Source: Paludibacter sp. 47-17
Lineage (GTDB): Bacteria > Bacteroidota > Bacteroidia > Bacteroidales > Paludibacteraceae
Direction: 5' to 3'
DNA: 64,000 nucleotides
Assembly (NCBI GenBank): GCA_001898935.1
Contig: MKVT01000006.1
Location: forward strand, 62,001-126,000
Both the position numbers and the translations under genes were made by a program. Positions within the stretch are counted from its first letter, which is position 1, and each line of letters starts with the position of its first letter. The notes under the pieces are model-generated. The model was not told where the DNA came from. It made no database searches and was given only the letters and a program-made list of their open reading frames with translations. Of this stretch, positions 1 to 64,000 are shown one piece after another.

Positions 1-1355
1 AACTCACTTACCGTTACGAACTCGGTAAGCTTAAGGATGGTTTCCTGTTCGCGCTCCAGCTGCTCCTGCTCGTGCATACGCGCCGAAAACGAATCGCGCT
101 TATCGCGGCGATACTTGGCTCCCTTGCCCTTTTTATTGCCGCCGGCCATACGAGCCAGGGTTTCTTTGATTTGCTTATCAACTTCCTCCTCGTTTACCAC
201 CGTTTTCAGGGGTTTCTTGAACTTATCTCGGTTCAGCTTGGGCTGCATGCCACCGCCACCCTGAGCAGGTGCCGGTTTTTTCGCTCCATCGGCCGGGAAG
301 TGCTCAATATCAACTTTTTGATTCGTAAAACGTTCGCGTTTTTTCTTCTTCTTAGCATCGTCGGAAGCTGATGCGGCAGCACCTTCAGGTTTCTTCTCCA
401 GCGTCAGATGCGGCTTCTTGGCAGCCGCCAGCTGACGGTTCTTTTCTTCCCTTTCCTTCTTCTTCTGTTCTTTTGATTTAGCTTTCGGACGAGTCGATTG
501 ATTGATAAGCGACAAATCGATGGTACCCAACACCACCGGTGTTTTCTCCAGTACCGGTTTGGCCAGCGTGAAAATCTCTTCTTCGCCCTGGTTTTCCGAT
601 GCTGCGGGTTCGATATTGCTTTCACCGGCCTCCGCTTCGGTGGTCCCGGCTTCAGGCTCAGGCTGTACCTCCTTGACAGCCGGAACCGCTGGCTCCGGTT
701 TCACCGCCACAATCACCGGTTCGTCGGCTTCAACCTCCACTTGCTCTTTTACTTCGGCAACAGGAGTCGTCGATTCCTGCACAGCTGCCGGTACTTCAGA
801 TGCGGTAGTCTGCCCTGTAACTTCCGCGGGCTCTTCAGTCCGTACTACTGGTTCAGGCTTCACTTCAACCTCGGCCGGAGGCGGTGCAACTTCATCGGCC
901 ACTTGCTCATGGTTGCTTACCGGCATTGGAGCAGGTGCAGGTTCCGGAACGGCGACCGCGGGTTCCTGTACCGGCTCTTTTGCTTGCGGTTTATTCACAG
1001 CATCGAGATCGATAACACCCACCTGCTTGATTCCGGGCAACTGATCTTTAGGAATAGTTACGGAAATCACATCCTCTTTCTTCTCTTCCTTTTTCTCTTC
1101 TTTCACCTTACCAAAGCCTTCGATAGCCACAGTGGCCACCTTATCTTTCTGGTGACGTTCCTGACTCAGACGCTCCGACTCCAGCTTGAGCGCCATATCT
1201 TTGTTGAATTCCTTCGCCAAAAGCAAGTGAAGATCGTCCGAAATCTTCTGATTCGGATCGGTTTCGATCTTATTACCTTTCTTAGCCAGAAAGTCAACGG
1301 CCGTATTAATGCCAATGTTTAATTCTTTACAAACCTTACTTAATCTTATGGGCAT
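1..1355 (-). CDS. infB: Translation initiation factor IF-2, N-terminal part (cut by window edge)
   Basis: The frame opens with ATG at 1355 (MPIRLSKVCKEL) and stays open to base 1, giving about 451 residues. IF-2 delivers initiator fMet-tRNA to the ribosome as a GTPase. What is visible is the small N-terminal helical domain (about residues 1-65, including LNIGINTAVDFLAKKG), a long low-complexity linker rich in Pro, Glu, Val and Ala, a Lys/Arg-rich stretch, and the beginning of the next folded domain (ending LTEFVTVSE). The G domain lies beyond the window, so GTP motifs cannot be checked. The long PAE-rich linker is usual for Bacteroidota IF-2. It follows nusA by 27 bp in the same direction, the conserved rimP-nusA-infB order. 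Confidence 0.93.
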   Translation of the reverse strand, partial: MPIRLSKVCKELNIGINTAVDFLAKKGNKIETDPNQKISDDLHLLLAKEFNKDMALKLESERLSQERHQKDKVATVAIEGFGKVKEEKKEEKKEDVISVTIPKDQLPGIKQVGVIDLDAVNKPQAKEPVQEPAVAVPEPAPAPMPVSNHEQVADEVAPPPAEVEVKPEPVVRTEEPAEVTGQTTASEVPAAVQESTTPVAEVKEQVEVEADEPVIVAVKPEPAVPAVKEVQPEPEAGTTEAEAGESNIEPAASENQGEEEIFTLAKPVLEKTPVVLGTIDLSLINQSTRPKAKSKEQKKKEREEKNRQLAAAKKPHLTLEKKPEGAAASASDDAKKKKKRERFTNQKVDIEHFPADGAKKPAPAQGGGGMQPKLNRDKFKKPLKTVVNEEEVDKQIKETLARMAGGNKKGKGAKYRRDKRDSFSARMHEQEQLEREQETILKLTEFVTVSE

Positions 1356-1382
1356 AATTTCGTTTTAAATAATTCTTTTTTC

Positions 1383-2639
1383 TTAAAGCTCTTCTTCAAA
1401 TTCCGCACTCAGAATACGCAACACCTCGTCGATGGTTTCTTCTTCGAGATCGGTACGTTTCAATAAATCCTGACGCGGCACTGCAAGAACACTTTTCGCA
1501 GTATCGTAACCAATCGCCTTAAAGGTATCGATTACCCACTGCTCGATTTCGTCGTTAAACTCATCCAGGTAGATGTCTTCTGTTTCTTCGTCCTCCAGCT
1601 CGCGGTATACATCCAGCTGATAACCGGTAAGCATACCGGCCAGTTTAATGTTGAGACCGCCTTTTCCGATTGCCTGCGAAACCTCTTCGGGCTTCATGTA
1701 TATTTCAGCTTTTTTATCGGCTTCGTTGATACGAATCGATGAAATTTTTGCAGGGCTGAGTGCACGCTGAATAAATAAACTGGTATTGTTGGTGAAATTA
1801 ATCACATCGATGTTTTCGTTACGCAATTCACGCACAATGCCATGAATACGCGAACCCTTTACCCCTACGCAGGCTCCTACCGGGTCGATCCGGTCGTCGT
1901 ACGATTCGACAGCTACCTTTGCACGCTCGCCCGGCATACGGGCGATTTTCTTGATCGTAATCAGTCCTTCGTGAATTTCGGGAACCTCCAGTTCGAACAA
2001 ACGTTCGAGGAATACAGGCGAAATACGCGAAAGAATAATTTTCGGGTTGTTGTTTTTATTGTCGACCATGGCTACAACTGCACGTACCGTGTCGCCCTTG
2101 CGGTAAAAGTCGGAAGGGATTTGCTCGGTTTTAGGCAGATACAACTCGTTGCCTTCGTCGTCGATCAGCAGCATTTCTTTTTTCCAGATCTGATACAGCT
2201 CGGCACTTACGATCTGGCCTACCTTTTCGCTGTATTTCGAGAATACATTCTCCTTCTGCAATTCCAGAATCTTCGATGCCAGCGTCTGACGTAAGTTGAG
2301 AATGGCCCGGCGTCCGAAACTCATGAAGTCGACCTGGTCGGTTACTTCTTCGCCAACTTCATAATCATCGTCAATTTTTTTAGCTTCCGTAAGCGAAATT
2401 TCCAGGTTGTCGTCTTCCAGTTCTTCATCTTCAACAACGGTGCGGTTGCGGTAAATTTCAAAGTCGCCTTTATCCGGGTTGATAATAACGTCGTAGTTAT
2501 CGTCGCTTCCAAACATTTTAGAGATAACGTTGCGGAACGATTCTTCCATCACCGATATCAAAGTGCTTCTGTCGATGCTCTTCAGTTCCTTAAACTCCGA
2601 AAAGGTATCTATCAAATTAATGCTTTCTTTTTTGCTCAT
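1383..2639 (-). CDS. nusA: Transcription termination/antitermination protein NusA
   Basis: NusA binds RNA polymerase and controls pausing, termination and antitermination. The 418-residue protein has an N-terminal polymerase-binding domain (about 1-125), an S1 domain (about 130-200) and two KH domains. These carry the conserved ARMPGERAKVAV and DPVGACVGVKGSR blocks in the first KH and QAIGKGGLNIKLA in the second. The C-terminus is acidic and short, without the long repeats of the E. coli protein, as in most non-proteobacterial NusA. It starts 3 bp after the rimP stop and lies 27 bp before infB, so the three genes are surely co-transcribed. Confidence 0.97.
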   Translation of the reverse strand: MSKKESINLIDTFSEFKELKSIDRSTLISVMEESFRNVISKMFGSDDNYDVIINPDKGDFEIYRNRTVVEDEELEDDNLEISLTEAKKIDDDYEVGEEVTDQVDFMSFGRRAILNLRQTLASKILELQKENVFSKYSEKVGQIVSAELYQIWKKEMLLIDDEGNELYLPKTEQIPSDFYRKGDTVRAVVAMVDNKNNNPKIILSRISPVFLERLFELEVPEIHEGLITIKKIARMPGERAKVAVESYDDRIDPVGACVGVKGSRIHGIVRELRNENIDVINFTNNTSLFIQRALSPAKISSIRINEADKKAEIYMKPEEVSQAIGKGGLNIKLAGMLTGYQLDVYRELEDEETEDIYLDEFNDEIEQWVIDTFKAIGYDTAKSVLAVPRQDLLKRTDLEEETIDEVLRILSAEFEEEL

Positions 2640-2642
2640 GGC

Positions 2643-3110
2643 TTATTTGAATCTAATAATCATTTTTGTTGTTTTGATCTCTGTATAGTTGAATGTTAAA
2701 ATTTCCTCGACCGTTGTCTTCCGCTTTGCTCCCTCTTCTTTTACTTTCTTTTCTACTTTCAGCTGGAAACCCGATTCGGACGCTTCTCCTAAAATGCCCG
2801 ATAGCTTCTTACCTTCGCGGGTGAGCACTTCCACCTCTTTTCCTTTGTTTTTCTGGTATTGTCGCAATACCTTGAATGGCTCGGTGATCCCTGCCGAACT
2901 TACTTCGAGCTCGTACTCTTCGATCTCCGGACTCAGCTTATCCACCAACTGACGGTTGAGTTTCACACAATCGTCGATCGACACTCCTTTTTCCGCATCT
3001 ATTTCAATGATAATGCGCTGATCGGGAGTTACCGTCAAATCGACCAGATAATTAGACGAACCTGCCAGATACTCTTCAACGAGCTGGTTTACAATATCTT
3101 TACTAATCAT
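2643..3110 (-). CDS. rimP: Ribosome maturation factor RimP
   Basis: RimP is needed for maturation of the 30S ribosomal subunit. The 155-residue product has the family length and layout: an N-terminal alpha/beta domain with GVSIDDCVKLNRQLVDKL and the YELEVSSAGITEPFK block, which matches the conserved EVSSPG motif, followed by a C-terminal SH3-like barrel. It is the first gene of the rimP-nusA-infB operon. A clear Bacteroidota promoter lies 60-90 bp upstream and a GC-rich hairpin lies in the leader between them. Confidence 0.95.
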   Translation of the reverse strand: MISKDIVNQLVEEYLAGSSNYLVDLTVTPDQRIIIEIDAEKGVSIDDCVKLNRQLVDKLSPEIEEYELEVSSAGITEPFKVLRQYQKNKGKEVEVLTREGKKLSGILGEASESGFQLKVEKKVKEEGAKRKTTVEEILTFNYTEIKTTKMIIRFK

Positions 3111-3133
3111 ACCTAGTTATATTTCAACAAAGA

Positions 3134-3152
3134 AGGGGACTGTGTGTCCCCT
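3134..3152 (-). promoter_or_regulatory. Hairpin in the rimP leader
   Basis: A perfect 7-bp inverted repeat, AGGGGAC and GTCCCCT with a 5-base loop, lies between the rimP promoter and the rimP start. No long T run follows it on the rimP strand, so it is not a standard intrinsic terminator. Because the operon encodes NusA, an attenuator or autoregulatory site is an attractive but unproven reading. It could also be a weak terminator for rfbB, whose transcript enters from upstream. Confidence 0.45.
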
Positions 3153-3171
3153 CCCCATTGCCTTTCGTCCG

Positions 3172-3203
3172 CAAAGATACAAAAATATTTTACAATCTCC
3201 AAA
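3172..3203 (-). promoter_or_regulatory. Promoter of rimP-nusA-infB
   Basis: On the minus strand TTTG (3203-3200) is followed after 20 bases by TATCTTTG (3179-3172). This fits the Bacteroidota housekeeping promoter (TTTG, 19-21 bases, TAnnTTTG). Transcription would begin near 3165, about 55 bases before the rimP start. Confidence 0.75.
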
Positions 3204-3207
3204 ATAT

Positions 3208-4260
3208 TTAATCGCGCGAATATTGTTTCCTGTAATACTCCTGGTAAGCTCCGCTGGTCACATTATCGAGCCACTCCTGATTGGCCAGGTACCAGTCGAC
3301 TGTTTTTTCGAGCCCTTCTTCAAACTGGAGCGATGGAACCCATCCCAGTTCGTTTTGCAATTTCGTCGAATCGATGGCATAGCGCAGATCGTGGCCGGCC
3401 CTGTCGGTAACAAACCGGATCAACTGGGCCGAGGTGCCGGGTTCCCGGTTCAGTTTCCGGTCCATAATTTCACACAATTTGTGAATCAAGGCGATATTGG
3501 TCCATTCGTTATGTCCGCCGATATTATAGGTTTCGCCATTTACACCGGTATGAAAAATCACATCGATGGCACGCGCGTGATCGTTGACCCACAACCAATC
3601 GCGAACATTTTCTCCTTTTCCGTACACGGGGATGGGTTTATTGGTGCGAATATTATGGATAGCCAGCGGAATCAGTTTTTCGGGAAAATGGTTTGCACCG
3701 TAGTTATTCGAACAATTGGAAATCACGACCGGCAAACCGTAGGTGTGATGGTAGGCCCGTACGAAATGATCGGACGAGGCTTTGGATGCCGAATACGGAC
3801 TGCGGGGATCGTAGGCCGTTTCTTCCGTGAAAAATCCGGTGGCTCCCAGCGAACCGTACACTTCGTCGGTCGACACATGGTAAAAACGTTTTCCTTCCAT
3901 CGCCCCCTTCCAGGCTTCTTTTGCCGCATGAAGCAAAATAGCGGTGCCAAACACATTGGTGCGAATAAAGGAAAACGGATCGGTAATGGAACGATCGACA
4001 TGCGATTCGGCAGCCAGGTGAATCACCCCATCGAACGTATAGCGTTTAAACAAATCGTTTACAAAAACTTCGTCGGTAATATCGCCTTTTTCAAACCTGT
4101 AATTAGGGGCGTCCGCCACATCGTTCAGGTTCTCCAGATTACCTGCATAGGTGAGAGCATCGAGATTTACTAGTTGGTATTCAGGGTATTTTGACACAAA
4201 CAAACGGACCACATGTGAACCAATAAACCCGGCGCCTCCGGTGATAAGAATAGTTTTCAT
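3208..4260 (-). CDS. rfbB: dTDP-glucose 4,6-dehydratase
   Basis: This enzyme makes dTDP-4-keto-6-deoxyglucose, the precursor of dTDP-rhamnose and related surface sugars. The protein is an extended short-chain dehydrogenase: the NAD-binding GGAGFIGSH lies at the very N-terminus, the dehydratase active site is VSTDEVYG, and the YSASK motif supplies the catalytic Tyr and Lys. Length (350 residues) is normal. The frame allows an ATG nine bases earlier (4269), but MKTILITGGAGFIG is the usual family start. Other dTDP-rhamnose genes are not adjacent. The gene points toward rimP, 97 bp away, with its own promoter. Confidence 0.95.
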   Translation of the reverse strand: MKTILITGGAGFIGSHVVRLFVSKYPEYQLVNLDALTYAGNLENLNDVADAPNYRFEKGDITDEVFVNDLFKRYTFDGVIHLAAESHVDRSITDPFSFIRTNVFGTAILLHAAKEAWKGAMEGKRFYHVSTDEVYGSLGATGFFTEETAYDPRSPYSASKASSDHFVRAYHHTYGLPVVISNCSNNYGANHFPEKLIPLAIHNIRTNKPIPVYGKGENVRDWLWVNDHARAIDVIFHTGVNGETYNIGGHNEWTNIALIHKLCEIMDRKLNREPGTSAQLIRFVTDRAGHDLRYAIDSTKLQNELGWVPSLQFEEGLEKTVDWYLANQEWLDNVTSGAYQEYYRKQYSRD

Positions 4261-4289
4261 CAGAATCATTTTATGTTTAGTTTCCGATG

Positions 4290-4297
4290 CAAATGTA
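4290..4297 (-). promoter_or_regulatory. -7 box of the rfbB promoter
   Basis: TACATTTG on the minus strand matches TAnnTTTG and lies about 30 bases before the rfbB ATG. I see no TTTG box at the ideal distance, so only the -7 element is well supported. Confidence 0.5.
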
Positions 4298-4368
4298 CAT
4301 TAATATTTTCAAAAAGTAAAAATGCAAGAAGTTATCAACAATTGGTGGTCCCTTTGAAAATCTTTTTC

Positions 4369-4376
4369 TAAATTTG
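4369..4376 (+). promoter_or_regulatory. -7 box in front of the HU-SPOR gene
   Basis: TAAATTTG matches TAnnTTTG. It ends only four bases before the GTG at 4381 and 16 bases before the ATG at 4393, so it bears on the choice of start codon. A TTTG at 4353-4356 is too close (12 bases) to be an ordinary -33 box. Confidence 0.45.
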
Positions 4377-4380
4377 CGAC

Positions 4381-5319
4381 GTGGAAAAAATAATGTACCA
4401 TATCGAACGACTGCTGGCCAGTAACGATCACGTGATTGTTCCGGGTCTGGGCGTATTCGCCGTACAAAAAAGCAGCGCCGTAATACGTGGAAACTATATT
4501 TTACCTCCTCGCGCAAGCCTGGGTTTCAATCCCATGGTGCAACACAACGACGGTCTGCTGGCGCTCGAAATATCACGCTCTCAACAGATTTCCTACCGCG
4601 AAGCTTCGCGCATGATCGATACGTTCATCAGCCTTTTTCTGGAAGAGGTAAACAGCGACGACACCGAAGATTTCGGCAATCTGGGCAGCTTTATGCTCGA
4701 CAGTGAAGGCAACCTGATGTTTACCCCGGCAGGTCATTTGCCTTTTTTGCCGATGAACCTCGGGCATCGGCCCATCCGGTTGCCGATGCCGGCAAGGGTC
4801 AATAACCGGATGATCGAAGTACGCTTTCCGGCCTACCGTATTATGCGTTATGCTGCTGCAGTTGTGTTCATCGTTTCGCTTCTCTATTCGTCGGGCTTAA
4901 ACCACAACGCCACCCTGCACGATCAGGCTACTTTAAATATGTTCCGCACCATCAACTGGGAACAGTTGTATCCGGCCAAACCGGCAATCAGCTATTCCGA
5001 CAGTACTTTAGCGTCGAAAGCAGTGGCACCTTACTCACAGCTCGACACCCTGCAAACTACCGCCGGTACCGACGATCTGTTGGAGAAAAAACCGGCTCCC
5101 TACAGCATTGTGGTCGGAGTTTTTCAAACCGAAGCTACCGCATTACGCATGGCCAACACCTTCAATGCCGAATTTCCGGAAACCGACGTTACATCGGAAG
5201 GCAGCTATTATAAAGTTACATTGTGCAACTTCGACGATATCAAAGCGGCGATTCATTATATGGAACAACTACGCCGCGAAGATCCCCGTTTCTCCGATGC
5301 CTGGGTCATAAAAAATTAA
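4381..5319 (+). CDS. HU-like (CCDC81 type) and SPOR domain membrane protein
   Basis: This 312-residue protein belongs to a Bacteroidota family combining an HU-like N-terminal domain with a C-terminal SPOR domain. Residues 1-130 contain the HU-type fold ([18 protein letters not shown], later [18 protein letters not shown]). One membrane segment follows ([14 protein letters not shown], about 158-172). The last 80 residues ([19 protein letters not shown], then YYKVTLCNF) form a SPOR domain that should bind septal, denuded peptidoglycan in the periplasm. The HU-like part would then be cytoplasmic. The first codon is GTG; this start matches the N-terminal pattern I remember for relatives, but the promoter position favours the ATG at 4393. 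It faces away from rfbB. Confidence 0.82.
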
Positions 5320-5320
5320 T

Positions 5321-5351
5321 TTTGTCATTTTCAATTCTTTTTGTATCTTTG
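5321..5351 (+). promoter_or_regulatory. Promoter of rpsP
   Basis: TTTG (5321-5324), 19 bases, then TATCTTTG (5344-5351): a textbook Bacteroidota promoter directly after the HU-SPOR stop, with a leader of about 45 bases before rpsP. Confidence 0.85.
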
Positions 5352-5404
5352 CGACCGCTTTTCGAGTAAAAGCACCAGGTATAAATCATTTAAATCATTT
5401 AAAA

Positions 5405-5950
5405 ATGCCCGTAAAAATCAGATTACAACGTCACGGCCGTAAAGGATATGCGTATTACCATATCGTTATTGCCGATAGTCGTGCGCCACGTGATGGCAAA
5501 TTTGTAGAACGAATTGGTTCGTACAACCCTAACACTAACCCTGCAACCATCGATTTGAAGTTCGACAGAGCTTTGTATTGGATGACTACAGGCGCTCAGC
5601 CCACCGATACCGCCCGCAATATTTTGTCGGCCGAAGGTGTATTGATGAAAAAGCATTTATTGGAAGGTGTTAAAAAAGGCGCCTTTGATGAAGCTGAAGC
5701 TGAAAAACGCTTTGCTGCATGGAAAACCATGAAAGAAAGTTCGGTTAACAAAACCAAAGAACAAATTGCTGCCGAAAAAGCTGCTGATGCTAAAGCACGT
5801 CTTGCTGCCGAAGTTGAAGTGAACAAGGCAAAAGCTGCCGAGTTGGCGAAGAAACTGGCCGAAGCAAAAGCTGCTGAAGCCGAAGCTGCCGCTGCTGCTG
5901 CAGCCGCCGAAGCTGCTCCGGCTGCTGAAGAGGCTCCTGCCGCCGAATAA
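5405..5950 (+). CDS. rpsP: 30S ribosomal protein S16 with Ala/Glu-rich tail
   Basis: S16 is a small-subunit ribosomal protein needed for 30S assembly. Residues 1-85 form the S16 core ([20 protein letters not shown], then IGSYNPNT and [17 protein letters not shown]-like blocks). Residues beyond about 100 are a Lys/Ala/Glu coiled-coil-like tail ending in an Ala-rich stretch, so the protein is 181 residues against about 80-90 in E. coli. Such extended S16 is normal in Bacteroidota. It has its own promoter and a strong terminator, so it is a single-gene unit, unlike the rpsP-rimM-trmD operon of many bacteria. Confidence 0.97.
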
Positions 5951-5970
5951 GCAAAAACGCATGCATACTG

Positions 5971-5999
5971 AAAAGCCCGGAGAAATTCGGGCTTTTTTT
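5971..5999 (+). terminator. Intrinsic terminator of rpsP
   Basis: AAAAGCCCG and CGGGCTTTT form a 9-bp stem with an 8-base loop, followed by a run of T. Confidence 0.88.
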
Positions 6000-6000
6000 G

Positions 6001-6008
6001 TAGCTTTG
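6001..6008 (+). promoter_or_regulatory. -7 box for the GT2-marC pair
   Basis: TAGCTTTG matches TAnnTTTG and lies immediately after the rpsP terminator, about 30 bases before the glycosyltransferase ATG. No convincing -33 box is visible because that position is occupied by the terminator stem. Confidence 0.5.
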
Positions 6009-6037
6009 CACCTGGTTCTTTAGCCCTCTATCAGCCC

Positions 6038-6841
6038 ATGCTCAACATTTCAATTGTTCTATACAATCATACGTGGAATTCCGTAGGACCTCTTATCGGG
6101 TCGCTCCTGACGGTGAAAGGCTTGAACGAACTGTTTATTATCGACAATTCGCCTTCACCTTCACCCGGTTTTGCAGACCGGGGGGGCCGGTATATTTTCA
6201 CGGGCTCCAACCGTGGATATGGGGCGGGACATAACATTGCCCTCCGGAAGTCGCTTCAGCAGGATGTGCCTTTTCATCTGGTAATCAATCCCGATATAGA
6301 ATTAAATCCATCGTCGGTAACCGAAATGATGGAATACCTCCAACAACATCCCGATACCGGCTTACTGATGCCCAGGGTCGTATATCCCGACGGATCGTTG
6401 CAATACTTATGTAAATTGGTGCCCACTCCGGCCGACCTGCTGTTCCGGCGGTTTCTTCCCGAAAAACTGGCACGCAAGCGAATGGTTCGCTTCGAAATGC
6501 GAAACACCGCTTACCGGCACATTATGGAAGTTCCTTATCTGTCGGGCTGCTTTATGCTGTTGCGAACCTCCACTTTGAAAGAAGTGGGTTTGTTCGACGA
6601 ACGGTTTTTCATGTACCCTGAGGATATCGACCTTACACGCCGCATTCACCGCAGGTATAAAACAGTGTTTTACCCTGCGGTAACGGTGATTCATCACCAC
6701 GAACAAAGCTCGTACAAAAACTGGCGGATGTTACTGATTCATAGCGTCAATCTGGTTCGCTATTTCAACAAATGGGGATGGTGGTACGATCCCGAACGCA
6801 CTCAAATTAATAAACGCATCATTCAACTCAATCGCTTATGA
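6038..6841 (+). CDS. GT2 glycosyltransferase, rhamnosyltransferase-like
   Basis: A family 2 glycosyltransferase of the rhamnosyltransferase (RfbF/WbbL-like) type, which adds a sugar from a nucleotide donor to a growing surface glycan. The 267-residue cytoplasmic protein starts ISIVLYNHTWNSV, has a nucleotide-binding GSNRGYGAGHNIAL block, the metal-binding NPDIELNP motif (the DxD equivalent) and the acceptor-side FFMYPEDIDLTRR motif. No membrane segments are visible. It overlaps marC by four bases (ATGA), so the two are translationally coupled, though no functional link is evident. The precise sugar cannot be read from the sequence. Confidence 0.88.
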   Translation: MLNISIVLYNHTWNSVGPLIGSLLTVKGLNELFIIDNSPSPSPGFADRGGRYIFTGSNRGYGAGHNIALRKSLQQDVPFHLVINPDIELNPSSVTEMMEYLQQHPDTGLLMPRVVYPDGSLQYLCKLVPTPADLLFRRFLPEKLARKRMVRFEMRNTAYRHIMEVPYLSGCFMLLRTSTLKEVGLFDERFFMYPEDIDLTRRIHRRYKTVFYPAVTVIHHHEQSSYKNWRMLLIHSVNLVRYFNKWGWWYDPERTQINKRIIQLNRL

Positions 6842-7413
6842 ACTTCAATTTACTAGAAATCTCCAGTGCCTTCATGGTACTTTTCGCGATTATCGATATT
6901 CTGGGCTCTATTCCCATTATTCTGAATCTGCAGAAAAAAAGCAAAAACCTGCATGCACTAGCAGCCAGCGCCGTAGCTTTACTGATCCTGATTATCTTTT
7001 TATTCACCGGCGAAGGCATACTGAAGGTGTTCAGCGTCGATATCCGGTCGTTTGCCGTGGCAGGTTCGCTCGTCATCTTTCTGTTTGCCATCGAAATGAT
7101 ACTCGATGTAGAAATCTACTGCAACCATGGCCCCAAAAGCAGCTCGGCTTTCGTACCACTGGCCTTTCCACTTATTGCCGGCCCCGGATCCTTTACCACA
7201 TTACTGTCGTTGAGAGCCGAATACAGTACCGAGAATATTCTAGTGGCCCTCGTACTCAATCTGCTTATCGTATACCTGGTACTGAAGGCCACCAAACGAA
7301 TCGAAACCATCATCGGTGAAGGAGGCATTTATATCCTTCGCAAGTTCTTCGGAATTATCCTGCTGGCCATTGCAGTCAAACTGTTCACAACCAACATCAG
7401 CTTCCTGCTTTAA
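6838..7413 (+). CDS. MarC family integral membrane protein
   Basis: MarC/YhcE-type membrane proteins have about six transmembrane helices and no agreed function; the early link to multiple antibiotic resistance in E. coli was later disputed. This 191-residue protein has the family pattern: FAIIDILGSIPIILNL near the N-terminus, FVPLAFPLIAGPGSFTTLL in the middle and further hydrophobic segments to the end. It is coupled to the preceding GT2 gene by an ATGA overlap. Its stop shares a TTAA with the stop of purM on the other strand. Confidence 0.9.
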   Translation: MNFNLLEISSAFMVLFAIIDILGSIPIILNLQKKSKNLHALAASAVALLILIIFLFTGEGILKVFSVDIRSFAVAGSLVIFLFAIEMILDVEIYCNHGPKSSSAFVPLAFPLIAGPGSFTTLLSLRAEYSTENILVALVLNLLIVYLVLKATKRIETIIGEGGIYILRKFFGIILLAIAVKLFTTNISFLL

Positions 7414-8576
7414 TATGTAAATCGTCCGAATTCGCTTTCGATCACCAACTCACGGGTGGTCGAAGCTTCGACGTATCCGACAACCTGGGCATCGATCCCG
7501 AACGAACGGGAAATTTCGATTACCCGACCGGCCTTCCCGGGCTCCAGGTACAATTCCATCCGGTGCCCCATATTGAATACCTTATACATTTCCTGCCACG
7601 ACGTGCCCGATTCTTCGCGTATCATACGGAACAAAGGCGGAACCGGGAACATATTGTTCTTCACAATTCTGAGATTGTCGACAAAGTGGAGAATTTTTGT
7701 CTGAGCACCTCCCGAACAATGAACCATCCCGTGAATGAGCGGACGCATTTCGTCGAGCACCGTTTTTATAACCGGAGCATAGGTACGGGTAGGCGACAAT
7801 ACCAGCTTACCCGCGTCGAGTGTCGTACCCTCCACTTTACCGGTCAGCTCCTTGCTCCCCGAATATGCCAGCTCAGCAGGAATATCGGGATTGTAACTTT
7901 CGGGATACTTTCGGGCAATCGATTTAGCAAAAACATCGTGACGAGCCGAAGTCAGACCATTACTACCCATGCCCCCGTTGTACTCCTTCTCGTAGGTAGC
8001 CTGGCCCGACGAGGCCAGCCCCACGATCACATCACCCGGCCGAATATTGGCATTATCGATCACATCGGCCCGTTTCATACGGCAGGCAACCGTACTATCC
8101 ACAATAATGGTACGTACCACATCGCCCACATCAGCAGTCTCGCCACCGGTAGGATAAATACGCACCCCTAAGGCGGCCAGCTCCTCCACCAGTTCGTTGG
8201 TGCCATTGATAATGGCCGAGATCACTTCTCCCGGAATCAGATTTTTGTTCCGGCCTATGGTCGACGACAGTAAAATATTATCGGTGGCCCCTACGCACAG
8301 CAAATCGTCGATATTCATGATCAGTGCATCCTGTGCAATCCCCTTCCAGACCGACAGATCGCCTGTTTCTTTCCAGTACACATAGGCCAGCGACGACTTC
8401 GTACCCGCTCCATCGGCATGCATAATGACGCAGTAGTCGGGATCGTTGCCCAGATAATCGGGAATGATTTTACAAAAAGCCTTTGGAAACAGTCCTTTAT
8501 CACTGTTTTTAATTGCATTGTGAACATCTTCTTTCGAAGCCGAAACTCCTCTTAAATTGTACCGTTGGTCGCTCAT
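7410..8576 (-). CDS. purM: Phosphoribosylformylglycinamidine cyclo-ligase (AIR synthase)
   Basis: PurM converts FGAM to aminoimidazole ribonucleotide in purine synthesis, using ATP. The 388-residue protein is the longer Bacteroidota form. It has the nucleotide-binding loop region HADGAGTKSSLA, the NIDDLLCVGATD block, PTGGETADVGDVVRT and a C-terminal AIRS domain with HCSGGAQTKI. It starts 10 bp after malQ in the same direction, so the two are probably co-transcribed despite unrelated roles. No terminator separates it from the convergent marC gene. Confidence 0.93.
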   Translation of the reverse strand: MSDQRYNLRGVSASKEDVHNAIKNSDKGLFPKAFCKIIPDYLGNDPDYCVIMHADGAGTKSSLAYVYWKETGDLSVWKGIAQDALIMNIDDLLCVGATDNILLSSTIGRNKNLIPGEVISAIINGTNELVEELAALGVRIYPTGGETADVGDVVRTIIVDSTVACRMKRADVIDNANIRPGDVIVGLASSGQATYEKEYNGGMGSNGLTSARHDVFAKSIARKYPESYNPDIPAELAYSGSKELTGKVEGTTLDAGKLVLSPTRTYAPVIKTVLDEMRPLIHGMVHCSGGAQTKILHFVDNLRIVKNNMFPVPPLFRMIREESGTSWQEMYKVFNMGHRMELYLEPGKAGRVIEISRSFGIDAQVVGYVEASTTRELVIESEFGRFTY

Positions 8577-8586
8577 GATTTGAAAA

Positions 8587-11268
8587 TTAAATCCTGCCCG
8601 AGGCAGTAATCAGTTGTAAAATATGTTGGTTGATATCGTTGGCTTTTAACAACTCTTCGAGTTGGATATGCATGCGGTAACACCAGAAGTTACGCGGGTT
8701 ACTGGGCACGTTGATACGCTCGGAATGCGGATTTTCGTGCGTATAGCGCGAATCGATGGCCATCCAGTCCTGCCACGGCAGTATAATCCACATGGCATTC
8801 GACTCCAGGTGTTGATTGACGATACGTTCGGCGATCCAGGGTTCGCACTCGTCGGGTGCCGGCCCCTGCAGCCCCAGCGCACGATTGTAAAAGCGTTGTG
8901 TCACTGTTTTATCTTCGAGCCACCAGGCACGAAGAGGATTCATATCGTGGGTCGATGTGGTACATACCGACAGGTAAGGAGCATCGCAGGGCATAGCAAA
9001 TTCGTGATGCGGTTTTTTGGGCATCCGTTGAATTTCCAGGCTGAGAATTTCGAGCTGCTGCATCACTTCCGGCACCGAATCGGGAACCATCCCGAGGTCT
9101 TCGCCACACACCAGCATATCGGTCGACGAAAGCAATGCCGGGAGCTTTTTCAGGGCTTGCTGTTTCCAGAATTCGTTGTGACGGTGGTAATAGTAATCCA
9201 CATAAATGGAATCGAGAATACGGCGGGTGGTTTCCGGCAAATCGCGGAAAGTGGCTGCGCTGTGCATCGAAATACGCGGGTGGAATTTATCGGGCTGACG
9301 CGAATCACGCAGGAATAAAACCTCGCAATGGAGCTGATACAATCCGTCGCGGATCAACACATCCTTGGTACTGAAATTATAACCCAGCGAAGCAAAATGC
9401 TGCTCAACCTTTTTCTGGGTATCGAATGCCGGTTTGAACCTGAAATTCTGCCAGCCATCCTGATCGAAATACTCCCGCATGGCTTCTTCGGTATATCTTC
9501 CGAACACCGACTGGAGTACATGTTCGCGAAGGTAGGGCTTCAGGTAACGCTCTTCATCCCAATGCACTCCCTTCGATTCGAGCTCCTTAACCGTAAAGGG
9601 CAAGGAAGGATGAAAACTGCCGGTCAATCCCCAAACAGCATCCTGCGGTATTTCCCAAATGCGGAAAAAGCCCAGGATATGATCGATACGGTATGCATCA
9701 AAATATTCGGCAAGTTTCCGGAAACGATTTCTCCACCAATTGTAATTATCCTGCTCCATCCGCTCCCAGTTGTAGGTGGGAAAACCCCAGTTCTGGCCCG
9801 TTACCGAAAAATCGTCGGGCGGAGCTCCGGCCTGCTTGGTAGTAATAAAATTCTCGGGTTCTACCCAGGCATCCACACTCCTCGGACTAACGCCGATGGG
9901 GATATCGCCTTTGATACAGATACCCCTGGAACGGGCATAAGCATGCACCTCGGTCAATTGCTTGTCGAGATGATACTGAAGGAAATAAAAGAAAGCAATA
10001 TCGGCATAACATTCGCTGCCTGCCGATGCCAGCTGCTCTATACGCTCTTTGTCGTACACATTGTAATCGGGCCACGAACCGAACTCGGGAGTACCATATA
10101 AATCGCGCAAATACGAAAACACTGCATACGAAACCAGCCATGCTTTGTTTCTGGCAAAAAATGCTTTGAATTCGGGCGATTTCAGAACTTTCGAACCCGA
10201 TTCGGCATATACTTCCCGCAGGTAACTCCACTTCAGATCCATCACTACCTGATAGTCGGCAAACGATTTTGCATTCAACACTTTCTTTTTCGCAGCATAA
10301 TAGGCTTTGCGATCGGGATCCTTTACTTTCCCTACCGCTTCCAGATGCAGGTATACAGGGTGAAGGGCATACACCGAAACTGCATTGTAAGGGTACGAAT
10401 CGTAATTGCTATGATAAAGAATAGTGTCGTTGATCGGAAGTGTCTGGATCATTTTCTGACCGGTTACAACTGCCCAGTCGACCATCAGCTTCAAATCGTA
10501 AAACTCACCGATTCCAAATCCCTTTTTACTTCGCAGCGAAAACACGGGAATAGCAACTCCGGCGGCTTTCCACGAAGGAATAGTACGTATAAAATGCTCG
10601 TCGGTTACCACGGTCAGCACCGATTCGTCGGTGGCCGGCAAATGTCGGTTTGGCCCTCCACCCCATGCCAGTACTTCGTCGGTAGCGGTATCTACGATCA
10701 GGTATTTATATTCCAGCGGAAACGCCAGTTCGGTGGTCGACAACCGCACCGACCAGACCGGGAAATCCGATTCGTCGAGTTTTTGCTTCTTTTTCACATC
10801 CCAATTACCCAGACAAGGCTGATTACCTACGACTGCCAGATGCCGGCCGGGCTCCATTTGCTGGCAATATACCTGCAATATCAGATTGCCGCCGGCAGGC
10901 TGTTGCCCGCTAAGTCCAGGACGTTTGAAGTTGCAATCCCTGAACACGGTCGATGCAAAAGCGCTGTCGCCATTGGGCGTTCGCCACGAATCGACGAGCT
11001 GAATATCCCGCCCGCGATCCTCCAGCCTCACCTGCCTGAACGGACCGTATTCCGACAGGGTGTTTTTTGAAGTCCGTAACGAGTAGTTATACTGAATCAG
11101 ATCCACATTCGCGGCAGGATTAAAATCGGCTTTCCAGTTAAACCCTGTATCACAAAACATCTCCTGCTGAAAGTCGGCGCTGGTTCCATCTGTCAGCAAG
11201 GCGCGAATGCGCAGGTTGAGACTTTCGCCCCACTTCGTCACAAAATGTATTGAAAAACGAATCGTCAT
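8587..11268 (-). CDS. malQ: 4-alpha-glucanotransferase (amylomaltase, GH77) with N-terminal starch-binding domains
   Basis: MalQ transfers glucan chains between maltodextrins in the cytoplasm. The 893-residue protein is far longer than E. coli MalQ because two CBM20-like starch-binding modules precede the catalytic domain (about 1-90 and 127-215; the second contains HLAVVGNQPCLGNWD). The GH77 domain begins near residue 236 (PVFSLRSKKGFGIGEFYD). Catalytic residues are visible: nucleophile D529 in YRIDHILGFFRIWEIP, acid/base E723 in CGEDLGMVP, and H774-D775 in STHDMNPLRAWW. This CBM20-GH77 layout is common in Bacteroidota and resembles plant DPE2. purM follows at 10 bp. Confidence 0.96.
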   Translation of the reverse strand: MTIRFSIHFVTKWGESLNLRIRALLTDGTSADFQQEMFCDTGFNWKADFNPAANVDLIQYNYSLRTSKNTLSEYGPFRQVRLEDRGRDIQLVDSWRTPNGDSAFASTVFRDCNFKRPGLSGQQPAGGNLILQVYCQQMEPGRHLAVVGNQPCLGNWDVKKKQKLDESDFPVWSVRLSTTELAFPLEYKYLIVDTATDEVLAWGGGPNRHLPATDESVLTVVTDEHFIRTIPSWKAAGVAIPVFSLRSKKGFGIGEFYDLKLMVDWAVVTGQKMIQTLPINDTILYHSNYDSYPYNAVSVYALHPVYLHLEAVGKVKDPDRKAYYAAKKKVLNAKSFADYQVVMDLKWSYLREVYAESGSKVLKSPEFKAFFARNKAWLVSYAVFSYLRDLYGTPEFGSWPDYNVYDKERIEQLASAGSECYADIAFFYFLQYHLDKQLTEVHAYARSRGICIKGDIPIGVSPRSVDAWVEPENFITTKQAGAPPDDFSVTGQNWGFPTYNWERMEQDNYNWWRNRFRKLAEYFDAYRIDHILGFFRIWEIPQDAVWGLTGSFHPSLPFTVKELESKGVHWDEERYLKPYLREHVLQSVFGRYTEEAMREYFDQDGWQNFRFKPAFDTQKKVEQHFASLGYNFSTKDVLIRDGLYQLHCEVLFLRDSRQPDKFHPRISMHSAATFRDLPETTRRILDSIYVDYYYHRHNEFWKQQALKKLPALLSSTDMLVCGEDLGMVPDSVPEVMQQLEILSLEIQRMPKKPHHEFAMPCDAPYLSVCTTSTHDMNPLRAWWLEDKTVTQRFYNRALGLQGPAPDECEPWIAERIVNQHLESNAMWIILPWQDWMAIDSRYTHENPHSERINVPSNPRNFWCYRMHIQLEELLKANDINQHILQLITASGRI

Positions 11269-11284
11269 AGTTGTAATTTTTCAA

Positions 11285-11292
11285 CAAATTTA
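11285..11292 (-). promoter_or_regulatory. -7 box of the malQ promoter
   Basis: TAAATTTG on the minus strand, 16 bases before the malQ ATG, fits TAnnTTTG. The implied leader is very short (about 10 bases). No clear -33 box. Confidence 0.45.
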
Positions 11293-11364
11293 CGGAAAAA
11301 TGCTTGCCCGTGGTATCGCGGGATTCAAATGCCTGAATTTCTTTCCGAAAACGTTTGTTATACC

Positions 11365-11395
11365 AAAAAAGCTATCCGTATTAAGGATAGCTTTT
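11365..11395 (-). terminator. Intrinsic terminator of tRNA-Cys
   Basis: AAAAGCTATCC and GGATAGCTTTT form an 11-bp perfect stem with a 7-base loop, ending in a T run on the minus strand, two bases past the tRNA 3' end. Confidence 0.88.
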
Positions 11396-11397
11396 CG

Positions 11398-11468
11398 AGG
11401 TACTTGGCGGATTCGAACCGCCGTCAACGGTTTTGCAGACCGGTGCCTAACCACTCGGCCAAAGTACC
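11398..11468 (-). tRNA. tRNA-Cys (anticodon GCA)
   Basis: On the minus strand the acceptor stem GGTACTT pairs with AAGTACC, the anticodon loop CTGCAAA gives GCA (Cys), and the T arm carries GGTTCGAATCC. The terminal CCA is not encoded. The gene has its own promoter and terminator. Confidence 0.96.
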
Positions 11469-11482
11469 ATTGTTTCGGCGTG

Positions 11483-11490
11483 CAAAGATA
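11483..11490 (-). promoter_or_regulatory. -7 box of the tRNA-Cys promoter
   Basis: TATCTTTG on the minus strand, 15 bases before the tRNA 5' end, fits TAnnTTTG; a TTTG lies 15 bases further upstream, closer than the ideal 19. Confidence 0.6.
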
Positions 11491-11508
11491 ACACTTTTTT
11501 TCAAACAA

Positions 11509-11542
11509 AATACCTGTGCATTGTAAAAAATGCACAGGTATT
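11509..11542 (-). terminator. Intrinsic terminator of the ECF sigma operon
   Basis: AATACCTGTGCAT and ATGCACAGGTATT form a 13-bp perfect stem with an 8-base loop, about 40 bp past the last gene of the sigma operon and just upstream of the tRNA-Cys promoter. The T-rich stretch is modest on the minus strand. Confidence 0.75.
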
Positions 11543-11582
11543 GCTCAAAACAACGTGAAAAAACTGCTAAGTCCGTTGTTTC

Positions 11583-12035
11583 TTAGGGTCGTCCCGGCCG
11601 GCCGCCGGAAGGAATTTTTTGAATTATATCTTTTTGATAGGCTTTTTCGGCATGAAAAATCTTGTTGATCGTTTCGGCATCAACCACCTTTTTCAACTTT
11701 AAATAATAGACCTTTTGTAAATTGGCTTTTGATAATTCGGTTTCGATAATGGCATCGTTGATGGCTTCGAAATCCACTTTTTCGCCGGGATTATTTCGGC
11801 GTTGCGATCTGAATATCTGCCGGTTGCCGGCGAATAGCTGCCAAATCTGCTCTTCTAATTCGAAAAAAAGCGGCTGAACTTTTGCCGCATCTCCGGCCGA
11901 CAGCTGGGATTTGGCAACTATGAACTCCCATTTCTGATTGAAGATTTGTTCTTTGGTCATCCTTTTCGAACCTGGCTGGGCCATCAATCCGGAAAACGAA
12001 CACATCAACAGGGAAATAATTAAAATTTTTTTCAT
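11583..12035 (-). CDS. Small secreted protein, CpxP/Spy-like helical family
   Basis: A 150-residue protein with a signal peptide (MKKILIISLLMCSFSGLMAQ) and an all-helical, charged mature part with EQIFNQKWEFIVAKSQLSAG, then a heptad-like segment ending QKDIIQKIPSGGRPGRP. The layout resembles small periplasmic CpxP/Spy-like or metal-sensor proteins that sit behind sigma factors, but no diagnostic LTxxQ pair is convincing. It is the third gene of the unit sigma factor, membrane protein, this protein, all leftward. A role in sensing or buffering envelope stress for the sigma factor is inference from position. Confidence 0.72.
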   Translation of the reverse strand: MKKILIISLLMCSFSGLMAQPGSKRMTKEQIFNQKWEFIVAKSQLSAGDAAKVQPLFFELEEQIWQLFAGNRQIFRSQRRNNPGEKVDFEAINDAIIETELSKANLQKVYYLKLKKVVDAETINKIFHAEKAYQKDIIQKIPSGGRPGRP

Positions 12036-12075
12036 TCTTTACACTTTAAATTGTATTGCGAATCTGTACCTGAAC

Positions 12076-12426
12076 TTAATTTACCGCATCGGTATGCGAT
12101 GGCTCATCGGCTGTTGCCACCGTGCTGAGGTAATAATCGTAGTAAACCGATTCGTCGAGTTGCGACATGAGGTACACTTCATAAGCTTCGTTTTGTTGAT
12201 TTACTCTCGACTTATGCACATTCAGCAGGACATTCCCCATGAGCAACAAACCGGTGAACATCGCAGCCATATAAATCCATGGTTTTATCATGCGCTTTAC
12301 GGGCACCTGCTTACCTGTGGTCATAGTCCCGATCCGGACGGCAAAGTCCTCGAAATAATTTTCAGGAACTTCAAACGGAATCCGCTTACCCGAATCGTTC
12401 AGTGAATATTTTGTTTTTGCTTCCAT
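12076..12426 (-). CDS. Small single-pass membrane protein, candidate anti-sigma factor
   Basis: The ATG at 12426 (MEAKTKYSLND) gives 116 residues; a TTG twelve bases earlier also opens the frame but is less likely. The first 70 residues are cytoplasmic and include FEVPENYFEDFAVRI, a motif seen in small Bacteroidota proteins next to ECF sigma factors. One membrane helix follows (WIYMAAMFTGLLLMGNVLLNV), then a short acidic tail. There is no zinc-binding HxxxCxxC motif of ZAS-type anti-sigma factors. The gene lies 65 bp after the sigma factor and 40 bp before the CpxP-like gene, so an anti-sigma role is suggested by position and topology only. Confidence 0.7.
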   Translation of the reverse strand: MEAKTKYSLNDSGKRIPFEVPENYFEDFAVRIGTMTTGKQVPVKRMIKPWIYMAAMFTGLLLMGNVLLNVHKSRVNQQNEAYEVYLMSQLDESVYYDYYLSTVATADEPSHTDAVN

Positions 12427-12491
12427 AATGTATATCAACGTTTGATTTGACTGCCATAGTAGTCAAAGGTTTAATGACTATATGTTAAAAA

Positions 12492-13040
12492 TCAGTTTTC
12501 AACAGACAAAAATTTCTCTATTTTTTTCACCGCATGATGATACGATGCTTTCAGCGCCCCCACCGATGTTTGCAGAATCTCCTCCATTTCCTCGTAAGTA
12601 AGGTCGTCGAAATATTTCATATTGAATACCAGGCGTTGTTTTTCGGGCAATGTGAGTATCGCTTCCTGCAGTTTCATTTCGGCTTCATTTCCGTTAAAAT
12701 AAGTATCGGCATGAAGCTGAGTCAACAGGATTTGCTCTTCATCCTCCATGCTGGCGATATTACGCATACGTTTGTTGGTAAGAAAAGTGAGCGTTTCGTT
12801 GGTGGCGATGCGGTAAAGCCACGACGAAAACCGGGCTTCGCCACGAAACGATTCGATACCGTTCCAGGCCTTCATGAAGGTGTTTTGCAACACGTCATTA
12901 GCATCGTCGTGCGACATAACCATTTTCCGGATATGCCAGTACAGGCGTTCCTGGTAGGTACGAACCAATCGCGAAAACGTTTCCGCCCTGGTCGACTTCG
13001 ATGTTAATTGTTCGATCAGAACCTGATCATCTGCATGCAT
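12492..13040 (-). CDS. ECF-type RNA polymerase sigma factor
   Basis: The 182-residue protein has region 2 (LVRTYQERLYWHIRKMVMSHDDANDVLQNTFMKAW, with the DANDVLQ core-binding motif and the RFSSWLYRIATNETL -10 binding helix) and region 4 (LPEKQRLVFNMKYFDDLTYEEMEEIL, then the recognition helix TSVGALKASYHHAVKKIEKFL). It lacks sigma-70 regions 1 and 3, as expected for ECF factors. It is followed by a single-pass membrane protein and a secreted helical protein. Two identical palindromes lie 28-51 bp upstream and may regulate it. Confidence 0.95.
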   Translation of the reverse strand: MHADDQVLIEQLTSKSTRAETFSRLVRTYQERLYWHIRKMVMSHDDANDVLQNTFMKAWNGIESFRGEARFSSWLYRIATNETLTFLTNKRMRNIASMEDEEQILLTQLHADTYFNGNEAEMKLQEAILTLPEKQRLVFNMKYFDDLTYEEMEEILQTSVGALKASYHHAVKKIEKFLSVEN

Positions 13041-13067
13041 ACATCCTTATTTTATTGTATCCGGACT

Positions 13068-13091
13068 TTCAGACTGAAAATTCAGACTGAA
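13068..13091. promoter_or_regulatory. Tandem palindromes upstream of the ECF sigma gene
   Basis: TTCAGACTGAA occurs twice (13068-13078 and 13081-13091), start to start 13 bp. Each copy is a palindrome around its central base. They lie in the 71-bp gap between the prmC stop and the sigma start. Paired symmetrical sites suggest a dimeric regulator, although the RNA could also fold into a prmC terminator. Confidence 0.5.
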
Positions 13092-13111
13092 GTTTAATTT
13101 CCGGAAAAAAT

Positions 13112-13948
13112 TTAATCGATACAGGCTCGTACCATCCGGTCGTTGCCTGAAATATCTTTTCTCAATTCGACCCTGCTAAATCCCTGGCTGCAGAGCAGTT
13201 CGACACAATCGGCTGCAAAACTGCGGTGGGTTTCAAACATCAGCTGTCCGCCCGCAGCCAGATGTGTTTTTGCCAGCCCGGCAATCCGGCGGTAAAAAAG
13301 CAACGGATCGTCGTTGTCGACAAAAAGCGCAACAGCAGGCTCGAAATCCTTAACCCTCGGCTCGATACTTACCGACTCCTGGTGAGGTATATACGGAGGA
13401 TTACTGATAATCAGATCCCAGGATTCGTCGGGTAATCCGTCGGTAAGAATATCGAGTTGAAAAAAACGCACCGGCATCTTGTGCAATCGAGCATTACGGG
13501 TTGCCTGCCGAAGTGCCTCCGGCGAAACATCACAGGCCATCACCCTGCAATCGGGGCGCAGGTATTGAAGTGCGACAGCCATACAACCACTGCCCGTACC
13601 GATATCGAGCACCCTGGCATCGGGCGGCAGGCTCCGAACCGCCCATTCCACCAGCTCCTCGGTTTCGGGACGCGGAATCAGCACCCCCGGAGCCACTTCT
13701 AAACGCAGGCCGCAGAACTCGGTTTCGCCTGTCGCGTATTGTACCGGCATACCCGACTTCATCAATTCAACCATTTTTTTCAGTTGAGCCCACTGATATT
13801 CAGAAAATGTTGTATTTTTGTTAATTAAAAGACCGGTAAAACTTAATCCTGTACACGTTGAAAGTAACAATCGGGCAACCGACTGCAATTCCGGCTCCGC
13901 ATACAAGCCGGTTAATTCGCTGAAGATATACTGTTGAGCTTTCATCAT
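13112..13948 (-). CDS. prmC: Release factor glutamine methyltransferase
   Basis: PrmC (HemK) methylates the glutamine of the GGQ motif in release factors RF1 and RF2, with SAM as donor. The 278-residue protein has an N-terminal helical domain (about 1-75, including YATGETEFCGLRLEVAPGVLIPRPETEELVEW at the junction), the SAM-binding DIGTGSGCMAVAL and the catalytic NPPYIPHQE. Two ATG codons open the frame (MMKAQ); the second, at 13945, may be used because the promoter -7 box ends only nine bases before the first. It is divergent from ribD with a 23-bp gap. Confidence 0.95.
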   Translation of the reverse strand: MMKAQQYIFSELTGLYAEPELQSVARLLLSTCTGLSFTGLLINKNTTFSEYQWAQLKKMVELMKSGMPVQYATGETEFCGLRLEVAPGVLIPRPETEELVEWAVRSLPPDARVLDIGTGSGCMAVALQYLRPDCRVMACDVSPEALRQATRNARLHKMPVRFFQLDILTDGLPDESWDLIISNPPYIPHQESVSIEPRVKDFEPAVALFVDNDDPLLFYRRIAGLAKTHLAAGGQLMFETHRSFAADCVELLCSQGFSRVELRKDISGNDRMVRACID

Positions 13949-13956
13949 AGATACTG

Positions 13957-13964
13957 CAAAGATA
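13957..13964 (-). promoter_or_regulatory. -7 box of the prmC promoter
   Basis: TATCTTTG on the minus strand inside the 23-bp gap between prmC and ribD. It predicts a nearly leaderless prmC transcript. Confidence 0.55.
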
Positions 13965-13971
13965 ACTAAAA

Positions 13972-15039
13972 ATGAATTACGACGTAAATTTCATGTACCG
14001 CTGCCTGCAACTGGCGCGCATAGGCGAAGGATATGTGGCGCCCAATCCGATGGTGGGCGCTGTGGTGGTACACAACAACCGGATTATCGGCGAGGGCTAC
14101 CATCACCGGTACGGCGAGGCCCATGCCGAGCCCCATGCAATCGATTCGGTAAAGGAAACACATTTGTTACACGAATCGACCCTTTATGTCAACCTCGAAC
14201 CTTGTTCGCACTTCGGCAAAACTCCTCCCTGTGCCAATCTGATCATTACGAAGAGGATTCCCCGGGTAGTAATCGGCACGTCCGATCCCAATCCGAAAGT
14301 ATCGGGGCGAGGGATCGAAATGTTGAAAAATGCCGGAGTAGAGGTGGTTGTAGGCGTCTTGGAAAAAGAATGTTACGAGCTTAACAAACGATTTTTCACC
14401 TGGGTGAAGGAAGGCCGCCCCTTTGTACTTCTCAAATGGGCCCAAACCCGCGATGGATTTATCGACCGGCTCCGCAACGATCTGGGCAAGGGACCGGTAC
14501 AAATCTCAAATCTGCTTACAAAACAGTTCACCCACAAATACAGAGCTCAGAATCAATCGATCATGGTGAGTACGAATACCGCGGTACTCGATAATCCGAA
14601 CCTGAGCGTACGCCGCTGGGCCGGAAAAAATCCGGTACGTATCGTGCTCGACCGGACGGGACGTGTACCGCAGGACTATCACTTGTTCGACAATTCGGTG
14701 CGAACACTGGTATTCACCGAACTGCACGACCGGCAGAGCACCGAAAAGCTGGAATTTATAACTATCGACTTTTCCAACGATATGCTGCGGACGGTTTTAA
14801 GCACGTTAGCCCGGAAGAACATCCATTCGGTACTGGTCGAGGGGGGCAGCCAGCTGTTGACGAGCTTTATCGAATCGGGGTTATGGGACGAAGCGCATGT
14901 GGAAATCTCGACCAGCGAGCTTAACGAAGGAGTACCGGCGCCCCGGCTGGGCGTGCTGGTTGAACGATCGGCCTATGTGGAAGGGCACCAATGGATCGAT
15001 TACGTAAACCGTGCTAAAAAGTTCCGACAAATGCCATGA
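13972..15039 (+). CDS. ribD: Bifunctional riboflavin deaminase-reductase
   Basis: RibD catalyses the deaminase and reductase steps after GTP cyclohydrolase II in riboflavin synthesis. The N-terminal half (about 1-145) is a zinc-dependent deaminase with the HAEPHAI motif and LEPCSHFGKTPPC supplying the zinc cysteines. The C-terminal half (about 150-355) is the NADPH reductase, with LLKWAQTRDGFI, NPVRIVLDRTGRV and VLVEGGSQLLTSF. Length (355) is normal. The next riboflavin gene in the window, ribBA, is 10 kb away. It overlaps cls by four bases. Confidence 0.96.
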   Translation: MNYDVNFMYRCLQLARIGEGYVAPNPMVGAVVVHNNRIIGEGYHHRYGEAHAEPHAIDSVKETHLLHESTLYVNLEPCSHFGKTPPCANLIITKRIPRVVIGTSDPNPKVSGRGIEMLKNAGVEVVVGVLEKECYELNKRFFTWVKEGRPFVLLKWAQTRDGFIDRLRNDLGKGPVQISNLLTKQFTHKYRAQNQSIMVSTNTAVLDNPNLSVRRWAGKNPVRIVLDRTGRVPQDYHLFDNSVRTLVFTELHDRQSTEKLEFITIDFSNDMLRTVLSTLARKNIHSVLVEGGSQLLTSFIESGLWDEAHVEISTSELNEGVPAPRLGVLVERSAYVEGHQWIDYVNRAKKFRQMP

Positions 15040-16460
15040 GTCCGTTGTTGTTCATATCGTTGTTGGCTGTATATATTTATTCGGTAGTCAGTTCGGTTTC
15101 GGTGATCCTGCTCGAAAACCGGAACTCCGTACGTTCGCTTTCGTGGATCCTGGTGCTGGTTTTTCTACCGTTTATCGGCGTGTTTTTATACCTTATCATC
15201 GGCCAAAATTACCGGAAACAGAAAATTATTTCGAAAAAAAGTGTCCGGCACAGTGCCAAATTGCCACCCGTGGAATTGCATCCCGAGGATTATTCCGATT
15301 TTGTGACACGTACTTCGCATTTGAACCTCATACGCCTGTTGTACAAAAACAGCGACGCGGCTGCTTACGCATATAATAAAATCGATGTACTCCCCGATGG
15401 CACCGCCACTTTTACAGCTATGTTCGAAGCAATGGAAGCAGCCAGGGATCATATTCACCTGGAATTTTTCATTTTCGAAAACGACCGTATCTCCAACGAA
15501 TTGCGTAAACTGCTGATACGCAAAGCAAAATCGGGAGTAAGGGTCCGAATGATTTATGATTACCTGGGAAGTCTGGGACTTACACGCGAATTCCTTAAAT
15601 CGTTGCGCGACGCAGGGGTATACGTTAAGCCTTTTTTGCCGCTCCGGCTGAGGTTACGGCGCAGCAAAATCAACTTTCGCAATCACCGGAAAATTTTAAT
15701 TGTCGATGGTAAATACGGTTTCACGGGAGGTTTTAATTTTGCCGACCGTTATTTGTTCGGCAATACCCTGGGTAAATGGCGCGACACCTTTATCCGCTTC
15801 GAAGGAGCTGCCGTACACGGATTACAATCCTTGTTTCTTACCGATTGGTATTTTGTGGAACGCAAGCTGATTACCGACTCCAAGTATTATCCTTTGCCCG
15901 CCAAGCATGCCGACAATGTGGTTCAGATTGTAAGCAGCGGTCCCGACACCGACTGGGAAAGTATCATGCAGGGCATGGCAACCGCCATCATGAGTGCACG
16001 CGACTATGTGTATATGCATACCCCCTACTTCGTACCCAACGATGTGATTTTAAACGCCATCACGGTAGCAGCACTAAGCGGTACCGATGTACGGCTCATG
16101 ATACCCGTGCGCTCCGACTCGCGGCTTTCCGACGCCTGCACCTTCAGCTACATGGGCGAAATTCTCGAGGCAGGAGTCAAGGTATACCAATACACCAAAG
16201 GATTTTTACATAGTAAAGCCATCGTTGTCGACGATTTTATCGCTATCGTAGGATCGGCCAACCTCGACGAACGAAGTTTTAACCAGAACTTTGAAGCCAA
16301 TGCATTTATCTACGACAAAGCAACATCGCTGCGGTTGAAAGAACTATTTCTGAACGATATTACCAACTCCAGGGAGCTCAGTTTTCAGGATTGGGACAAC
16401 CGGAAACGTTCTCAAAAGATTAAAGAATCGTTCGCCCGGCTTTTCAGTCCGATTATTTAA
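15036..16460 (+). CDS. cls: Cardiolipin synthase
   Basis: Cardiolipin synthase joins two phosphatidylglycerol molecules in the inner membrane. The 474-residue protein has two N-terminal membrane helices (LFISLLAVYIYSVVSSVSVI and SLSWILVLVFLPFIGVFLYL) and two phospholipase D domains. Their HxKxxxxD motifs are HRKILIVDG (about residue 226) and HSKAIVVDD (about residue 390), each followed by the usual Gly/Asn block (GGFNFADRY and GSANLDERSF). Its ATG overlaps the ribD stop, so translation is coupled. Confidence 0.95.
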   Translation: MSPLLFISLLAVYIYSVVSSVSVILLENRNSVRSLSWILVLVFLPFIGVFLYLIIGQNYRKQKIISKKSVRHSAKLPPVELHPEDYSDFVTRTSHLNLIRLLYKNSDAAAYAYNKIDVLPDGTATFTAMFEAMEAARDHIHLEFFIFENDRISNELRKLLIRKAKSGVRVRMIYDYLGSLGLTREFLKSLRDAGVYVKPFLPLRLRLRRSKINFRNHRKILIVDGKYGFTGGFNFADRYLFGNTLGKWRDTFIRFEGAAVHGLQSLFLTDWYFVERKLITDSKYYPLPAKHADNVVQIVSSGPDTDWESIMQGMATAIMSARDYVYMHTPYFVPNDVILNAITVAALSGTDVRLMIPVRSDSRLSDACTFSYMGEILEAGVKVYQYTKGFLHSKAIVVDDFIAIVGSANLDERSFNQNFEANAFIYDKATSLRLKELFLNDITNSRELSFQDWDNRKRSQKIKESFARLFSPII

Positions 16461-16471
16461 TTCCAAATCAC

Positions 16472-16502
16472 TTGACAGATGCAGTTTTTTTTCGTAAATT
16501 TG
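16472..16502 (+). promoter_or_regulatory. Promoter of the DUF4199 cluster
   Basis: TTGA (16472-16475), 19 bases, then TAAATTTG (16495-16502), 22 bases before the DUF4199 ATG; good fit to the Bacteroidota consensus. Confidence 0.75.
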
Positions 16503-16524
16503 TAGCCGAAAAACAAATACAGCT

Positions 16525-17085
16525 ATGCAATCAGAAATCTATAAAATCACCATGCGCAATGGTTTGTTCATGGGAGTTTTATTTTCCGTCAATTTTTTGT
16601 TTTCAGCTTCCCGCAGCCTGCCGCTGATGCTGCTGACCTATGTTATTATTGCCTTCATAATTGCCGCTACCTACCGGATGGCCACCCGCTTTCGCGACCG
16701 CGAATTGGGAGGTTTCATATCGTACTGGAAAGCGGTATATTTTGTACTGCTCACCTTCTTTTTCGGCGGCATAGTGTCGGCACTGTTCAAAATCGGATAC
16801 ACCTCGTTCATCAATACCGGGTATTTACCCCAGCTTTTTGAAGAAGGGGTGCGTCAGATCGAGCAAAACCGGGCTTTGTTCGAAAGCCTTAAAATGCCGA
16901 TGGACGAAAACTATTACGAACAGCTCGAACGGCAGTTCCGGCCGGCCCCCTATGCTTTTCAAACCATATGGACCAATTTACTGGCCGGAGGCGTACTCGG
17001 TTTAATTGTGGGCGGTATCGTGCGCCGCCGGCGCGGCTTGTTCGACAGCGACGTACCGGAACAAAATCCCGATCAAGAACTTTAA
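16525..17085 (+). CDS. DUF4199 family membrane protein
   Basis: A 186-residue protein with four hydrophobic segments: two near the N-terminus (MRNGLFMGVLFSVNFLF and PLMLLTYVIIAFIIAATY), one at about residues 75-95 (AVYFVLLTFFFGGIVSALF) and one near the C-terminus (TNLLAGGVLGLIVGGIVRRRR). The pattern and the neighbour (a DPM1-like GT2 directly after) match the DUF4199 family of Bacteroidota. Function is unknown. It is the first gene after a good promoter, so it likely heads the run of genes that continues into tkt. Confidence 0.85.
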   Translation: MQSEIYKITMRNGLFMGVLFSVNFLFSASRSLPLMLLTYVIIAFIIAATYRMATRFRDRELGGFISYWKAVYFVLLTFFFGGIVSALFKIGYTSFINTGYLPQLFEEGVRQIEQNRALFESLKMPMDENYYEQLERQFRPAPYAFQTIWTNLLAGGVLGLIVGGIVRRRRGLFDSDVPEQNPDQEL

Positions 17086-17101
17086 TAAACGTTTTTTCAC
17101 C

Positions 17102-18052
17102 ATGCAGATATCCGTTGTTGTACCCCTCTATAATGAAGCCGATTCGTTACCCAAATTATTCGAATGGATCGACCGTGTAATGACTAAGCACCGGTTCGAT
17201 TACGAAGTGATTTTTATTAACGACGGGAGTACCGATCAATCGTGGAAAATTATCGAGCAACTGCAAGCGCAATCGAACCGGGTCAGGGGAATCAAGTTCA
17301 GAAATAATTACGGCAAATCGCCGGCCTTGTACTGCGGTTTCAGAGCAGCCGCAGGCGATGTGGTGATTACAATGGATGCCGACCTGCAGGACAGTCCCGA
17401 TGAAATACCCGAACTCTACCGGATGATTACCGAAGAAGGGTACGACCTGGTTTCGGGATGGAAAAAGAAACGCCTCGATTCCAAGCTCACTAAAAACATT
17501 CCTTCCAAGATCTACAACGCCACCGCCCGTAAGGTTACGGGCCTGAAGTTACACGATATGAACTGTGGTTTAAAGGCCTATCGGAAAGAAGTGGTAAAAA
17601 ACATCGAGGTGTACGGCGAAATGCATCGTTACATCCCCTACCTCGCCAAAAATGCCGGTTTCCGTAAGATCGGCGAAAAAGTGGTGGAACACCGCAAACG
17701 GGAGTTCGGAAGTACAAAATTCGGGATGAACCGTTTTGTAAACGGGTATCTTGATTTAATGACGCTTTGGTTTTTGTCGAAATTCGGCAAAAAGCCGATG
17801 CATTTTTTTGGTTTGTACGGGAGTCTGATGTTTATTATCGGGTTCCTGGCCCTGGTGGGAGTGGCTGTCATGAAACTGCATGCCCTGGCCAGCCATATCC
17901 CGGCTCCTTTACTCACCGAAAATCCGTATTTTTACGTTGCACTGCTGGCTATGATACTCGGAACGCAACTGTTCATGACGGGCTTCCTGGGGGAATTAAT
18001 TACCAGAAATTCGTCGGAGCGCAACAATTATTTGATTGAAAAAGAAATTTAA
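17102..18052 (+). CDS. GT2 glycosyltransferase, polyprenyl-phosphate sugar synthase type
   Basis: The ATG at 17102 (MQISVVVPLYNEADSLP) gives 316 residues; the frame is open further upstream but those residues overlap DUF4199 and do not resemble the family. The catalytic domain has VIFINDGSTDQSW and the DADLQDSPDEIPEL metal motif. Two C-terminal membrane helices follow (FFGLYGSLMFIIGFLALVGV and FYVALLAMILGTQLFMTGFL). This is the DPM1/GtrB/ArnC layout, which puts a sugar on undecaprenyl phosphate at the inner membrane. In Bacteroidota this gene regularly follows DUF4199. The sugar cannot be told from sequence. Confidence 0.93.
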   Translation: MQISVVVPLYNEADSLPKLFEWIDRVMTKHRFDYEVIFINDGSTDQSWKIIEQLQAQSNRVRGIKFRNNYGKSPALYCGFRAAAGDVVITMDADLQDSPDEIPELYRMITEEGYDLVSGWKKKRLDSKLTKNIPSKIYNATARKVTGLKLHDMNCGLKAYRKEVVKNIEVYGEMHRYIPYLAKNAGFRKIGEKVVEHRKREFGSTKFGMNRFVNGYLDLMTLWFLSKFGKKPMHFFGLYGSLMFIIGFLALVGVAVMKLHALASHIPAPLLTENPYFYVALLAMILGTQLFMTGFLGELITRNSSERNNYLIEKEI

Positions 18053-18571
18053 ATGGATATTTTTAAAATCGTAATCCCCGCGTTTATTGTGATGATGACC
18101 GCTTATTTGTTGTTCGACAAAATGCTGGTCAACGAAGATAAGCGGCGTAAGGCTGAATTGCTCAAAAAGCACCATTCGGTGGTTACTCCCATCAGGCTGC
18201 GGGCCTACGAACGGCTGGCACTGCTGCTCGAACGCACGCATCCTTCTGCCATGATGCTTCAGGTTATTCAACCGGGTATGAATTGTATCGATGCGCAATC
18301 GAAATTGTTAAGCTATGTAAGAGCCGAATTCGATCATAATGTCTCGCAACAAATCTACGTAAGCGACGATGTATGGGAAGCGGTGAAAGCCGTTCACGAC
18401 AATATGATTAAGCTTATCAACACTACCGCCATGCATTTTCAACCCGACGAACCGGCATCAAAAATGGCTGAAGTATTAATCCGGATGTACAGCGAGCTCG
18501 ATGAAAATCCGACCTCCGTTGCCCTTACGGTATTGAAAGCCGAAACCCATCAATTATTTTTGGAATCATGA
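18053..18571 (+). CDS. Conserved Bacteroidota protein with N-terminal membrane anchor
   Basis: The 172-residue protein starts at the base after the GT2 stop. One N-terminal membrane helix (IFKIVIPAFIVMMTAYLLFD) is followed by a helical cytoplasmic part with PIRLRAYERLALLLERTHP and FDHNVSQQIYVSDDVWEAVKAVHDN. I recognise this as a family conserved next to DUF4199/GT2 in Bacteroidota (probably DUF7935), without known function. No catalytic motif is visible. Tight packing with its neighbours (1-bp spacing before, 4-bp overlap after) indicates a shared transcript. Confidence 0.8.
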   Translation: MDIFKIVIPAFIVMMTAYLLFDKMLVNEDKRRKAELLKKHHSVVTPIRLRAYERLALLLERTHPSAMMLQVIQPGMNCIDAQSKLLSYVRAEFDHNVSQQIYVSDDVWEAVKAVHDNMIKLINTTAMHFQPDEPASKMAEVLIRMYSELDENPTSVALTVLKAETHQLFLES

Positions 18572-19026
18572 AGCTATCGACTTTCGTCTATCTGATAGCG
18601 ACCTGCACACTGCTCACTGCGTGTCAGGCCGAAGAGGAGACCTGCCGGGAATCGACGGAGGTCAATCTTCGGATCGGGCTTTACAAAGCGGGTGCCACTG
18701 CGGTTTCGACGGTCGATAGTGTTACCGTGAGAGATATCGACACCGACAGTACTTTTTACGCCAACCGGAAAACCATCAGCCGCATTGAACTACCGCTCGA
18801 CCGGCAGACGAATATTGCCCGCTTGGCAGTACGGCTGAATGAAGACTGGGATACCCTTACCGTGATTTACAATTCGGAAGCATTTTTTATTTCGTATGCC
18901 TGCGGAATGGTGTTCACTCACCAAATCGACACGGTGCTTACTACCCGTCATGCTGTCGATAGCCTGAAAATTCCTGTTAAACTCATCAATACGGCCAATG
19001 AACAACATATTCAGCTTTACCGTTAG
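18568..19026 (+). CDS. DUF6452 family lipoprotein
   Basis: A 152-residue predicted lipoprotein: signal peptide MKLSTFVYLIATCTLLTAC with lipobox LTAC, so Cys19 would be acylated. The mature part is beta-rich, with CRESTEVNLRIGLYK and ISYACGMVFTHQIDTVL. The family (DUF6452) is found directly before DUF6048 across Bacteroidota. It overlaps the gene before by four bases and the gene after by 29 bases. Function unknown; a joint envelope role with the DUF6048 protein is likely from the strict pairing. Confidence 0.82.
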   Translation: MKLSTFVYLIATCTLLTACQAEEETCRESTEVNLRIGLYKAGATAVSTVDSVTVRDIDTDSTFYANRKTISRIELPLDRQTNIARLAVRLNEDWDTLTVIYNSEAFFISYACGMVFTHQIDTVLTTRHAVDSLKIPVKLINTANEQHIQLYR

Positions 19027-19681
19027 TGTGTTGGTGATGTTGGCGATGACCGTGGAGACGGCGCAGTCGCAGACTACAGTACCCGAAGATTCGGTACGTG
19101 CTCCTTTGTGGCAAGGTGTCACCGTCGAGATAGATATGGCTCCGGTAGTCACTAATTTATTCAACGACCGCTCGAGTTTTCGTTACGAAGCAGCAGCGCG
19201 AATCAACCTGCTGAATAAATATTTTCCGGTTATTGAAGCAGGTTACGAAAGCCGGCATCAGCAACTGAATTCGGGTATCGATTTTCTGGGAACGGGAATG
19301 TTTTACAAAGCAGGCGTTGATCTGAGTATTATAAAATCGGAACTGAAACACTCCATTAACAATAAATTTTTGTTGGGAGCCCGGATCGGGATGTCGAATT
19401 TCGAATATGATGTTACCAACATTCCGGTACGAAATGCCATAAACGGCAGTGCAGCTTCAGTTGATTGGACCGGCCAGCGGCAAACAGCCTATTGGATGGA
19501 GATTGTGGCCGGAATCAGAATAGAAGTAGTAAAACGCGTTATCATGGGTTGGTCGGTACGCACGAAAAATCCGTTCGGAGAAGCCGAGGCAGGCTCCGTC
19601 GGTCCCTGGTACATCCCCGGTTTTGGCAGAGCCGGCGATAGCGTATGGGCATTTAATTATACAATAGGATATCAATTTTAA
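18998..19681 (+). CDS. DUF6048 family outer-membrane protein
   Basis: The 227-residue protein has a signal peptide ending near AQS|QTT and a mature part of alternating beta strands ending in Phe (FNYTIGYQF), the mark of an outer-membrane barrel. Segments such as FRYEAAARINLLNKYFPVIEAGYE and KFLLGARIGMSNFEYDV fit DUF6048. It overlaps the DUF6452 lipoprotein gene by 29 bases, which suggests coupled synthesis of the two. Transketolase follows after 15 bp. No enzymatic motif is visible. Confidence 0.82.
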   Translation: MNNIFSFTVSVLVMLAMTVETAQSQTTVPEDSVRAPLWQGVTVEIDMAPVVTNLFNDRSSFRYEAAARINLLNKYFPVIEAGYESRHQQLNSGIDFLGTGMFYKAGVDLSIIKSELKHSINNKFLLGARIGMSNFEYDVTNIPVRNAINGSAASVDWTGQRQTAYWMEIVAGIRIEVVKRVIMGWSVRTKNPFGEAEAGSVGPWYIPGFGRAGDSVWAFNYTIGYQF

Positions 19682-19696
19682 TTAACAAGTAGTAAT

Positions 19697-21718
19697 ATGA
19701 ATTCAATTGAAACTTTAAACCGGGCAGCCGATAACATTCGTGTACTGGCAGCCTCGATGGTTGAAAAAGCAAAATCAGGTCACCCCGGTGGTGCCATGGG
19801 TGGCGCCGATTTCATCAACGTACTCTACTCGGAGTTTTTAGTGTATGATCCTGAAAATCCCACCTGGGCAGGCCGCGATCGTTTCTTCCTCGACCCGGGA
19901 CATATGTCGCCCATGTTGTATTCGGTACTTGCTTGTGCAGGTAAATATTCGATGGACGAACTGGCGCAGTTCCGCCAGTGGGGCTCTCCTACTCCAGGTC
20001 ACCCCGAGGTGGATGTCATGCGTGGGGTGGAAAATACTTCCGGACCGCTGGGTCAGGGACATACCTACGCGGTGGGTGCCGCCATTGCTGCAAAATTCCT
20101 GAAAGCCCGTTTCGGAAATGTAATGGGCCAGAAAGTATATGCTTTCATTTCAGACGGAGGGATACAGGAGGAAATTTCGCAGGGAGCAGGACGCATCGCC
20201 GGCCACCTGGGACTCGATAACCTGATCATGTTCTACGATTCGAACGATATTCAGCTGTCGACCGAAACCAAAGACGTTACCAGCGAAGATGTAGCGCTAA
20301 AATACACCGCATGGGGATGGAATGTAACCACCATCGACGGCAATAATGCAGCCGAAATCCGTCAGGCGCTTACTGCCGCGCAAACGGCCAATGGACGTCC
20401 TACATTGATCATCGGTAAAACCATCATGGGTAAAGGGGCACGCAAAGCCGATGGCAGCAGCTACGAGCGCATGACAGCCACTCACGGCATGCCGCTGGGT
20501 GAAGCCGGCGCTTCGTACGAAGAAAGCATTAAAAACCTGGGAGGAAACCCGGAAGCTCCGTTTGTGATCTTCCCCGAAACCGAAGAACTGTACGGCAAGC
20601 GTTCGCAGGAATTGCGTGCTATTGTTGCCGAAAAATATGCTGCCGAGAAAGAATGGGCAATGGCAAACCCTCAATTGGCTGAGAAACTGGCCTTCTTCTT
20701 CTCGGGCAAGACCGCTGTAAACTGGGATGCCGTTGTACAGAAACCCAACCAGTCGACCCGCGGTGCATCGGCGGTAGTGTTGGCCGAATTAGCTAAACAA
20801 GTCGAAAACATGGTGGTTGCATCGGCCGACTTATCGAATTCCGATAAAACCGACGGCTTCCTGAAAAATACCAAGGCATTTACCAAAGACGATTTCAGCG
20901 GTTCGTTCCTGCAAGCCGGAGTAGCTGAGCTCACCATGGCTTGTTTGAGTATTGGGATGAGCCTGCACGGTGGGGTAATTCCGGCCTGTGCTACTTTCTT
21001 TGTATTCTCCGATTATATGAAACCGGCGGTACGCATGGCTGCCCTGATGGAGCAACCCGTGAAATTCATCTGGACCCACGATGCGTTCCGGGTGGGAGAA
21101 GACGGACCGACCCATGAGCCGGTTGAGCAGGAAGCTCAGATCCGCCTGATGGAAAAACTGAAAAACCATAAGGGGCACAATTCGATGCTGGTGCTTCGTC
21201 CGGCCGACGTGGAAGAAACAACTGTTGCCTGGAAAATGGCATTGGAAAACACCCACACTCCTACCGCCCTCATTCTGTCGCGTCAAAACATCAACGACCT
21301 GCCGGCTGCAACCAGCCGTAAGGAAGAAGCGGTACAGGCCGGGAAAGGTGCTTATGTGGTCGAATGCGACGGTAATCCGGATGTTATCCTGCTGGCTTCG
21401 GGTTCGGAGGTTTCGACCTTGAACGAGGGAGCTGCTTTACTGCGTGCCGATGGAATCAAAGTTCGTCTGGTTTCGGTTCCGTCCGAAGGATTATTCCGCT
21501 CCCAGCCGGCCGAATACCAGGAATCGGTACTGCCGCAGGGCGCCAAATTGTTCGGTCTGACGGCCGGTTTACCGGTTAACCTGGAAGGATTGGTAGGTTG
21601 CCGCGGTAAAGTTTTCGGTCTGGAATCGTTTGGCTTCTCGGCTCCGTACAAGGTGCTCGACGAAAAACTGGGCTTCACCGGTAAAAATGTATACGAACAG
21701 GTGAAATCGATCTTATAA
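19697..21718 (+). CDS. tkt: Transketolase
   Basis: Transketolase moves two-carbon units between sugar phosphates in the pentose phosphate pathway, with thiamine diphosphate. The single 673-residue chain has all three domains: the N-terminal TPP domain with KSGHPGGAMGGADF, HTYAVGAAIAAKF and DGGIQEEISQGAGR; the pyrimidine-binding domain (WTHDAFRVGEDGPTHEPVEQ); and the C-terminal domain. It follows DUF6048 by 15 bp, so it may be transcribed from the upstream cluster, and it ends at a GC-rich terminator. Confidence 0.97.
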   Translation: MNSIETLNRAADNIRVLAASMVEKAKSGHPGGAMGGADFINVLYSEFLVYDPENPTWAGRDRFFLDPGHMSPMLYSVLACAGKYSMDELAQFRQWGSPTPGHPEVDVMRGVENTSGPLGQGHTYAVGAAIAAKFLKARFGNVMGQKVYAFISDGGIQEEISQGAGRIAGHLGLDNLIMFYDSNDIQLSTETKDVTSEDVALKYTAWGWNVTTIDGNNAAEIRQALTAAQTANGRPTLIIGKTIMGKGARKADGSSYERMTATHGMPLGEAGASYEESIKNLGGNPEAPFVIFPETEELYGKRSQELRAIVAEKYAAEKEWAMANPQLAEKLAFFFSGKTAVNWDAVVQKPNQSTRGASAVVLAELAKQVENMVVASADLSNSDKTDGFLKNTKAFTKDDFSGSFLQAGVAELTMACLSIGMSLHGGVIPACATFFVFSDYMKPAVRMAALMEQPVKFIWTHDAFRVGEDGPTHEPVEQEAQIRLMEKLKNHKGHNSMLVLRPADVEETTVAWKMALENTHTPTALILSRQNINDLPAATSRKEEAVQAGKGAYVVECDGNPDVILLASGSEVSTLNEGAALLRADGIKVRLVSVPSEGLFRSQPAEYQESVLPQGAKLFGLTAGLPVNLEGLVGCRGKVFGLESFGFSAPYKVLDEKLGFTGKNVYEQVKSIL

Positions 21719-21733
21719 TATTTCTTGATATGG

Positions 21734-21770
21734 TCTCCCCCGGAAGTTGGTTTACTTTTGGGGGAGATTT
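21734..21770 (+). terminator. Terminator of tkt
   Basis: TCTCCCCC (21734-21741) pairs with GGGGGAGA (21760-21767), followed by TTTTATTTAT. The 18-base loop contains TACTTTTG (21753-21760), a possible -7 box for the next gene. Confidence 0.75.
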
Positions 21771-21786
21771 TATTTATAATTCACAC

Positions 21787-23007
21787 ATGAAAATGAGAAA
21801 ACAACTACTTTTTCTTTTTATCCTGGGCGCCTTATCACTTTACGCCGAAAACAAACGTAGTTATACCTGGTACGGTTTTGTGCGCAACGATTTTTATTAT
21901 AATTCGCGGCAGAATGAGGAATCGCTCGACGGGATTTTCCATTTTTATCCCAAACCGGTGGTCGCCACCTCCGCCGGCGCCGATATAAATGCCGTACCCC
22001 AGGCCGAAATGCTGAGCATAGCCACCCGCATAGGACTGGATATCAAAGGCGATGAATTGTACAATACCAAGGTAAGCGCTAAGCTCGAAATGGATTTTGC
22101 CGGTACCGGAAGCACCTATTTCCTGATGCGGATCCGGCAAGCTTATGTCCGGTTCGACCGTAAAGCCACCGGTTTACTGATCGGTCAAACCTGGCATCCG
22201 CTCTGGGGCGATGTAACTCCGACCGTCGTTTCGTTCAACTCCGGCTCCCCCTTTCAACCCTTCAACCGAAGCCCTCAAATCCGGCTCACCCACCAACTTT
22301 TCAAGGGCTTGACCCTTACCGGAGCTGCCGTCTGGCAAATGCAAACCAGTTCCAACGGGCCGCTGGGATTCACACCGGCCTATCTGAAAAATTCGCCGAT
22401 CCCCAACTTAGTGGCCGGCATCCAGTATGCCGGCACACATCTTACGGCCGGCAGTACGCTCGACTATAAACGAATTCGGCCCGAAACAGGTTTTATCAAT
22501 AGTTCGATGAGCGCAGCAGCCTACTTACAATATAAAAACGGATTGTTCTGCATCAAGGGCAAAACGGTATATGGCAACAACCTGGCCGATCATATCATGC
22601 TGGGAGGATACGGATTATATTACGATAGCAGCGCCAACCGGTTTGGCTATACTAATCTGACGGCTTCCTCGTCGTGGATAAACATCGTGTATGGAAAAAC
22701 CTGGCAGGTAGGTGCGTTTGCAGGCCTGCACCAGAACCTGGGTAGTGTGTTGCCGATGCTGCACCAGAATGCCGCCGGGCAATACACCGTTTACGGACGG
22801 GGATTCTACAAAGAACAACAAGAGCTACTCGACCGGATGGTACGAATAGCTCCCTTTGTGATGCACTCGATTAACAATTTTATGTTCGGTGTGGAATATA
22901 ACTTAACCCTGGCCGATTACGGGAAAATTCAATCGAATGGAAGGGTTCTAAACCCCTACACAATTACCAATCACCGTATGGTGGCCACCGTGGTTTACAA
23001 TTTTTAA
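21787..23007 (+). CDS. Outer-membrane beta-barrel protein, porin-like
   Basis: The ATG at 21787 gives 406 residues beginning with a signal peptide (MKMRKQLLFLFILGALSLYAE); an earlier in-frame ATG at 21730 falls inside the tkt terminator and is unlikely. The mature part is made of alternating strands with many aromatic residues (YTWYGFVRNDFYYNSRQ, RIRQAYVRFDRKATGLLIGQ) and ends in Phe (MVATVVYNF), as porins do. The block GLLIGQTWHPLWGDVTP resembles DcaP-like porins. Substrate unknown. Its stop shares TTAA with the convergent DUF349 gene. Confidence 0.85.
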   Translation: MKMRKQLLFLFILGALSLYAENKRSYTWYGFVRNDFYYNSRQNEESLDGIFHFYPKPVVATSAGADINAVPQAEMLSIATRIGLDIKGDELYNTKVSAKLEMDFAGTGSTYFLMRIRQAYVRFDRKATGLLIGQTWHPLWGDVTPTVVSFNSGSPFQPFNRSPQIRLTHQLFKGLTLTGAAVWQMQTSSNGPLGFTPAYLKNSPIPNLVAGIQYAGTHLTAGSTLDYKRIRPETGFINSSMSAAAYLQYKNGLFCIKGKTVYGNNLADHIMLGGYGLYYDSSANRFGYTNLTASSSWINIVYGKTWQVGAFAGLHQNLGSVLPMLHQNAAGQYTVYGRGFYKEQQELLDRMVRIAPFVMHSINNFMFGVEYNLTLADYGKIQSNGRVLNPYTITNHRMVATVVYNF

Positions 23008-24770
23008 AAGCTGTCTTCGATGAGGCTGATCTTTTGTTCAATAAGATTGGCCTCTTCTTTCAGCGCCTCGATTTTTCGTTCCATCTCGCGAATCAATCCC
23101 GATCCCTTCTTGCTGTTTACCGTCAGAAAACCGATATTATTCTCGTAAGTGGCAATTTCCGATTTGAGGTGTTCATACGCACGCACCAGCTTTTCGCGCT
23201 CGCGTAGCAGCTTGTTTTCGCCTTTCGTCGACATATCCTTCAGGTTCGACCTGAAATTATCCAACCTGCGTTGCGTAGCATCCACATTCAGCTTCTCAAA
23301 CATTTTATCGACATGGGTGCGGTATTCCTTATACACTTTATCCTTCTCCTTAAAAGGAACATGACCGATTTCGTTAAATGCGGCAATATACTCGCGTAAT
23401 TGAATAAGAATGTCGGCAGGCTGTTTATCTTCAACCGTATCGAGCGCCTGGATGGCTGCAATAATTTCTTTCTTCTTGGCAAGATTTTCAAGCTCTACCG
23501 AACGGGCATCCGAAGTATTCTTTTGCTTTTGTTCGAAGAAATAATCGCATGCACCGATGAATCGTTTCCACAATTCGTCGGAATATTTTTTTGCGACCGG
23601 ACCCACTGTCTTCCACTCTTTCTGAAGCTGGATCAGCTTATCCGATGTTGCCTTCCAATCGGTATTCTCTTTCAGAGCTTCGGCCTGTTCGCACAGCTGA
23701 CGTTTTCTTTCCAGGTTATCGTTCAGAACATTTTTCGACGATTTATAGAATTCACCTTTCGCATTGAAGAACTTATCGCAGGCTGCACGGTAGCGGTCGA
23801 AAATTTTATGATTCATCTTCCGGGGTGCAAAACCGATCGTCCGCCATTCCTCTTGCCAGGCTATCACCGTTTTGGTAGCGTCGTCCCATGCTTTATAGCT
23901 GTTCAGCCCGCTAATATCCAATGCCTCCAGCTTTTCGCACAAGGCTTGTTTCAAGGCCAGGTTATCGTCCTCCAGTTTCCGGATCGAATCGAAATGCCCC
24001 TGATGTTTTTTATTGATTACCGACGATGCGGTCTTAAAACGCGTCCAGATTTCCTCGCGGAATTCGCGGGCCACCGGACCCGTTTCGTGCCATTCTTCGT
24101 GCAATTTCTGGAGTTGGTGAAACGCGGAAACCACATCGTCTTCGTCGGCCAGCTTTTCAGCTGTTTCGCAAAGTTGTTGTTTGATCTCCAGGTTTTTACG
24201 GAAATCGTATTCGCGCAATTCGTTGTTGATCTTTATCAGGTCCCAGAACGACTCCTGATAAGTGGAATACAGCTTCCAGAGTTCGCTCACATTGGCCTGC
24301 GGAACCTGGCCTATGGACTTCCATTTCTTCTGCAGCTCGCGGAATTCGTTGATATGCGTCGAAACATCGTCGTTGCTTTCCACCAGAACTTTCATCCGTT
24401 CCAGGATATGCTGCTTCTGGAGCAGGTTGTTTTCGCGTTCGGCTTCCAGTTTGGCCGTATAAGCCGATTTCCGCGATTTATATTCATTGAGCATTTCCTT
24501 CAACTGCTCATCCAGTTCATCTTTTTCTGGTTTGAAATCAATTTCCTCCCCCCCTTCTTCAAGGAACTTACGTTTATTTTCTTCGAGCTCCGCTTTTACT
24601 TTACGGTAAAAAACCTGCTTAATCTGCTCTACGTCATCTTTGATAGCTTCGATATCTTTCGATAACAAGAGTTTAAGCGCAGCCAGCAGCTCCTCGCGTG
24701 TTGCATTCGAAAAGTCCTGTGTCGGTTCAGTGTCCTTGTTCAGTTCAAGTGGGTCCATGTTCAATTTCAT
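23004..24770 (-). CDS. DUF349 repeat protein
   Basis: The 588-residue, highly charged helical protein carries at least five copies of the DUF349 repeat, each marked by a W-x5-G-x-V/A-P block: WKSIGQVPQANVSELWKLY, WHETGPVAREFREEIW, WRTIGFAPRKMNHKIFDRY, WKTVGPVAKKYSDELWKRF and FNEIGHVPFKEKDKVYKEY. The C-terminal 90 residues look like a coiled coil. The family is conserved throughout Bacteroidota, but I know no firm function. It has no signal or membrane segment, so it is cytoplasmic. The stop overlaps the convergent barrel gene by four bases. Confidence 0.93.
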   Translation of the reverse strand: MKLNMDPLELNKDTEPTQDFSNATREELLAALKLLLSKDIEAIKDDVEQIKQVFYRKVKAELEENKRKFLEEGGEEIDFKPEKDELDEQLKEMLNEYKSRKSAYTAKLEAERENNLLQKQHILERMKVLVESNDDVSTHINEFRELQKKWKSIGQVPQANVSELWKLYSTYQESFWDLIKINNELREYDFRKNLEIKQQLCETAEKLADEDDVVSAFHQLQKLHEEWHETGPVAREFREEIWTRFKTASSVINKKHQGHFDSIRKLEDDNLALKQALCEKLEALDISGLNSYKAWDDATKTVIAWQEEWRTIGFAPRKMNHKIFDRYRAACDKFFNAKGEFYKSSKNVLNDNLERKRQLCEQAEALKENTDWKATSDKLIQLQKEWKTVGPVAKKYSDELWKRFIGACDYFFEQKQKNTSDARSVELENLAKKKEIIAAIQALDTVEDKQPADILIQLREYIAAFNEIGHVPFKEKDKVYKEYRTHVDKMFEKLNVDATQRRLDNFRSNLKDMSTKGENKLLREREKLVRAYEHLKSEIATYENNIGFLTVNSKKGSGLIREMERKIEALKEEANLIEQKISLIEDSF

Positions 24771-24831
24771 TTATTACGGTGATTAGTTCGTTCACTTTAA
24801 ACCAGATGATCAGATTTCAGGTTTAATTCCA

Positions 24832-24839
24832 CAAAAATA
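24832..24839 (-). promoter_or_regulatory. -7 box of the DUF349 gene promoter
   Basis: TATTTTTG on the minus strand fits TAnnTTTG and predicts a leader of about 55 bases. No clear -33 box in the AT-rich sequence upstream. Confidence 0.4.
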
Positions 24840-24886
24840 AAGATTTTTTTTTAATAAAGCTGAATTTAATCAGATTATTCCGAAAA

Positions 24887-26092
24887 TCAATACCTTAAAT
24901 CGTGTCCCATCCGGTTTTTCTTTGTTTCCATATAAAACTTATTATGAGGATTTGGTTCGATGATGATCGGAACATTTTCAACAATTTCAAGATTGTAGGC
25001 TTCCAGTCCGATCCGTTTTACCGGATTGTTACTCATCAGTTTAATCTTGGTTACCCCCAGACTTCTTAAAATCTGCGCTCCTACCCCATAATCGCGCTCA
25101 TCGGCATTAAAACCCAGATGCAGATTGGCGTCCACGGTATCCATTCCTTCTTCCTGCAGCTTGTAAGCTTTAATCTTATTCATCAACCCGATGCCTCGGC
25201 CTTCCTGATTCATGTATACGATTACACCCTTACCTGCTTCTTCGATAAGCTGCATGGCTTTATGAAGCTGATCGCCGCACTCGCAACGCATGGAACCGAA
25301 AATATCGCCGGTAACACAGGATGAATGTACACGTACCAGTATGGGCTCGTCCTTTTCCCAGCTCCCTTTAATTAAAGCCACATGCTCCAGTCCATTCGAA
25401 ATCTGACGGAAAGGGATGAGTCTGAAACTTCCCCAGGCGGTAGGCATGCTCACTTCGACCCCTTCTTCGACCAACGACTCGCTTTTCAGCCGATACGATA
25501 TTAAATCGGCTATACTGATGATTTTGATACCGAACTTTTTGGCAATCTCGAGCAATTGTGGCATCCGGGCCATCGATCCGTCTTCGTTCATAATTTCAAT
25601 GAGCGCACCGGCAGGATACAAACCGGCCATCCGGGCCAGGTCGACAGCCGCCTCGGTATGTCCGGCCCTTCGGATAACGCCTCGTGTTTTTGCGCGCAGC
25701 GGAAATATATGACCGGGCCGGCCAAAGGTATCGGGGCGTGAAGCGGGATCGCACAACGCCCGTAAAGTCGCCGCACGGTCGCTGGCCGAAACGCCCGTCG
25801 TACAACCTTCCAACTTATCGATACTCACCGTGAAGGGAGTAGCATGTACCGATGTATTTCGCACCACCTGCATATCGAGATCGAGCTCGTCGCACCTTTC
25901 TTCCGTGAGCGGCGCACACAATAAACCCCTGCCGTGGGTGATCATGAAATTGACCATTTCGGGCGTTATTTTCTCAGCAGCACAGATAAAATCACCTTCA
26001 TTTTCACGATCTTCGTCATCCACCACAATCAGCAATTTTCCGTCCCTGATGTCGGCAATGGCTTCTTCAATAGTATTTAAAACTTTTTCCAT
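24887..26092 (-). CDS. ribBA: Bifunctional DHBP synthase / GTP cyclohydrolase II
   Basis: RibBA supplies both branches of riboflavin synthesis. The N-terminal 205 residues are 3,4-dihydroxy-2-butanone 4-phosphate synthase, with [16 protein letters not shown] and [11 protein letters not shown]. The C-terminal half is GTP cyclohydrolase II, with the zinc site in [17 protein letters not shown], then [16 protein letters not shown] and [11 protein letters not shown]. Both active sites look intact (401 residues). It begins five bases after the lptG stop, so the two are co-transcribed from the lptG promoter. Confidence 0.96.
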
Positions 26093-26097
26093 ACTTT

Positions 26098-27588
26098 TTA
26101 TGTATTATATTCCTCCTCCTCTTCAGCCGAAGGAGTTAAGCGTATTAATTTATAAACCCTCAGTTTGACCTGTTTAAAGAACCTGTCGTATAGTTCGCGG
26201 TTGAACAAACTGGCATCGACAGCTGCCTTGTACGTTAAAAACACACCGAGCGGAAACAACACCGACGTGCTGAGCCACATGCCCTGATAGGCTTCCCAAA
26301 TGCCTTCACGCGCCATTTTAAATCCTGTGAGATCGATGATGTAGTAAATCACGAACATGACCACCGACACTACCATCGGAAAACCGAGCCCTCCTTTACG
26401 AATAATCGCCCCGAGCGGAGCTCCGATAAAAAAGAAGATCAGGCAGGCGAACGACAAGGCAAATCGCCGGTGCCACTCGCTTTTATGCCGGTTGAGATAC
26501 AATTGGGGATCGCCCAGCAACAGTTTATTATATTGCAAATGATCACGCATGGTCTGAGCCTTTTGACGGGCTGTGGCGGCGACCTGTTCTTTGGTCATTT
26601 TATCCAGACTAAGAAACAGGGAATCGGGATTGTACTTCGTCAAATCGACTTCAGGTCCAATTTCGAGCGATAAACCCGGACGGTACTCCCGCCCAAAGTA
26701 TTTATTCTGTTCCATCTCACGTACCTGCTCCTCACTCCGCAGGTCGATGAGCTTCTGCACCGAATCGATGGAATGTTGGAGCGAGGCAATGTTTTTACTG
26801 ATGTGCGTGTCTTCGAGCAGGGACTCGTCGTAGCGGTTGAAATCGGAATCGAATTCGTACAGCAATTCCTTATAGCCAAAGGTTTCGCGCATGTAAGGGA
26901 TATTGTTGGAATAACTCAGTCTCTGTTTTTTAAAGTTTTCGAAACTTTCGCCCTGAAACAACGTCAGAATAAGGTACTTCCGGTCGGATGTCAATTCGAT
27001 GAACCCCGAATCGGCCACCATGACCGATGCATTGTTGAATCCCGCCGAAAAATCGTAAATCATCATATCTTTCAGCATCTTCCCATCCTTATGCCGCACG
27101 TACAAATTTACACCGTTGATGCCCGAATAAAACTCACCGACGGGAATATCCAGTTCGGGCGATTTGTGTTTAATGGAAAACACCAGCGCATACAGGTTTT
27201 TATTGGTAATGGGCAATACGTTGTTGGAGAAGAAAAACGCACCGACCACCACCAGGCCAATAAAAATAATGAGGGGACGGATGATTCGAAACAGCGAAAT
27301 CCCGGCCGATTTCATGGCCGTAAGTTCAAAATTTTCGCCCAGATTGCCAAAAGTCATTAGCGATGCCAGCAAAATAGCCAGCGGAAGAGCCAGCGGGACA
27401 AGCGTAGTGATGGCATACATCATGAATTCGGCCAGTACGTCCCAGCCTATTCCTTTACCGACCATATCGGCAAAATGCTTCCATAAAAACTGCATCAGCA
27501 ATATGAAAATAACAATCAGGAAAGTCATGATAAACGTTCCCAGGAAGCGTTTGAGTATGTAAGCGTCTATCTTTTTAATAAAAGACAT
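26098..27588 (-). CDS. LptF/LptG family lipopolysaccharide export permease
   Basis: These permeases, with the LptB ATPase, pull LPS from the inner membrane toward the outer membrane. The ATG at 27588 ([19 protein letters not shown]) gives 496 residues; a GTG at 27609 also opens the frame but overlaps the promoter -7 box. Six membrane helices are visible: three N-terminal ([58 protein letters not shown]) and three C-terminal, around a large periplasmic domain of about 250 residues. F versus G cannot be decided with confidence. ribBA follows at five bases. Confidence 0.9.
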
Positions 27589-27608
27589 GGAGGTTGAATT
27601 TTGGCACA

Positions 27609-27639
27609 CAAAGGTAACTAAATAAGTTCAATCCGCAAA
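27609..27639 (-). promoter_or_regulatory. Promoter of lptFG-ribBA
   Basis: On the minus strand TTTG (27639-27636), 19 bases, then TACCTTTG (27616-27609). Transcription would start near 27602, giving a 14-base leader before ATG 27588 and ruling out the GTG at 27609. Confidence 0.8.
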
Positions 27640-27672
27640 CTGCAGAAGGACTGCCGGCTTGCGGATTGAACT
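27625..27672. repeat. 14-bp perfect inverted repeat in the gap before lptFG
   Basis: AGTTCAATCCGCAA (27625-27638) and TTGCGGATTGAACT (27659-27672) are perfect complements around a 20-base spacer that itself contains GCAG and CTGC. The left arm covers most of the lptFG promoter spacer and its -33 box; the right arm ends 20 bp past the M3 peptidase stop. It could be a terminator for the peptidase gene, an operator of lptFG, or both. No T run follows. Confidence 0.7.
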
Positions 27673-27692
27673 AGAACGATACAAACTGGAGC

Positions 27693-29771
27693 TTAGCGTA
27701 TACCGTTGCGTTTCAGTAAAGCATCGATGGCAGGCTCCTGTCCGCGGAAACGTTTGTAGAGCACCATCGGATGTTCCGTTCCGCCGCGTTGCAAAATATG
27801 TTCGGCAAACGAATCGGCTGTTGCACGATCATAAATACCTTTTTCGGCAAAAACCGAATACGCATCGGCATCGAGCACTTCGGCCCATTTATAGCTGTAA
27901 TAGCCGGCTGCATAACCTCCGGCAAAAATATGGCTGAACGTCGGACTCATCCCGGCATCGCTCACCAGCGGAAGCACCCGCGCAGGCTCCATCGCCTCGT
28001 ACTCCATCTTCATCACATCGCCGGTAAAAGGCTGTTCAAGCGTATGCCAGGCCATATCCAACAGTCCGAAGCTCAACTGCCGCAAACAAAAATTCCCGGT
28101 ATTAAAATTCTCCGAATCCTTGATTTTCCGAATCAACTCGGCCGGAATAGGTTCGCCGGTTTCATAATGTACTGCAAACTCGTCGAGAAAGGCTTTCTCC
28201 GAAGCCCAATTTTCCATGATCTGCGAAGGTAACTCCACAAAATCGCGGTATACATTGGTACCCGAAAGCGATTCGTAAGTACAACGGGTCATCATGCCGT
28301 GCAAGGCATGACCAAATTCGTGCAGGAAAGTGGTTAGCTCATCGAACGTAAGCAAAGCCGGTTTACTATCGGTAGGCCGGGTAAAATTCATCACAATGGT
28401 GATGTGCGGCCGGCTGTCTTTTCCCTTTTCGATGAACTGTCCTTTGAATTCGCTCATCCAGGCACCCGGACGTTTACTGTCGCGAGGATGGAAATCGGTA
28501 TAAAGCACCGACAGGAATTTACCTTGCTTATCTTTTACTTCGTACACATCAACTTCGGGATGGTATTTTTGGATGTTCTCGTTCTTCACAAACTGGAGTC
28601 CCCACAAACGGGTAGCCAGGCCGAAAACTCCCTTTTTCACCCGTTCCAGCTCAAAATACGGTTTCAACATTTCATCGTTGACCGCATATTTTTCGTCCTT
28701 CAGTTTTTCGGCGTAAAACGACCAGTCCCAGGATTGAACGGTGAAATAAGCACCCTTCGAATCGGCATATTTCTGCACTTCGGCATATTCTGCTTCAGCG
28801 GCCGGACGATAGGCGGCCAGTAAGTCGTTGAGCAACTTGTAAACGTTTTCCTTATTCTCGGCCATACGACGCACCAGTACCTGGTCGGCATAGGATTTAT
28901 GTCCCAACAAATTGGCTATTTTCAACCGGGTATTGGCTATTTTGGCAATGATCTCGCGGTTATCGTATTCGCCCCCTCTCATATTACGGGTGGTATAGGC
29001 CATGTACAATTCGCGACGCAAATCCCGGTTCTCGGCATGTTTCATAAAAGGCACATAGGTAGTGGCTTTTAAATCGAGCATCCAACCCTTTTTACCGGTG
29101 CGTTTCGCATTCATCGCCAGCATTTCCTTCACATCCTGCGGCAAACCGGCCAGTAAGTTCTCGTCGTCAATCACCAGATTCCACTGATTTGTTTCTTTCA
29201 GCACATTTTGACCGAACTGCAGGGTCAGTAAGCTCAGTTCCTTCGACAACTGCCGGTACAGCTCTTTATCGGCGGGCGAAAGATTGGCGCCGTTGTTGGC
29301 AAATCCATCGTAGGTATTTTTCAATAATGTGGCCTGTTCGGCTGTCAGTTTCAGCTGATCGCGTTGTTCGTATACCGCTTTCACCCGTTCAAACAACTTT
29401 TCATTCAGCCGGATGGAGTTGGAATGTTCGGTCATAAGGGGCGACAGTTGTTCGGCAATCGCTTGTAACTCGTCCGAGGTTTCGGAACTCATCAGGTTGT
29501 AAAAAGGCGCACCCACCTGATCGAGTAAACCACCCGCATTTTCGAGGGCAATAATCGTATTTTCAAAGGTCGGTTTTTGTTTATTGTTTACAATTTTTTC
29601 AATCTCGGCTAAATGCACAGTCATCGCCTGTTTGAAAGCCGGCAAATAATGCTCGTTCTTGATTTCGTTGAAGGGTATTGTCTGATGAGGTGTTTTATAT
29701 CTCGACAGCAAGGGATTAGCCACTAAGGCCGTTGTAACGACAGTCATAAGTAAAATGAGTTTTGTTTTCAT
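27693..29771 (-). CDS. dcp: M3 family zinc metallopeptidase, peptidyl-dipeptidase Dcp type
   Basis: A thimet-oligopeptidase family enzyme that trims short peptides. The 692-residue protein has an N-terminal signal-like segment (LILLMTVVTTALVANP), so it is probably periplasmic, unlike cytoplasmic E. coli Dcp. The zinc motif HEFGH is at 484-488, with the third ligand region in TNVYRDFVELPSQIMENW. The C-terminal GGYAAGYYSYKWAEVLDAD is the usual substrate-binding block. The T9SS cargo gene lies 15 bp upstream in the same direction. Confidence 0.94.
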   Translation of the reverse strand: MKTKLILLMTVVTTALVANPLLSRYKTPHQTIPFNEIKNEHYLPAFKQAMTVHLAEIEKIVNNKQKPTFENTIIALENAGGLLDQVGAPFYNLMSSETSDELQAIAEQLSPLMTEHSNSIRLNEKLFERVKAVYEQRDQLKLTAEQATLLKNTYDGFANNGANLSPADKELYRQLSKELSLLTLQFGQNVLKETNQWNLVIDDENLLAGLPQDVKEMLAMNAKRTGKKGWMLDLKATTYVPFMKHAENRDLRRELYMAYTTRNMRGGEYDNREIIAKIANTRLKIANLLGHKSYADQVLVRRMAENKENVYKLLNDLLAAYRPAAEAEYAEVQKYADSKGAYFTVQSWDWSFYAEKLKDEKYAVNDEMLKPYFELERVKKGVFGLATRLWGLQFVKNENIQKYHPEVDVYEVKDKQGKFLSVLYTDFHPRDSKRPGAWMSEFKGQFIEKGKDSRPHITIVMNFTRPTDSKPALLTFDELTTFLHEFGHALHGMMTRCTYESLSGTNVYRDFVELPSQIMENWASEKAFLDEFAVHYETGEPIPAELIRKIKDSENFNTGNFCLRQLSFGLLDMAWHTLEQPFTGDVMKMEYEAMEPARVLPLVSDAGMSPTFSHIFAGGYAAGYYSYKWAEVLDADAYSVFAEKGIYDRATADSFAEHILQRGGTEHPMVLYKRFRGQEPAIDALLKRNGIR

Positions 29772-29786
29772 CGTTTATACTACTAT

Positions 29787-31127
29787 TTATTTTTTTGTGA
29801 TTTTTTGCATGTATATTTTCTGGTCTGTGGTGAGTACGCGAAGCAGGTAAATGCCGGAAGGTAAACTACTGATGTCGATGCGGTTTATCGGACCGGAGTG
29901 CTGTTCCGCCAGCAGCTTCCGACCCTGCAGATCGTATACCTCCCAGCGCCCGATCCACACACCGGCATCTCTCATAAACAGGATGCCATCCGAAGGATTG
30001 GGATAAACAAAATTGGACGGATTTCCGTTCAGGCCGACTTCTTCCACGGCACTGGGGGTCAGGTATTGGATATCGATCGAATGCGCCCTCGCAATGCGCT
30101 GATTACCGTTAAAATAAAAGTTCAAGTCGGTCGAAACATTGCTCCCGGTCGTACCTCCCCAGAAGTTATAGGTAGACCGCACCGAACGTGGGTAACCCTG
30201 GGAAAGATCGGTATAACTCACGGTCGATAGTTTTCGCCATTGACGGTATATGGATCCGGAAAGCACTTTTTCTTTCAACACACCGTCGGGGTAATATTCA
30301 TACGAATAACGGTGCGTGGCCAACCAGCGCAACTCCCTGAAATAGGAATAAGTTTCGTCTTTTAATTGTCCGTCGGGCCAATAGCGGTAGTCGACCCTCT
30401 GGTCGTTTTCCCAAACCCGGGCAGCCGGATGCCACTTGCGTGTAACCTGCGACACCAGCCGGTCGCTTGATGTGCCGTAAAAAAAAGTGGTGAGGGAAGT
30501 TTCCTGTAAGGTATACCTGGTTTGCGGAATTTCGACCACGACACTATCCAATCTGCCCAACGAATCGCGCACCGACCGGGTAAGCAACGATCCGGTTTGC
30601 ACGCCCGACGAATAAAACAATTGGGTTTCGAGGGTTGTCGCTCCGGTCGGATGGTGCAGCAGTTCCACTTTATAAAGATTCAACTGGTCGCCTTCCCGTT
30701 GGAAGTAATGCCGTTGTTGCTCTCCGTTAATCATCCTTACTTCCATCCTCCGGTACAAGCTTTCTACCTGATTCACGATATTGATATGTTCCTCGGAAAC
30801 CGTTTTGTTGTTTTCTAAACGAGTTCTTATCACATGCACTGCCTCCCACTTGCCGTCATACCACTTCCACAACCGTTGAAGCCGCAGCGAATCGCCGCTG
30901 GATATCCATTCCGTTTGTTCGATGTTTTTGCGGATGCCGTTCTCTTCGGTTTGTTTTCGTTCGAAAATAACTTTTCCTCCGGTATCGTAACTGTATACAT
31001 GGTACTGTGTTAGCGGCCCGTCGCTTACGGTCAGCTGACGTACTACAGGCTGGGCACGAAGCCCGGGCATCAGCGTCAATCCTCCTCCGATACAAAACAT
31101 AAGCACGAGCCGTAAATAAAGTCTCAT
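29787..31127 (-). CDS. Secreted protein with T9SS type A sorting domain
   Basis: The ATG at 31127 (MRLYLRLVLMFCIGG) gives 446 residues; a TTG nine bases earlier opens the same frame. A signal peptide ends near GLRAQ. The middle (about 40-360) is a beta-rich region I cannot assign. It has short YWPDG/YYPDG-type repeats (YRYWPDGQLKDE, YEYYPDGVLKEK). The last 80 residues are a T9SS type A sorting domain: NFVYPNPSDGILFM, WEVYDLQGRKLL, IDISSLPSGIYLLRV and a Lys-rich end. The protein should cross the outer membrane by type IX secretion. No T9SS machinery genes lie in the window. dcp follows at 15 bp. Confidence 0.87.
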   Translation of the reverse strand: MRLYLRLVLMFCIGGGLTLMPGLRAQPVVRQLTVSDGPLTQYHVYSYDTGGKVIFERKQTEENGIRKNIEQTEWISSGDSLRLQRLWKWYDGKWEAVHVIRTRLENNKTVSEEHINIVNQVESLYRRMEVRMINGEQQRHYFQREGDQLNLYKVELLHHPTGATTLETQLFYSSGVQTGSLLTRSVRDSLGRLDSVVVEIPQTRYTLQETSLTTFFYGTSSDRLVSQVTRKWHPAARVWENDQRVDYRYWPDGQLKDETYSYFRELRWLATHRYSYEYYPDGVLKEKVLSGSIYRQWRKLSTVSYTDLSQGYPRSVRSTYNFWGGTTGSNVSTDLNFYFNGNQRIARAHSIDIQYLTPSAVEEVGLNGNPSNFVYPNPSDGILFMRDAGVWIGRWEVYDLQGRKLLAEQHSGPINRIDISSLPSGIYLLRVLTTDQKIYMQKITKK

Positions 31128-31259
31128 CAGCAACAATATTAGTTTTTAAAAAAGCTACCAAAAATAGAAAAAATACCTGAAACCACAAAAGCACATACCG
31201 ATTTTAAAATTATCGACCGAAGTTGTTTCTTAATTATTAGTGTATATGGAAAATATTAC

Positions 31260-31267
31260 TATCTTTG
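31260..31267 (+). promoter_or_regulatory. -7 box upstream of the capsule sugar transferase
   Basis: TATCTTTG, 114 bases before the sugar transferase ATG, matches TAnnTTTG. The implied leader of about 105 bases contains the inverted repeat at 31300-31339. Confidence 0.55.
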
Positions 31268-31299
31268 AAGCCAATAAGCACTGACTAATGAAACATGCC

Positions 31300-31339
31300 T
31301 GTAAACAAGCGAATTACAGTAACACACCCATTGTTTACA
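31300..31339 (+). promoter_or_regulatory. 9-bp inverted repeat in the leader of the capsule gene
   Basis: TGTAAACAA (31300-31308) and TTGTTTACA (31331-31339) are perfect complements with a 22-base spacer. It lies in the 245-bp gap between the divergent T9SS cargo gene and the sugar transferase, downstream of the -7 box at 31260. It may be an operator or a leader RNA structure. Confidence 0.5.
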
Positions 31340-31381
31340 AGTAAGTTTTATACGACTAAATGAAAAATTTGATACTTTCGT

Positions 31382-32914
31382 ATGAAACCCGTGAGTATTA
31401 TATATCGTCCGTCACGCCTGAATCTGCTGGTTGATTTAACAATCGTTATTTCAATAACTGCAGGGACTTTACTTTTCGCTCCGTTCACTTATCTGCATCC
31501 ATTCGAAAAATACGCTGGCGTAAGTATAGCTTTTGTCGGAACCTGGTTCGCGATTTCCTATTTGCTGAAAAGATATATTCCCTTTAAGAAAATCAAATAT
31601 TTTCAGGCTATTGTAAAACTGTTTACCACTGCAGTCATTACCATTGCGATCATTGTAGTGATCGACCAGGTTTTTCCGCACTACAATTATTCGGCGCCTG
31701 TCTTTATCTTTATAGTGATCACCATTTCCTTTTTACAGGTTTTCGTCCAGTTCCTTTTATTTTCGGTTCGTTTTGCGGTCGAATATACCGATCCGGGACA
31801 GCGGGTGGCAGCTCCCGATTACGACCTTCCCAAAATCATCGACGAAGTAAGCGAACATCAGATCAGAAAGCTTCGAACCACGTTCCGGGAAGCGAAAGGG
31901 AAAGATGCAGCCGACTGGATTGCTCAGCAAATACATCCGTTCAGAGGCGAAATCAGGCTGCTCGATAAAAAAGCCCATACGAAACCCGGCGGCAACAAGG
32001 AAACGGCAGCCGGAACGCTTATTTTACTCGATCCGCTGAATATGGTCCGGGGAATCAATAAAATGTTCTATTTTGCCAATCAGCATTTACAGGAAAACCT
32101 GGGAATTCTGATCTGTTGTTTCGAGACTAAAAGTACACGCAAAAGAAGGATTCTGAAACATTACCCGGCATTTTTAAGCGGATTGATCTATTTTAATGAT
32201 TTTTTAGTTCGAAGATTTTTCCCCAAAGTGCTGATGGGCGAACGTATGTATTATAATCCGTATCGCGACCAATACCGTATACTTCCCAAGACAGAAGTGA
32301 TGGGACGGTTGAGTTATATGGGATTCGATATCGTAACTACCCGGAAAATAGAGGGAATCACCTATGTGGTAGCCCTCAAAATCCAATCTATCGACACCCG
32401 GCCTCCGCTCCGTTTTTATGGTCCCCTGATTAAACTGCGAAGAACCGGCAAAAACGGAAAACCGATTATTGTGTATAAATTCAGAACCATGTATGCTTAT
32501 TCCGAATTTTTGCAGGAATATATGTACAAAACCTACGATTTACAGGATGGAGGCAAATTTACAAAGGACATAAGGGTCAGTTCGTGGGGACGATTCATGC
32601 GAAAATACTTCCTCGACGAGCTTCCTATGGTCTGGAATATCCTGAAAGGTGAAATGAAACTGGTAGGAGTCCGTCCATTAAGTAATCAGTACTTAAGTTT
32701 ATATACCGAAGAGGTTCAACAACTCCGGAGGCAGTACAAGCCCGGACTATTACCTCCGTTTTATGCCGATCTGCCCGGTACGCTGGAAGAGATACAGCAA
32801 TCGGAAGTCAATTACCTGAAAAAGTGCGAACAGGAAGGTGTTCTGCTGACCGATCTGAAATATTTTTTTAAAATAATCTATACAATCCTATTCAAACATG
32901 CAAAAAGCGCGTAA
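31382..32914 (+). CDS. Polyprenyl-phosphate sugar-1-phosphate transferase (exopolysaccharide initiation)
   Basis: The 510-residue protein has four N-terminal membrane helices (about 12-130: LLVDLTIVISITAGTLLFAPF, YAGVSIAFVGTWFAISYLL and two more), a central soluble domain and a C-terminal bacterial sugar transferase domain. The latter shows VYKFRTMYAYSE, DELPMVWNILKGEMKLVGVRP and LPPFYADLPGT. Such enzymes load the first sugar phosphate onto undecaprenyl phosphate to start capsule or exopolysaccharide synthesis. The usual membrane helix directly before the catalytic domain is not obvious, which is atypical. It overlaps the Wzi gene by 17 bases. Confidence 0.85.
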   Translation: MKPVSIIYRPSRLNLLVDLTIVISITAGTLLFAPFTYLHPFEKYAGVSIAFVGTWFAISYLLKRYIPFKKIKYFQAIVKLFTTAVITIAIIVVIDQVFPHYNYSAPVFIFIVITISFLQVFVQFLLFSVRFAVEYTDPGQRVAAPDYDLPKIIDEVSEHQIRKLRTTFREAKGKDAADWIAQQIHPFRGEIRLLDKKAHTKPGGNKETAAGTLILLDPLNMVRGINKMFYFANQHLQENLGILICCFETKSTRKRRILKHYPAFLSGLIYFNDFLVRRFFPKVLMGERMYYNPYRDQYRILPKTEVMGRLSYMGFDIVTTRKIEGITYVVALKIQSIDTRPPLRFYGPLIKLRRTGKNGKPIIVYKFRTMYAYSEFLQEYMYKTYDLQDGGKFTKDIRVSSWGRFMRKYFLDELPMVWNILKGEMKLVGVRPLSNQYLSLYTEEVQQLRRQYKPGLLPPFYADLPGTLEEIQQSEVNYLKKCEQEGVLLTDLKYFFKIIYTILFKHAKSA

Positions 32915-34640
32915 ATCATTCCTATTCTGGATATTCAACATTGCTATCACACTCGGCGTCCACCTTACGGCCACCGATTTACCAAGGCATACATCCTATT
33001 ACCGCCTCTACAGCCTGATCGACGAACTGGCATCCTACGGGTTGATCGATGTCAATTCGGCTGTCAAGCCCTACGGGAGCCGGTGGATGCAACAACAGCT
33101 GCATGCCGTTGCTACCCATACCGAAAAGTTTCAGGCATTACCGAAGCGGTTGCGCCGCGAAGTAGAATATCAATTGGAAGAATTCGCCCTGGAAGGTGGA
33201 AGATTACCCGAATCGAAGCTGGTGCTCGGGAAGAACGCCCACAACAGTATCGCCTTGTGGCCGCCGGAGTACAATTACCGGGATTCCGTGTTTCAGGCGT
33301 CGATACGTCCTATTCTGGGCATGCACCTTACGATGAACGACCGGGGTTCGATCGATCAACGGTGGTTTGGCGCATCGTTGCATAGCTATATCGGTAAGTA
33401 TGTGGCAGTATACGGTAGTTTACGCGATATTTCGCACACCGGCGACGGATTGTTGTCGCGTCCCGGTTACCTGAACAACGAGCCCGGATTTGAGTATACG
33501 CAGGGGGCCGACTACAGCGAATCAAGAGGCGGTATTGTGCTGGGTACCGACCGGTATTCGGTATCGCTTGCAAAAGACCAGATGGTCTGGGGCGATAACC
33601 TGAACGGCTCGAATATTATTTCGGGAAGGGTACCTAGTTTCCCCGCGGTGAATTTGCGATTAAAGCCGGTCGACTGGTTCGAGCTCAATTATTTTCATGG
33701 CTGGCTGGTCTCCAATTTAACGGATAGTACACGGTATTACCTCGACAATCTGGGTCAGAAGCAGTACCGGCCTCATAAAAAGTACATGGCAGCCAATTTC
33801 ATGACCTTTACCCCGGTAAAGGGACTGAAGATATCGGCCGGAAATGCGATCGTTTATGCCGAAGATCAGCCATATCCCGGTTTTTTCATCCCTATTGCCT
33901 TCTACAAATCCATCGATCACACGACCACCAAGGGACTCGGACTGGAGAATCAAAACTCGCAGCTGTTTTTTAATTTCAGTTCCCGCAACATCAAGCACCT
34001 GCATGTTTTCGGATCGGTTTATATGGATGAAGTACAATGGCGCAGGTTCCGTCCCGGCAGTCCCGATAAAAATCCGCTGTCCTACAAACTGGGAGCACAA
34101 CTGAGTAATTTCCCGCTTAAAAATGTCTCGATCGGCGGCGAATACACCCGTAGCAATATTATCAATTATAAACATTCGATACCGGCCCTGAGCTGGGCGT
34201 CGAACAGCTATACCATGGGCCATTACCTGGGCGACAATGCCATCGAACAATACGTCGAACTGGTGTACAAGCCGATACGGGGTCTGGATCTAAAGTTTTA
34301 TTACCTCGATGCACTGAAAGGGAACGAATACGACTACATCAGGCGAGGTACATTGAACAATGAGCAGTACACCATCATCGACATTATCAGCAACCCGTCG
34401 CCGGGCGATATTATTTGGACCAACCGGACGCTGGGCGTGAATATCAGCTATGAGCTTTTCAGGAATGCATATGCTATTGTAAACTACACACAAACCGATA
34501 TTCAGGGCCACGAAGCTGCTTCCGAAGTCGTCTTCGGCGAACAACGGATGACGGCCCAGGAAGCGCTCGACCGATATACTCCCGGCATCATGCAAGGAAA
34601 AAATTCAACGCTTAAAATCGGATTCAGTTTGAATTTTTAA
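32898..34640 (+). CDS. Capsule assembly Wzi family outer-membrane protein
   Basis: Wzi-type proteins are outer-membrane barrels that anchor capsule to the cell surface. The 580-residue protein has a signal peptide (FLFWIFNIAITLGVHLTATD), an N-terminal helical region (HTSYYRLYSLIDELASYGLIDVNSAVKPYG), then strands ending in Phe (STLKIGFSLNF). The block DRYSVSLAKDQMVWGDNLNGSNIISGR is typical of the family. Its start lies inside the sugar transferase gene (17-base overlap), tying it to capsule production. Its stop shares TTAA with mfd on the other strand. Confidence 0.88.
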   Translation: MQKARKSFLFWIFNIAITLGVHLTATDLPRHTSYYRLYSLIDELASYGLIDVNSAVKPYGSRWMQQQLHAVATHTEKFQALPKRLRREVEYQLEEFALEGGRLPESKLVLGKNAHNSIALWPPEYNYRDSVFQASIRPILGMHLTMNDRGSIDQRWFGASLHSYIGKYVAVYGSLRDISHTGDGLLSRPGYLNNEPGFEYTQGADYSESRGGIVLGTDRYSVSLAKDQMVWGDNLNGSNIISGRVPSFPAVNLRLKPVDWFELNYFHGWLVSNLTDSTRYYLDNLGQKQYRPHKKYMAANFMTFTPVKGLKISAGNAIVYAEDQPYPGFFIPIAFYKSIDHTTTKGLGLENQNSQLFFNFSSRNIKHLHVFGSVYMDEVQWRRFRPGSPDKNPLSYKLGAQLSNFPLKNVSIGGEYTRSNIINYKHSIPALSWASNSYTMGHYLGDNAIEQYVELVYKPIRGLDLKFYYLDALKGNEYDYIRRGTLNNEQYTIIDIISNPSPGDIIWTNRTLGVNISYELFRNAYAIVNYTQTDIQGHEAASEVVFGEQRMTAQEALDRYTPGIMQGKNSTLKIGFSLNF

Positions 34641-37600
34641 AACGACGTAAATACTTTAAACGCTTCGCCGACGGTACGAATGCCATCGAAGACTATCGAC
34701 CGCCGCTGGTTTTGCTCCCGCAGCTGGCATTTGCGCGGGTTGTTGGCCATATAGCGTAACAGATTGCCAAAATGCTCCGATTGGTAATACATCGACATGG
34801 GATTAGAGACCAGGAAAGCAATCATTTTACCGTTTTTAAGCACCAGTTTTTCGATACCGTAGCGAATAGCGAACCAGCGCAGGCGAACCACAGTGAGCAG
34901 TTGCTGGCTTTGCTCCGGCATTTTCCCAAACCGGTCTTCCAACTGCCGGCGGAACGCTTCGAGCTGCTCTTCGGTCTCCATCGAATCGAGCTCGCGGTAC
35001 AACGAAATCCGCTCCGATACGTTCTCAATATAATCCGAACTGAACATCAGCTCCATATCGGTATCGATCTGGCAATCGGTCACATAAGCGCTGTTGGAAT
35101 CCTGACGTCGCATTTCTTCGGCATATAACTCGCCGAATTCCTCGTCCTTCAATTCATGCACCGCTTCGTTCAGAATTTTCTGGTATGTTTCGTAGCCCAG
35201 ATCGGCTATAAAACCACTTTGTTCGGCACCCAGCATATTTCCGGCACCCCGTATATCGAGGTCCTGCATGGCGATATTAAACCCGCTTCCCAGCTCGGCA
35301 AAGGTTTCGAGGGCCGACAAACGACGACGGGCATCGGGAGTGAGCGAACTAAGCTCCGGCGCCATCAGGTAACAGTAAGCTTTGCGGTTGCTTCGCCCTA
35401 CTCTGCCCCTGAGCTGATGCAAATCGCTCAGTCCGAACTTATGTGCCGAGTTGATGATAATGGTATTGACATTCGGAATATCTATTCCCGATTCAATAAT
35501 GGTAGTTGCTACCAGCACATCGTATTCGTATTCAATAAAATCGACGATCACCTGCTCCAGCTGATCGGGAGGCATCTGACCGTGCCCCACGCAAACACGG
35601 ATGCCCGGAATCAACCTTTTGAGCATAGCTTCGATATTATAGATATTCTGAATGCGGTTGTTGATGAAAAACACCTGACCGTTCCGGTTCATTTCCAGCA
35701 GGATAGCCTCCCGGATAACTTCTTCGTCGAAGGTATGGATTTCGGTTTGCACCGGAAAACGGTTGGGCGGAGGCGTATTAATAATCGATAAATCGCGGGC
35801 ACCCAGCAGCGAAAACTGCAAGGTGCGCGGTATGGGAGTCGCCGTCATGGTAAGCGTATCCACATTCACCTTCAATTCTTTGAGTTTTTCTTTCACAGCC
35901 ACCCCGAACCGTTGTTCTTCGTCGATAATCAACAAGCCCAGATCTTTGAATTTCACCGATTTGCCAACCAGTTTATGAGTTCCGATAATAATATCCACCT
36001 CTCCGGCTTCCAGCTTACGAAGTACTTCCTTGCTCGCCTGTGCGCCCCGCGCGCGGCTCAGGTATTCCACCGTTACAGGAAAATCTTCGAGCCGGTTTTT
36101 GAACGTATTGTAATGCTGCAGGGCCAACACGGTAGTCGGAACCAGTACCGCCGCCTGTTTTCCGTCGGTGGCGGCTTTGAAAGCAGCCCGTACGGCGATT
36201 TCAGTCTTACCGAAGCCTACATCGCCGCACACCAGGCGGTCCATCGGCATGGGCGATTCCATGTCTTTTTTTACATCAGCCGTCGATTTAACCTGATCGG
36301 GCGTATCTTCGTAAATAAACGAAGCTTCGAGTTCCTGTTGCAGGTAACTATCGGGCGAATACTGGAAACCCTGTTCGGCCTTCCGTTTGGCATACAATTT
36401 AATGAGTTCCCGGGCAATATCTTTCACCTTCGACTTGGTGCGCTCCTTGAGCCGCTCCCAGGCGCCGGTGCCCAGTTTATTGATCTTCGGGGCTTCGCCT
36501 TCTTTTCCCTTGTACTTGGAAATCCGGTGAAGCGAGTGAATGCTTACGAAAATGATATCGTCGTCGCGGTAAATAAGCTTCACCATTTCCTGCATCTTAC
36601 CATTCACATTGGTCTTCACCAGCCCCCCAAAAGTGCCGATGCCATGATCCACATGCACCAGGTAATCGCCAAGCTGGAATTGGTTAAGCTCCTTGAGCGT
36701 CATCACCACTTTCCCCTGGCGGGTTTTGTCGGTACGCAGCGTAAACTTATGGAACCGGTCGAAAATCTGGTGATCGGTGTAGCAATACATCTTCAGGTCG
36801 TGGTCGATAAATCCTTCGTGCAAGGTTCCTTTCACCGCTGTAAATATAATCGCATCGCCCCTGTCCTGAAAAATGGCCTGAATACGGTCGGTTTGCTTGG
36901 TGCTGTCGCTCATAATCATGAGCCGATACTCCTCCTGCATCCCTTTTTTCAGGTTATCGGCCACCAGATCGAAATTTTTATGGAAAATAGGCTGCGGAGA
37001 AGTACGAAATTCAAGCCGTGCGCCGGCGCTGAAAAACGTTTTTTCACCGGTTTCCACTTTACCGAACGATTCAATCAGGGGAATCAACTCTTCACCGGTA
37101 ATCATCGTAGCATGTAAATCGGCCGTCGCCTGTTCGCCAGCATTGGCTTTCACAAGAGCCTCATCGTAGAGCTGGTTCAGTTTTTCTTTTACAAAACGTA
37201 TATCATTAAAAACCAGCAAAGTATCGTTTCCGATAAAGGAAAATATCGCTTCCATGGCGAGTTCCTTTTCTTTGTGCAGATCGGGAATGATCTCTACTTC
37301 GGCCACTTCTTCCTTCGAAAGCTGCGATTCGATATCGAAGATACGGATACTTTCCAGTTCGTCGCCAAAGAAATCGCAGCGGTACGGAAGTTCGTAGGCA
37401 AACGAGAAAATGTCCACTATCCCTCCACGCACCGAATACTGCCCCGGCTCGTACACGAAATCGACCCGCTGAAAACCATACTCACGAAGCATCTCGGCCA
37501 GAAAATCGATAGAAATACTTTCGCCTGTTTTCAATTTCAGCATACGGGTTTTCATGCCATATGCCGAAACTACCTTTTGTACGATGGCTTCGGGATAGGT

Positions 37601-37972
37601 CACCACAATTACCGGTGCCGGATGGTTGGCAACACGATTGAGCACTTCGGTACGGAGAATCTCGTTCGAAGCGTCGAGCTGACTCAATTTAATCGCTTTC
37701 TTGTACGACGATGGGAAATAGTACACCTGTTCAACCGAAAGCAGGTGTTTCAGGTCGTTGAAAGCATAGGCGGCGGCATCGGCATCGTCGAGTACCAGCA
37801 GCATCGAACGGTTGAAATCGCCTTGGGTAAAAATCGCAGAGAGTACCACCGACAAAGCCGAGCCGTTGAGGCCGCTGAGCTGTATCGACGAAAGACCCGC
37901 GGCAAGGCTCTCCGAGAGCGCTTTTACCTGCGGGTGTTGATGATAAATGTATTGAAAATCGGCTAAGTTCAA
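34637..37972 (-). CDS. mfd: Transcription-repair coupling factor
   Basis: Mfd removes RNA polymerase stalled at DNA lesions and recruits UvrA. The 1111-residue protein has the whole layout: UvrB-like N-terminal domains, the polymerase-interacting domain (YLVHVDHGIGTFGGLVK), RecG-like helicase motifs with Walker A GDVGFGKTEIAVRAA, the DEEQ-box IIDEEQRFGV, TMTATPIPRTL and the QLRGRVGRSN motif VI, and the C-terminal TRCF domain. It is the last gene of a long leftward operon: the start overlaps the oxyR stop by four bases. Confidence 0.97.
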   Translation of the reverse strand: MNLADFQYIYHQHPQVKALSESLAAGLSSIQLSGLNGSALSVVLSAIFTQGDFNRSMLLVLDDADAAAYAFNDLKHLLSVEQVYYFPSSYKKAIKLSQLDASNEILRTEVLNRVANHPAPVIVVTYPEAIVQKVVSAYGMKTRMLKLKTGESISIDFLAEMLREYGFQRVDFVYEPGQYSVRGGIVDIFSFAYELPYRCDFFGDELESIRIFDIESQLSKEEVAEVEIIPDLHKEKELAMEAIFSFIGNDTLLVFNDIRFVKEKLNQLYDEALVKANAGEQATADLHATMITGEELIPLIESFGKVETGEKTFFSAGARLEFRTSPQPIFHKNFDLVADNLKKGMQEEYRLMIMSDSTKQTDRIQAIFQDRGDAIIFTAVKGTLHEGFIDHDLKMYCYTDHQIFDRFHKFTLRTDKTRQGKVVMTLKELNQFQLGDYLVHVDHGIGTFGGLVKTNVNGKMQEMVKLIYRDDDIIFVSIHSLHRISKYKGKEGEAPKINKLGTGAWERLKERTKSKVKDIARELIKLYAKRKAEQGFQYSPDSYLQQELEASFIYEDTPDQVKSTADVKKDMESPMPMDRLVCGDVGFGKTEIAVRAAFKAATDGKQAAVLVPTTVLALQHYNTFKNRLEDFPVTVEYLSRARGAQASKEVLRKLEAGEVDIIIGTHKLVGKSVKFKDLGLLIIDEEQRFGVAVKEKLKELKVNVDTLTMTATPIPRTLQFSLLGARDLSIINTPPPNRFPVQTEIHTFDEEVIREAILLEMNRNGQVFFINNRIQNIYNIEAMLKRLIPGIRVCVGHGQMPPDQLEQVIVDFIEYEYDVLVATTIIESGIDIPNVNTIIINSAHKFGLSDLHQLRGRVGRSNRKAYCYLMAPELSSLTPDARRRLSALETFAELGSGFNIAMQDLDIRGAGNMLGAEQSGFIADLGYETYQKILNEAVHELKDEEFGELYAEEMRRQDSNSAYVTDCQIDTDMELMFSSDYIENVSERISLYRELDSMETEEQLEAFRRQLEDRFGKMPEQSQQLLTVVRLRWFAIRYGIEKLVLKNGKMIAFLVSNPMSMYYQSEHFGNLLRYMANNPRKCQLREQNQRRSIVFDGIRTVGEAFKVFTSF

Positions 37973-38895
37973 AGTTTAATGGCAAATTTTTTCAACCGTG
38001 AATCGAGCATGTGCTGCGGAATTATTTTCTTGATGCTATCGGCCACGGCATTTACCAGACCTTCTTTTACATAATCGTGACGAATTACCAGGGCTATTTC
38101 CCTGATAGCTTCAGGTTCGACCAATTGCTTCAGATTCTTCTTCTGGCGATCGTTCAACAGGTCGATATGAAGCTCGGGAATGACCGTATAGCCTCCGTTG
38201 TAGTCCACAATTTTTACCAGGGTATCGATGCTTCCGGCTTCGTACACCGACGATTGATGCACCGCCTGGTTGCAGAAGTTAAACACCTGGCTACGCAGGC
38301 AGTGTCCTTCTTCGAGCACCCACAGGTTGTCGGTGGGCATATCCTTGCTGGCGATCTCGGTGGCATTGAACAACGGATGATCGGGCGAAACATAGGCCAC
38401 AAATTTCTCGTAATAAAGAGGCACTTCCAGAATCTTCGGATCGTCGAGCGGAGTCGACAAAATGGCCATATCGATTTCGGCAGTATGCAGCTTTTCGATG
38501 ATGGTTTCGGTACGCATTTCGGTCACTTTCAGACGAATACCCGGAAACGAATCGCGCATCATCGCTATAAAACCCGGGAGCAGGTAAGGTGCTACGGTAG
38601 GAATCATGGCCAACGATAGGTTTCCATCAACGGTACCCTTCTGAATTTTAAGGTTCTCTTTGAGCTGATTGACGTGAAAAAGAACGATTTGTGCCTGATT
38701 CAGAATCTGTTGCCCCACCTCGGTAGGTGCCAGCGGATGTGCCGAGCGATCGAAAATTTTACAATCGAGTTCGTCCTCCAGTTTTTGAACCATAGCACTC
38801 AGCGTGGGCTGTGTAACTCCGCACAGTTCGGCAGCCCGTACAAAATGACGGGTTTTGTCGAGGGCAAGTATATATTCGAGTTGCTGAAGCGTCAT
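37969..38895 (-). CDS. oxyR: Hydrogen peroxide-sensing LysR regulator OxyR
   Basis: OxyR activates antioxidant genes when peroxide forms an internal disulfide. The 308-residue protein has the LysR winged helix (MTLQQLEYILALDKTRHFVRAAELCGVTQPTLSAMVQKLE) and the co-inducer domain. The two redox cysteines stand in LEEGHCLRSQVFNFC at residues 199 and 208, the same numbers as in E. coli OxyR. It lies three bases after msrBA and overlaps mfd. Being in one operon with a methionine sulfoxide reductase and a repair factor fits an oxidative stress role. Confidence 0.95.
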   Translation of the reverse strand: MTLQQLEYILALDKTRHFVRAAELCGVTQPTLSAMVQKLEDELDCKIFDRSAHPLAPTEVGQQILNQAQIVLFHVNQLKENLKIQKGTVDGNLSLAMIPTVAPYLLPGFIAMMRDSFPGIRLKVTEMRTETIIEKLHTAEIDMAILSTPLDDPKILEVPLYYEKFVAYVSPDHPLFNATEIASKDMPTDNLWVLEEGHCLRSQVFNFCNQAVHQSSVYEAGSIDTLVKIVDYNGGYTVIPELHIDLLNDRQKKNLKQLVEPEAIREIALVIRHDYVKEGLVNAVADSIKKIIPQHMLDSRLKKFAIKL

Positions 38896-38898
38896 CGA

Positions 38899-39804
38899 TT
38901 AAAATATTTTACGATAAGCGTGACAATAAGGAGTTCCGTTCTTCTTGTCGTAATACTCCTGATGATAATCCTCTGCTTCCCAGAATCCGGAAGCAGGACG
39001 CAGTTCGGTCGCCACCTTATATCCTTTGTCGTTCAACAACTGAATATATTTTTCAACCATAGCCTTCTGCTCCTCGTTCACATAAAACACTACCGATTGA
39101 TATTGCTCCCCAATATCGGGGCCCTGACCGCCCACTTGTTCAAAATCGTGGGTTTCGTAGTATAACTTCAGCATTTCTTCGAATGAAGTAACGGTAGGAT
39201 CGTACTCCACTTCCACTGTTTCTACATGTCCGGTAGTTCCCGTACACACTTCCTTGTAAGTGGGCGCCTGAGTGCGTCCTCCCATATAACCCACGGTAGT
39301 GGCTTTCACTCCCTTGGCTTTCATAAAATGATACTCGGTGCCCCAAAAGCATCCCGACGCAAAATACGCTTTTTCCATTTTTGGTATAAAATCCATTGAT
39401 ATCGAATTAACACAATGACGGATATTTTTCTCCGTAAAACCCTCCCCTTCAAAAACATGCCCCAGGTGTCCGCCGCAATGGGAGCAAACGATCTCGGTAC
39501 GATGTCCGTCGGCATCGGGCACCCGTTTCACAGCCCCGGGTATCTCATCGTCGAACGAAGGCCAGCCGCAATGCGACTCGAATTTATCTTCCGAGCGGTA
39601 CAAAGGCCGGTTGCATTGCCGGCATACATAAGTACCGGCCTGTTTGTTGTTGAGCCACTTCCCCGTATAGGGATATTCGGTTCCTTTGTGAAGGATTACC
39701 TTTTGCTCCTCGATAGTAAGCGGATTAAATTTCATAACGGTGTCCTGAGTGCTGGCTGTACATGTTTTTACTAAGACTACAAGCAGTAATACGAGTGCTT
39801 TCAT
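38899..39804 (-). CDS. msrBA: Fused methionine sulfoxide reductase MsrB-MsrA, exported
   Basis: The protein repairs both R- and S-methionine sulfoxide. Residues 25-140 are MsrB: zinc cysteines C61, C64, C107 and C110, and the catalytic C131 in RHCVNSISMDF. Residues 145-301 are MsrA, with the catalytic C152 in ASGCFWGTEYHF and a C-terminal YDKKNGTPYCHAY. The order MsrB then MsrA is the reverse of many fusions such as the Neisseria PilB core. The N-terminus (MKALVLLLVVLVKTCTAST) is a signal peptide, possibly a lipoprotein signal with a poor lipobox, so the enzyme should act in the envelope. It overlaps the DUF4293 gene by four bases and precedes oxyR by three. Confidence 0.94.
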   Translation of the reverse strand: MKALVLLLVVLVKTCTASTQDTVMKFNPLTIEEQKVILHKGTEYPYTGKWLNNKQAGTYVCRQCNRPLYRSEDKFESHCGWPSFDDEIPGAVKRVPDADGHRTEIVCSHCGGHLGHVFEGEGFTEKNIRHCVNSISMDFIPKMEKAYFASGCFWGTEYHFMKAKGVKATTVGYMGGRTQAPTYKEVCTGTTGHVETVEVEYDPTVTSFEEMLKLYYETHDFEQVGGQGPDIGEQYQSVVFYVNEEQKAMVEKYIQLLNDKGYKVATELRPASGFWEAEDYHQEYYDKKNGTPYCHAYRKIF

Positions 39805-40268
39805 CGGATCCGGTTGAGCGATTTCACCAGCGCCTCGTCGCGACCGATGGCCCGCATCGCCAGAATTTCCAGAATAATGGAAATCAGGGGAAACGACGCA
39901 ATCACCTCAACATACATCGTAGCATCGAGCGTTTTGCCAAATTGCCAGAGGTAGATGAACAACAGCCCGTAGTATCCCGCCAGTAAAACAATGGTGATAA
40001 TAATAAGCCGTATCTGTAAGATTCGTTTCTTAAACAAGAAGATGGTAAGCGCCGACAAAACGGGAACCAACACCGAGATGGCGGTCAGTACCCAGGCGCC
40101 ACTGAGGAAAGCGCTTCCTTCAGGAGTTATGTGGTAAAGTCCCTTCACGCCCAATTCATACACACCGGTACCGGAGGCCCCTTGTAAACCGGCCACAGGG
40201 AAAAAGAACAACATCACAGCAAGTACCGTCACTGTGAACAAATAAAAAGTCTGAATTCTCTGCCACAT
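39801..40268 (-). CDS. DUF4293 family membrane protein
   Basis: The 155-residue protein has four membrane helices and the characteristic N-terminus MWQRIQTFYLFTVTVLAVMLF of DUF4293, a Bacteroidota family of unknown function. The third and fourth helices are LIIITIVLLAGYYGLLFIYLW and VIASFPLISIILEILAM, and the C-terminus is basic. It starts one base before the wbpB-like stop and overlaps msrBA by four bases, so it is part of the long leftward operon. Confidence 0.88.
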   Translation of the reverse strand: MWQRIQTFYLFTVTVLAVMLFFFPVAGLQGASGTGVYELGVKGLYHITPEGSAFLSGAWVLTAISVLVPVLSALTIFLFKKRILQIRLIIITIVLLAGYYGLLFIYLWQFGKTLDATMYVEVIASFPLISIILEILAMRAIGRDEALVKSLNRIR

Positions 40269-40269
40269 A

Positions 40270-41304
40270 TCAATGATTCTTTTTTACTTTTTTCCAGCGC
40301 TGATCGCGCACTTCATAAATCCGTTCGATCATATCCACCACCTTCAGTCCTTCCAGGATATTGGTATGGATACTTCCACTTTCCTTTAACTTATCCACCA
40401 CATTCTGAATGACATAATGGTGATTCTGCGCCGAACCTTTGTAGGCTCCGTAATCGTTGGGCGGATTGGAAGGAGCCAGTTCGGGCATCACATAATCTTT
40501 AACATGACAATACACAACATCGTTCATATATTGTCCGGCCACCTTTACGGTTCCATTGGAACCGATAATGGTAATAGAGCTCTCCAGATTGGTATCCCAC
40601 ACCGAAGTGGAGTAATTCAGACAGCCCATTCCTCCGTTGATAAAATTAAACGTTACCACCCCGCTATCTTCGAAATCGGTCAGGCCGGCATGATTGAAAT
40701 CGGCAAAATTGCCTGTGATATTCTTTATATCGCCGAAAAGCCAGTACATGATGTCGATAAAATGCGAGAACTGCGTGAACAAGGTACCGCCATCCAGTTG
40801 CGCATCGCCATGCCAGTTTCCTTTTTTATAGTAACGTTCGTCGCGATTCCAGTAACAGTCGAGCTTCACCATGTAAATATCGCCCAGGGTCTTATTATCC
40901 ATCAGCTCTTTAAGCCATACCGAAGGCGGCGAGTACCTGTTCTGCATGACTGCAAAAACATGTTTCGACATTTCCAGCGACTTAAACAATACTTTCTCGG
41001 CATCGTTTTTCGTAAGAGCGATTGGTTTTTCGAGCACCACATGTTTGTGGGCCTGCAAGGCTTTGATGGCATATTCGGCATGCGAACCATTGGGCGTACA
41101 GATATTCACAACTTCGACATCCGTTTCGGCAGCCAGCAACTCATCGATCGAAGCGTAAAAGCGCTCCTCCAGATTGTGCAATCCCAACTCTTCTTTCGAC
41201 AGAATATCGCAAACCGCAATGAGTTCGGCTTCCGGATTACGACGAATCATTTCGGCATGGCGTTTACCAATATGTCCCTGACCAATAACAGCAAATTTAA
41301 TCAT
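40270..41304 (-). CDS. wbpB: Gfo/Idh/MocA oxidoreductase, WbpB-like
   Basis: Probable UDP-N-acetylglucosaminuronate 3-dehydrogenase, which oxidises C3 of UDP-GlcNAcA in the route to UDP-2,3-diacetamido sugars. The 344-residue protein begins with the Rossmann motif VIGQGHIGKRHAEMI, has the EKPIAL dinucleotide/substrate motif and GGTLFTQFSHFIDIMYWLFG with the catalytic His. It is followed in the pathway by the aminotransferase and acyltransferase encoded immediately upstream, in the order wbpE, wbpD, wbpB. That company makes the WbpB assignment much stronger than sequence alone. A UDP-GlcNAc 6-dehydrogenase (WbpA) is not in the window. Confidence 0.85.
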   Translation of the reverse strand: MIKFAVIGQGHIGKRHAEMIRRNPEAELIAVCDILSKEELGLHNLEERFYASIDELLAAETDVEVVNICTPNGSHAEYAIKALQAHKHVVLEKPIALTKNDAEKVLFKSLEMSKHVFAVMQNRYSPPSVWLKELMDNKTLGDIYMVKLDCYWNRDERYYKKGNWHGDAQLDGGTLFTQFSHFIDIMYWLFGDIKNITGNFADFNHAGLTDFEDSGVVTFNFINGGMGCLNYSTSVWDTNLESSITIIGSNGTVKVAGQYMNDVVYCHVKDYVMPELAPSNPPNDYGAYKGSAQNHHYVIQNVVDKLKESGSIHTNILEGLKVVDMIERIYEVRDQRWKKVKKNH

Positions 41305-41312
41305 CTTCTTTT

Positions 41313-41885
41313 TTAACTTATTCGTGTAACTTCTCCATTTTCAAATCGATAGGTTTGTCCTGTCTCTATACATTGTGCCAAGCCCTTATGGTCGAAATTC
41401 AATTTATGTCCGTACTCGCTCACCCACCCCACCTGACGGGCCGGGTTTCCCACCACTAATGCATAAGCCTTCACGGGCTTGGTCACAACAGCGCCGGCAC
41501 CGATCAGCGAATAAGCGCCGATCTCGTTGCCGCAAACTATAGTTGCATTGGCTCCAATACTAGCTCCTTTACGCACCAGGGTGGCGGCATACTCCGCACG
41601 GCGGTTGACGTGGCTCCGCGGATTAATCACGTTGGTGAACACCGCCGAAGGCCCTAAAAACACATCATCTTCACAAATAACACCGGTATACACCGATACA
41701 TTGTTCTGGATTTTCACATTACGCCCCAGTACCACCTGTGGCGAAATCACTACATTCTGACCAATATTACAGGATTCGCCGATGGTGCACCCCGTCATGA
41801 TATGACTGAAATGCCATATTTTAGTTCCGGCACCGATTTCACAGCCCGGATCGACTACTGCTGTTTCGTGTACAAAATATTCCAT
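41313..41885 (-). CDS. wbpD: UDP-amino sugar N-acetyltransferase, WbpD-like
   Basis: The 190-residue protein is a left-handed beta-helix of hexapeptide repeats (VDPGCEIGAGTKIWHFSHI, GESCNIGQNVVISPQV, GASIGANATIVCGNEIG, YSLIGAGAVV) with the VGNPARQVGWVSEYG end of UDP-3-amino-sugar acetyltransferases. WbpD acetylates the 3-amino group to give UDP-2,3-diacetamido-2,3-dideoxyglucuronate. Its ATG overlaps the wbpE stop by one base, and wbpB follows after eight bases, which supports the pathway role. Confidence 0.87.
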   Translation of the reverse strand: MEYFVHETAVVDPGCEIGAGTKIWHFSHIMTGCTIGESCNIGQNVVISPQVVLGRNVKIQNNVSVYTGVICEDDVFLGPSAVFTNVINPRSHVNRRAEYAATLVRKGASIGANATIVCGNEIGAYSLIGAGAVVTKPVKAYALVVGNPARQVGWVSEYGHKLNFDHKGLAQCIETGQTYRFENGEVTRIS

Positions 41886-43009
41886 TAAAAGAAATGTAAA
41901 ACCGATTGGGTAATATAATCTAATTGTTCGGTACGGAGTTCGGTATGCATGGGCAACGAAAGCACCGAGGCGCTCAGTTGTTCTGCCACCGGGAAATCGC
42001 CATCGCGATAGCGATCGCTCCGATAGGCTTTTTGCTGATGCACCGGTACCGGATAGTACACCATGGCGGGAATACCTTTCGTTTTAAGGTAATCAATCAG
42101 TTGGTTACGGTCCGCATGCTTCAGTTGCAGCGTATACTGATGAAAAACATGTTCCGAACCAGGCTGCCGCACCGGTATTTCCAACGAAGGATGACCGGCA
42201 AAGGCCCGGTCGTAGTAGTCCGCTGCCCGCCGGCGAGCATCGATGTAACTATCCAGGTAGTTCAGTTTCACATCTAATATGGCTGCCTGCAGGCTATCGA
42301 GGCGCGAATTCACTCCGATATGATCGTGGTAATAGCGCGTTTCCATCCCATGATTGGCAATGGAACGGATGCGTTTGGCCAGGACATCGTCGTTGGTAAA
42401 CAATGCGCCGCCGTCGCCATAGCACCCCAGGTTTTTGGAAGGAAAAAAGGAGGTACACCCAATATGGCCCATACAACCCGATTGAACCACACGGCCATCG
42501 GAAAAAGTATAGCGAGCCCCGATCGACTGGCAGGCATCTTCGATTACATACAGCTTGTGTTCGGCTGCGAGCTGTAGTAGTTCTTCCATCGCCGCATTTT
42601 GTCCGAACAAATGTACCGGAATTATTGCTTTGGTGTTGGGCGTGATGGCTCTGCGAATGGCTTCGGGCGTAATATTGAAGGTATGCGGATCCACATCCAC
42701 CAATACCGGAGTCAGTTGCAACAGTGCAATGACTTCGGCGGTAGCTATAAATGTAAAGGTTGGTGCAATGACTTCGTCACCGGGCTGCAGCCCGAGAGCC
42801 ATCAGGGCAATTTGCAACGCATCGGTGCCATTGCCTACAGGAATAACATGCTTTACCTGCAGATATTCCTCCAGATGCCGCTGAAATTCAGTCACCTTTC
42901 CTCCTTTTATAAAGGTTGTGGAATCGATAACTTCCTGAATACCTGCGTTCACCTCCTGTTTTATTTTCTCATACTGACCTTTCAGGTCGACCATCTGGAT
43001 CGTTTCCAT
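41885..43009 (-). CDS. wbpE: PLP-dependent sugar aminotransferase (DegT/DnrJ/EryC1), WbpE/PorR-like
   Basis: Transfers an amino group to the 3-keto sugar made by WbpB. The 374-residue protein has VGNGTDALQIALMALG, the IEDACQSIGARY block with the PLP-contacting Asp, and the PLP lysine in FFPSKNLGCYGDGGAL. The same family includes P. gingivalis PorR, which is needed for A-LPS and for anchoring T9SS proteins. It is followed directly by the wbpD- and wbpB-like genes, and shares its first base with the ybbR-like stop. Confidence 0.9.
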   Translation of the reverse strand: METIQMVDLKGQYEKIKQEVNAGIQEVIDSTTFIKGGKVTEFQRHLEEYLQVKHVIPVGNGTDALQIALMALGLQPGDEVIAPTFTFIATAEVIALLQLTPVLVDVDPHTFNITPEAIRRAITPNTKAIIPVHLFGQNAAMEELLQLAAEHKLYVIEDACQSIGARYTFSDGRVVQSGCMGHIGCTSFFPSKNLGCYGDGGALFTNDDVLAKRIRSIANHGMETRYYHDHIGVNSRLDSLQAAILDVKLNYLDSYIDARRRAADYYDRAFAGHPSLEIPVRQPGSEHVFHQYTLQLKHADRNQLIDYLKTKGIPAMVYYPVPVHQQKAYRSDRYRDGDFPVAEQLSASVLSLPMHTELRTEQLDYITQSVLHFF

Positions 43010-43995
43010 TATTTTTCTTCCAATAAGAATTCAACTTCTTCCGGTTGTATCCGTACATTTGAGATAAAAGGCTGGTTAGTTACTACTCTCAACCGGCGCT
43101 TTTCGACGGCAGCCTTTCCCAATTCATTATAATCGATCACAACCTGTATGTCGCCCGGCGCAAAATTTTTAAACTGGCTCACCGCGATGTTAAACACAGC
43201 CCTCACTTCGGCAGGAAACGACCGTACTGCAAGATGTTCCGGTTGATTGATAATCTGAACAGGAATATTTACAGCCTTTTCAGTAAACATTTCGGCGCTC
43301 GAAATCACTCGTACCCTTGTTTGCGAATACCGCAACGAATCGTCGTGAACCAATTGCAACTCCGATTCGACCGTATCCTTCAAATCGTTCAACACCAGCA
43401 TACGAGTAGGAACCTCCTGTACACGGCCTATTTTATACCGCGATCCGTACACCACAATACTGTCGGGCAACACCCTTACCGCACTGTTCAACATAAACTG
43501 GTCGGCCGGATGAATGGCGGCCTGTAAGCGAACCGGTACTTTACGGGCATGCAACCGGTAATAGCGAACAGCTTTGTTTTCGGGGGCAAGCACCTGAATC
43601 AGGGTGGAAGGCAATAATTTCTGTCCCACTGCTTTCGCAAGCATCGAGCTATTGATACTGACAATGCCCTGCTCCCGGAATCTCTCGCCCAATTCGACCT
43701 CTACCTTCGTCGCCCGGCTCATGACGTACGACCACAAATGAATTCCCTGATCTTTCAGCTTCACCTTCACCTGGGCGGGCAGTTGATCCTCGAAATTGAT
43801 GTCGGCCGGCATGCCTCTGTATACAATGGGAAAACTGATCGTCAGCTCCCGCTCCTGATTCAGCGCATTCAACAGCCAGAAGGTGGCAGAAAGGAACAAA
43901 AACACCAAAAAGCTCAAAACATCTTTTGATAAAAAGAATGATTTAAGCTTTAAGAGATGATACGTTAAATACCTTTTTACACTGTCGTCAGGCAT
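43009..43995 (-). CDS. YbbR-like (CdaR family) single-pass envelope protein
   Basis: The 328-residue protein has one N-terminal membrane helix (VLSFLVFLFLSATFWLLNAL) and several YbbR-type beta domains outside (AQVKVKLKDQGIHLW, VRVLPDSIVVYGSRYKI, AVFNIAVSQFKNFAPGDIQVVIDY). The adjacent yajC and nusB genes are the usual Bacteroidota neighbours. Firmicute relatives regulate the c-di-AMP cyclase CdaA; whether this one does is unknown. It lies 12 bp after yajC. Confidence 0.88.
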   Translation of the reverse strand: MPDDSVKRYLTYHLLKLKSFFLSKDVLSFLVFLFLSATFWLLNALNQERELTISFPIVYRGMPADINFEDQLPAQVKVKLKDQGIHLWSYVMSRATKVEVELGERFREQGIVSINSSMLAKAVGQKLLPSTLIQVLAPENKAVRYYRLHARKVPVRLQAAIHPADQFMLNSAVRVLPDSIVVYGSRYKIGRVQEVPTRMLVLNDLKDTVESELQLVHDDSLRYSQTRVRVISSAEMFTEKAVNIPVQIINQPEHLAVRSFPAEVRAVFNIAVSQFKNFAPGDIQVVIDYNELGKAAVEKRRLRVVTNQPFISNVRIQPEEVEFLLEEK

Positions 43996-44007
43996 TCAGA
44001 TGAAGTA

Positions 44008-44343
44008 TTATTTTTGCTGACCCTGCTGGGCGTCCTGTACCGAGAGGAATACCGATGTTTTATCGACTTTGATACGTACGTTTTCTGCAATCTCAATGAT
44101 GACCGTATTATCGTCTTTCAATTCACGGATTTTTCCGTAGATACCGCCGGAAGTGATTACCTTATCACCTACCTGCATACTCTCACGTTGCTTTTTGATT
44201 TCTTTCTGACGTTTTTGCTGCGGACGGATCATAAAGAAATAGAACACAACAAAAATAAGCACCATCATAAGGATCCCTGAAAGACCGCCGCCCTGTGGTG
44301 CCGGAGCTGCCGCCTGAAGTAAGAATAAATTCATTTCATTCAT
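44008..44343 (-). CDS. yajC: Preprotein translocase subunit YajC
   Basis: YajC associates with SecDF in the Sec translocase. The 111-residue protein has a single membrane helix near the N-terminus (LSGILMMVLIFVVFYFFMI) followed directly by the hallmark RPQQKRQKEIKKQRESMQVG and GDKVITSGGIYGKI. It lies 53 bp after nusB and 12 bp before the ybbR-like gene. Confidence 0.96.
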   Translation of the reverse strand: MNEMNLFLLQAAAPAPQGGGLSGILMMVLIFVVFYFFMIRPQQKRQKEIKKQRESMQVGDKVITSGGIYGKIRELKDDNTVIIEIAENVRIKVDKTSVFLSVQDAQQGQQK

Positions 44344-44396
44344 TTTTTAAATTCTTGTTTATTGATTTGTGTGCAAATATAAAGAAAATTTGCAGA

Positions 44397-45338
44397 CTAT
44401 TTCGAAAACATCACCACTTTTATTAATTTGTTCTGTTCTTTCAACTGGCTCACAATATTGTCGAGCACCCCATTGATAAACGTACCGCTTTTGTCGGTGC
44501 TGTAATTCTTGGCTATTTCGATGTATTCGTTCAGGGTGACATTGACCGGAATCGTAGGAAAGTCCATTAATTCCGACATCGCTACTTCCATAATCAACGT
44601 ATCCATAAAGGCAATACGCTCGAGCTCCCAGTTACGGGTATTCTGATCGATGGTTTCGCGGTACCGGGCTCCGTTGCGCAAGACTCCATGCAGCAGTTTT
44701 TTGGCAAAATCCACGTCTTCGTCGTCCTTGAACATCGGAAGCAAAGCCTGCCCTATACCTTCGGAAGCATCGAAACGCTTAATGGTTTTAAGGATGAAAC
44801 TGATGACGATTTCCACATCATCGGTCCAATAGATGCTTTGCTCTTCAATCGACTCGTCGAGCGCCTCGTTCAGCAGAATTACTTTTTTGTAAATCTTCTT
44901 CCAAAGCTCTTTATCGGTTTCGTAATCGGAACTGTCCAGCGCCATGTAGTCGGCATAAAAATCGGTACTCTGAATTTCTTCGTACAGTTCTTTCAGCACA
45001 TCCTGATTGTTGGCCCAACTTAATTTATGCTCGGCAAGGTACGACTTCAGGTGTACGTTGGTACGCAGTTGTTTCAGAAACAAATTATCGACAAAACGGG
45101 TATTGGGGTTCAAATCGTCGGCGGTAGGACGGAGTTTGGTTTTTCGTGCTTCCAGTTTTTGTACCGCGAAATCGGTAATGGCAACAGCGAGATTCAACAA
45201 ATGATAGTAAAGGTCGTACGTTTTTTCGATGCTGTAAAACAACTCTTTCTCCACCATTAAAGCGGTTTTGTCGCCACTTTTGTAATAGGAATACAAGATT
45301 TGAATAATCTTGATCCGCAATAAAACACGATTGATCAT
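44397..45338 (-). CDS. nusB: Transcription antitermination factor NusB
   Basis: NusB binds boxA RNA with S10 in rRNA antitermination complexes. The 313-residue protein is the long Bacteroidota form: the N-terminal half (about 1-170) is an extension starting MINRVLLRIKIIQILYSYY, and the C-terminal half carries the canonical NusB helices with RNWELERIAFMDTLIMEVAMSEL and IPVNVTLNEYIEIAKNYSTDKSGTFINGVLD. It heads the ten-gene leftward operon ending at mfd and has its own promoter. Confidence 0.94.
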   Translation of the reverse strand: MINRVLLRIKIIQILYSYYKSGDKTALMVEKELFYSIEKTYDLYYHLLNLAVAITDFAVQKLEARKTKLRPTADDLNPNTRFVDNLFLKQLRTNVHLKSYLAEHKLSWANNQDVLKELYEEIQSTDFYADYMALDSSDYETDKELWKKIYKKVILLNEALDESIEEQSIYWTDDVEIVISFILKTIKRFDASEGIGQALLPMFKDDEDVDFAKKLLHGVLRNGARYRETIDQNTRNWELERIAFMDTLIMEVAMSELMDFPTIPVNVTLNEYIEIAKNYSTDKSGTFINGVLDNIVSQLKEQNKLIKVVMFSK

Positions 45339-45368
45339 AAAGTAATGTGAACGTTTTCAAATTTGCGA

Positions 45369-45376
45369 CAAAGATA
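45369..45376 (-). promoter_or_regulatory. -7 box of the nusB operon promoter
   Basis: TATCTTTG on the minus strand, 31 bases before the nusB ATG. The sequence upstream is T-rich without a distinct TTTG. Confidence 0.6.
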
Positions 45377-45508
45377 GTCTATTTTAAAGAAAAAACGGCT
45401 TAATGTTTGTAAAATTCAAAAAAAATACTGAAATTTGACGTCTTCAGAGCTTAAGGTTCACGAAAAACGTTAAAGCACTTAATATCAGCATTATAGTAAA
45501 AACTCGAC

Positions 45509-45901
45509 ATGGAAGCAGAGAAAAGAAAAGTGGATTTTGAAAAAAAAGACAATGAGATTATCTATTCTAAGTCAATAAAGGCTGGAAAAAGAATCTATTA
45601 CCTGGATGTAAAGAAAAGCAGAAACGAAGATCTTTTTTTGGCGATCACCGAAAGCAAAAAAAAAGTTAACGGATTTGAACAGGACGCTCAGGTGACGTAC
45701 GAAAAACATAAGATTTTTCTTTATAAGGAAGATTTTAACAAGTTTATGGAAGGATTGGAGGATGTGATTGGATTTATAAAACGCGAACAGGGCGAGGTAT
45801 TGCCACGTCCGGCCGAAGCTCAGCAACCCGACGAAACCGAAGCGGCCGAAGAACAAGCTACTGAAGTAAAAAAAGGATTCTTCGACAAATTTAAATTCTG
45901 A
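45509..45901 (+). CDS. PUR-alpha-like nucleic acid-binding protein (DUF3276)
   Basis: The 130-residue protein has one PUR repeat (IIYSKSIKAGKRIYYLDVKKSRNEDLFLAITESKK, then KHKIFLYKEDFNKFMEGLEDVIGFI) and an acidic, Glu/Ala-rich tail ending KKGFFDKFKF. Bacteroidota PUR proteins dimerise to form the fold that needs two repeats in animal Pur-alpha and bind single-stranded nucleic acid. It is divergent from nusB with a 170-bp gap and is followed by ltaE after eight bases. No TAnnTTTG box is obvious directly before it. Confidence 0.9.
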   Translation: MEAEKRKVDFEKKDNEIIYSKSIKAGKRIYYLDVKKSRNEDLFLAITESKKKVNGFEQDAQVTYEKHKIFLYKEDFNKFMEGLEDVIGFIKREQGEVLPRPAEAQQPDETEAAEEQATEVKKGFFDKFKF

Positions 45902-45909
45902 CCATCTAC

Positions 45910-46944
45910 ATGAAAGCTTTTGCAAGCGATAATTATTCAGGTATACACCCCGAGATACTTGAAGCAATCTCTGACGCCAATTTATCACATGCCGTTTCGT
46001 ATGGCGACGATGCCATCACCGCCCGGGCCAACGCCTTATTCGAACACCTCTTCGGCCCCGTCAAAACACTGTATACTTTCAACGGTACCGGCGCCAATGT
46101 CGTAGCATTGAAATGTGCCGCTTTACCTTTTCAATCGGTAATATGTACCCAATTTGCGCATATCCATGTAGACGAGTGCGGCGCCCCCGTACAGGCCGTT
46201 GGCTGCACCTTACTACCCTTGCCCAGCCCCGACGGGAAACTCACTCCTGCCATGGTGCAACCCTTGCTTTCGGCCAAAGGAAATGTACATCACAACCAGC
46301 CCAAGGTAATTTCCATCAGTCAGAGTACCGAACTGGGTACGGTTTATACACTCGATGAAGTGCGTGCGCTGTGCGATTTTGCCCATGCCAACGATATGTA
46401 TGTGCATCTCGATGGTGCCCGCATCGCGAATGCTGTTGCTGCGCTTGGAACCGGGCTGAAAGAAGCCACCGTCGACTGCGGGGTCGACATCATGAGCTTC
46501 GGAGGTACTAAAAACGGCTTGATGATAGGCGAAGCAGTCCTGATTTTTAACAACGAACTGAAACAACATGCCGACTACTATCATAAGCAATCGGCACAGT
46601 TGTTCTCGAAAAACCGCTTTATTGCAGCCCAGTTCGTGGCTTTACTGAGCAACGACCTCTGGAAACGGATGGCTTTGCATGCCAATGCCATGGCCCAACT
46701 ACTGGCATCGGAAGTAAGTAAAATCGAAGGAGTAACCGTCACCCGCCCTACCGACGCCAATGGGGTTTTTGCCATCATTCCTCCCGAAGCCATAGAGCCA
46801 CTACAGAAGCAATTCCGTTTTTATGTATGGGACGAATCGACGCTCGAACTTCGTTGGATGTGTTCGTTCGATACCACCGAGGAAGAAGTATATGGCTTCG
46901 TAGCGGTATTAAAACAATTAATTGCCGGCCTCGGCAACGTATAA
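45910..46944 (+). CDS. ltaE: Low-specificity L-threonine aldolase
   Basis: A PLP enzyme that splits threonine or allo-threonine to glycine and acetaldehyde. The 344-residue protein starts MKAFASDNYSGIHPEIL, has the SQSTELGTVYTLDEVRAL and HLDGARIANAVAALG blocks and the PLP lysine in MSFGGTKNGLMIGEAV. It starts eight bases after the PUR-like gene. Its 3' end overlaps the 3' end of the nfeD-like gene on the other strand by 27 bases. Confidence 0.93.
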   Translation: MKAFASDNYSGIHPEILEAISDANLSHAVSYGDDAITARANALFEHLFGPVKTLYTFNGTGANVVALKCAALPFQSVICTQFAHIHVDECGAPVQAVGCTLLPLPSPDGKLTPAMVQPLLSAKGNVHHNQPKVISISQSTELGTVYTLDEVRALCDFAHANDMYVHLDGARIANAVAALGTGLKEATVDCGVDIMSFGGTKNGLMIGEAVLIFNNELKQHADYYHKQSAQLFSKNRFIAAQFVALLSNDLWKRMALHANAMAQLLASEVSKIEGVTVTRPTDANGVFAIIPPEAIEPLQKQFRFYVWDESTLELRWMCSFDTTEEEVYGFVAVLKQLIAGLGNV

Positions 46945-48309
46945 CTGCCCCATTTCAAAACGAACCACACGCACAGAAGTCGAAGCCGCGATAAACCCGC
47001 CTTCGGAAACCGCATCGTACAGCTGCCCGTCGATCTTTATCTTGCCCGAAGGGCGGAGATCGGAATGAGCAATACCCTGCCGCCCTACCAGGTCCTTCCA
47101 TTTCATCTCAACACTCACATAGCCCTGGCTCGATTCCAGGTTGGTGTTGAGGGCAATATTCCGGAAGATGCCTTTGCTTCCTATCCGCGAACTGAGGTAA
47201 AGCACCAGCGCGAAACCCAATCCGACACCCAATATAACCGTTATCAGGGCCTTACCCACTCCACCGGTTTCCACTCCGTCAAAGTTGAAATCCACATTTT
47301 CGAGCAAACTAAGCGTAAGACCGGCCACCACCAGTACTATTCCCGATATACCGGCAATTCCGAATCCGGGAATCACGAAAATCTCGATCGCAATCAGCAC
47401 CAATCCGATGATAAACACGATAATCTCCCAATTGGCCGCCAAACCTTCGATATACAGGGGTGCAAAATAAAGCAGGGCGGCTGTGATCGATACAATGAGC
47501 GGAAAGCCTACACCCGGAGTTTGCAACTCGAAATAAATCCCCCCGATAATCAGCATGATCAATATCCCCTGAAACACCGAACTCATCAGAAAACCACGTA
47601 AATTATCCATGACAGTGGGCTCGTAGGTGATCAATTCGTATTCGCCGATAGCCAGATGCCTGGTAATAACTTCCTCCACACTTTCGGCCAAGCCTTCGCA
47701 ATATCCGTACTGCTGTGCTTCCAGCGCTGTAAATGTAAGGGTCTTACCCGAATCAATCAAATTGGGAACCACGGTCCGTTCATCTACCATTGCTTCGGCA
47801 ATTAAAGGATCACGCCTCCATTTGTAGGTCGTATCGTTACCATTCACGAGGGTATCTTTCCCCTGTGCTTCGGCAGTAGCCCGCATCGTGGCCCGCATGT
47901 ACGACTGATATTTATCGGGCATCTCCGAACCGGTCTGATTCACTACCGTGGCAGCCCCTATACTTCCGCCGGGACGCATAAAAATCTTATCGCAGGCCAA
48001 GGAGATCAACGCTCCCGCCGAGGCGGCATTGTTGTCGATGAAGACATACACTGGAATCGCCGAATTAAGAATTTTTGTGCGAATCGAATCGGCATAAACA
48101 ACCTCGCCGCCGTAGGTATTCATATGAATCAGTACCGCGTCGGCATTTTTCTCTTTCGCCTGTTCAAATCCTTTCTGAACATACAACCAGGTCGTACTTC
48201 CGATATCACGTTTAATGTTGATCTTAAAAATCACTGTATCAGCAGCATGAATCCAACACATGCTAACAAATAACAATGCGAACGTTAAAAAAACTGATTT
48301 TTTCTCCAT
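46918..48309 (-). CDS. NfeD family protein with ClpP-class serine protease domain
   Basis: Long NfeD proteins join a periplasmic ClpP-like protease to a membrane domain and an OB-fold, and often work with SPFH/stomatin proteins in membrane quality control. The 463-residue protein has a signal segment (FLTFALLFVSMCWIHA), the protease domain with the catalytic Ser in NNAASAGALISLACDKI, membrane helices at about 235-375 (GILIMLIIGGIYFELQTPGVGFPLI, WEIIVFIIGLVLIAIEIFVIPGFG, VILGVGLGFALVLYL), and a C-terminal OB domain ending ASTSVRVVRFEMGQLYVA. No SPFH gene is adjacent. Confidence 0.93.
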   Translation of the reverse strand: MEKKSVFLTFALLFVSMCWIHAADTVIFKINIKRDIGSTTWLYVQKGFEQAKEKNADAVLIHMNTYGGEVVYADSIRTKILNSAIPVYVFIDNNAASAGALISLACDKIFMRPGGSIGAATVVNQTGSEMPDKYQSYMRATMRATAEAQGKDTLVNGNDTTYKWRRDPLIAEAMVDERTVVPNLIDSGKTLTFTALEAQQYGYCEGLAESVEEVITRHLAIGEYELITYEPTVMDNLRGFLMSSVFQGILIMLIIGGIYFELQTPGVGFPLIVSITAALLYFAPLYIEGLAANWEIIVFIIGLVLIAIEIFVIPGFGIAGISGIVLVVAGLTLSLLENVDFNFDGVETGGVGKALITVILGVGLGFALVLYLSSRIGSKGIFRNIALNTNLESSQGYVSVEMKWKDLVGRQGIAHSDLRPSGKIKIDGQLYDAVSEGGFIAASTSVRVVRFEMGQLYVAEAGN

Positions 48310-48328
48310 TTTTTGAAATATTTTTGCA

Positions 48329-48336
48329 CAAATATA
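48329..48336 (-). promoter_or_regulatory. -7 box of the nfeD-like gene
   Basis: TATATTTG on the minus strand, 20 bases before the ATG; fits TAnnTTTG. Confidence 0.5.
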
Positions 48337-48359
48337 ATCATTATTCCAAAATATATCTC

Positions 48360-48367
48360 TATATTTG
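48360..48367 (+). promoter_or_regulatory. -7 box upstream of the second ECF sigma gene
   Basis: TATATTTG matches TAnnTTTG. It would give a leader of about 120 bases, long compared with other genes here. The 184-bp gap holds no other clear element. Confidence 0.45.
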
Positions 48368-48493
48368 TACCGGTTAAAGTAAAAAAACGACTTTTTCCAG
48401 GCGCTCTTTAAAGCACATTGTTCAGTATAGATAACTGACCGTCAATTACTTGCTTGTAAAATCTGTATTTAATCACACAAAAATTTACAGAAA

Positions 48494-49000
48494 ATGAAAA
48501 ATGTACACATTGAAAATGAGCTGGTAGCGTTGCAAAGTAATATGAGAAATTTTGCTTTTTCACTGACCTTGAATCGTGAAGAAGCAGAAGATCTGTTACA
48601 GGACACTACCCTGAAAGTATTGGACAATCAGGAGAAATTTACCGACAATGTCAACTTCAAAGGATGGGTATTAACCATCATGAAGAACATCTTCATCAAC
48701 AATTACCGTAAGATTGTTCGGAATCAAACTGTTGTTGATCGCACGGAAGACCTGCACCACCTGAATCTTCCGCAAAACTCCGGCTTCGACAGCCCCGAGG
48801 GTTCGTACGCGATTGGTGAAATAAACAACAGCATTCAATCATTCGCCGACGAATACCGCATTCCTTTCTCGATGCACGTTCAGGGGTTCAAATACGAAGA
48901 AATCGCCGAACACATGAATCTGCCCATAGGGACCGTTAAGAGTCGTATTTTCTTAGCCCGTAAGCGGTTGCAGGAACAATTAAGAGATTACCGGTACTAA
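48494..49000 (+). CDS. ECF-type RNA polymerase sigma factor
   Basis: The 168-residue protein has region 2 (LTLNREEAEDLLQDTTLKVLDN and NVNFKGWVLTIMKNIFINNYRK) and region 4 (PFSMHVQGFKYEEIAEHMNLPIGTVKSRIFLARKRLQEQL). A classical E/D-AEDLLQDT core-binding motif and TVKSRI recognition helix make the call firm. No anti-sigma factor is adjacent, unlike the sigma gene at 12492-13040. The Bacteroidota EcfG/sigW-like stress group includes such orphan factors. A strong terminator follows, so it is a single-gene unit. Confidence 0.95.
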   Translation: MKNVHIENELVALQSNMRNFAFSLTLNREEAEDLLQDTTLKVLDNQEKFTDNVNFKGWVLTIMKNIFINNYRKIVRNQTVVDRTEDLHHLNLPQNSGFDSPEGSYAIGEINNSIQSFADEYRIPFSMHVQGFKYEEIAEHMNLPIGTVKSRIFLARKRLQEQLRDYRY

Positions 49001-49014
49001 GGTACACTAATTAT

Positions 49015-49046
49015 AAAAAACCGCGGAACAATCTGCGGTTTTTTTT
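49015..49046 (+). terminator. Terminator of the second ECF sigma gene
   Basis: AAAAAACCGC pairs with GCGGTTTTTT, with inner bases GGA and TCT extending the stem, followed by more T. Confidence 0.9.
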
Positions 49047-49067
49047 GTTAAAGAAGTAGCCCTATAA

Positions 49068-49463
49068 ATGGATATGAACGAAGGTATTATTATGCTCGGC
49101 AGCAACGTCAATGCCGATGAAAACATCCGCATTGCAAAAGAGAGGATCAACGACAAATTTGAAATTGTCGCTGAAAGCACTATACTTATCACTTTACCTC
49201 GTAAAGACAAGTACAAAAACTACTTTCTGAATCAAGCCATCATGATATTATCGGATGAATATTACGCCGATACGGTCAAGTTTTTCAAACAAATTGAAAA
49301 AGAACTCGGACGAACCGAAAGTGGCAAGGAAGAAGGATCGATCCCCATCGATATCGATTTTGTGTTTTGGAACAATACGGCCATGCGCAACGATTACGAA
49401 CGCTGGGATTTTGTACGGACCTGCATCGACCAGATCAAAGACAAACCTTTTTATAAATCCTGA
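49068..49463 (+). CDS. HPPK (FolK)-like protein, short and divergent
   Basis: HPPK pyrophosphorylates hydroxymethyl-dihydropterin in folate synthesis. The 131-residue protein starts with a recognisable GSN block (IIMLGSNVNADENIRIAKERI) and has the two metal-binding aspartates in IPIDIDFVFWN. It differs from ordinary FolK (about 150-160 residues): the YxTxPWG-type loop is replaced, and the region after IDID lacks the conserved RxFVLxPL end. The family match is reasonable, but catalytic competence is uncertain, and it may have taken another role. The start could also be the ATG at 49074. It overlaps nhaC by 13 bases at the 3' end. Confidence 0.7.
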   Translation: MDMNEGIIMLGSNVNADENIRIAKERINDKFEIVAESTILITLPRKDKYKNYFLNQAIMILSDEYYADTVKFFKQIEKELGRTESGKEEGSIPIDIDFVFWNNTAMRNDYERWDFVRTCIDQIKDKPFYKS

Positions 49464-50887
49464 GTACGGCGCCGGCCGATGATGCCGGCAACTACCACGC
49501 TCATTACCGGACTCAGGTAATTGAAAAATGCGAAGGGAAAATACGCAAGCGTTGCTACTCCCAGCACTGTACTTTGTGTCATACCGCACGAGTTCCAGGG
49601 TATCAGCGCCGAAGTCACAGTTACGCTATCCTCCATACTCCGGCTCAACAGCTTACTCTCAAATCCCCGTTTTTCGTACAGCTCCTTGTAGATATTGCCG
49701 GTCAGAATCAGCCCCAGGTACTGATCGCCCATCGTGAGATTGGCCAGCACGCCGGTGGCTACCGTGGAACTTACCAAACCTGTTACCGAGTGAATACGAC
49801 GAATCAGAAACACAGTAATGCTTTCGATCATTCGCGTGGCAGCCATGGCAGCCCCAAAGGTAGTGGCACATAAAATAATCCAGACCGTGTTCAACATCCC
49901 CTGCATCCCCCTTGTTGCCACGAGCTCATTTACCTCGGCATTGCCTGTTTCCAGGGCCGTACTGCCGAAGGTGGAATAAAACGCTCCTCTTAATAACTCC
50001 AACTCCGGCCCTCCGCCCCGGCTGCCGATTTCCCGGATCAATCCGGGTTGAAACACGACCGCTGCACCAAGCGCCAGCAACATCGATAAAAAAAGCGTTA
50101 CTAATGCCGGCCAGCGCCGGATAATCATGAGGGTAGTGAGCAGCGGAACCAGCAACAACCAGGGCGAAAGTACGAAACGACGGGTAAGAATTTCCTCATA
50201 ATGCGTAGCCGCCCCCGAACCCGAGGAGGGCGCCAACCACCCTGCCAGGGCATATAAAAGCAAGGTAATCGCAAATGAGGGAATGGTCGTATTAAGCATA
50301 TAGCGGATATGCGTAAAAAGAGGCGTACCGGTAACCGACGAGGCCAGTACGGTAGTATCCGACAGTGGCGATATTTTATCCCCGAAATAAGCTCCCGAAA
50401 CAATGGCTCCGGCTATCCAGCCTTCGGCAAAACCCAGCGCTTTCCCAATGCCCAGCAATGCCAACCCTACCGTGGCAATAGTAGTCCACGAACTACCGGT
50501 GAGCACCGACACCACGGCACTTATTACACATGCCGCCAGTAAAAAAACAGCCGGATGAATCAGTTTCATACCATAAACAATAAACAAGGGCACTACCCCG
50601 CTGAGCATCCAGGTGGCCGAGAGTGCTCCGATGATAAGCAGGATAATAAGCGCACTTGAAATATTTTTGAAATTCCGGTGCAGCTGCTTTTCAAAATCGC
50701 TCCAGTGAAAAGGGATGGTAAAACGCCCGAGCAGCAAAGCAAAGCCGGCAGCTGCCAACAGCGACATCTGACTGGCACCGCTGAGGGCGTCGACCCCAAA
50801 AAGCACCAACGATAAGGCTACCAGTATTATTAATACCACCACGGGCATTATGGCGATCAGCGGCGAGGGCAAGGGATGTTGCTTCAT
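49451..50887 (-). CDS. nhaC: Na+/H+ antiporter NhaC
   Basis: NhaC exchanges sodium for protons across the inner membrane. The ATG at 50887 (MKQHPLPSPLIAIMPVVVL) gives 478 residues; the frame is open 258 bases further upstream, but that part is not hydrophobic and covers the intergenic promoters. About ten or more membrane helices are visible. Family blocks include SGAYFGDKISPLSDTTVLASSVTG (split around residue 230) and LTMGDQYLGLILTGNIYKELY. It is divergent from the nucleoside phosphorylase gene. Confidence 0.92.
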   Translation of the reverse strand: MKQHPLPSPLIAIMPVVVLIILVALSLVLFGVDALSGASQMSLLAAAGFALLLGRFTIPFHWSDFEKQLHRNFKNISSALIILLIIGALSATWMLSGVVPLFIVYGMKLIHPAVFLLAACVISAVVSVLTGSSWTTIATVGLALLGIGKALGFAEGWIAGAIVSGAYFGDKISPLSDTTVLASSVTGTPLFTHIRYMLNTTIPSFAITLLLYALAGWLAPSSGSGAATHYEEILTRRFVLSPWLLLVPLLTTLMIIRRWPALVTLFLSMLLALGAAVVFQPGLIREIGSRGGGPELELLRGAFYSTFGSTALETGNAEVNELVATRGMQGMLNTVWIILCATTFGAAMAATRMIESITVFLIRRIHSVTGLVSSTVATGVLANLTMGDQYLGLILTGNIYKELYEKRGFESKLLSRSMEDSVTVTSALIPWNSCGMTQSTVLGVATLAYFPFAFFNYLSPVMSVVVAGIIGRRRTQDL

Positions 50888-50941
50888 AGAACTAATGCTA
50901 CAATTAAAGCAGGGTTGTGTAATTCGGAATTCTGCCGGCTG

Positions 50942-50949
50942 CAAAGATA
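50942..50949 (-). promoter_or_regulatory. -7 box of the nhaC promoter
   Basis: TATCTTTG on the minus strand; TTTA lies 18 bases upstream of it. Leader of about 50 bases before ATG 50887. Confidence 0.65.
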
Positions 50950-50957
50950 GAGAATTA

Positions 50958-50988
50958 TTGCTGTAAGTAAATAAAATCATTATCTTTG
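50958..50988 (+). promoter_or_regulatory. Promoter of the nucleoside phosphorylase gene
   Basis: TTGC (50958-50961), 19 bases, then TATCTTTG (50981-50988), 26 bases before the ATG. It is divergent from and nearly back to back with the nhaC promoter. Confidence 0.75.
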
Positions 50989-51014
50989 TACGGTACATAT
51001 TTAATACAACAACT

Positions 51015-51890
51015 ATGAGTGCACGATATTTCCCGCCTTCCGAATTAATCGTCAACGCGGATGGCAGTATTTTCCACCTGCATGTGCAACCCGAACAACT
51101 GGCCGACAGGGTGATTCTGGTCGGCGATCCCGGCCGGGTGGCCAATGTAGCCGGTCATTTTGACACGATCGAATGTGACATTTCCAACCGGGAGTTTAAA
51201 ACCATAACAGGATCGTATAAAGGCAAGCGTATCACGGTACTTTCCACCGGAATAGGCACCGACAATATTGATATTGTAGTGAACGAACTCGATGCCCTGG
51301 CCAATATCGATTTATCGACCCGGATGGAAAAACCTGTATTCAGGCAGCTCACGCTGGTTCGTATCGGTACTTCGGGCGGAATGCAACCCGACATCCCCCT
51401 CGGCAGCTTTCTTATTTCCGAAAAATCGATCGGATTCGATGGGATGCTCAATTTCTACGAAGGACGTGATGCCGTGAGCGATCTCCCGTTTGAAGAAGCG
51501 CTGAAACAGCAGCTGGAATGGAACCCTCAGCTGGCAGCCCCGTATGTAGTGGATGCCGATGCCGGACTTGTCGAACAAATTGGAAGGGACGATATGATCC
51601 GCGGAGTAACCATTTCGGCCAATGGATTTTATGGTCCGCAGGGTCGTGTGTTGCGCATCGGGCTCGCCGACCCGCGTATCAACGACAAAATTGAAGCGTT
51701 CCGCTTCAAGCACTATAAAATCACCAACTACGAAATGGAAGGTTCGGCAATTGCAGGTCTGTCGAAAATGATGGGCCATAAGGCTATGACTGTATGCTGC
51801 GTGATCGCCAATCGCCGTGTAGAAGCTGCCAACACCAATTACCAACCCTATATCGAAGAATTGATTGTGAAGGTACTGGATAGAATTTAA
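51015..51890 (+). CDS. Nucleoside phosphorylase, uridine phosphorylase-like
   Basis: The 291-residue protein belongs to the PNP/UDP family that splits nucleosides with phosphate. It has the phosphate-binding VILVGDPGRVANVA, VLSTGIGTDNIDIVVNELDAL, LVRIGTSGGMQPDIPLGSF and the purine/pyrimidine-site ITNYEMEGSAIAGLSKMMGH. The layout fits uridine phosphorylase of Bacteroidota, but substrate choice between uridine and other nucleosides cannot be settled by eye. mnmE follows after 10 bp and is likely co-transcribed. Confidence 0.9.
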   Translation: MSARYFPPSELIVNADGSIFHLHVQPEQLADRVILVGDPGRVANVAGHFDTIECDISNREFKTITGSYKGKRITVLSTGIGTDNIDIVVNELDALANIDLSTRMEKPVFRQLTLVRIGTSGGMQPDIPLGSFLISEKSIGFDGMLNFYEGRDAVSDLPFEEALKQQLEWNPQLAAPYVVDADAGLVEQIGRDDMIRGVTISANGFYGPQGRVLRIGLADPRINDKIEAFRFKHYKITNYEMEGSAIAGLSKMMGHKAMTVCCVIANRRVEAANTNYQPYIEELIVKVLDRI

Positions 51891-51900
51891 TAGCACAGGA

Positions 51901-53304
51901 ATGACACATCCATCAACAGCAACTATTTGCGCCGTTGCCACAGCTCCGGGGACAGGTGGTATAGCGGTGATACGGGTTTCGGGCCCCCTCGCCATTGAAG
52001 TGGTAGCCAGACTGTACGTTCCCCTACGAAGCACGCTGAAGTTTGCCGAACAGGCAGCAAACTCGGTATCGTATGGCCATATCGTAACACACGACAACGA
52101 AACAATCGACGATGTGCTGGTCACAGTATTCAGAGCACCCAATAGTTATACAGGCGAAGATGTTGTGGAGATTTCGTGTCATGGTTCGGTTTACATTCAG
52201 CAGACATTGCTGGAATTACTCCTGAAAAACGGTTGTACCCTCGCACAGCCCGGCGAATTTACACAACGGGCGTTTCTGAATGGGAAAATGGACTTGTCGC
52301 AAGCCGAAGCAGTGGCCGATCTGATCGCCTCACAATCGGCATCGACCCATCGCATGGCGATCCACCAAATGCGGGGAGGCTTTTCGCATCAGTTGGGCAC
52401 ACTGCGTACACACTTGCTCGACTTCGTATCGCTTATCGAACTTGAACTCGACTTTTCGGAAGAAGATGTGGAGTTTGCCGATCGTTCGCAACTGAAAGAG
52501 CTGGTGGTCAACATCGAACAGCACATTACCCGGCTGGCCGACTCGTTCCGCGTAGGAAATGCCCTTAAAAACGGAATCCCGGTAGCCCTGGTGGGCGAAA
52601 CCAACGTGGGCAAATCGACCTTGCTGAATGTACTGCTCAACGACGACAAGGCGATTGTATCCGATATCCATGGAACAACCCGCGACGTAATCGAAGACAC
52701 CATTTCGTTGCGAGGAGTCGATTTCCGGTTTATCGACACGGCAGGTATTCGCAAAACCACCGACACCATCGAAAGTATGGGCATAGAACGGACATTCAAA
52801 AAAATTGAACAGGCTTCAATCGTACTCTGGATTCTCGATGCCACGTCGCTGAGCGAACATATGGAATGGTTAACCGACAAAATTTACAGGAAATCGGAAG
52901 GTAAGAAAATCATATTGGTTTTCAACAAAATCGATAAAATCACCCTGGAAGAACGGGAAGTATTGGATCAGTTGTTTGCCAATTACGATGGCGAACGCAT
53001 CTACATCTCGGCAAAAAAACGTGAAAACACGCACCTTCTGGAAGATGCGCTGCTCCGGGCTTCCCAAATTCCCGAAATACATCCCGGCGATTTAATTGTA
53101 AGTAACCTGCGTCACTACGAAGCCTTACAAAAGGCGCTGGCAGCTATCCGTCGGGTATCGGAAGGACTTGAAAACGGACTCGGCAGCGACTTTCTGTCGC
53201 AGGACATCCGCGAATGTATGTTCCACCTGGGAACCATTACCGGACAGATCTCCAACGACGAAATCCTGGGAAATATCTTCAGTAAGTTCTGCATCGGCAA
53301 GTAA
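51901..53304 (+). CDS. mnmE: tRNA uridine-5-carboxymethylaminomethyl modification GTPase MnmE
   Basis: With MnmG, MnmE modifies the wobble uridine of several tRNAs. The 467-residue protein has the N-terminal THF-binding domain (TICAVATAPGTGGIAVIRVSG), the helical domain, and an inserted G domain with GETNVGKSTLLN, DIHGTTRD, DTAGIRKTTD and FNKIDKI. It ends in the invariant FCIGK, whose Cys is essential in E. coli. The gene is intact to its last codon, and the accessory region starts immediately after it. The 3' end is a known integration site for SGI1-type islands in other bacteria. Confidence 0.97.
   Translation: MTHPSTATICAVATAPGTGGIAVIRVSGPLAIEVVARLYVPLRSTLKFAEQAANSVSYGHIVTHDNETIDDVLVTVFRAPNSYTGEDVVEISCHGSVYIQQTLLELLLKNGCTLAQPGEFTQRAFLNGKMDLSQAEAVADLIASQSASTHRMAIHQMRGGFSHQLGTLRTHLLDFVSLIELELDFSEEDVEFADRSQLKELVVNIEQHITRLADSFRVGNALKNGIPVALVGETNVGKSTLLNVLLNDDKAIVSDIHGTTRDVIEDTISLRGVDFRFIDTAGIRKTTDTIESMGIERTFKKIEQASIVLWILDATSLSEHMEWLTDKIYRKSEGKKIILVFNKIDKITLEEREVLDQLFANYDGERIYISAKKRENTHLLEDALLRASQIPEIHPGDLIVSNLRHYEALQKALAAIRRVSEGLENGLGSDFLSQDIRECMFHLGTITGQISNDEILGNIFSKFCIGK
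53287..53304 (+). other. mnmE 3' end, candidate attachment site
   Basis: TTCTGCATCGGCAAGTAA encodes FCIGK-stop. The last 18 bp of mnmE (trmE) are the attB of SGI1-family islands, and this copy differs only at synonymous positions from the sites I remember. I see no second copy before base 64000 and no integrase gene, so attachment-site status here is inference. Confidence 0.3.
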
Positions 53305-53346
53305 GGGGTGATTTCCAACGATTAGCATAGATTACAATTGATTATT

Positions 53347-53376
53347 AAGGCGTTCATTATGAGCGCCTTTCTTTTT
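53347..53376 (+). terminator. Terminator of mnmE
   Basis: AAGGCGTTCA and TGAGCGCCTT form a 10-bp stem (one G-T pair) with a 3-base loop, followed by TCTTTTTG. It closes the nucleoside phosphorylase-mnmE unit. Confidence 0.88.
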
Positions 53377-53455
53377 GTGCGTATTGGCGATAGTAATCGT
53401 TAATAATGCATTTTCAGCTCATTTTTGTACCGCATTTGTGTCTCGATGGTTTGAC

Positions 53456-53477
53456 ACCTGTTTCTCACCAAACAGGT
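53456..53477. promoter_or_regulatory. 8-bp palindrome upstream of the HTH gene
   Basis: ACCTGTTT and AAACAGGT are perfect complements with a 6-base spacer. Directly before it GTGTC (53438-53442) and GACAC (53453-53457) form a second, shorter inverted repeat. It may be an operator or part of a recombination site. Confidence 0.5.
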
Positions 53478-53487
53478 AGTGGAGATT

Positions 53488-53523
53488 TGAGACATCATGA
53501 GACGTGGTGAGACGCCATGAGAC
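53488..53523 (+). repeat. Four phased TGAGAC boxes
   Basis: TGAGAC begins at 53488, 53498, 53508 and 53518, exactly 10 bp apart, so all four sit on one face of the helix. They end 27 bp before the start of a protein with four HTH domains. An inverted GTCTC lies at 53440-53444. Binding by the adjacent protein is inference. Confidence 0.75.
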
Positions 53524-53550
53524 AGTTTTGGCGAAATAACAAGCGAAAAA

Positions 53551-54459
53551 ATGAGTAGTAACATTGACATTCAAAAGAAATGTATGTGGTGTGGACAGGT
53601 TTTTACAGCACATAAGATGAGCACCTCCTGTTGCTCACACAAGTGCGCCAGTGCAGCGTACAAAGACCGAGTGAGAAAAGAACGCGTTGCAGCCTATCAG
53701 AAAGAGCAATCCATCCAAGAACTAAACGAGCCTATAAAGGATTTGGAGCAAAAAGAGTTTTTTACTCCCACCGAAGCGGCCAAGCTTTTAGGAGTTAGTC
53801 GTGCCAGTATTTATCGTTACATGGCGGACAATACAATAAAGGCGGTTCAATTCAAGGGAAAAACACTTATCAGGCGAAAGGATATTGATGCCTTATTTGA
53901 GAATCCGGTTTCTTACAATAAAAGGCATCCTAAAGAACGTGCTCCCATCACCGAGTTCTACACCACCGCCGAAGTCAAAGAAAAGTATAACGTCAAAGAT
54001 TCATGGATATTCGTAGTCGCCAAGAAGCATAATATCCCCCGGACATTCAATCGTGGTAAAACCTATTGGAGCAAAAAGCACATCGACAACTACTTTGCCA
54101 AAAAAGCCGCTGACCCGGAAATAACGGAATGGTACACGGTAGCAGAAATTCAAGAGAAGTTCAGAATGACTTTGGCTTCCATCTATAGCCTTGCATCTTC
54201 AAATGCCATCCCTAAAAAGAAAGAGGGCATTATGGTCTATTACTCCAAGAAACATTTCGATATAGCCAAAGGGGTAGCCGAACCCGAAGAACCACAATAC
54301 TACACAGTGGCAGAAGCAATGGAGAAGTTCAATCTCACCCGTGACCAGCTATATCATTACGCAACCTACCATAATATTCCCAGAGTCAAGGTTGGCAAAT
54401 ACACCAAGATTTCCCGCCCAGAATTAGATAAACTGTTAGGCGCTCCCAAAATAGAGTAA
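53551..54459 (+). CDS. Four-domain excisionase-type HTH protein with N-terminal Cys cluster
   Basis: The 302-residue protein begins with a probable zinc ribbon (C11, C14, then C28 and C32 in SCCSHKC) and a basic helix, then four similar helix-turn-helix units of the MerR/excisionase type. They start at about residue 70 (FFTPTEAAKLLGVSRASIYRY), 136 (FYTTAEVKEKYNVKDSWIFVV), 194 (WYTVAEIQEKFRMTLASIYSL) and 250 (YYTVAEAMEKFNLTRDQLYHY). Each ends with a basic wing and an I/F-D-rich helix. Such proteins accompany integrative elements in Bacteroidota, but no integrase is adjacent here. Four phased TGAGAC boxes stand just upstream. It is convergent with the exporter operon. Confidence 0.88.
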   Translation: MSSNIDIQKKCMWCGQVFTAHKMSTSCCSHKCASAAYKDRVRKERVAAYQKEQSIQELNEPIKDLEQKEFFTPTEAAKLLGVSRASIYRYMADNTIKAVQFKGKTLIRRKDIDALFENPVSYNKRHPKERAPITEFYTTAEVKEKYNVKDSWIFVVAKKHNIPRTFNRGKTYWSKKHIDNYFAKKAADPEITEWYTVAEIQEKFRMTLASIYSLASSNAIPKKKEGIMVYYSKKHFDIAKGVAEPEEPQYYTVAEAMEKFNLTRDQLYHYATYHNIPRVKVGKYTKISRPELDKLLGAPKIE

Positions 54460-54542
54460 ACAGCTTGAAGTTATTTTCTGGTGAATGCTATCACCAAGTA
54501 ATCACCATTTTCCTTTGCAATCAGAAATTCAACGCTCTAATA

Positions 54543-56729
54543 TTATGACGTCTGCATCTGCGACGATACTAACTCAAAATAGTGTCCTTTTTTCTCCATA
54601 AGGGTTTCGTGGGTACCAATTTCTACGATAAAACCTTTATCAAGCACCACTATTTGGTCGGCATTGCGGATAGTGCTGAGGCGGTGGGCTATTACTACCA
54701 CCGTACGGTGTTCAAAAGCGTTATTTAGTGCATCCACAATTTTTCGTTCGTTGATGGTATCCAAGGCATTAGTAGCTTCATCTAAAAACAAAAATTTGGG
54801 GTCTTTATATAAAGCTCGTGCTATTAATAAACGCTGTTTCTGCCCACCACTTAAGCCTCGTCCTGTTTCCCCGATAACAGTTTCAAAACCTTTGGGCATC
54901 GCGTTAATTTCATCTTCTATTTGGGTTATACGGCAAACTTCACGAAGTCGGTCGTAATCAATGCGCTCTGCGTCCAGCACGATATTATTTAGAATAGTGT
55001 CGCTGAACATTTTTCCGTCTTGCATTACTACACCGCACATATCCCGCCAATTACGCAGATTAATGGCATTCACGTTCATCGTGTCCATTTTTATCTCGCC
55101 GTAACTGGGCTTGTATAGCCGAACTAAAAGTTTCAGCAAGGTTGATTTTCCACTTCCGCTTCCACCCACAATCGCAGTAATTTTATTTTCCGGGATTTGC
55201 AGGTAAATATTTCGCAAGACCAACGGCGAGTTTTGGGTATATTGAAAATGGACATTCTCCAACCTGATGGTTTTCTTTTCTGGCAAGATGGTTGTGCTTC
55301 CGATAGACAGCAGTTCTTCTTCGTCTTCGAGCTGGCGGATTTCATTGATGCGCAGAAAACTGATTTTAGCATATTGTGCCGAAACAACGAAGTTTTTAAA
55401 CTGCACTAACGGCCCGTTAAGCATTCCGATGATAAACTGGGTAGATATCATTACCCCGAAGGTAATATCGCCTTTTATTACCGCCATAGCACAGAAAAAC
55501 ACGATAGCCATATTTTTTATGCTCTCCACAAACTGTGCTCCTAAATTTTGTGCATTCGTAACTGCTAAAACCCGCTTATTTACATGATACAAACGTGCCT
55601 GAATTTCTTCCCATTTCCATCGGCGGTGTTTTTCGTAATTGTAAATCTTGATATCCTGGATGGCTGAAACGGTTTCCACCCAGTAACTCTGATTCTTTGA
55701 AAGCAGTTCAAAATATTCCCAGTCTAACTTTTTGCGAATGCTTAAAAACAGCAACACCCAGCAAACGTACAAGATAGAACCAGCTAAGAAAATGTAAAAT
55801 ATAACAGCATTGTAAATCAAGAGTATGACAGCAAAAACGACAAACGTGAGTATGGAAAATATCAAAGCCAGCGAATTATTCATAATAAAACTCCGGATAC
55901 GTTCGTGGTCTTGCGCCCGCTGAAGAATATCGCCCAACAGTTTATTTTCAAAAAAAGTTACAGGCAGTTTCATCAGCTTTATCAGGTAATCTGAAATAAG
56001 GGCGATGTTTACCCGTGCTGTGATGTGGAGCAAGATCCAATCTCGTAAGACATTGAAAATCATTACACTCAACAAGATGCTGATATTGCCAATCAGCACC
56101 ATATTGATAAACTTCACATCCGAAGTTTTGATACCCACATCTATTACCGCTTTGGAAATAAAGGGCAGTATTCCCTGCAAGGCGGTAACAACGAGCATAA
56201 TAACGAATATCAGCCCGAAATTGCTCTTGTAGGGAAAGAAATATTTCAGAATGCTCGAAAAACTATTCTTTTTCTGCTCCCGTTCGGCTTTACTGTCTTT
56301 GAAATCGGCAGTGGGTTCTACAGCAAGCAGTACACCTTGATTTTCGCCTTTCTGATACCAGCCTCGCTTAAATTCCTCGTGGCTGTACTTGATGCGTCCT
56401 TTTGCAGGATCGGAAACCCAGATATGTTTTTTATCGGAATGATACACCACGATGAAGTGGCTGTCTTTCCAAAACACGATAGCCGGAAAGGGAATGCTGT
56501 TTACCACATCGTCAATAGTACACTTGATAGCAAGCGTACGAAGCCCGATGCTTTCGGCTCCGGTGCTGAGGTCGAGTAGCGATACGCCTTCTTTAGTAAT
56601 GCCGCAGCGATCACGCATAAACTGTAAAGAATAAAACTTGCCGAAATGTTTGGCTATAATTTTAAGTGAAGCCGGTCCGCAGTCTTGCGAATCCATCTGG
56701 TATTCTACAGGGAAACGATGTAAGAGCAT
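54543..56729 (-). CDS. Peptidase-containing ABC transporter (C39 PCAT type)
   Basis: This exporter cuts a double-glycine leader and exports the cargo. The 728-residue protein has an N-terminal C39 peptidase with the complete triad C17 (DSQDCGPASL), H91 (DSHFIVVYH) and D107 (VSDPAKG). Five to six membrane helices follow (about 168-440), then the ATPase with Walker A GGSGSGKST (522-530), signature LSGGQ (626-630), Walker B FLFLDE (646-651) and H682. It lies three bases after the HlyD-like gene. Its likely substrate is the GG-leader protein encoded at 60781-61326. The outer-membrane TolC-like partner is not in the window. Confidence 0.95.
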   Translation of the reverse strand: MLLHRFPVEYQMDSQDCGPASLKIIAKHFGKFYSLQFMRDRCGITKEGVSLLDLSTGAESIGLRTLAIKCTIDDVVNSIPFPAIVFWKDSHFIVVYHSDKKHIWVSDPAKGRIKYSHEEFKRGWYQKGENQGVLLAVEPTADFKDSKAEREQKKNSFSSILKYFFPYKSNFGLIFVIMLVVTALQGILPFISKAVIDVGIKTSDVKFINMVLIGNISILLSVMIFNVLRDWILLHITARVNIALISDYLIKLMKLPVTFFENKLLGDILQRAQDHERIRSFIMNNSLALIFSILTFVVFAVILLIYNAVIFYIFLAGSILYVCWVLLFLSIRKKLDWEYFELLSKNQSYWVETVSAIQDIKIYNYEKHRRWKWEEIQARLYHVNKRVLAVTNAQNLGAQFVESIKNMAIVFFCAMAVIKGDITFGVMISTQFIIGMLNGPLVQFKNFVVSAQYAKISFLRINEIRQLEDEEELLSIGSTTILPEKKTIRLENVHFQYTQNSPLVLRNIYLQIPENKITAIVGGSGSGKSTLLKLLVRLYKPSYGEIKMDTMNVNAINLRNWRDMCGVVMQDGKMFSDTILNNIVLDAERIDYDRLREVCRITQIEDEINAMPKGFETVIGETGRGLSGGQKQRLLIARALYKDPKFLFLDEATNALDTINERKIVDALNNAFEHRTVVVIAHRLSTIRNADQIVVLDKGFIVEIGTHETLMEKKGHYFELVSSQMQTS

Positions 56730-56732
56730 ATT

Positions 56733-58118
56733 CTATTTTTCTCCTTTAGATTTTAAATTATCAAACAGTCTTTCGATAAGCCGTTTGCGCTTGGTGATGA
56801 TTTCGGCGGTACCTTTACTTTCAAAGTCAAGAGGAAGTGTTTTGCCAAAATTTGTAACCGTACCTTCCGGAAAAGAAATTACAACTAAATAGGCATCTAC
56901 ATCTCCATTTGAGGTTTTCAATCTATTTGTAACCCTAGACACGGATTTAACGATACCTTTCAGTAGTCCGTATTCATCGTAAGGATAGTTATTAATTTTC
57001 ACATTAGCAGTTTGCCCTACTTCTACTTTTCCGGCGCCGAATGATGGAATCATTACTTCACCCAAGATGTTATTTTTATCAGGAATAATAGAGAAAAGTT
57101 CCTGTCCCGCTTGTACAAAACTATTGTCCCGCCAGAAACCGAGATATTCTAATTCACCCTCTATGGGCGCATATTGTAAGTAACGTTCTTTCCATAGATT
57201 TATGGAGTTTTCCAATTCGTTTTTTCGTGTGATATAATCAGAATAAGCTTTTTCTTTGGCCTCGGTTTCTTCTAAAAGAGTGCGTTGTATTTCCAAATGA
57301 TTGCGGGCAACTTCCGACTGTTTCATTTGCTGGCTGCTTTGTAAATTTAATCGGGCTTCCTGAAGAGATAGATGAGTATTTTGCTGCTGTTTGTATTCTT
57401 GTTCACTAATGCCTTTCGCTGCAAGTAAGACACTATCTTTTTGTAACTGATCAGCGGAAACATGAAGAATCTGATTTTTAAGTTGCACTTCATTATTCAA
57501 ATTCGCAACAACAGCCTCATCTGATTGGATTTGCTGGCGGAGGTTTTGCCGCATAGTGGTATAAATATCTGATGAGACCAATCGTTTATATTGAAAAAAA
57601 GCAAGAAGGAAAGCATTGTAGGAAGAACTGACTTCACCAAGTATCAGTGTGTTTGGCAAAGATATTTTAGCGGATAAATTCCTGTTTAAACGATTGAGTA
57701 CGGTGTCCACCAACAGGATATGTTTATAGTCAGCTCCGCTTTCCATGTAAGCAATCACATCCCCTTTTTGTAGTTGTGTTTTATTACTTTGAAGGAGGGT
57801 AATGCGTCCGTTGCCGTTTGCAACCAAGCGAACAGGAGCCGTTGTAGCTGTCACAGATATTTGCCCATCGACTGTATCGGGATATTGTATCAGAAAACCC
57901 AGCAGAATAATTATACCCATTAAAATGCCTACACAAAGGACTACCCATTTAGTCCAATAAGTAGGCATTCGATCTATAATAGCTTGTACTTCTTCCGACT
58001 TCTGACTTAAATCGTCATGTTTATTTGGTTCTTCTACTTGATTTTCCGGTATTACAGCCGGTAGAGATGAGTGTATGGGAGTGTCTTGCTTGTTTTTATT
58101 GTATTCGTTGCTTATCAT
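56733..58118 (-). CDS. HlyD family periplasmic adaptor of the exporter
   Basis: Membrane fusion proteins link the ABC exporter with an outer-membrane channel. The 461-residue protein has a cytoplasmic N-terminus, one membrane helix (about 60-82, WVVLCVGILMGIIILLGFLI), a lipoyl-type half (VRLVANGNGRITLLQSNKTQLQKGDVIAYM), a long coiled-coil hairpin (about 180-310) and a beta-barrel half (GEVMIPSFGAGKVEVGQTANVKIN). It overlaps the upstream glycosyltransferase by four bases and precedes the ABC gene by three. Confidence 0.93.
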   Translation of the reverse strand: MISNEYNKNKQDTPIHSSLPAVIPENQVEEPNKHDDLSQKSEEVQAIIDRMPTYWTKWVVLCVGILMGIIILLGFLIQYPDTVDGQISVTATTAPVRLVANGNGRITLLQSNKTQLQKGDVIAYMESGADYKHILLVDTVLNRLNRNLSAKISLPNTLILGEVSSSYNAFLLAFFQYKRLVSSDIYTTMRQNLRQQIQSDEAVVANLNNEVQLKNQILHVSADQLQKDSVLLAAKGISEQEYKQQQNTHLSLQEARLNLQSSQQMKQSEVARNHLEIQRTLLEETEAKEKAYSDYITRKNELENSINLWKERYLQYAPIEGELEYLGFWRDNSFVQAGQELFSIIPDKNNILGEVMIPSFGAGKVEVGQTANVKINNYPYDEYGLLKGIVKSVSRVTNRLKTSNGDVDAYLVVISFPEGTVTNFGKTLPLDFESKGTAEIITKRKRLIERLFDNLKSKGEK

Positions 58119-58810
58119 TTGTTATTGGCACTTTTTCTAAATTTGTTTGCTACATAATGGATTACTCCTAACCGGTTATCGGTCTGTCTGAAATGATTGG
58201 TAATCATCCCTGATATTTCATTATTTGAACGAGTAACATCGGAGTAGCCAAAATCTTTTTGAATGGAAATGAAAGGATAGATAGTCATTTTATCTTTGGT
58301 TATAACTGATAAAACACCATCGGCAGTATCCGAGTCTTTGAAATCATAATCCAGTATTTTCTGAAAAAGCGGTTTGAAGACAACAATAAACTGTGTACAC
58401 CAAAACCAATCTACCCAGTATCGATTAGTATCAACAGGTACGGCATTACCAAATCCCCCAATACCACCCGAAAGTAAATCAGGACATTGTTTATTAGCTT
58501 CAATAATATTGGTAAAAAAATATTCTTGACAGTAAAACGGAGTAAAGATGTGGTCATCTTCGCAGATAATCATAATATCATCATCCCGCTCTATGGCTGT
58601 TTGTACTGCTTTTACCATGCTTTGCCACAGCCCAACTGCTCCAATAGAATGCTCTACAGCTTCTATCCATTCAATTTCAAATTCCGGTTTATCAAGAAAT
58701 TGCTCTTCTATGTGTTTTCGCCGTTCTCTGCGGTCTTTGAGATTAATGATATATACAGGAAGGTAGAAATCATTTAAATTATCAGCCATTTTTCTTTTTA
58801 TAGTTTTCAA
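58115..58810 (-). CDS. GT25-like glycosyltransferase
   Basis: The 231-residue protein resembles LPS/collagen galactosyltransferases of family GT25: VYIINLKDRRERRKHIEEQ near the N-terminus, GAVGLWQSMVKAVQTAI, and the metal-binding-type IICEDDHIF. No membrane segment. The start could be the internal ATG at 58789. It overlaps the GT4 gene by 29 bases and the HlyD gene by four, so it is made together with the exporter. The acceptor may be a glycan or the secreted protein of this cluster; the sequence does not say which. Confidence 0.82.
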   Translation of the reverse strand: MKTIKRKMADNLNDFYLPVYIINLKDRRERRKHIEEQFLDKPEFEIEWIEAVEHSIGAVGLWQSMVKAVQTAIERDDDIMIICEDDHIFTPFYCQEYFFTNIIEANKQCPDLLSGGIGGFGNAVPVDTNRYWVDWFWCTQFIVVFKPLFQKILDYDFKDSDTADGVLSVITKDKMTIYPFISIQKDFGYSDVTRSNNEISGMITNHFRQTDNRLGVIHYVANKFRKSANNK

Positions 58811-59882
58811 CTGTATCCTCTAAAATTTTATTTACTTTCTCACTCCAGACATCCCAGTTCAGTCTCGTTTCATACTCATGACGAGATGATGCCCGAAGTT
58901 TCAGATAACTTTCCTTATCACTAAATACTGTCTTTATTTTTTCAGCGTAATCTTCCGCCGTAGCCAGGGGGGGAAGTAAAAATCCGTTTTTACCTTCACG
59001 AACAGGCTGACTTACTCCACCCACATCAGCTGCTATACTTGGCACACCATAAGCAGAGGCTTCACAGAATACGATGCCGAAAGGTTCAAATTTTGTCGGC
59101 AGGATAAGAAAATGCGATTTTCTTAAAATCTGCCCCAGTTTGTCTAAATCTTCTTTTTTAGATTTATCTAAATGAGGAATAATAATCAAATCATTATCAA
59201 CTTCTAATTTATATTCCGGAGTTGAACCTATAATTGTTAAAGTGCACCTTATTTCCTCTTGCTTCAGTAAGCGATAGACATCTAAAACTTTAACACCGCC
59301 TTTTCGTTGCCATTCTTTTCCGATATAAACTAAATTACAAGCATCTGTACGGATGTCAATCTCATATTCTGATAGAGCTGGAATATTTGCCCCAAATTCA
59401 ACAACATGGGTTTTTTCTTTTTTACAAGAATAATCATTAACAGCACTTTCTTTAGCCCAATTTGAAGAAAAAATAACACTATCTGCGTTTTCTATCATCT
59501 TCCTTTCAATTTCATCAGCCGTTTCTTCAAATTCCTTTGATGGTAAGGACATATTATCCTTAAATAAGCGAAAAGTAGTATCTCCTATATAAATTATCGG
59601 TATACTTACATCCAAGTATGCCCCCAAAAAGTAGTCTCGGACAATTACGACATCAAAATTATATCTGTTTATCCTTTCTGAGAGAATACTGCCATATAGC
59701 TGAGCGTAAAACTCGGGATAGTATTCTACCTTGGAACGATAAGCATAAGATTGGGAAACCACATTATCCCCAATCCATTCTACTGTGTTTTGTTTAGCTA
59801 AGAAAGCTGTCATATGATATAAAGTGCCTGACCAACTCTTTATATCAAATGGATTTAAGTATGATAGGAAACAAATATCCAT
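58782..59882 (-). CDS. GT4 glycosyltransferase
   Basis: The 366-residue protein has the GT-B fold of family 4. The N-terminal half contains VVIVRDYFLGAYLDV and NADSVIFSSNWAKESAVND; the C-terminal half has NLVYIGKEWQRKGGVKVLDVY (donor-site GKxxxRKGG), ILPTKFEPFGIVFCEASAYGVP (the EPFGxxxxE motif) and DVGGVSQPV. It is the first gene after a 261-bp gap and starts the run GT4, GT25-like, HlyD, ABC. No clear TAnnTTTG box stands directly before it. Confidence 0.9.
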   Translation of the reverse strand: MDICFLSYLNPFDIKSWSGTLYHMTAFLAKQNTVEWIGDNVVSQSYAYRSKVEYYPEFYAQLYGSILSERINRYNFDVVIVRDYFLGAYLDVSIPIIYIGDTTFRLFKDNMSLPSKEFEETADEIERKMIENADSVIFSSNWAKESAVNDYSCKKEKTHVVEFGANIPALSEYEIDIRTDACNLVYIGKEWQRKGGVKVLDVYRLLKQEEIRCTLTIIGSTPEYKLEVDNDLIIIPHLDKSKKEDLDKLGQILRKSHFLILPTKFEPFGIVFCEASAYGVPSIAADVGGVSQPVREGKNGFLLPPLATAEDYAEKIKTVFSDKESYLKLRASSRHEYETRLNWDVWSEKVNKILEDTVENYKKKNG

Positions 59883-59945
59883 AGTTCAAATTATTCTAAA
59901 GCAAAAATTAAACACTCTAATAATCTTAGGTATTAGTCTTGGTTA

Positions 59946-59963
59946 AAACATAAATATATGTTT
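59946..59963. promoter_or_regulatory. 7-bp inverted repeat before the GT4-exporter run
   Basis: AAACATA and TATGTTT with a 4-base spacer lie 64-81 bp upstream of the GT4 start. In this AT-rich gap (59883-60143), chance occurrence is possible. Apart from this and the terminator at 60090-60130 I see nothing else in the gap. Confidence 0.3.
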
Positions 59964-60089
59964 GCCAAAAGAGTCATTTTTGTTCAAACCGTCTTGTAAG
60001 ATTAGATTGCTTTTTAGATGAAAACTACAACACAAAACTTATATTCCAATGCACTACTGGTTAATATTTAATCTTATAGTTGGATGTTT

Positions 60090-60130
60090 TTTAAAAGCAT
60101 TGAGAGAAAACAAAAATTCTCCCTCAATGC
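60090..60130 (-). terminator. Terminator after the small secreted protein gene
   Basis: GCATTGAG and CTCAATGC pair across a loop that adds AGAA/TTCT, and the minus strand continues with TTTT. It separates the GG-leader pair from the GT4-exporter run. Confidence 0.78.
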
Positions 60131-60143
60131 GATTGTTGCAAAT

Positions 60144-60770
60144 CTACTCTTTTAGATAACCTCCATCAATATTCACTCCATCATAAAAATACTCGAAAGC
60201 TATTTTCATCGTTTTCATTTCTTCGGGATAAGTATCTATATTCAATTTTAACAAACGGTTATATTCTGTTTCTAACTGCTTGCTTTTAACCGGATTAGAC
60301 CAGTAAAATTGCCAAAATTGCATTTGGTGTCCTTTACGAAGTTTAGAGATAGCCACGAGAATACCATCCATTCTGCGCCACATTATTCTGTGTAATAATA
60401 CTTTGAAGTAATTTGGAGCGTCTGCATCTAGTTTTCCACCTACAGCAATGTTGACTATTTTCTTACAATATATACTGTCTTTTATCAGGGTTACTTTACC
60501 ATCTAAGGCATCTATTTGCTTTTGGGCAAGATTATACATCGTTAAGTCATAATTATTTTTCGAACTATACTGATATGTCATTATAAACTCATTCCATGTA
60601 TTTGGGAAAGCATCAAAAAATGCTTTTTGTCGTTCTAAAGTGTTCGGATTATTAACTAGCTCTCTAAAAGATGTGTTTAATTTTGCCGTATCTATGGGAA
60701 AGGTTTGTGACTTTACATTAGCGGTTACTGATACTATAAAAATTATCAGAAATAACATTTTATTTTTCAT
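60144..60770 (-). CDS. Small secreted protein of unknown function, candidate immunity or partner protein
   Basis: The 208-residue protein has a signal peptide (MKNKMLFLIIFIVSVTANVKSQ), so it is exported by Sec to the periplasm or beyond. The mature part is helical, with QKAFFDAFPNTWNEFIMTYQ, CKKIVNIAVGGKLD and a Trp-rich stretch GHQMQFWQFYWSN. I do not recognise a named domain. It starts 10 bp after the stop of the GG-leader DUF5675-like gene and is closed by a terminator, so the two form the end of one transcript. A toxin-immunity arrangement would fit, but that is inference from position. Confidence 0.7.
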   Translation of the reverse strand: MKNKMLFLIIFIVSVTANVKSQTFPIDTAKLNTSFRELVNNPNTLERQKAFFDAFPNTWNEFIMTYQYSSKNNYDLTMYNLAQKQIDALDGKVTLIKDSIYCKKIVNIAVGGKLDADAPNYFKVLLHRIMWRRMDGILVAISKLRKGHQMQFWQFYWSNPVKSKQLETEYNRLLKLNIDTYPEEMKTMKIAFEYFYDGVNIDGGYLKE

Positions 60771-60780
60771 AATAACCTCC

Positions 60781-61326
60781 CTAAGCTGATATTTGCATTG
60801 TTATTCCGCTACTCCCATAAGAACCTAGAAAATTTCTAAGTTGATCCATCATATTCTTGCTTCCAGTTACTGTAGATTCTCCTGTTGTTGAGTTGTAATA
60901 CCCAGTAGTTCCCGGTAGCAGACACCCTGTTGTATCATCACCAGTATTTCCTAAGTGTATTTTAATATTTGTACGTCCTTCCACTCCAGTTACCTCATAA
61001 TAACCAGTTTGCCCATTAAAAGTGCTCGGGACAACATTATATGTTCCATATTTAATGGCTGTGTCAGAATTTTCGACAGTACTCCTATCATAATCTACAG
61101 TAGGTTCTAAAAACATACCAGACATAGATGATATGACATTTCCGTTATCATCATAAGCAGTTGCTAAGAAATAACTCATTGTCGAGTTATCTCCATAAAA
61201 AGACCGATTCACAGTTATTTTCACTGTTCCTCCTCCAATAAATGAGCTTTGTACCTCTTCGCTTAACACCGGCATTTTTTTTGCCAATTCAGTTAAACTT
61301 TCTACTGTTACTTTTCTTCTTTTCAT
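60781..61326 (-). CDS. Double-glycine-leader protein with DUF5675-like mature domain
   Basis: The 181-residue protein has a leader of the double-glycine type: a charged helix (SLTELAKKMPVLSEEVQSSF, residues 10-29) ending in IGGG (30-33), with the expected C39 cut after GG. The mature part of about 150 residues matches DUF5675 as I know it: DTAIKYGTYNVVPS (88-101, for the family's TAIPxGTYxV), then IKIHLGNTGDDTTGCLLPG (121-139, for IHxGNxxxDTxGCxLxG), and a final SKNMMDQLRNFL. H124, T133 and C135 recall the HxG...S/TxGC site of L,D-transpeptidases. C135 is the only cysteine, so lanthionine or disulfide bridges within one chain are excluded. It lies among glycosyltransferase genes in the exporter cluster. 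Confidence 0.85.
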   Translation of the reverse strand: MKRRKVTVESLTELAKKMPVLSEEVQSSFIGGGTVKITVNRSFYGDNSTMSYFLATAYDDNGNVISSMSGMFLEPTVDYDRSTVENSDTAIKYGTYNVVPSTFNGQTGYYEVTGVEGRTNIKIHLGNTGDDTTGCLLPGTTGYYNSTTGESTVTGSKNMMDQLRNFLGSYGSSGITMQISA

Positions 61327-61360
61327 AAGAATTGATTCTAATAATTAATAAATTGATTTT

Positions 61361-62227
61361 TCAAGCTAATTCTAACTTGTTTTTATTTGTAATTAATATT
61401 TTTTGTAGGATTTGTAGCATTCCGCTAAAGCTAATTAACTCTTTTTCTTGAAGCTTGATTAAAACATTGAAGCATTCTTCAAATTCCGGATAATTGTCTT
61501 TATTTCTGTCTAAAAGCCAATTAAGCGTTTCAAGCAATATTTGCTCAGTAGTGGCTTTTTGCTCATTTCTTTTTTGATTAGTAACCTGCGTTTCTGAAAT
61601 TCTATAGTACAGCAATGGTTGGTTTTCGATATAAAACACACCGCCTAATTTTGCAATTTCAGTCCATAGTTTCATATCTTCGGCAGATGCATAGTTTTCG
61701 TATTGCAGGTGATTCTCCTTCCAAAAATCCTTTTGTACAAGTGCTGTAGGATGAAACATAAAATTTCCTTTTAGAAATTGTAGCAAGGGATATTCAACTA
61801 ATCCACTTATACTTCCAGCAATGTTTCCGGGAGGTATGTCCTTCCCAAAATGCTGCATCCATGTGCCACACACCGTAATGCTCTGTTCCGCTTCCATTAT
61901 TGCATGCTGGATTTTCAACCTGTCAGGGTGCATAATATCATCGGCATCCATACGGGCTATATATTTGCCTTGCGCTGCATCCATCCCAAGATTAAGCGAA
62001 GCGATAAAATCATGCCTATTTTTCAATAACACAATTCGTTTGTCATTGTAAGCGCGAATAATATCGCATGTAGTATCTGTAGAGCCATCATCCACAATGA
62101 TACACTCAAAATCTGTGAATGACTGACACATAATACTGTCTATAGCATCTCTGATATACATTGCTGCATTGTATGCCGGCATTACAATGGAGATAGTTGG
62201 TGTTTGCTTGTTATTATCTTCTGTCAT
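61361..62227 (-). CDS. GT2 glycosyltransferase
   Basis: The 288-residue protein is an EpsE/SpsA-like family 2 enzyme: ISIVMPAYNAAMYIRDAIDS, CIIVDDGSTDTTCDII, the DADDIMHPDRL metal motif and FWKENHLQYENYASAEDMKLW (the ED acceptor motif). No membrane helices. It lies nine bases after the GT4 gene and 34 bp before the GG-leader gene, so all three share a transcript. It could add a sugar to the neighbouring protein, as GT2 enzymes do in glycocin clusters, or to a polysaccharide. Confidence 0.9.
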   Translation of the reverse strand: MTEDNNKQTPTISIVMPAYNAAMYIRDAIDSIMCQSFTDFECIIVDDGSTDTTCDIIRAYNDKRIVLLKNRHDFIASLNLGMDAAQGKYIARMDADDIMHPDRLKIQHAIMEAEQSITVCGTWMQHFGKDIPPGNIAGSISGLVEYPLLQFLKGNFMFHPTALVQKDFWKENHLQYENYASAEDMKLWTEIAKLGGVFYIENQPLLYYRISETQVTNQKRNEQKATTEQILLETLNWLLDRNKDNYPEFEECFNVLIKLQEKELISFSGMLQILQKILITNKNKLELA

Positions 62228-62236
62228 TACTGCATT

Positions 62237-63496
62237 TTATCTCTGGTTTAACTCTCTATAGACTTCGACGGTTCTGTTTACCATCAGTTCGAGATTTAAT
62301 TTCTCCTCATACAGTTTCCGGACATTTTTACTCAATATCTTTCTCAAATTTACATCCCTTATTAAGCGCATTAATTGGGCTGCCATCATTTCTACATCTA
62401 CAGAAAGTCCTAATACGGGAGAGAACTTCGTTTGTACTTTTAGAGCATTTACTTCATCTGTAAACATCTCGTCTAAGCCATCAATAGCCGTTGTTATGAT
62501 CGGTAAGCCGAACATAGCCATTTCTATTGCCACATAACTGGCTTGCTCTTGCAACGATGCAATTATTCCTATATCGCATGTTACATAAAGTTCTTTTAAT
62601 TCATCAAAAGGAATTCGCCCTTTTACATCAACTTCCAAATCAGGGAAATCCAGTTTCAATTTATTTCGAAACTGCGGATGGCAAGTTCCGGCAATGGTCA
62701 GTGAAACTTTGAAACCTTGCTGCTGCACCAAACGAAAGGCTTTTAGAATATACATAATACCCTTGCTCTCACTTACTACACCCACGAATAGACAGTGAAA
62801 TTTATCCTTCGGCGTTTTATCTTTTCGTGTCTTTACTAACAAATTGGAATCATTTATCCCATTAGGGACAACGCGTATATTATCAGAATAATCATGTATG
62901 CAGCTTTTTAGGAAATCTACAGCACAGTTGGTTACACATATTAGTGCATCGGGTGCCGTGTAGGATTGCATTTCACAATTATTGTTTACATAAATCTCAG
63001 AGGTTGGCTTTTCTGCATTTTCAGCATTACCGTAAGTTAACTCATAGAGTTTGTTGAAAAGTTTCTTATTGCTATCATACAGTCCTTTCCATGGAATGCA
63101 GTGAAGGTGAGTGATTATCTTGCAGCTAGTCAGTTCGCGGATATATACCGCCAAATCTATCAAATTAAGCGTATGTAAGTGGATAATGCAATTTTCTTTT
63201 CCTTCAAATAGATGTTTGGTAAGCCTATAAACCTGTTCGTTGTATTTCCGTATCCAGAAACGCTCAGCTATTATTGTGTTATACAGCTGCGGCATCGGGA
63301 TGCTGTATTTGATATAATAATCAATCTTTTCTTCTTTAGGAAAAAGCAGCATGTCGTCATTCCTAAGGTGTATCCAATGCACATATATCTCCGCAATATC
63401 CCGAAGTCCGCTAATCAGCGTATTTACATACCTGTCCACGCCGGAAGTATTAGAAGCTTGGGACATATCGAAAAGATATAGATTGATATTTGACAT
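62237..63496 (-). CDS. GT4 glycosyltransferase, possibly of GG-Bacteroidales peptide systems
   Basis: The 419-residue protein has the GT-B fold. The N-terminal half opens NINLYLFDMSQASNTSGVDRYV and contains KIITHLHCIPWKGLY; the C-terminal half shows DNIRVVPNGINDSN, CLFVGVVSESKGIMYILKAF, ASLQEQASYVAIEMAMFGLP and TTAIDGLDEMF. The overall character, and its place beside a double-glycine precursor, recall the glycosyltransferase family (TIGR04157) defined from GG-Bacteroidales peptide systems, but I cannot run that model. It lies six bases after the incomplete gene at the window edge. Confidence 0.85.
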   Translation of the reverse strand: MSNINLYLFDMSQASNTSGVDRYVNTLISGLRDIAEIYVHWIHLRNDDMLLFPKEEKIDYYIKYSIPMPQLYNTIIAERFWIRKYNEQVYRLTKHLFEGKENCIIHLHTLNLIDLAVYIRELTSCKIITHLHCIPWKGLYDSNKKLFNKLYELTYGNAENAEKPTSEIYVNNNCEMQSYTAPDALICVTNCAVDFLKSCIHDYSDNIRVVPNGINDSNLLVKTRKDKTPKDKFHCLFVGVVSESKGIMYILKAFRLVQQQGFKVSLTIAGTCHPQFRNKLKLDFPDLEVDVKGRIPFDELKELYVTCDIGIIASLQEQASYVAIEMAMFGLPIITTAIDGLDEMFTDEVNALKVQTKFSPVLGLSVDVEMMAAQLMRLIRDVNLRKILSKNVRKLYEEKLNLELMVNRTVEVYRELNQR

Positions 63497-63502
63497 AATA
63501 TA

Positions 63503-64000
63503 TTATACTAAATTTGCACTTTTGTTTGTTAAATAAATCAGCAGTCTGCTGAGACCTTGTTCATATCCAGCTATATATGTTCCAGACGGGATTAGCGCTA
63601 AAATTTTTTTTTCAAAGTTCTTTTCTTTATTTTTTAAAAGTTGATTAATAAACTTATCGCTCTTTGAAAAATCAATATGGTTTCTTAAACTTGCATTCAC
63701 TAAAACAGAATATTGCTTATTATCTGTGATAACATCACAATATTTACCCAAATCATTAAATTTATGTAAATAATATGCAGATAAATAGCTACTTATTAAT
63801 CGTCCACTTCTATACAAATCTGCATAGTCATTTAGAACTACCCGTGAATAATCTCCATATTTACAGTCGTAAACAATTTTTAAATAGGTATTAAACTTTG
63901 ATAATACCGTAGTCTTATTATTTACATAATGTATGTCTCTGAAATCAAAAAAATGAGTAGCTAAATAAAGCTCATTAGCTTCAAAGATGTTTTTTATCGC
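63503..64000 (-). CDS. Unidentified protein, C-terminal part (cut by window edge)
   Basis: The minus-strand frame is open from the stop at 63503 to base 64000, giving 166 residues without a start; a TTG at 63817 inside it is not needed. The visible part is Lys-, Asn- and Tyr-rich and helical, with SRVVLNDYADLYRSGRLI, LSAYYLHKFNDLGKYCDV and the end YIAGYEQGLSRLLIYLTNK. I do not recognise a family. The Gly-x-x-x-Gly-Leu end vaguely recalls LanC-like repeats, which is not enough for a call. It lies six bases before the GT4 gene, so it belongs to the cluster and might be a modification enzyme. Confidence 0.65.
   Translation of the reverse strand, partial: AIKNIFEANELYLATHFFDFRDIHYVNNKTTVLSKFNTYLKIVYDCKYGDYSRVVLNDYADLYRSGRLISSYLSAYYLHKFNDLGKYCDVITDNKQYSVLVNASLRNHIDFSKSDKFINQLLKNKEKNFEKKILALIPSGTYIAGYEQGLSRLLIYLTNKSANLV

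What the first reader, a model, noticed from the sequence alone, without database searches (positions are those of the whole stretch)
60781..61326. A large double-glycine-leader cargo with a DUF5675-like domain
Double-glycine leaders usually precede short peptides. Here the leader (GGG at 31-33) is joined to a folded domain of about 150 residues that aligns by eye with DUF5675 over its whole length, including HLGNTGDDTTGC (124-135). The HxG...TxGC pattern is like the catalytic region of L,D-transpeptidases, so the exported protein could act on peptidoglycan. With an intact C39 exporter 4 kb away this would be secretion of a whole enzyme-like protein through a bacteriocin-type route. I know of DUF5675 proteins without leaders; a leader-bearing form in a glycosyltransferase cluster is new to me.
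Basis: partly seen in the sequence, partly recalled or inferred. Interest (0 to 1): 0.82.

Follow-up and report, generated by a model that had tools for sequence, protein, structure and literature searches.

The report
Bacteriocin-route toxin with swappable enzyme
A Bacteroidales bacterium appears to carry a small cell-wall-attacking enzyme, with its own antidote gene, that is sent out through a pump normally used for short antimicrobial peptides, and related bacteria put other enzymes behind the same export tag.

The parts
61228..61326 (-). Double-glycine leader of the cargo, residues 1-33 (GG at 31-32, third G at 33)
   Evidence: shared with eight other cargos; no second copy in the own genome
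60784..61227 (-). DUF5675 body of the cargo, L,D-peptidase-like fold, H124 and C135
60144..60770 (-). SP208: 208 aa, signal-peptide-like start, predicted all-helical; candidate periplasmic immunity protein
   Evidence: pairing with DUF5675; model; hydrophobic start
54543..56729 (-). C39 peptidase-ABC exporter, 728 aa
   Evidence: PF03412, PF00664, PF00005
56733..58118 (-). HlyD-type adaptor, 461 aa
   Evidence: PF13437; TIGR01843 below its curated cut-off
58115..58810 (-). Glycosyltransferase family 25-like protein
   Evidence: PF01755, 26.2 bits against 24
58782..59882 (-). Glycosyltransferase (GT4a)
   Evidence: PF00534
61361..62227 (-). Glycosyltransferase family 2 (GT2)
   Evidence: PF00535
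62237..63496 (-). Glycosyltransferase (GT4b); nearest NCBIfam model TIGR04157, below its cut-off
63503..64000 (-). LanC-like protein, end only; whole in L002:1504-2433. TolC follows outside the window (L002:2437-3909)
   Evidence: PF05147 E 1.4e-6 over cut-off; PF02321 for TolC

Best explanation
The gene encodes an antibacterial enzyme toxin. Its double-glycine leader addresses it to the C39-ABC/HlyD/TolC exporter of its own operon, which removes the leader and releases a mature protein of about 148 residues (inferred). The mature part is a DUF5675 domain with an L,D-peptidase-like fold (shown by model) and a conserved His-Cys pair (shown); it would attack peptidoglycan stem peptides in a competitor's periplasm (inferred). 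SP208, the next gene, would be the periplasmic immunity protein (inferred from repeated pairing). The locus is one member of a polymorphic toxin series in Bacteroidales: leader, exporter, LanC-like protein and glycosyltransferases recur, while the enzyme and the following secreted protein are exchanged (shown by comparison).
For: Leader and exporter in one operon. Same leader on unrelated bodies. Fold and conserved H124, G134, C135. SP208 scans that did not use DUF5675: 5 of 8 distinct places lie directly behind DUF5675, 2 more inside leader-cargo loci (with 22, 24, 25, 32, 82). The seven SP208-linked DUF5675 domains lie in one clade of eight, support 99/94. 22 of 24 leader ORFs are followed by a gene with a signal-peptide-like start, against 31 of 93 background ORFs. 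Displaced toxin ends, diverging twins and a retained SP208 without DUF5675. One sister cargo is over the cut-off for Tox-MPTase2, a Pfam toxin family.
Against: No toxicity, cleavage or neutralisation data. Leader plus DUF5675 was seen in no second genome: the lists share only the window ORF. Foldseek itself gave no PDB match at E below 0.001 and the YkuD profile comparison is weak. His or Cys is missing in some DUF5675 domains. How the protein would cross a target's outer membrane is unknown, and the glycosyltransferases and LanC-like protein are unexplained. 48 of 55 DUF5675 domains have no SP208 behind them.
Confidence: 0.72

Rival explanations
1. A modified-peptide (RiPP or glycopeptide) cluster: the glycosyltransferases and LanC-like protein decorate a secreted product, and the enzyme-like body is only the carrier of the modification.
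For: Nearest NCBIfam model of GT4b is TIGR04157, named for rSAM-linked Bacteroidetes clusters, though below its cut-off; LanC-like protein; LanC-like genes in Bacteroidales RiPP regions (PMC10352776, passages).
Against: No radical-SAM or LanB-type hit among the operon proteins scanned; the LanC-like protein lacks a CH motif; bodies are different folded enzymes, each followed by a secreted protein.
Confidence: 0.1
2. A secreted housekeeping or nutritional enzyme (cell-wall remodelling or proteolysis) with an accessory protein, not a weapon.
For: Many sister cargos look like general peptidases; DUF5675 is also common without SP208.
Against: Exchange of bodies behind one leader, displaced toxin ends and SP208 kept without DUF5675; rarity, 3 of 48 genomes of the genus have the leader; the same domain and partner on RHS proteins.
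Confidence: 0.1
3. A toxin, but not peptidoglycan-directed: the fold is kept while activity is lost or changed.
For: No YkuD profile match; the His-to-Cys spacing is shorter than in the published L,D-transpeptidase motif (PMC9638812, passage); some DUF5675 domains lack His or Cys.
Against: H124, G134 and C135 are at 90% or more in 39 domains; fold match; a viral structural neighbour is named L,D-carboxypeptidase/transpeptidase; SP208 has a signal-peptide-like start, which points to the periplasm.
Confidence: 0.08

Closest known systems
Tox-LD-peptidase polymorphic toxins (Zhang et al. 2012, PMC3482391; section 18 and passages read)
   Same: L,D-peptidase class toxin domain, RHS architecture of relatives, linked immunity genes, present in Bacteroidetes
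   Different: Routes listed there for this domain are T2SS, T6SS and TcdB/TcaC with Imm16 and Imm57; the held text has no hit for 'T1SS' or 'type I secretion'. Whether that family includes DUF5675 could not be checked.
Tlde1a, T6SS effector (PMC9638812; passages read)
   Same: Antibacterial toxin with an L,D-transpeptidase fold; closest structural homologue there is Csd6, second best here
   Different: T6SS delivery, motif with longer His-Cys spacing and SHGC; no leader
Double-glycine (PCAT) bacteriocins and class II microcins (PMC10233263, PMC9746304; listings only)
   Same: Double-glycine leader with a C39-ABC exporter (general knowledge of the class)
   Different: Cargos are short peptides; here a folded enzyme domain that is exchanged between loci
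TANFOR polymorphic toxins of Bacteroidetes (PMC7073777; passages read)
   Same: Constant N-terminus, variable toxin end, downstream immunity gene, same phylum
   Different: Large proteins, proposed T9SS substrates; no match in that text to C39, double-glycine or DUF5675
Caulobacter Cdz bacteriocin (PMC5380434; listing and start of abstract only)
   Same: Protein bacteriocin; the listing counts 17 mentions of type I secretion
   Different: Two surface-associated glycine-zipper proteins by its title, not exchangeable enzymes

Membership tests
DUF5675 (PF18925) | Score over the Pfam gathering cut-off | tested here: met
   64.4 bits against 26.7
YkuD L,D-transpeptidase (PF03734) | Pfam profile match | tested here: not met
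   No PF03734 hit at E up to 1
YkuD L,D-transpeptidase (PF03734) | Signature H, 14-17 residues, (S/T)HGC | tested here: not met
   H124 and C135 are 11 positions apart, TTGC not S/T-HGC; signature from PMC9638812
YkuD L,D-transpeptidase (PF03734) | Fold | tested here: met
YkuD L,D-transpeptidase (PF03734) | L,D-peptidase activity | not testable with these tools
   Needs biochemistry
Double-glycine/C39 cargo | Leader ending in GG, shared with other cargos of C39 loci | tested here: met
Double-glycine/C39 cargo | Complete exporter in the operon | tested here: met
   C39-ABC, HlyD, TolC
Double-glycine/C39 cargo | Cleavage after GG | not testable with these tools
   Needs purified C39 domain
Polymorphic toxin system | Constant N-terminus with exchanged C-terminal domains | tested here: met
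Polymorphic toxin system | Adjacent immunity gene | tested here: inconclusive
   Gene pairing shown; neutralisation not testable here
Polymorphic toxin system | Displaced toxin cassettes or orphan immunity genes | tested here: met
   L078, G819 SP208, L144
Polymorphic toxin system | Toxicity | not testable with these tools
   Needs expression tests
Imm57/Imm16 immunity families | Pfam match of SP208 | tested here: not met
   Only PF19647 at E 0.09 was listed for SP208
Lanthipeptide cyclase LanC | Zinc ligands C...CH (defined in PMC10352776, passage) | tested here: not met
   Two Cys, no CH in the window's LanC-like protein

The most novel reading that the evidence does not exclude
A previously undescribed class of polymorphic toxin system in Bacteroidales, in which a double-glycine leader and a dedicated C39 type I exporter deliver exchangeable enzyme toxins that are glycosylated in the producer by the operon's own glycosyltransferases with a LanC-like helper, with immunity proteins in the periplasm.
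Probability: 0.4. Interest if true: 0.88.

Novelty: new variant of a known kind. Interest (0 to 1): 0.74.

Why it matters
Polymorphic toxins are known to ride on several secretion systems, and double-glycine exporters are thought of as peptide pumps. A series of whole enzymes behind one double-glycine leader joins the two. It gives DUF5675, of unknown function in Pfam, a likely role (L,D-peptidase-like toxin, perhaps lysis enzyme in phages), names a candidate immunity family (SP208), and supplies a leader profile with which such loci can be found. It raises testable questions: why glycosyltransferases and a LanC-like protein accompany the exporter, and how a secreted enzyme reaches a competitor's periplasm.

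Tried and rejected
Searches of the cargo and of the 39-row DUF5675 alignment against PDB sequences found no L,D-peptidase. Foldseek against PDB gave no match at E up to 0.001, so the fold call rests on VIA-align's second look at Foldseek's candidates. Foldseek for the SP208 model gave none either; its fold is left unnamed. NCBIfam listed no family for the cargo and only a weak one (E 0.11) for SP208. The first genome-contig scan with the cargo found no relative. Plasmid and phage scans gave 2 and 5 records with DUF5675-region matches that do not cover the leader. The leader has no second copy in the own genome, so the two other C39 exporters there are not shown to use it. G305 has a weak SP208 hit (E 2e-4) with no DUF5675 seen beside it. 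The L049 ORF in front of its DUF5675 looks like an RHS end by eye, but Pfam listed nothing for it at E up to 0.01.

In one search, 4 of 28 leader ORFs had no downstream ORF of at least 100 aa within 500 nt and are left out of the 24. The two exceptions are a 54-aa fragment in L078 and a leader in L138 followed by a transposase-like ORF. The hydropathy cut-off of 2.3 was set after seeing the values (lowest counted 2.31), several ORFs share a genome, and some are fragments, so the Fisher p of 1.8e-7 is only a guide. Gaps run between stop-to-stop frames, not start codons.

Full report
What is there. The ORF at 61326-60781 on the minus strand encodes 181 residues. Residues 39-165 match DUF5675 at E 1.1e-17, and residues 38-179 match phrog_1501, unknown function, at 1.6e-13. 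The cargo has no hydrophobic N-terminal stretch (best 10-residue mean 0.86), while SP208 has one of 3.43. The only Cys is C135.

Operon. In order of transcription: TolC (L002:3909-2437, outside the window), LanC-like (L002:2433-1504; the window holds its end), GT4b, GT2, cargo, SP208, GT4a, GT25, HlyD, C39-ABC. Ten bases separate the cargo stop from the SP208 start, and they read GGAGG towards the stop, as expected of coupled genes. The three parts of a type I secretion system are present. The exporter does not reach the curated NCBIfam cut-offs of the 25 families shown.

Immunity candidate. A class-wide scan with SP208 hit 5 of 395 genomes; a genus scan with a five-row SP208 alignment hit 4 of 48. 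Of the 8 distinct places, 5 lie directly behind DUF5675 (G000, G388, G426, G830, G782), 2 lie in leader-cargo loci without DUF5675 there (G258, G819), and 1 (G305, weak) has neither. Seen from DUF5675, 7 of 55 distinct domains with at least 450 nt held downstream are followed by SP208 (frame gaps -79 to +21 nt); 48 are not. In a tree of 58 domains the seven fall, with one other row, in a clade with support 99/94; the label needs 2 changes against a shuffled mean of 6.7. The seven are: the window; two RHS proteins confirmed by Pfam (L139, L140); L071, which has an RHS-like end by eye but only DUF5675 in Pfam; L049, a separate ORF behind an RHS-like end by eye that Pfam does not list; L050, cut by a contig end; and a degraded copy in L144/L121. 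The eighth row (L043) is an RHS protein followed by another lipoprotein-like gene. SP208 is predicted all-helical. Neutralisation is not shown.

Swapped cargos. In G258, the contig of Bacteroidales bacterium SW299, an exporter 81% identical, HlyD, TolC, a LanC-like protein and GT4b accompany a cargo with a leader 52% identical and a CHAP-like body, 23.8 bits against a cut-off of 26. An SP208 homologue of 37-38% identity is kept downstream. A scan with two LanC-like proteins gave 12 loci, labelled Proteiniphilum, Tannerella forsythia, Paludibacter and other Bacteroidales. Leader-bearing cargos there have CHAP-like (L083, L086), HExxH (L078, L081, L082) or unnamed bodies (L079, L080, L081, L084). 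L082 is over the Pfam cut-off for Tox-MPTase2 (25.7 against 25); L105 is below it at 22.2. Six of the ten cargos and three of the cargos had no informative family or none. A leader profile then hit 6 of 393 genomes of the order at 14 places and 3 of 48 of the genus. Further bodies have HExxH (L102 twice, L105, L107) or look papain-like, mostly by eye and with Pfam hits only below cut-off (L103, L106 twice, L142).

Limits of the DUF5675 case. Leader and DUF5675 on one protein were seen only in the window: 46 of 395 genomes of the class have DUF5675 and 6 of 48 of the genus match the cargo somewhere, but the lists share only the window's ORF.

Signs of exchange. L078 carries two short ORFs whose ends resemble the end of its cargo, each followed by a lipoprotein-like gene. 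L102 has two cargos that agree over about 116 residues with at most one mismatch and then diverge. In G819 (the contig of a MAG labelled Paludibacter, in the window's genus) an SP208 75% identical to the window's stands between GT4a copies, in a locus whose cargos are a zincin-like protein and another family, with transposase-like genes between; no DUF5675 was found in that MAG (G790). In G793 a leaderless DUF5675 fragment and SP208 stand directly behind the end of a C39-ABC gene. These are marks of cassette replacement with retained immunity genes.

Following genes. Of 28 distinct leader ORFs, fragments included, 24 have a downstream ORF of at least 100 aa within 500 nt; 22 of the 24 start with a hydrophobic stretch of the signal-peptide kind, against 31 of 93 background ORFs (12 of 46 and 19 of 47). 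The cut-off was set after seeing the data.

Module census. Of 14 loci with a C39-exporter hit (two pairs of rows overlap or share a genome), 13 have a glycosyltransferase hit and 12 a LanC-like hit. Many were chosen by the LanC-like query; among the six found by leader alone (L106, L107, L109, L138, L141, L142), 5 have each.

Mechanism. Shown by sequence or model: leader, exporter, fold, pairing, exchange. Inferred: cleavage after the double glycine, export through TolC, action on stem peptides, neutralisation by SP208 in the producer's periplasm. Open: crossing of the target's outer membrane and the roles of the glycosyltransferases and the LanC-like protein.

Known work. Zhang et al. 2012 describe L,D-peptidase toxins on RHS proteins with linked immunity genes, and Tox-MPTases (section 18 and passages). 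Tlde1a is a T6SS toxin with an L,D-transpeptidase fold (passages). TANFOR toxins are another Bacteroidetes series (passages). RiPP mining in Bacteroidales reports LanC-like proteins without zinc ligands near carbohydrate enzymes (passages). The ten full-text searches listed no paper that by title, abstract start or the passages read describes exchangeable enzyme toxins behind a double-glycine leader; the library lacks most subscription papers and bioRxiv. DUF5675 occurs in two papers, both on Vibrio phages (listing only).

Verdict. The finding is real and larger than reported: a new variant of the polymorphic toxin kind, defined by its delivery module. It is not filed as a YkuD family member.

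Noticed in passing
53551-54459 (+): Protein with four HTH_17 stretches, convergent with the C39-ABC gene; it may be a regulator or unrelated.
   Followed up: no
L072:6643-12333 (own genome, contig C29): Short ORFs with GG-like leaders beside hydrophobic proteins, HlyD and a second C39-ABC exporter: a conventional short-peptide bacteriocin-like locus in the same genome.
   Followed up: partly
L073:6041-10091 (own genome, contig C8): A third C39-ABC/HlyD pair with a 145-aa HNH-like ORF directly upstream.
   Followed up: no
MT135437.1:305-517: A microvirus record has a DUF5675-like match where no feature is annotated (hit H6).
   Followed up: no
L079:11866-16703 (Tannerella forsythia ATCC 43037): Two leader-bearing cargos in a row, each followed by a secreted protein of about 600 aa.
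   Followed up: partly
L002:4594-6303: TPR protein with an HTH-like end upstream of TolC, resembling BT3442-family regulators below the cut-off; possible regulator of the operon.
   Followed up: no
L138:17824-19047: The gene after the zincin-like cargo is a 407-aa secreted protein that looks hydrolase-like by eye rather than a small immunity-like protein.
   Followed up: no
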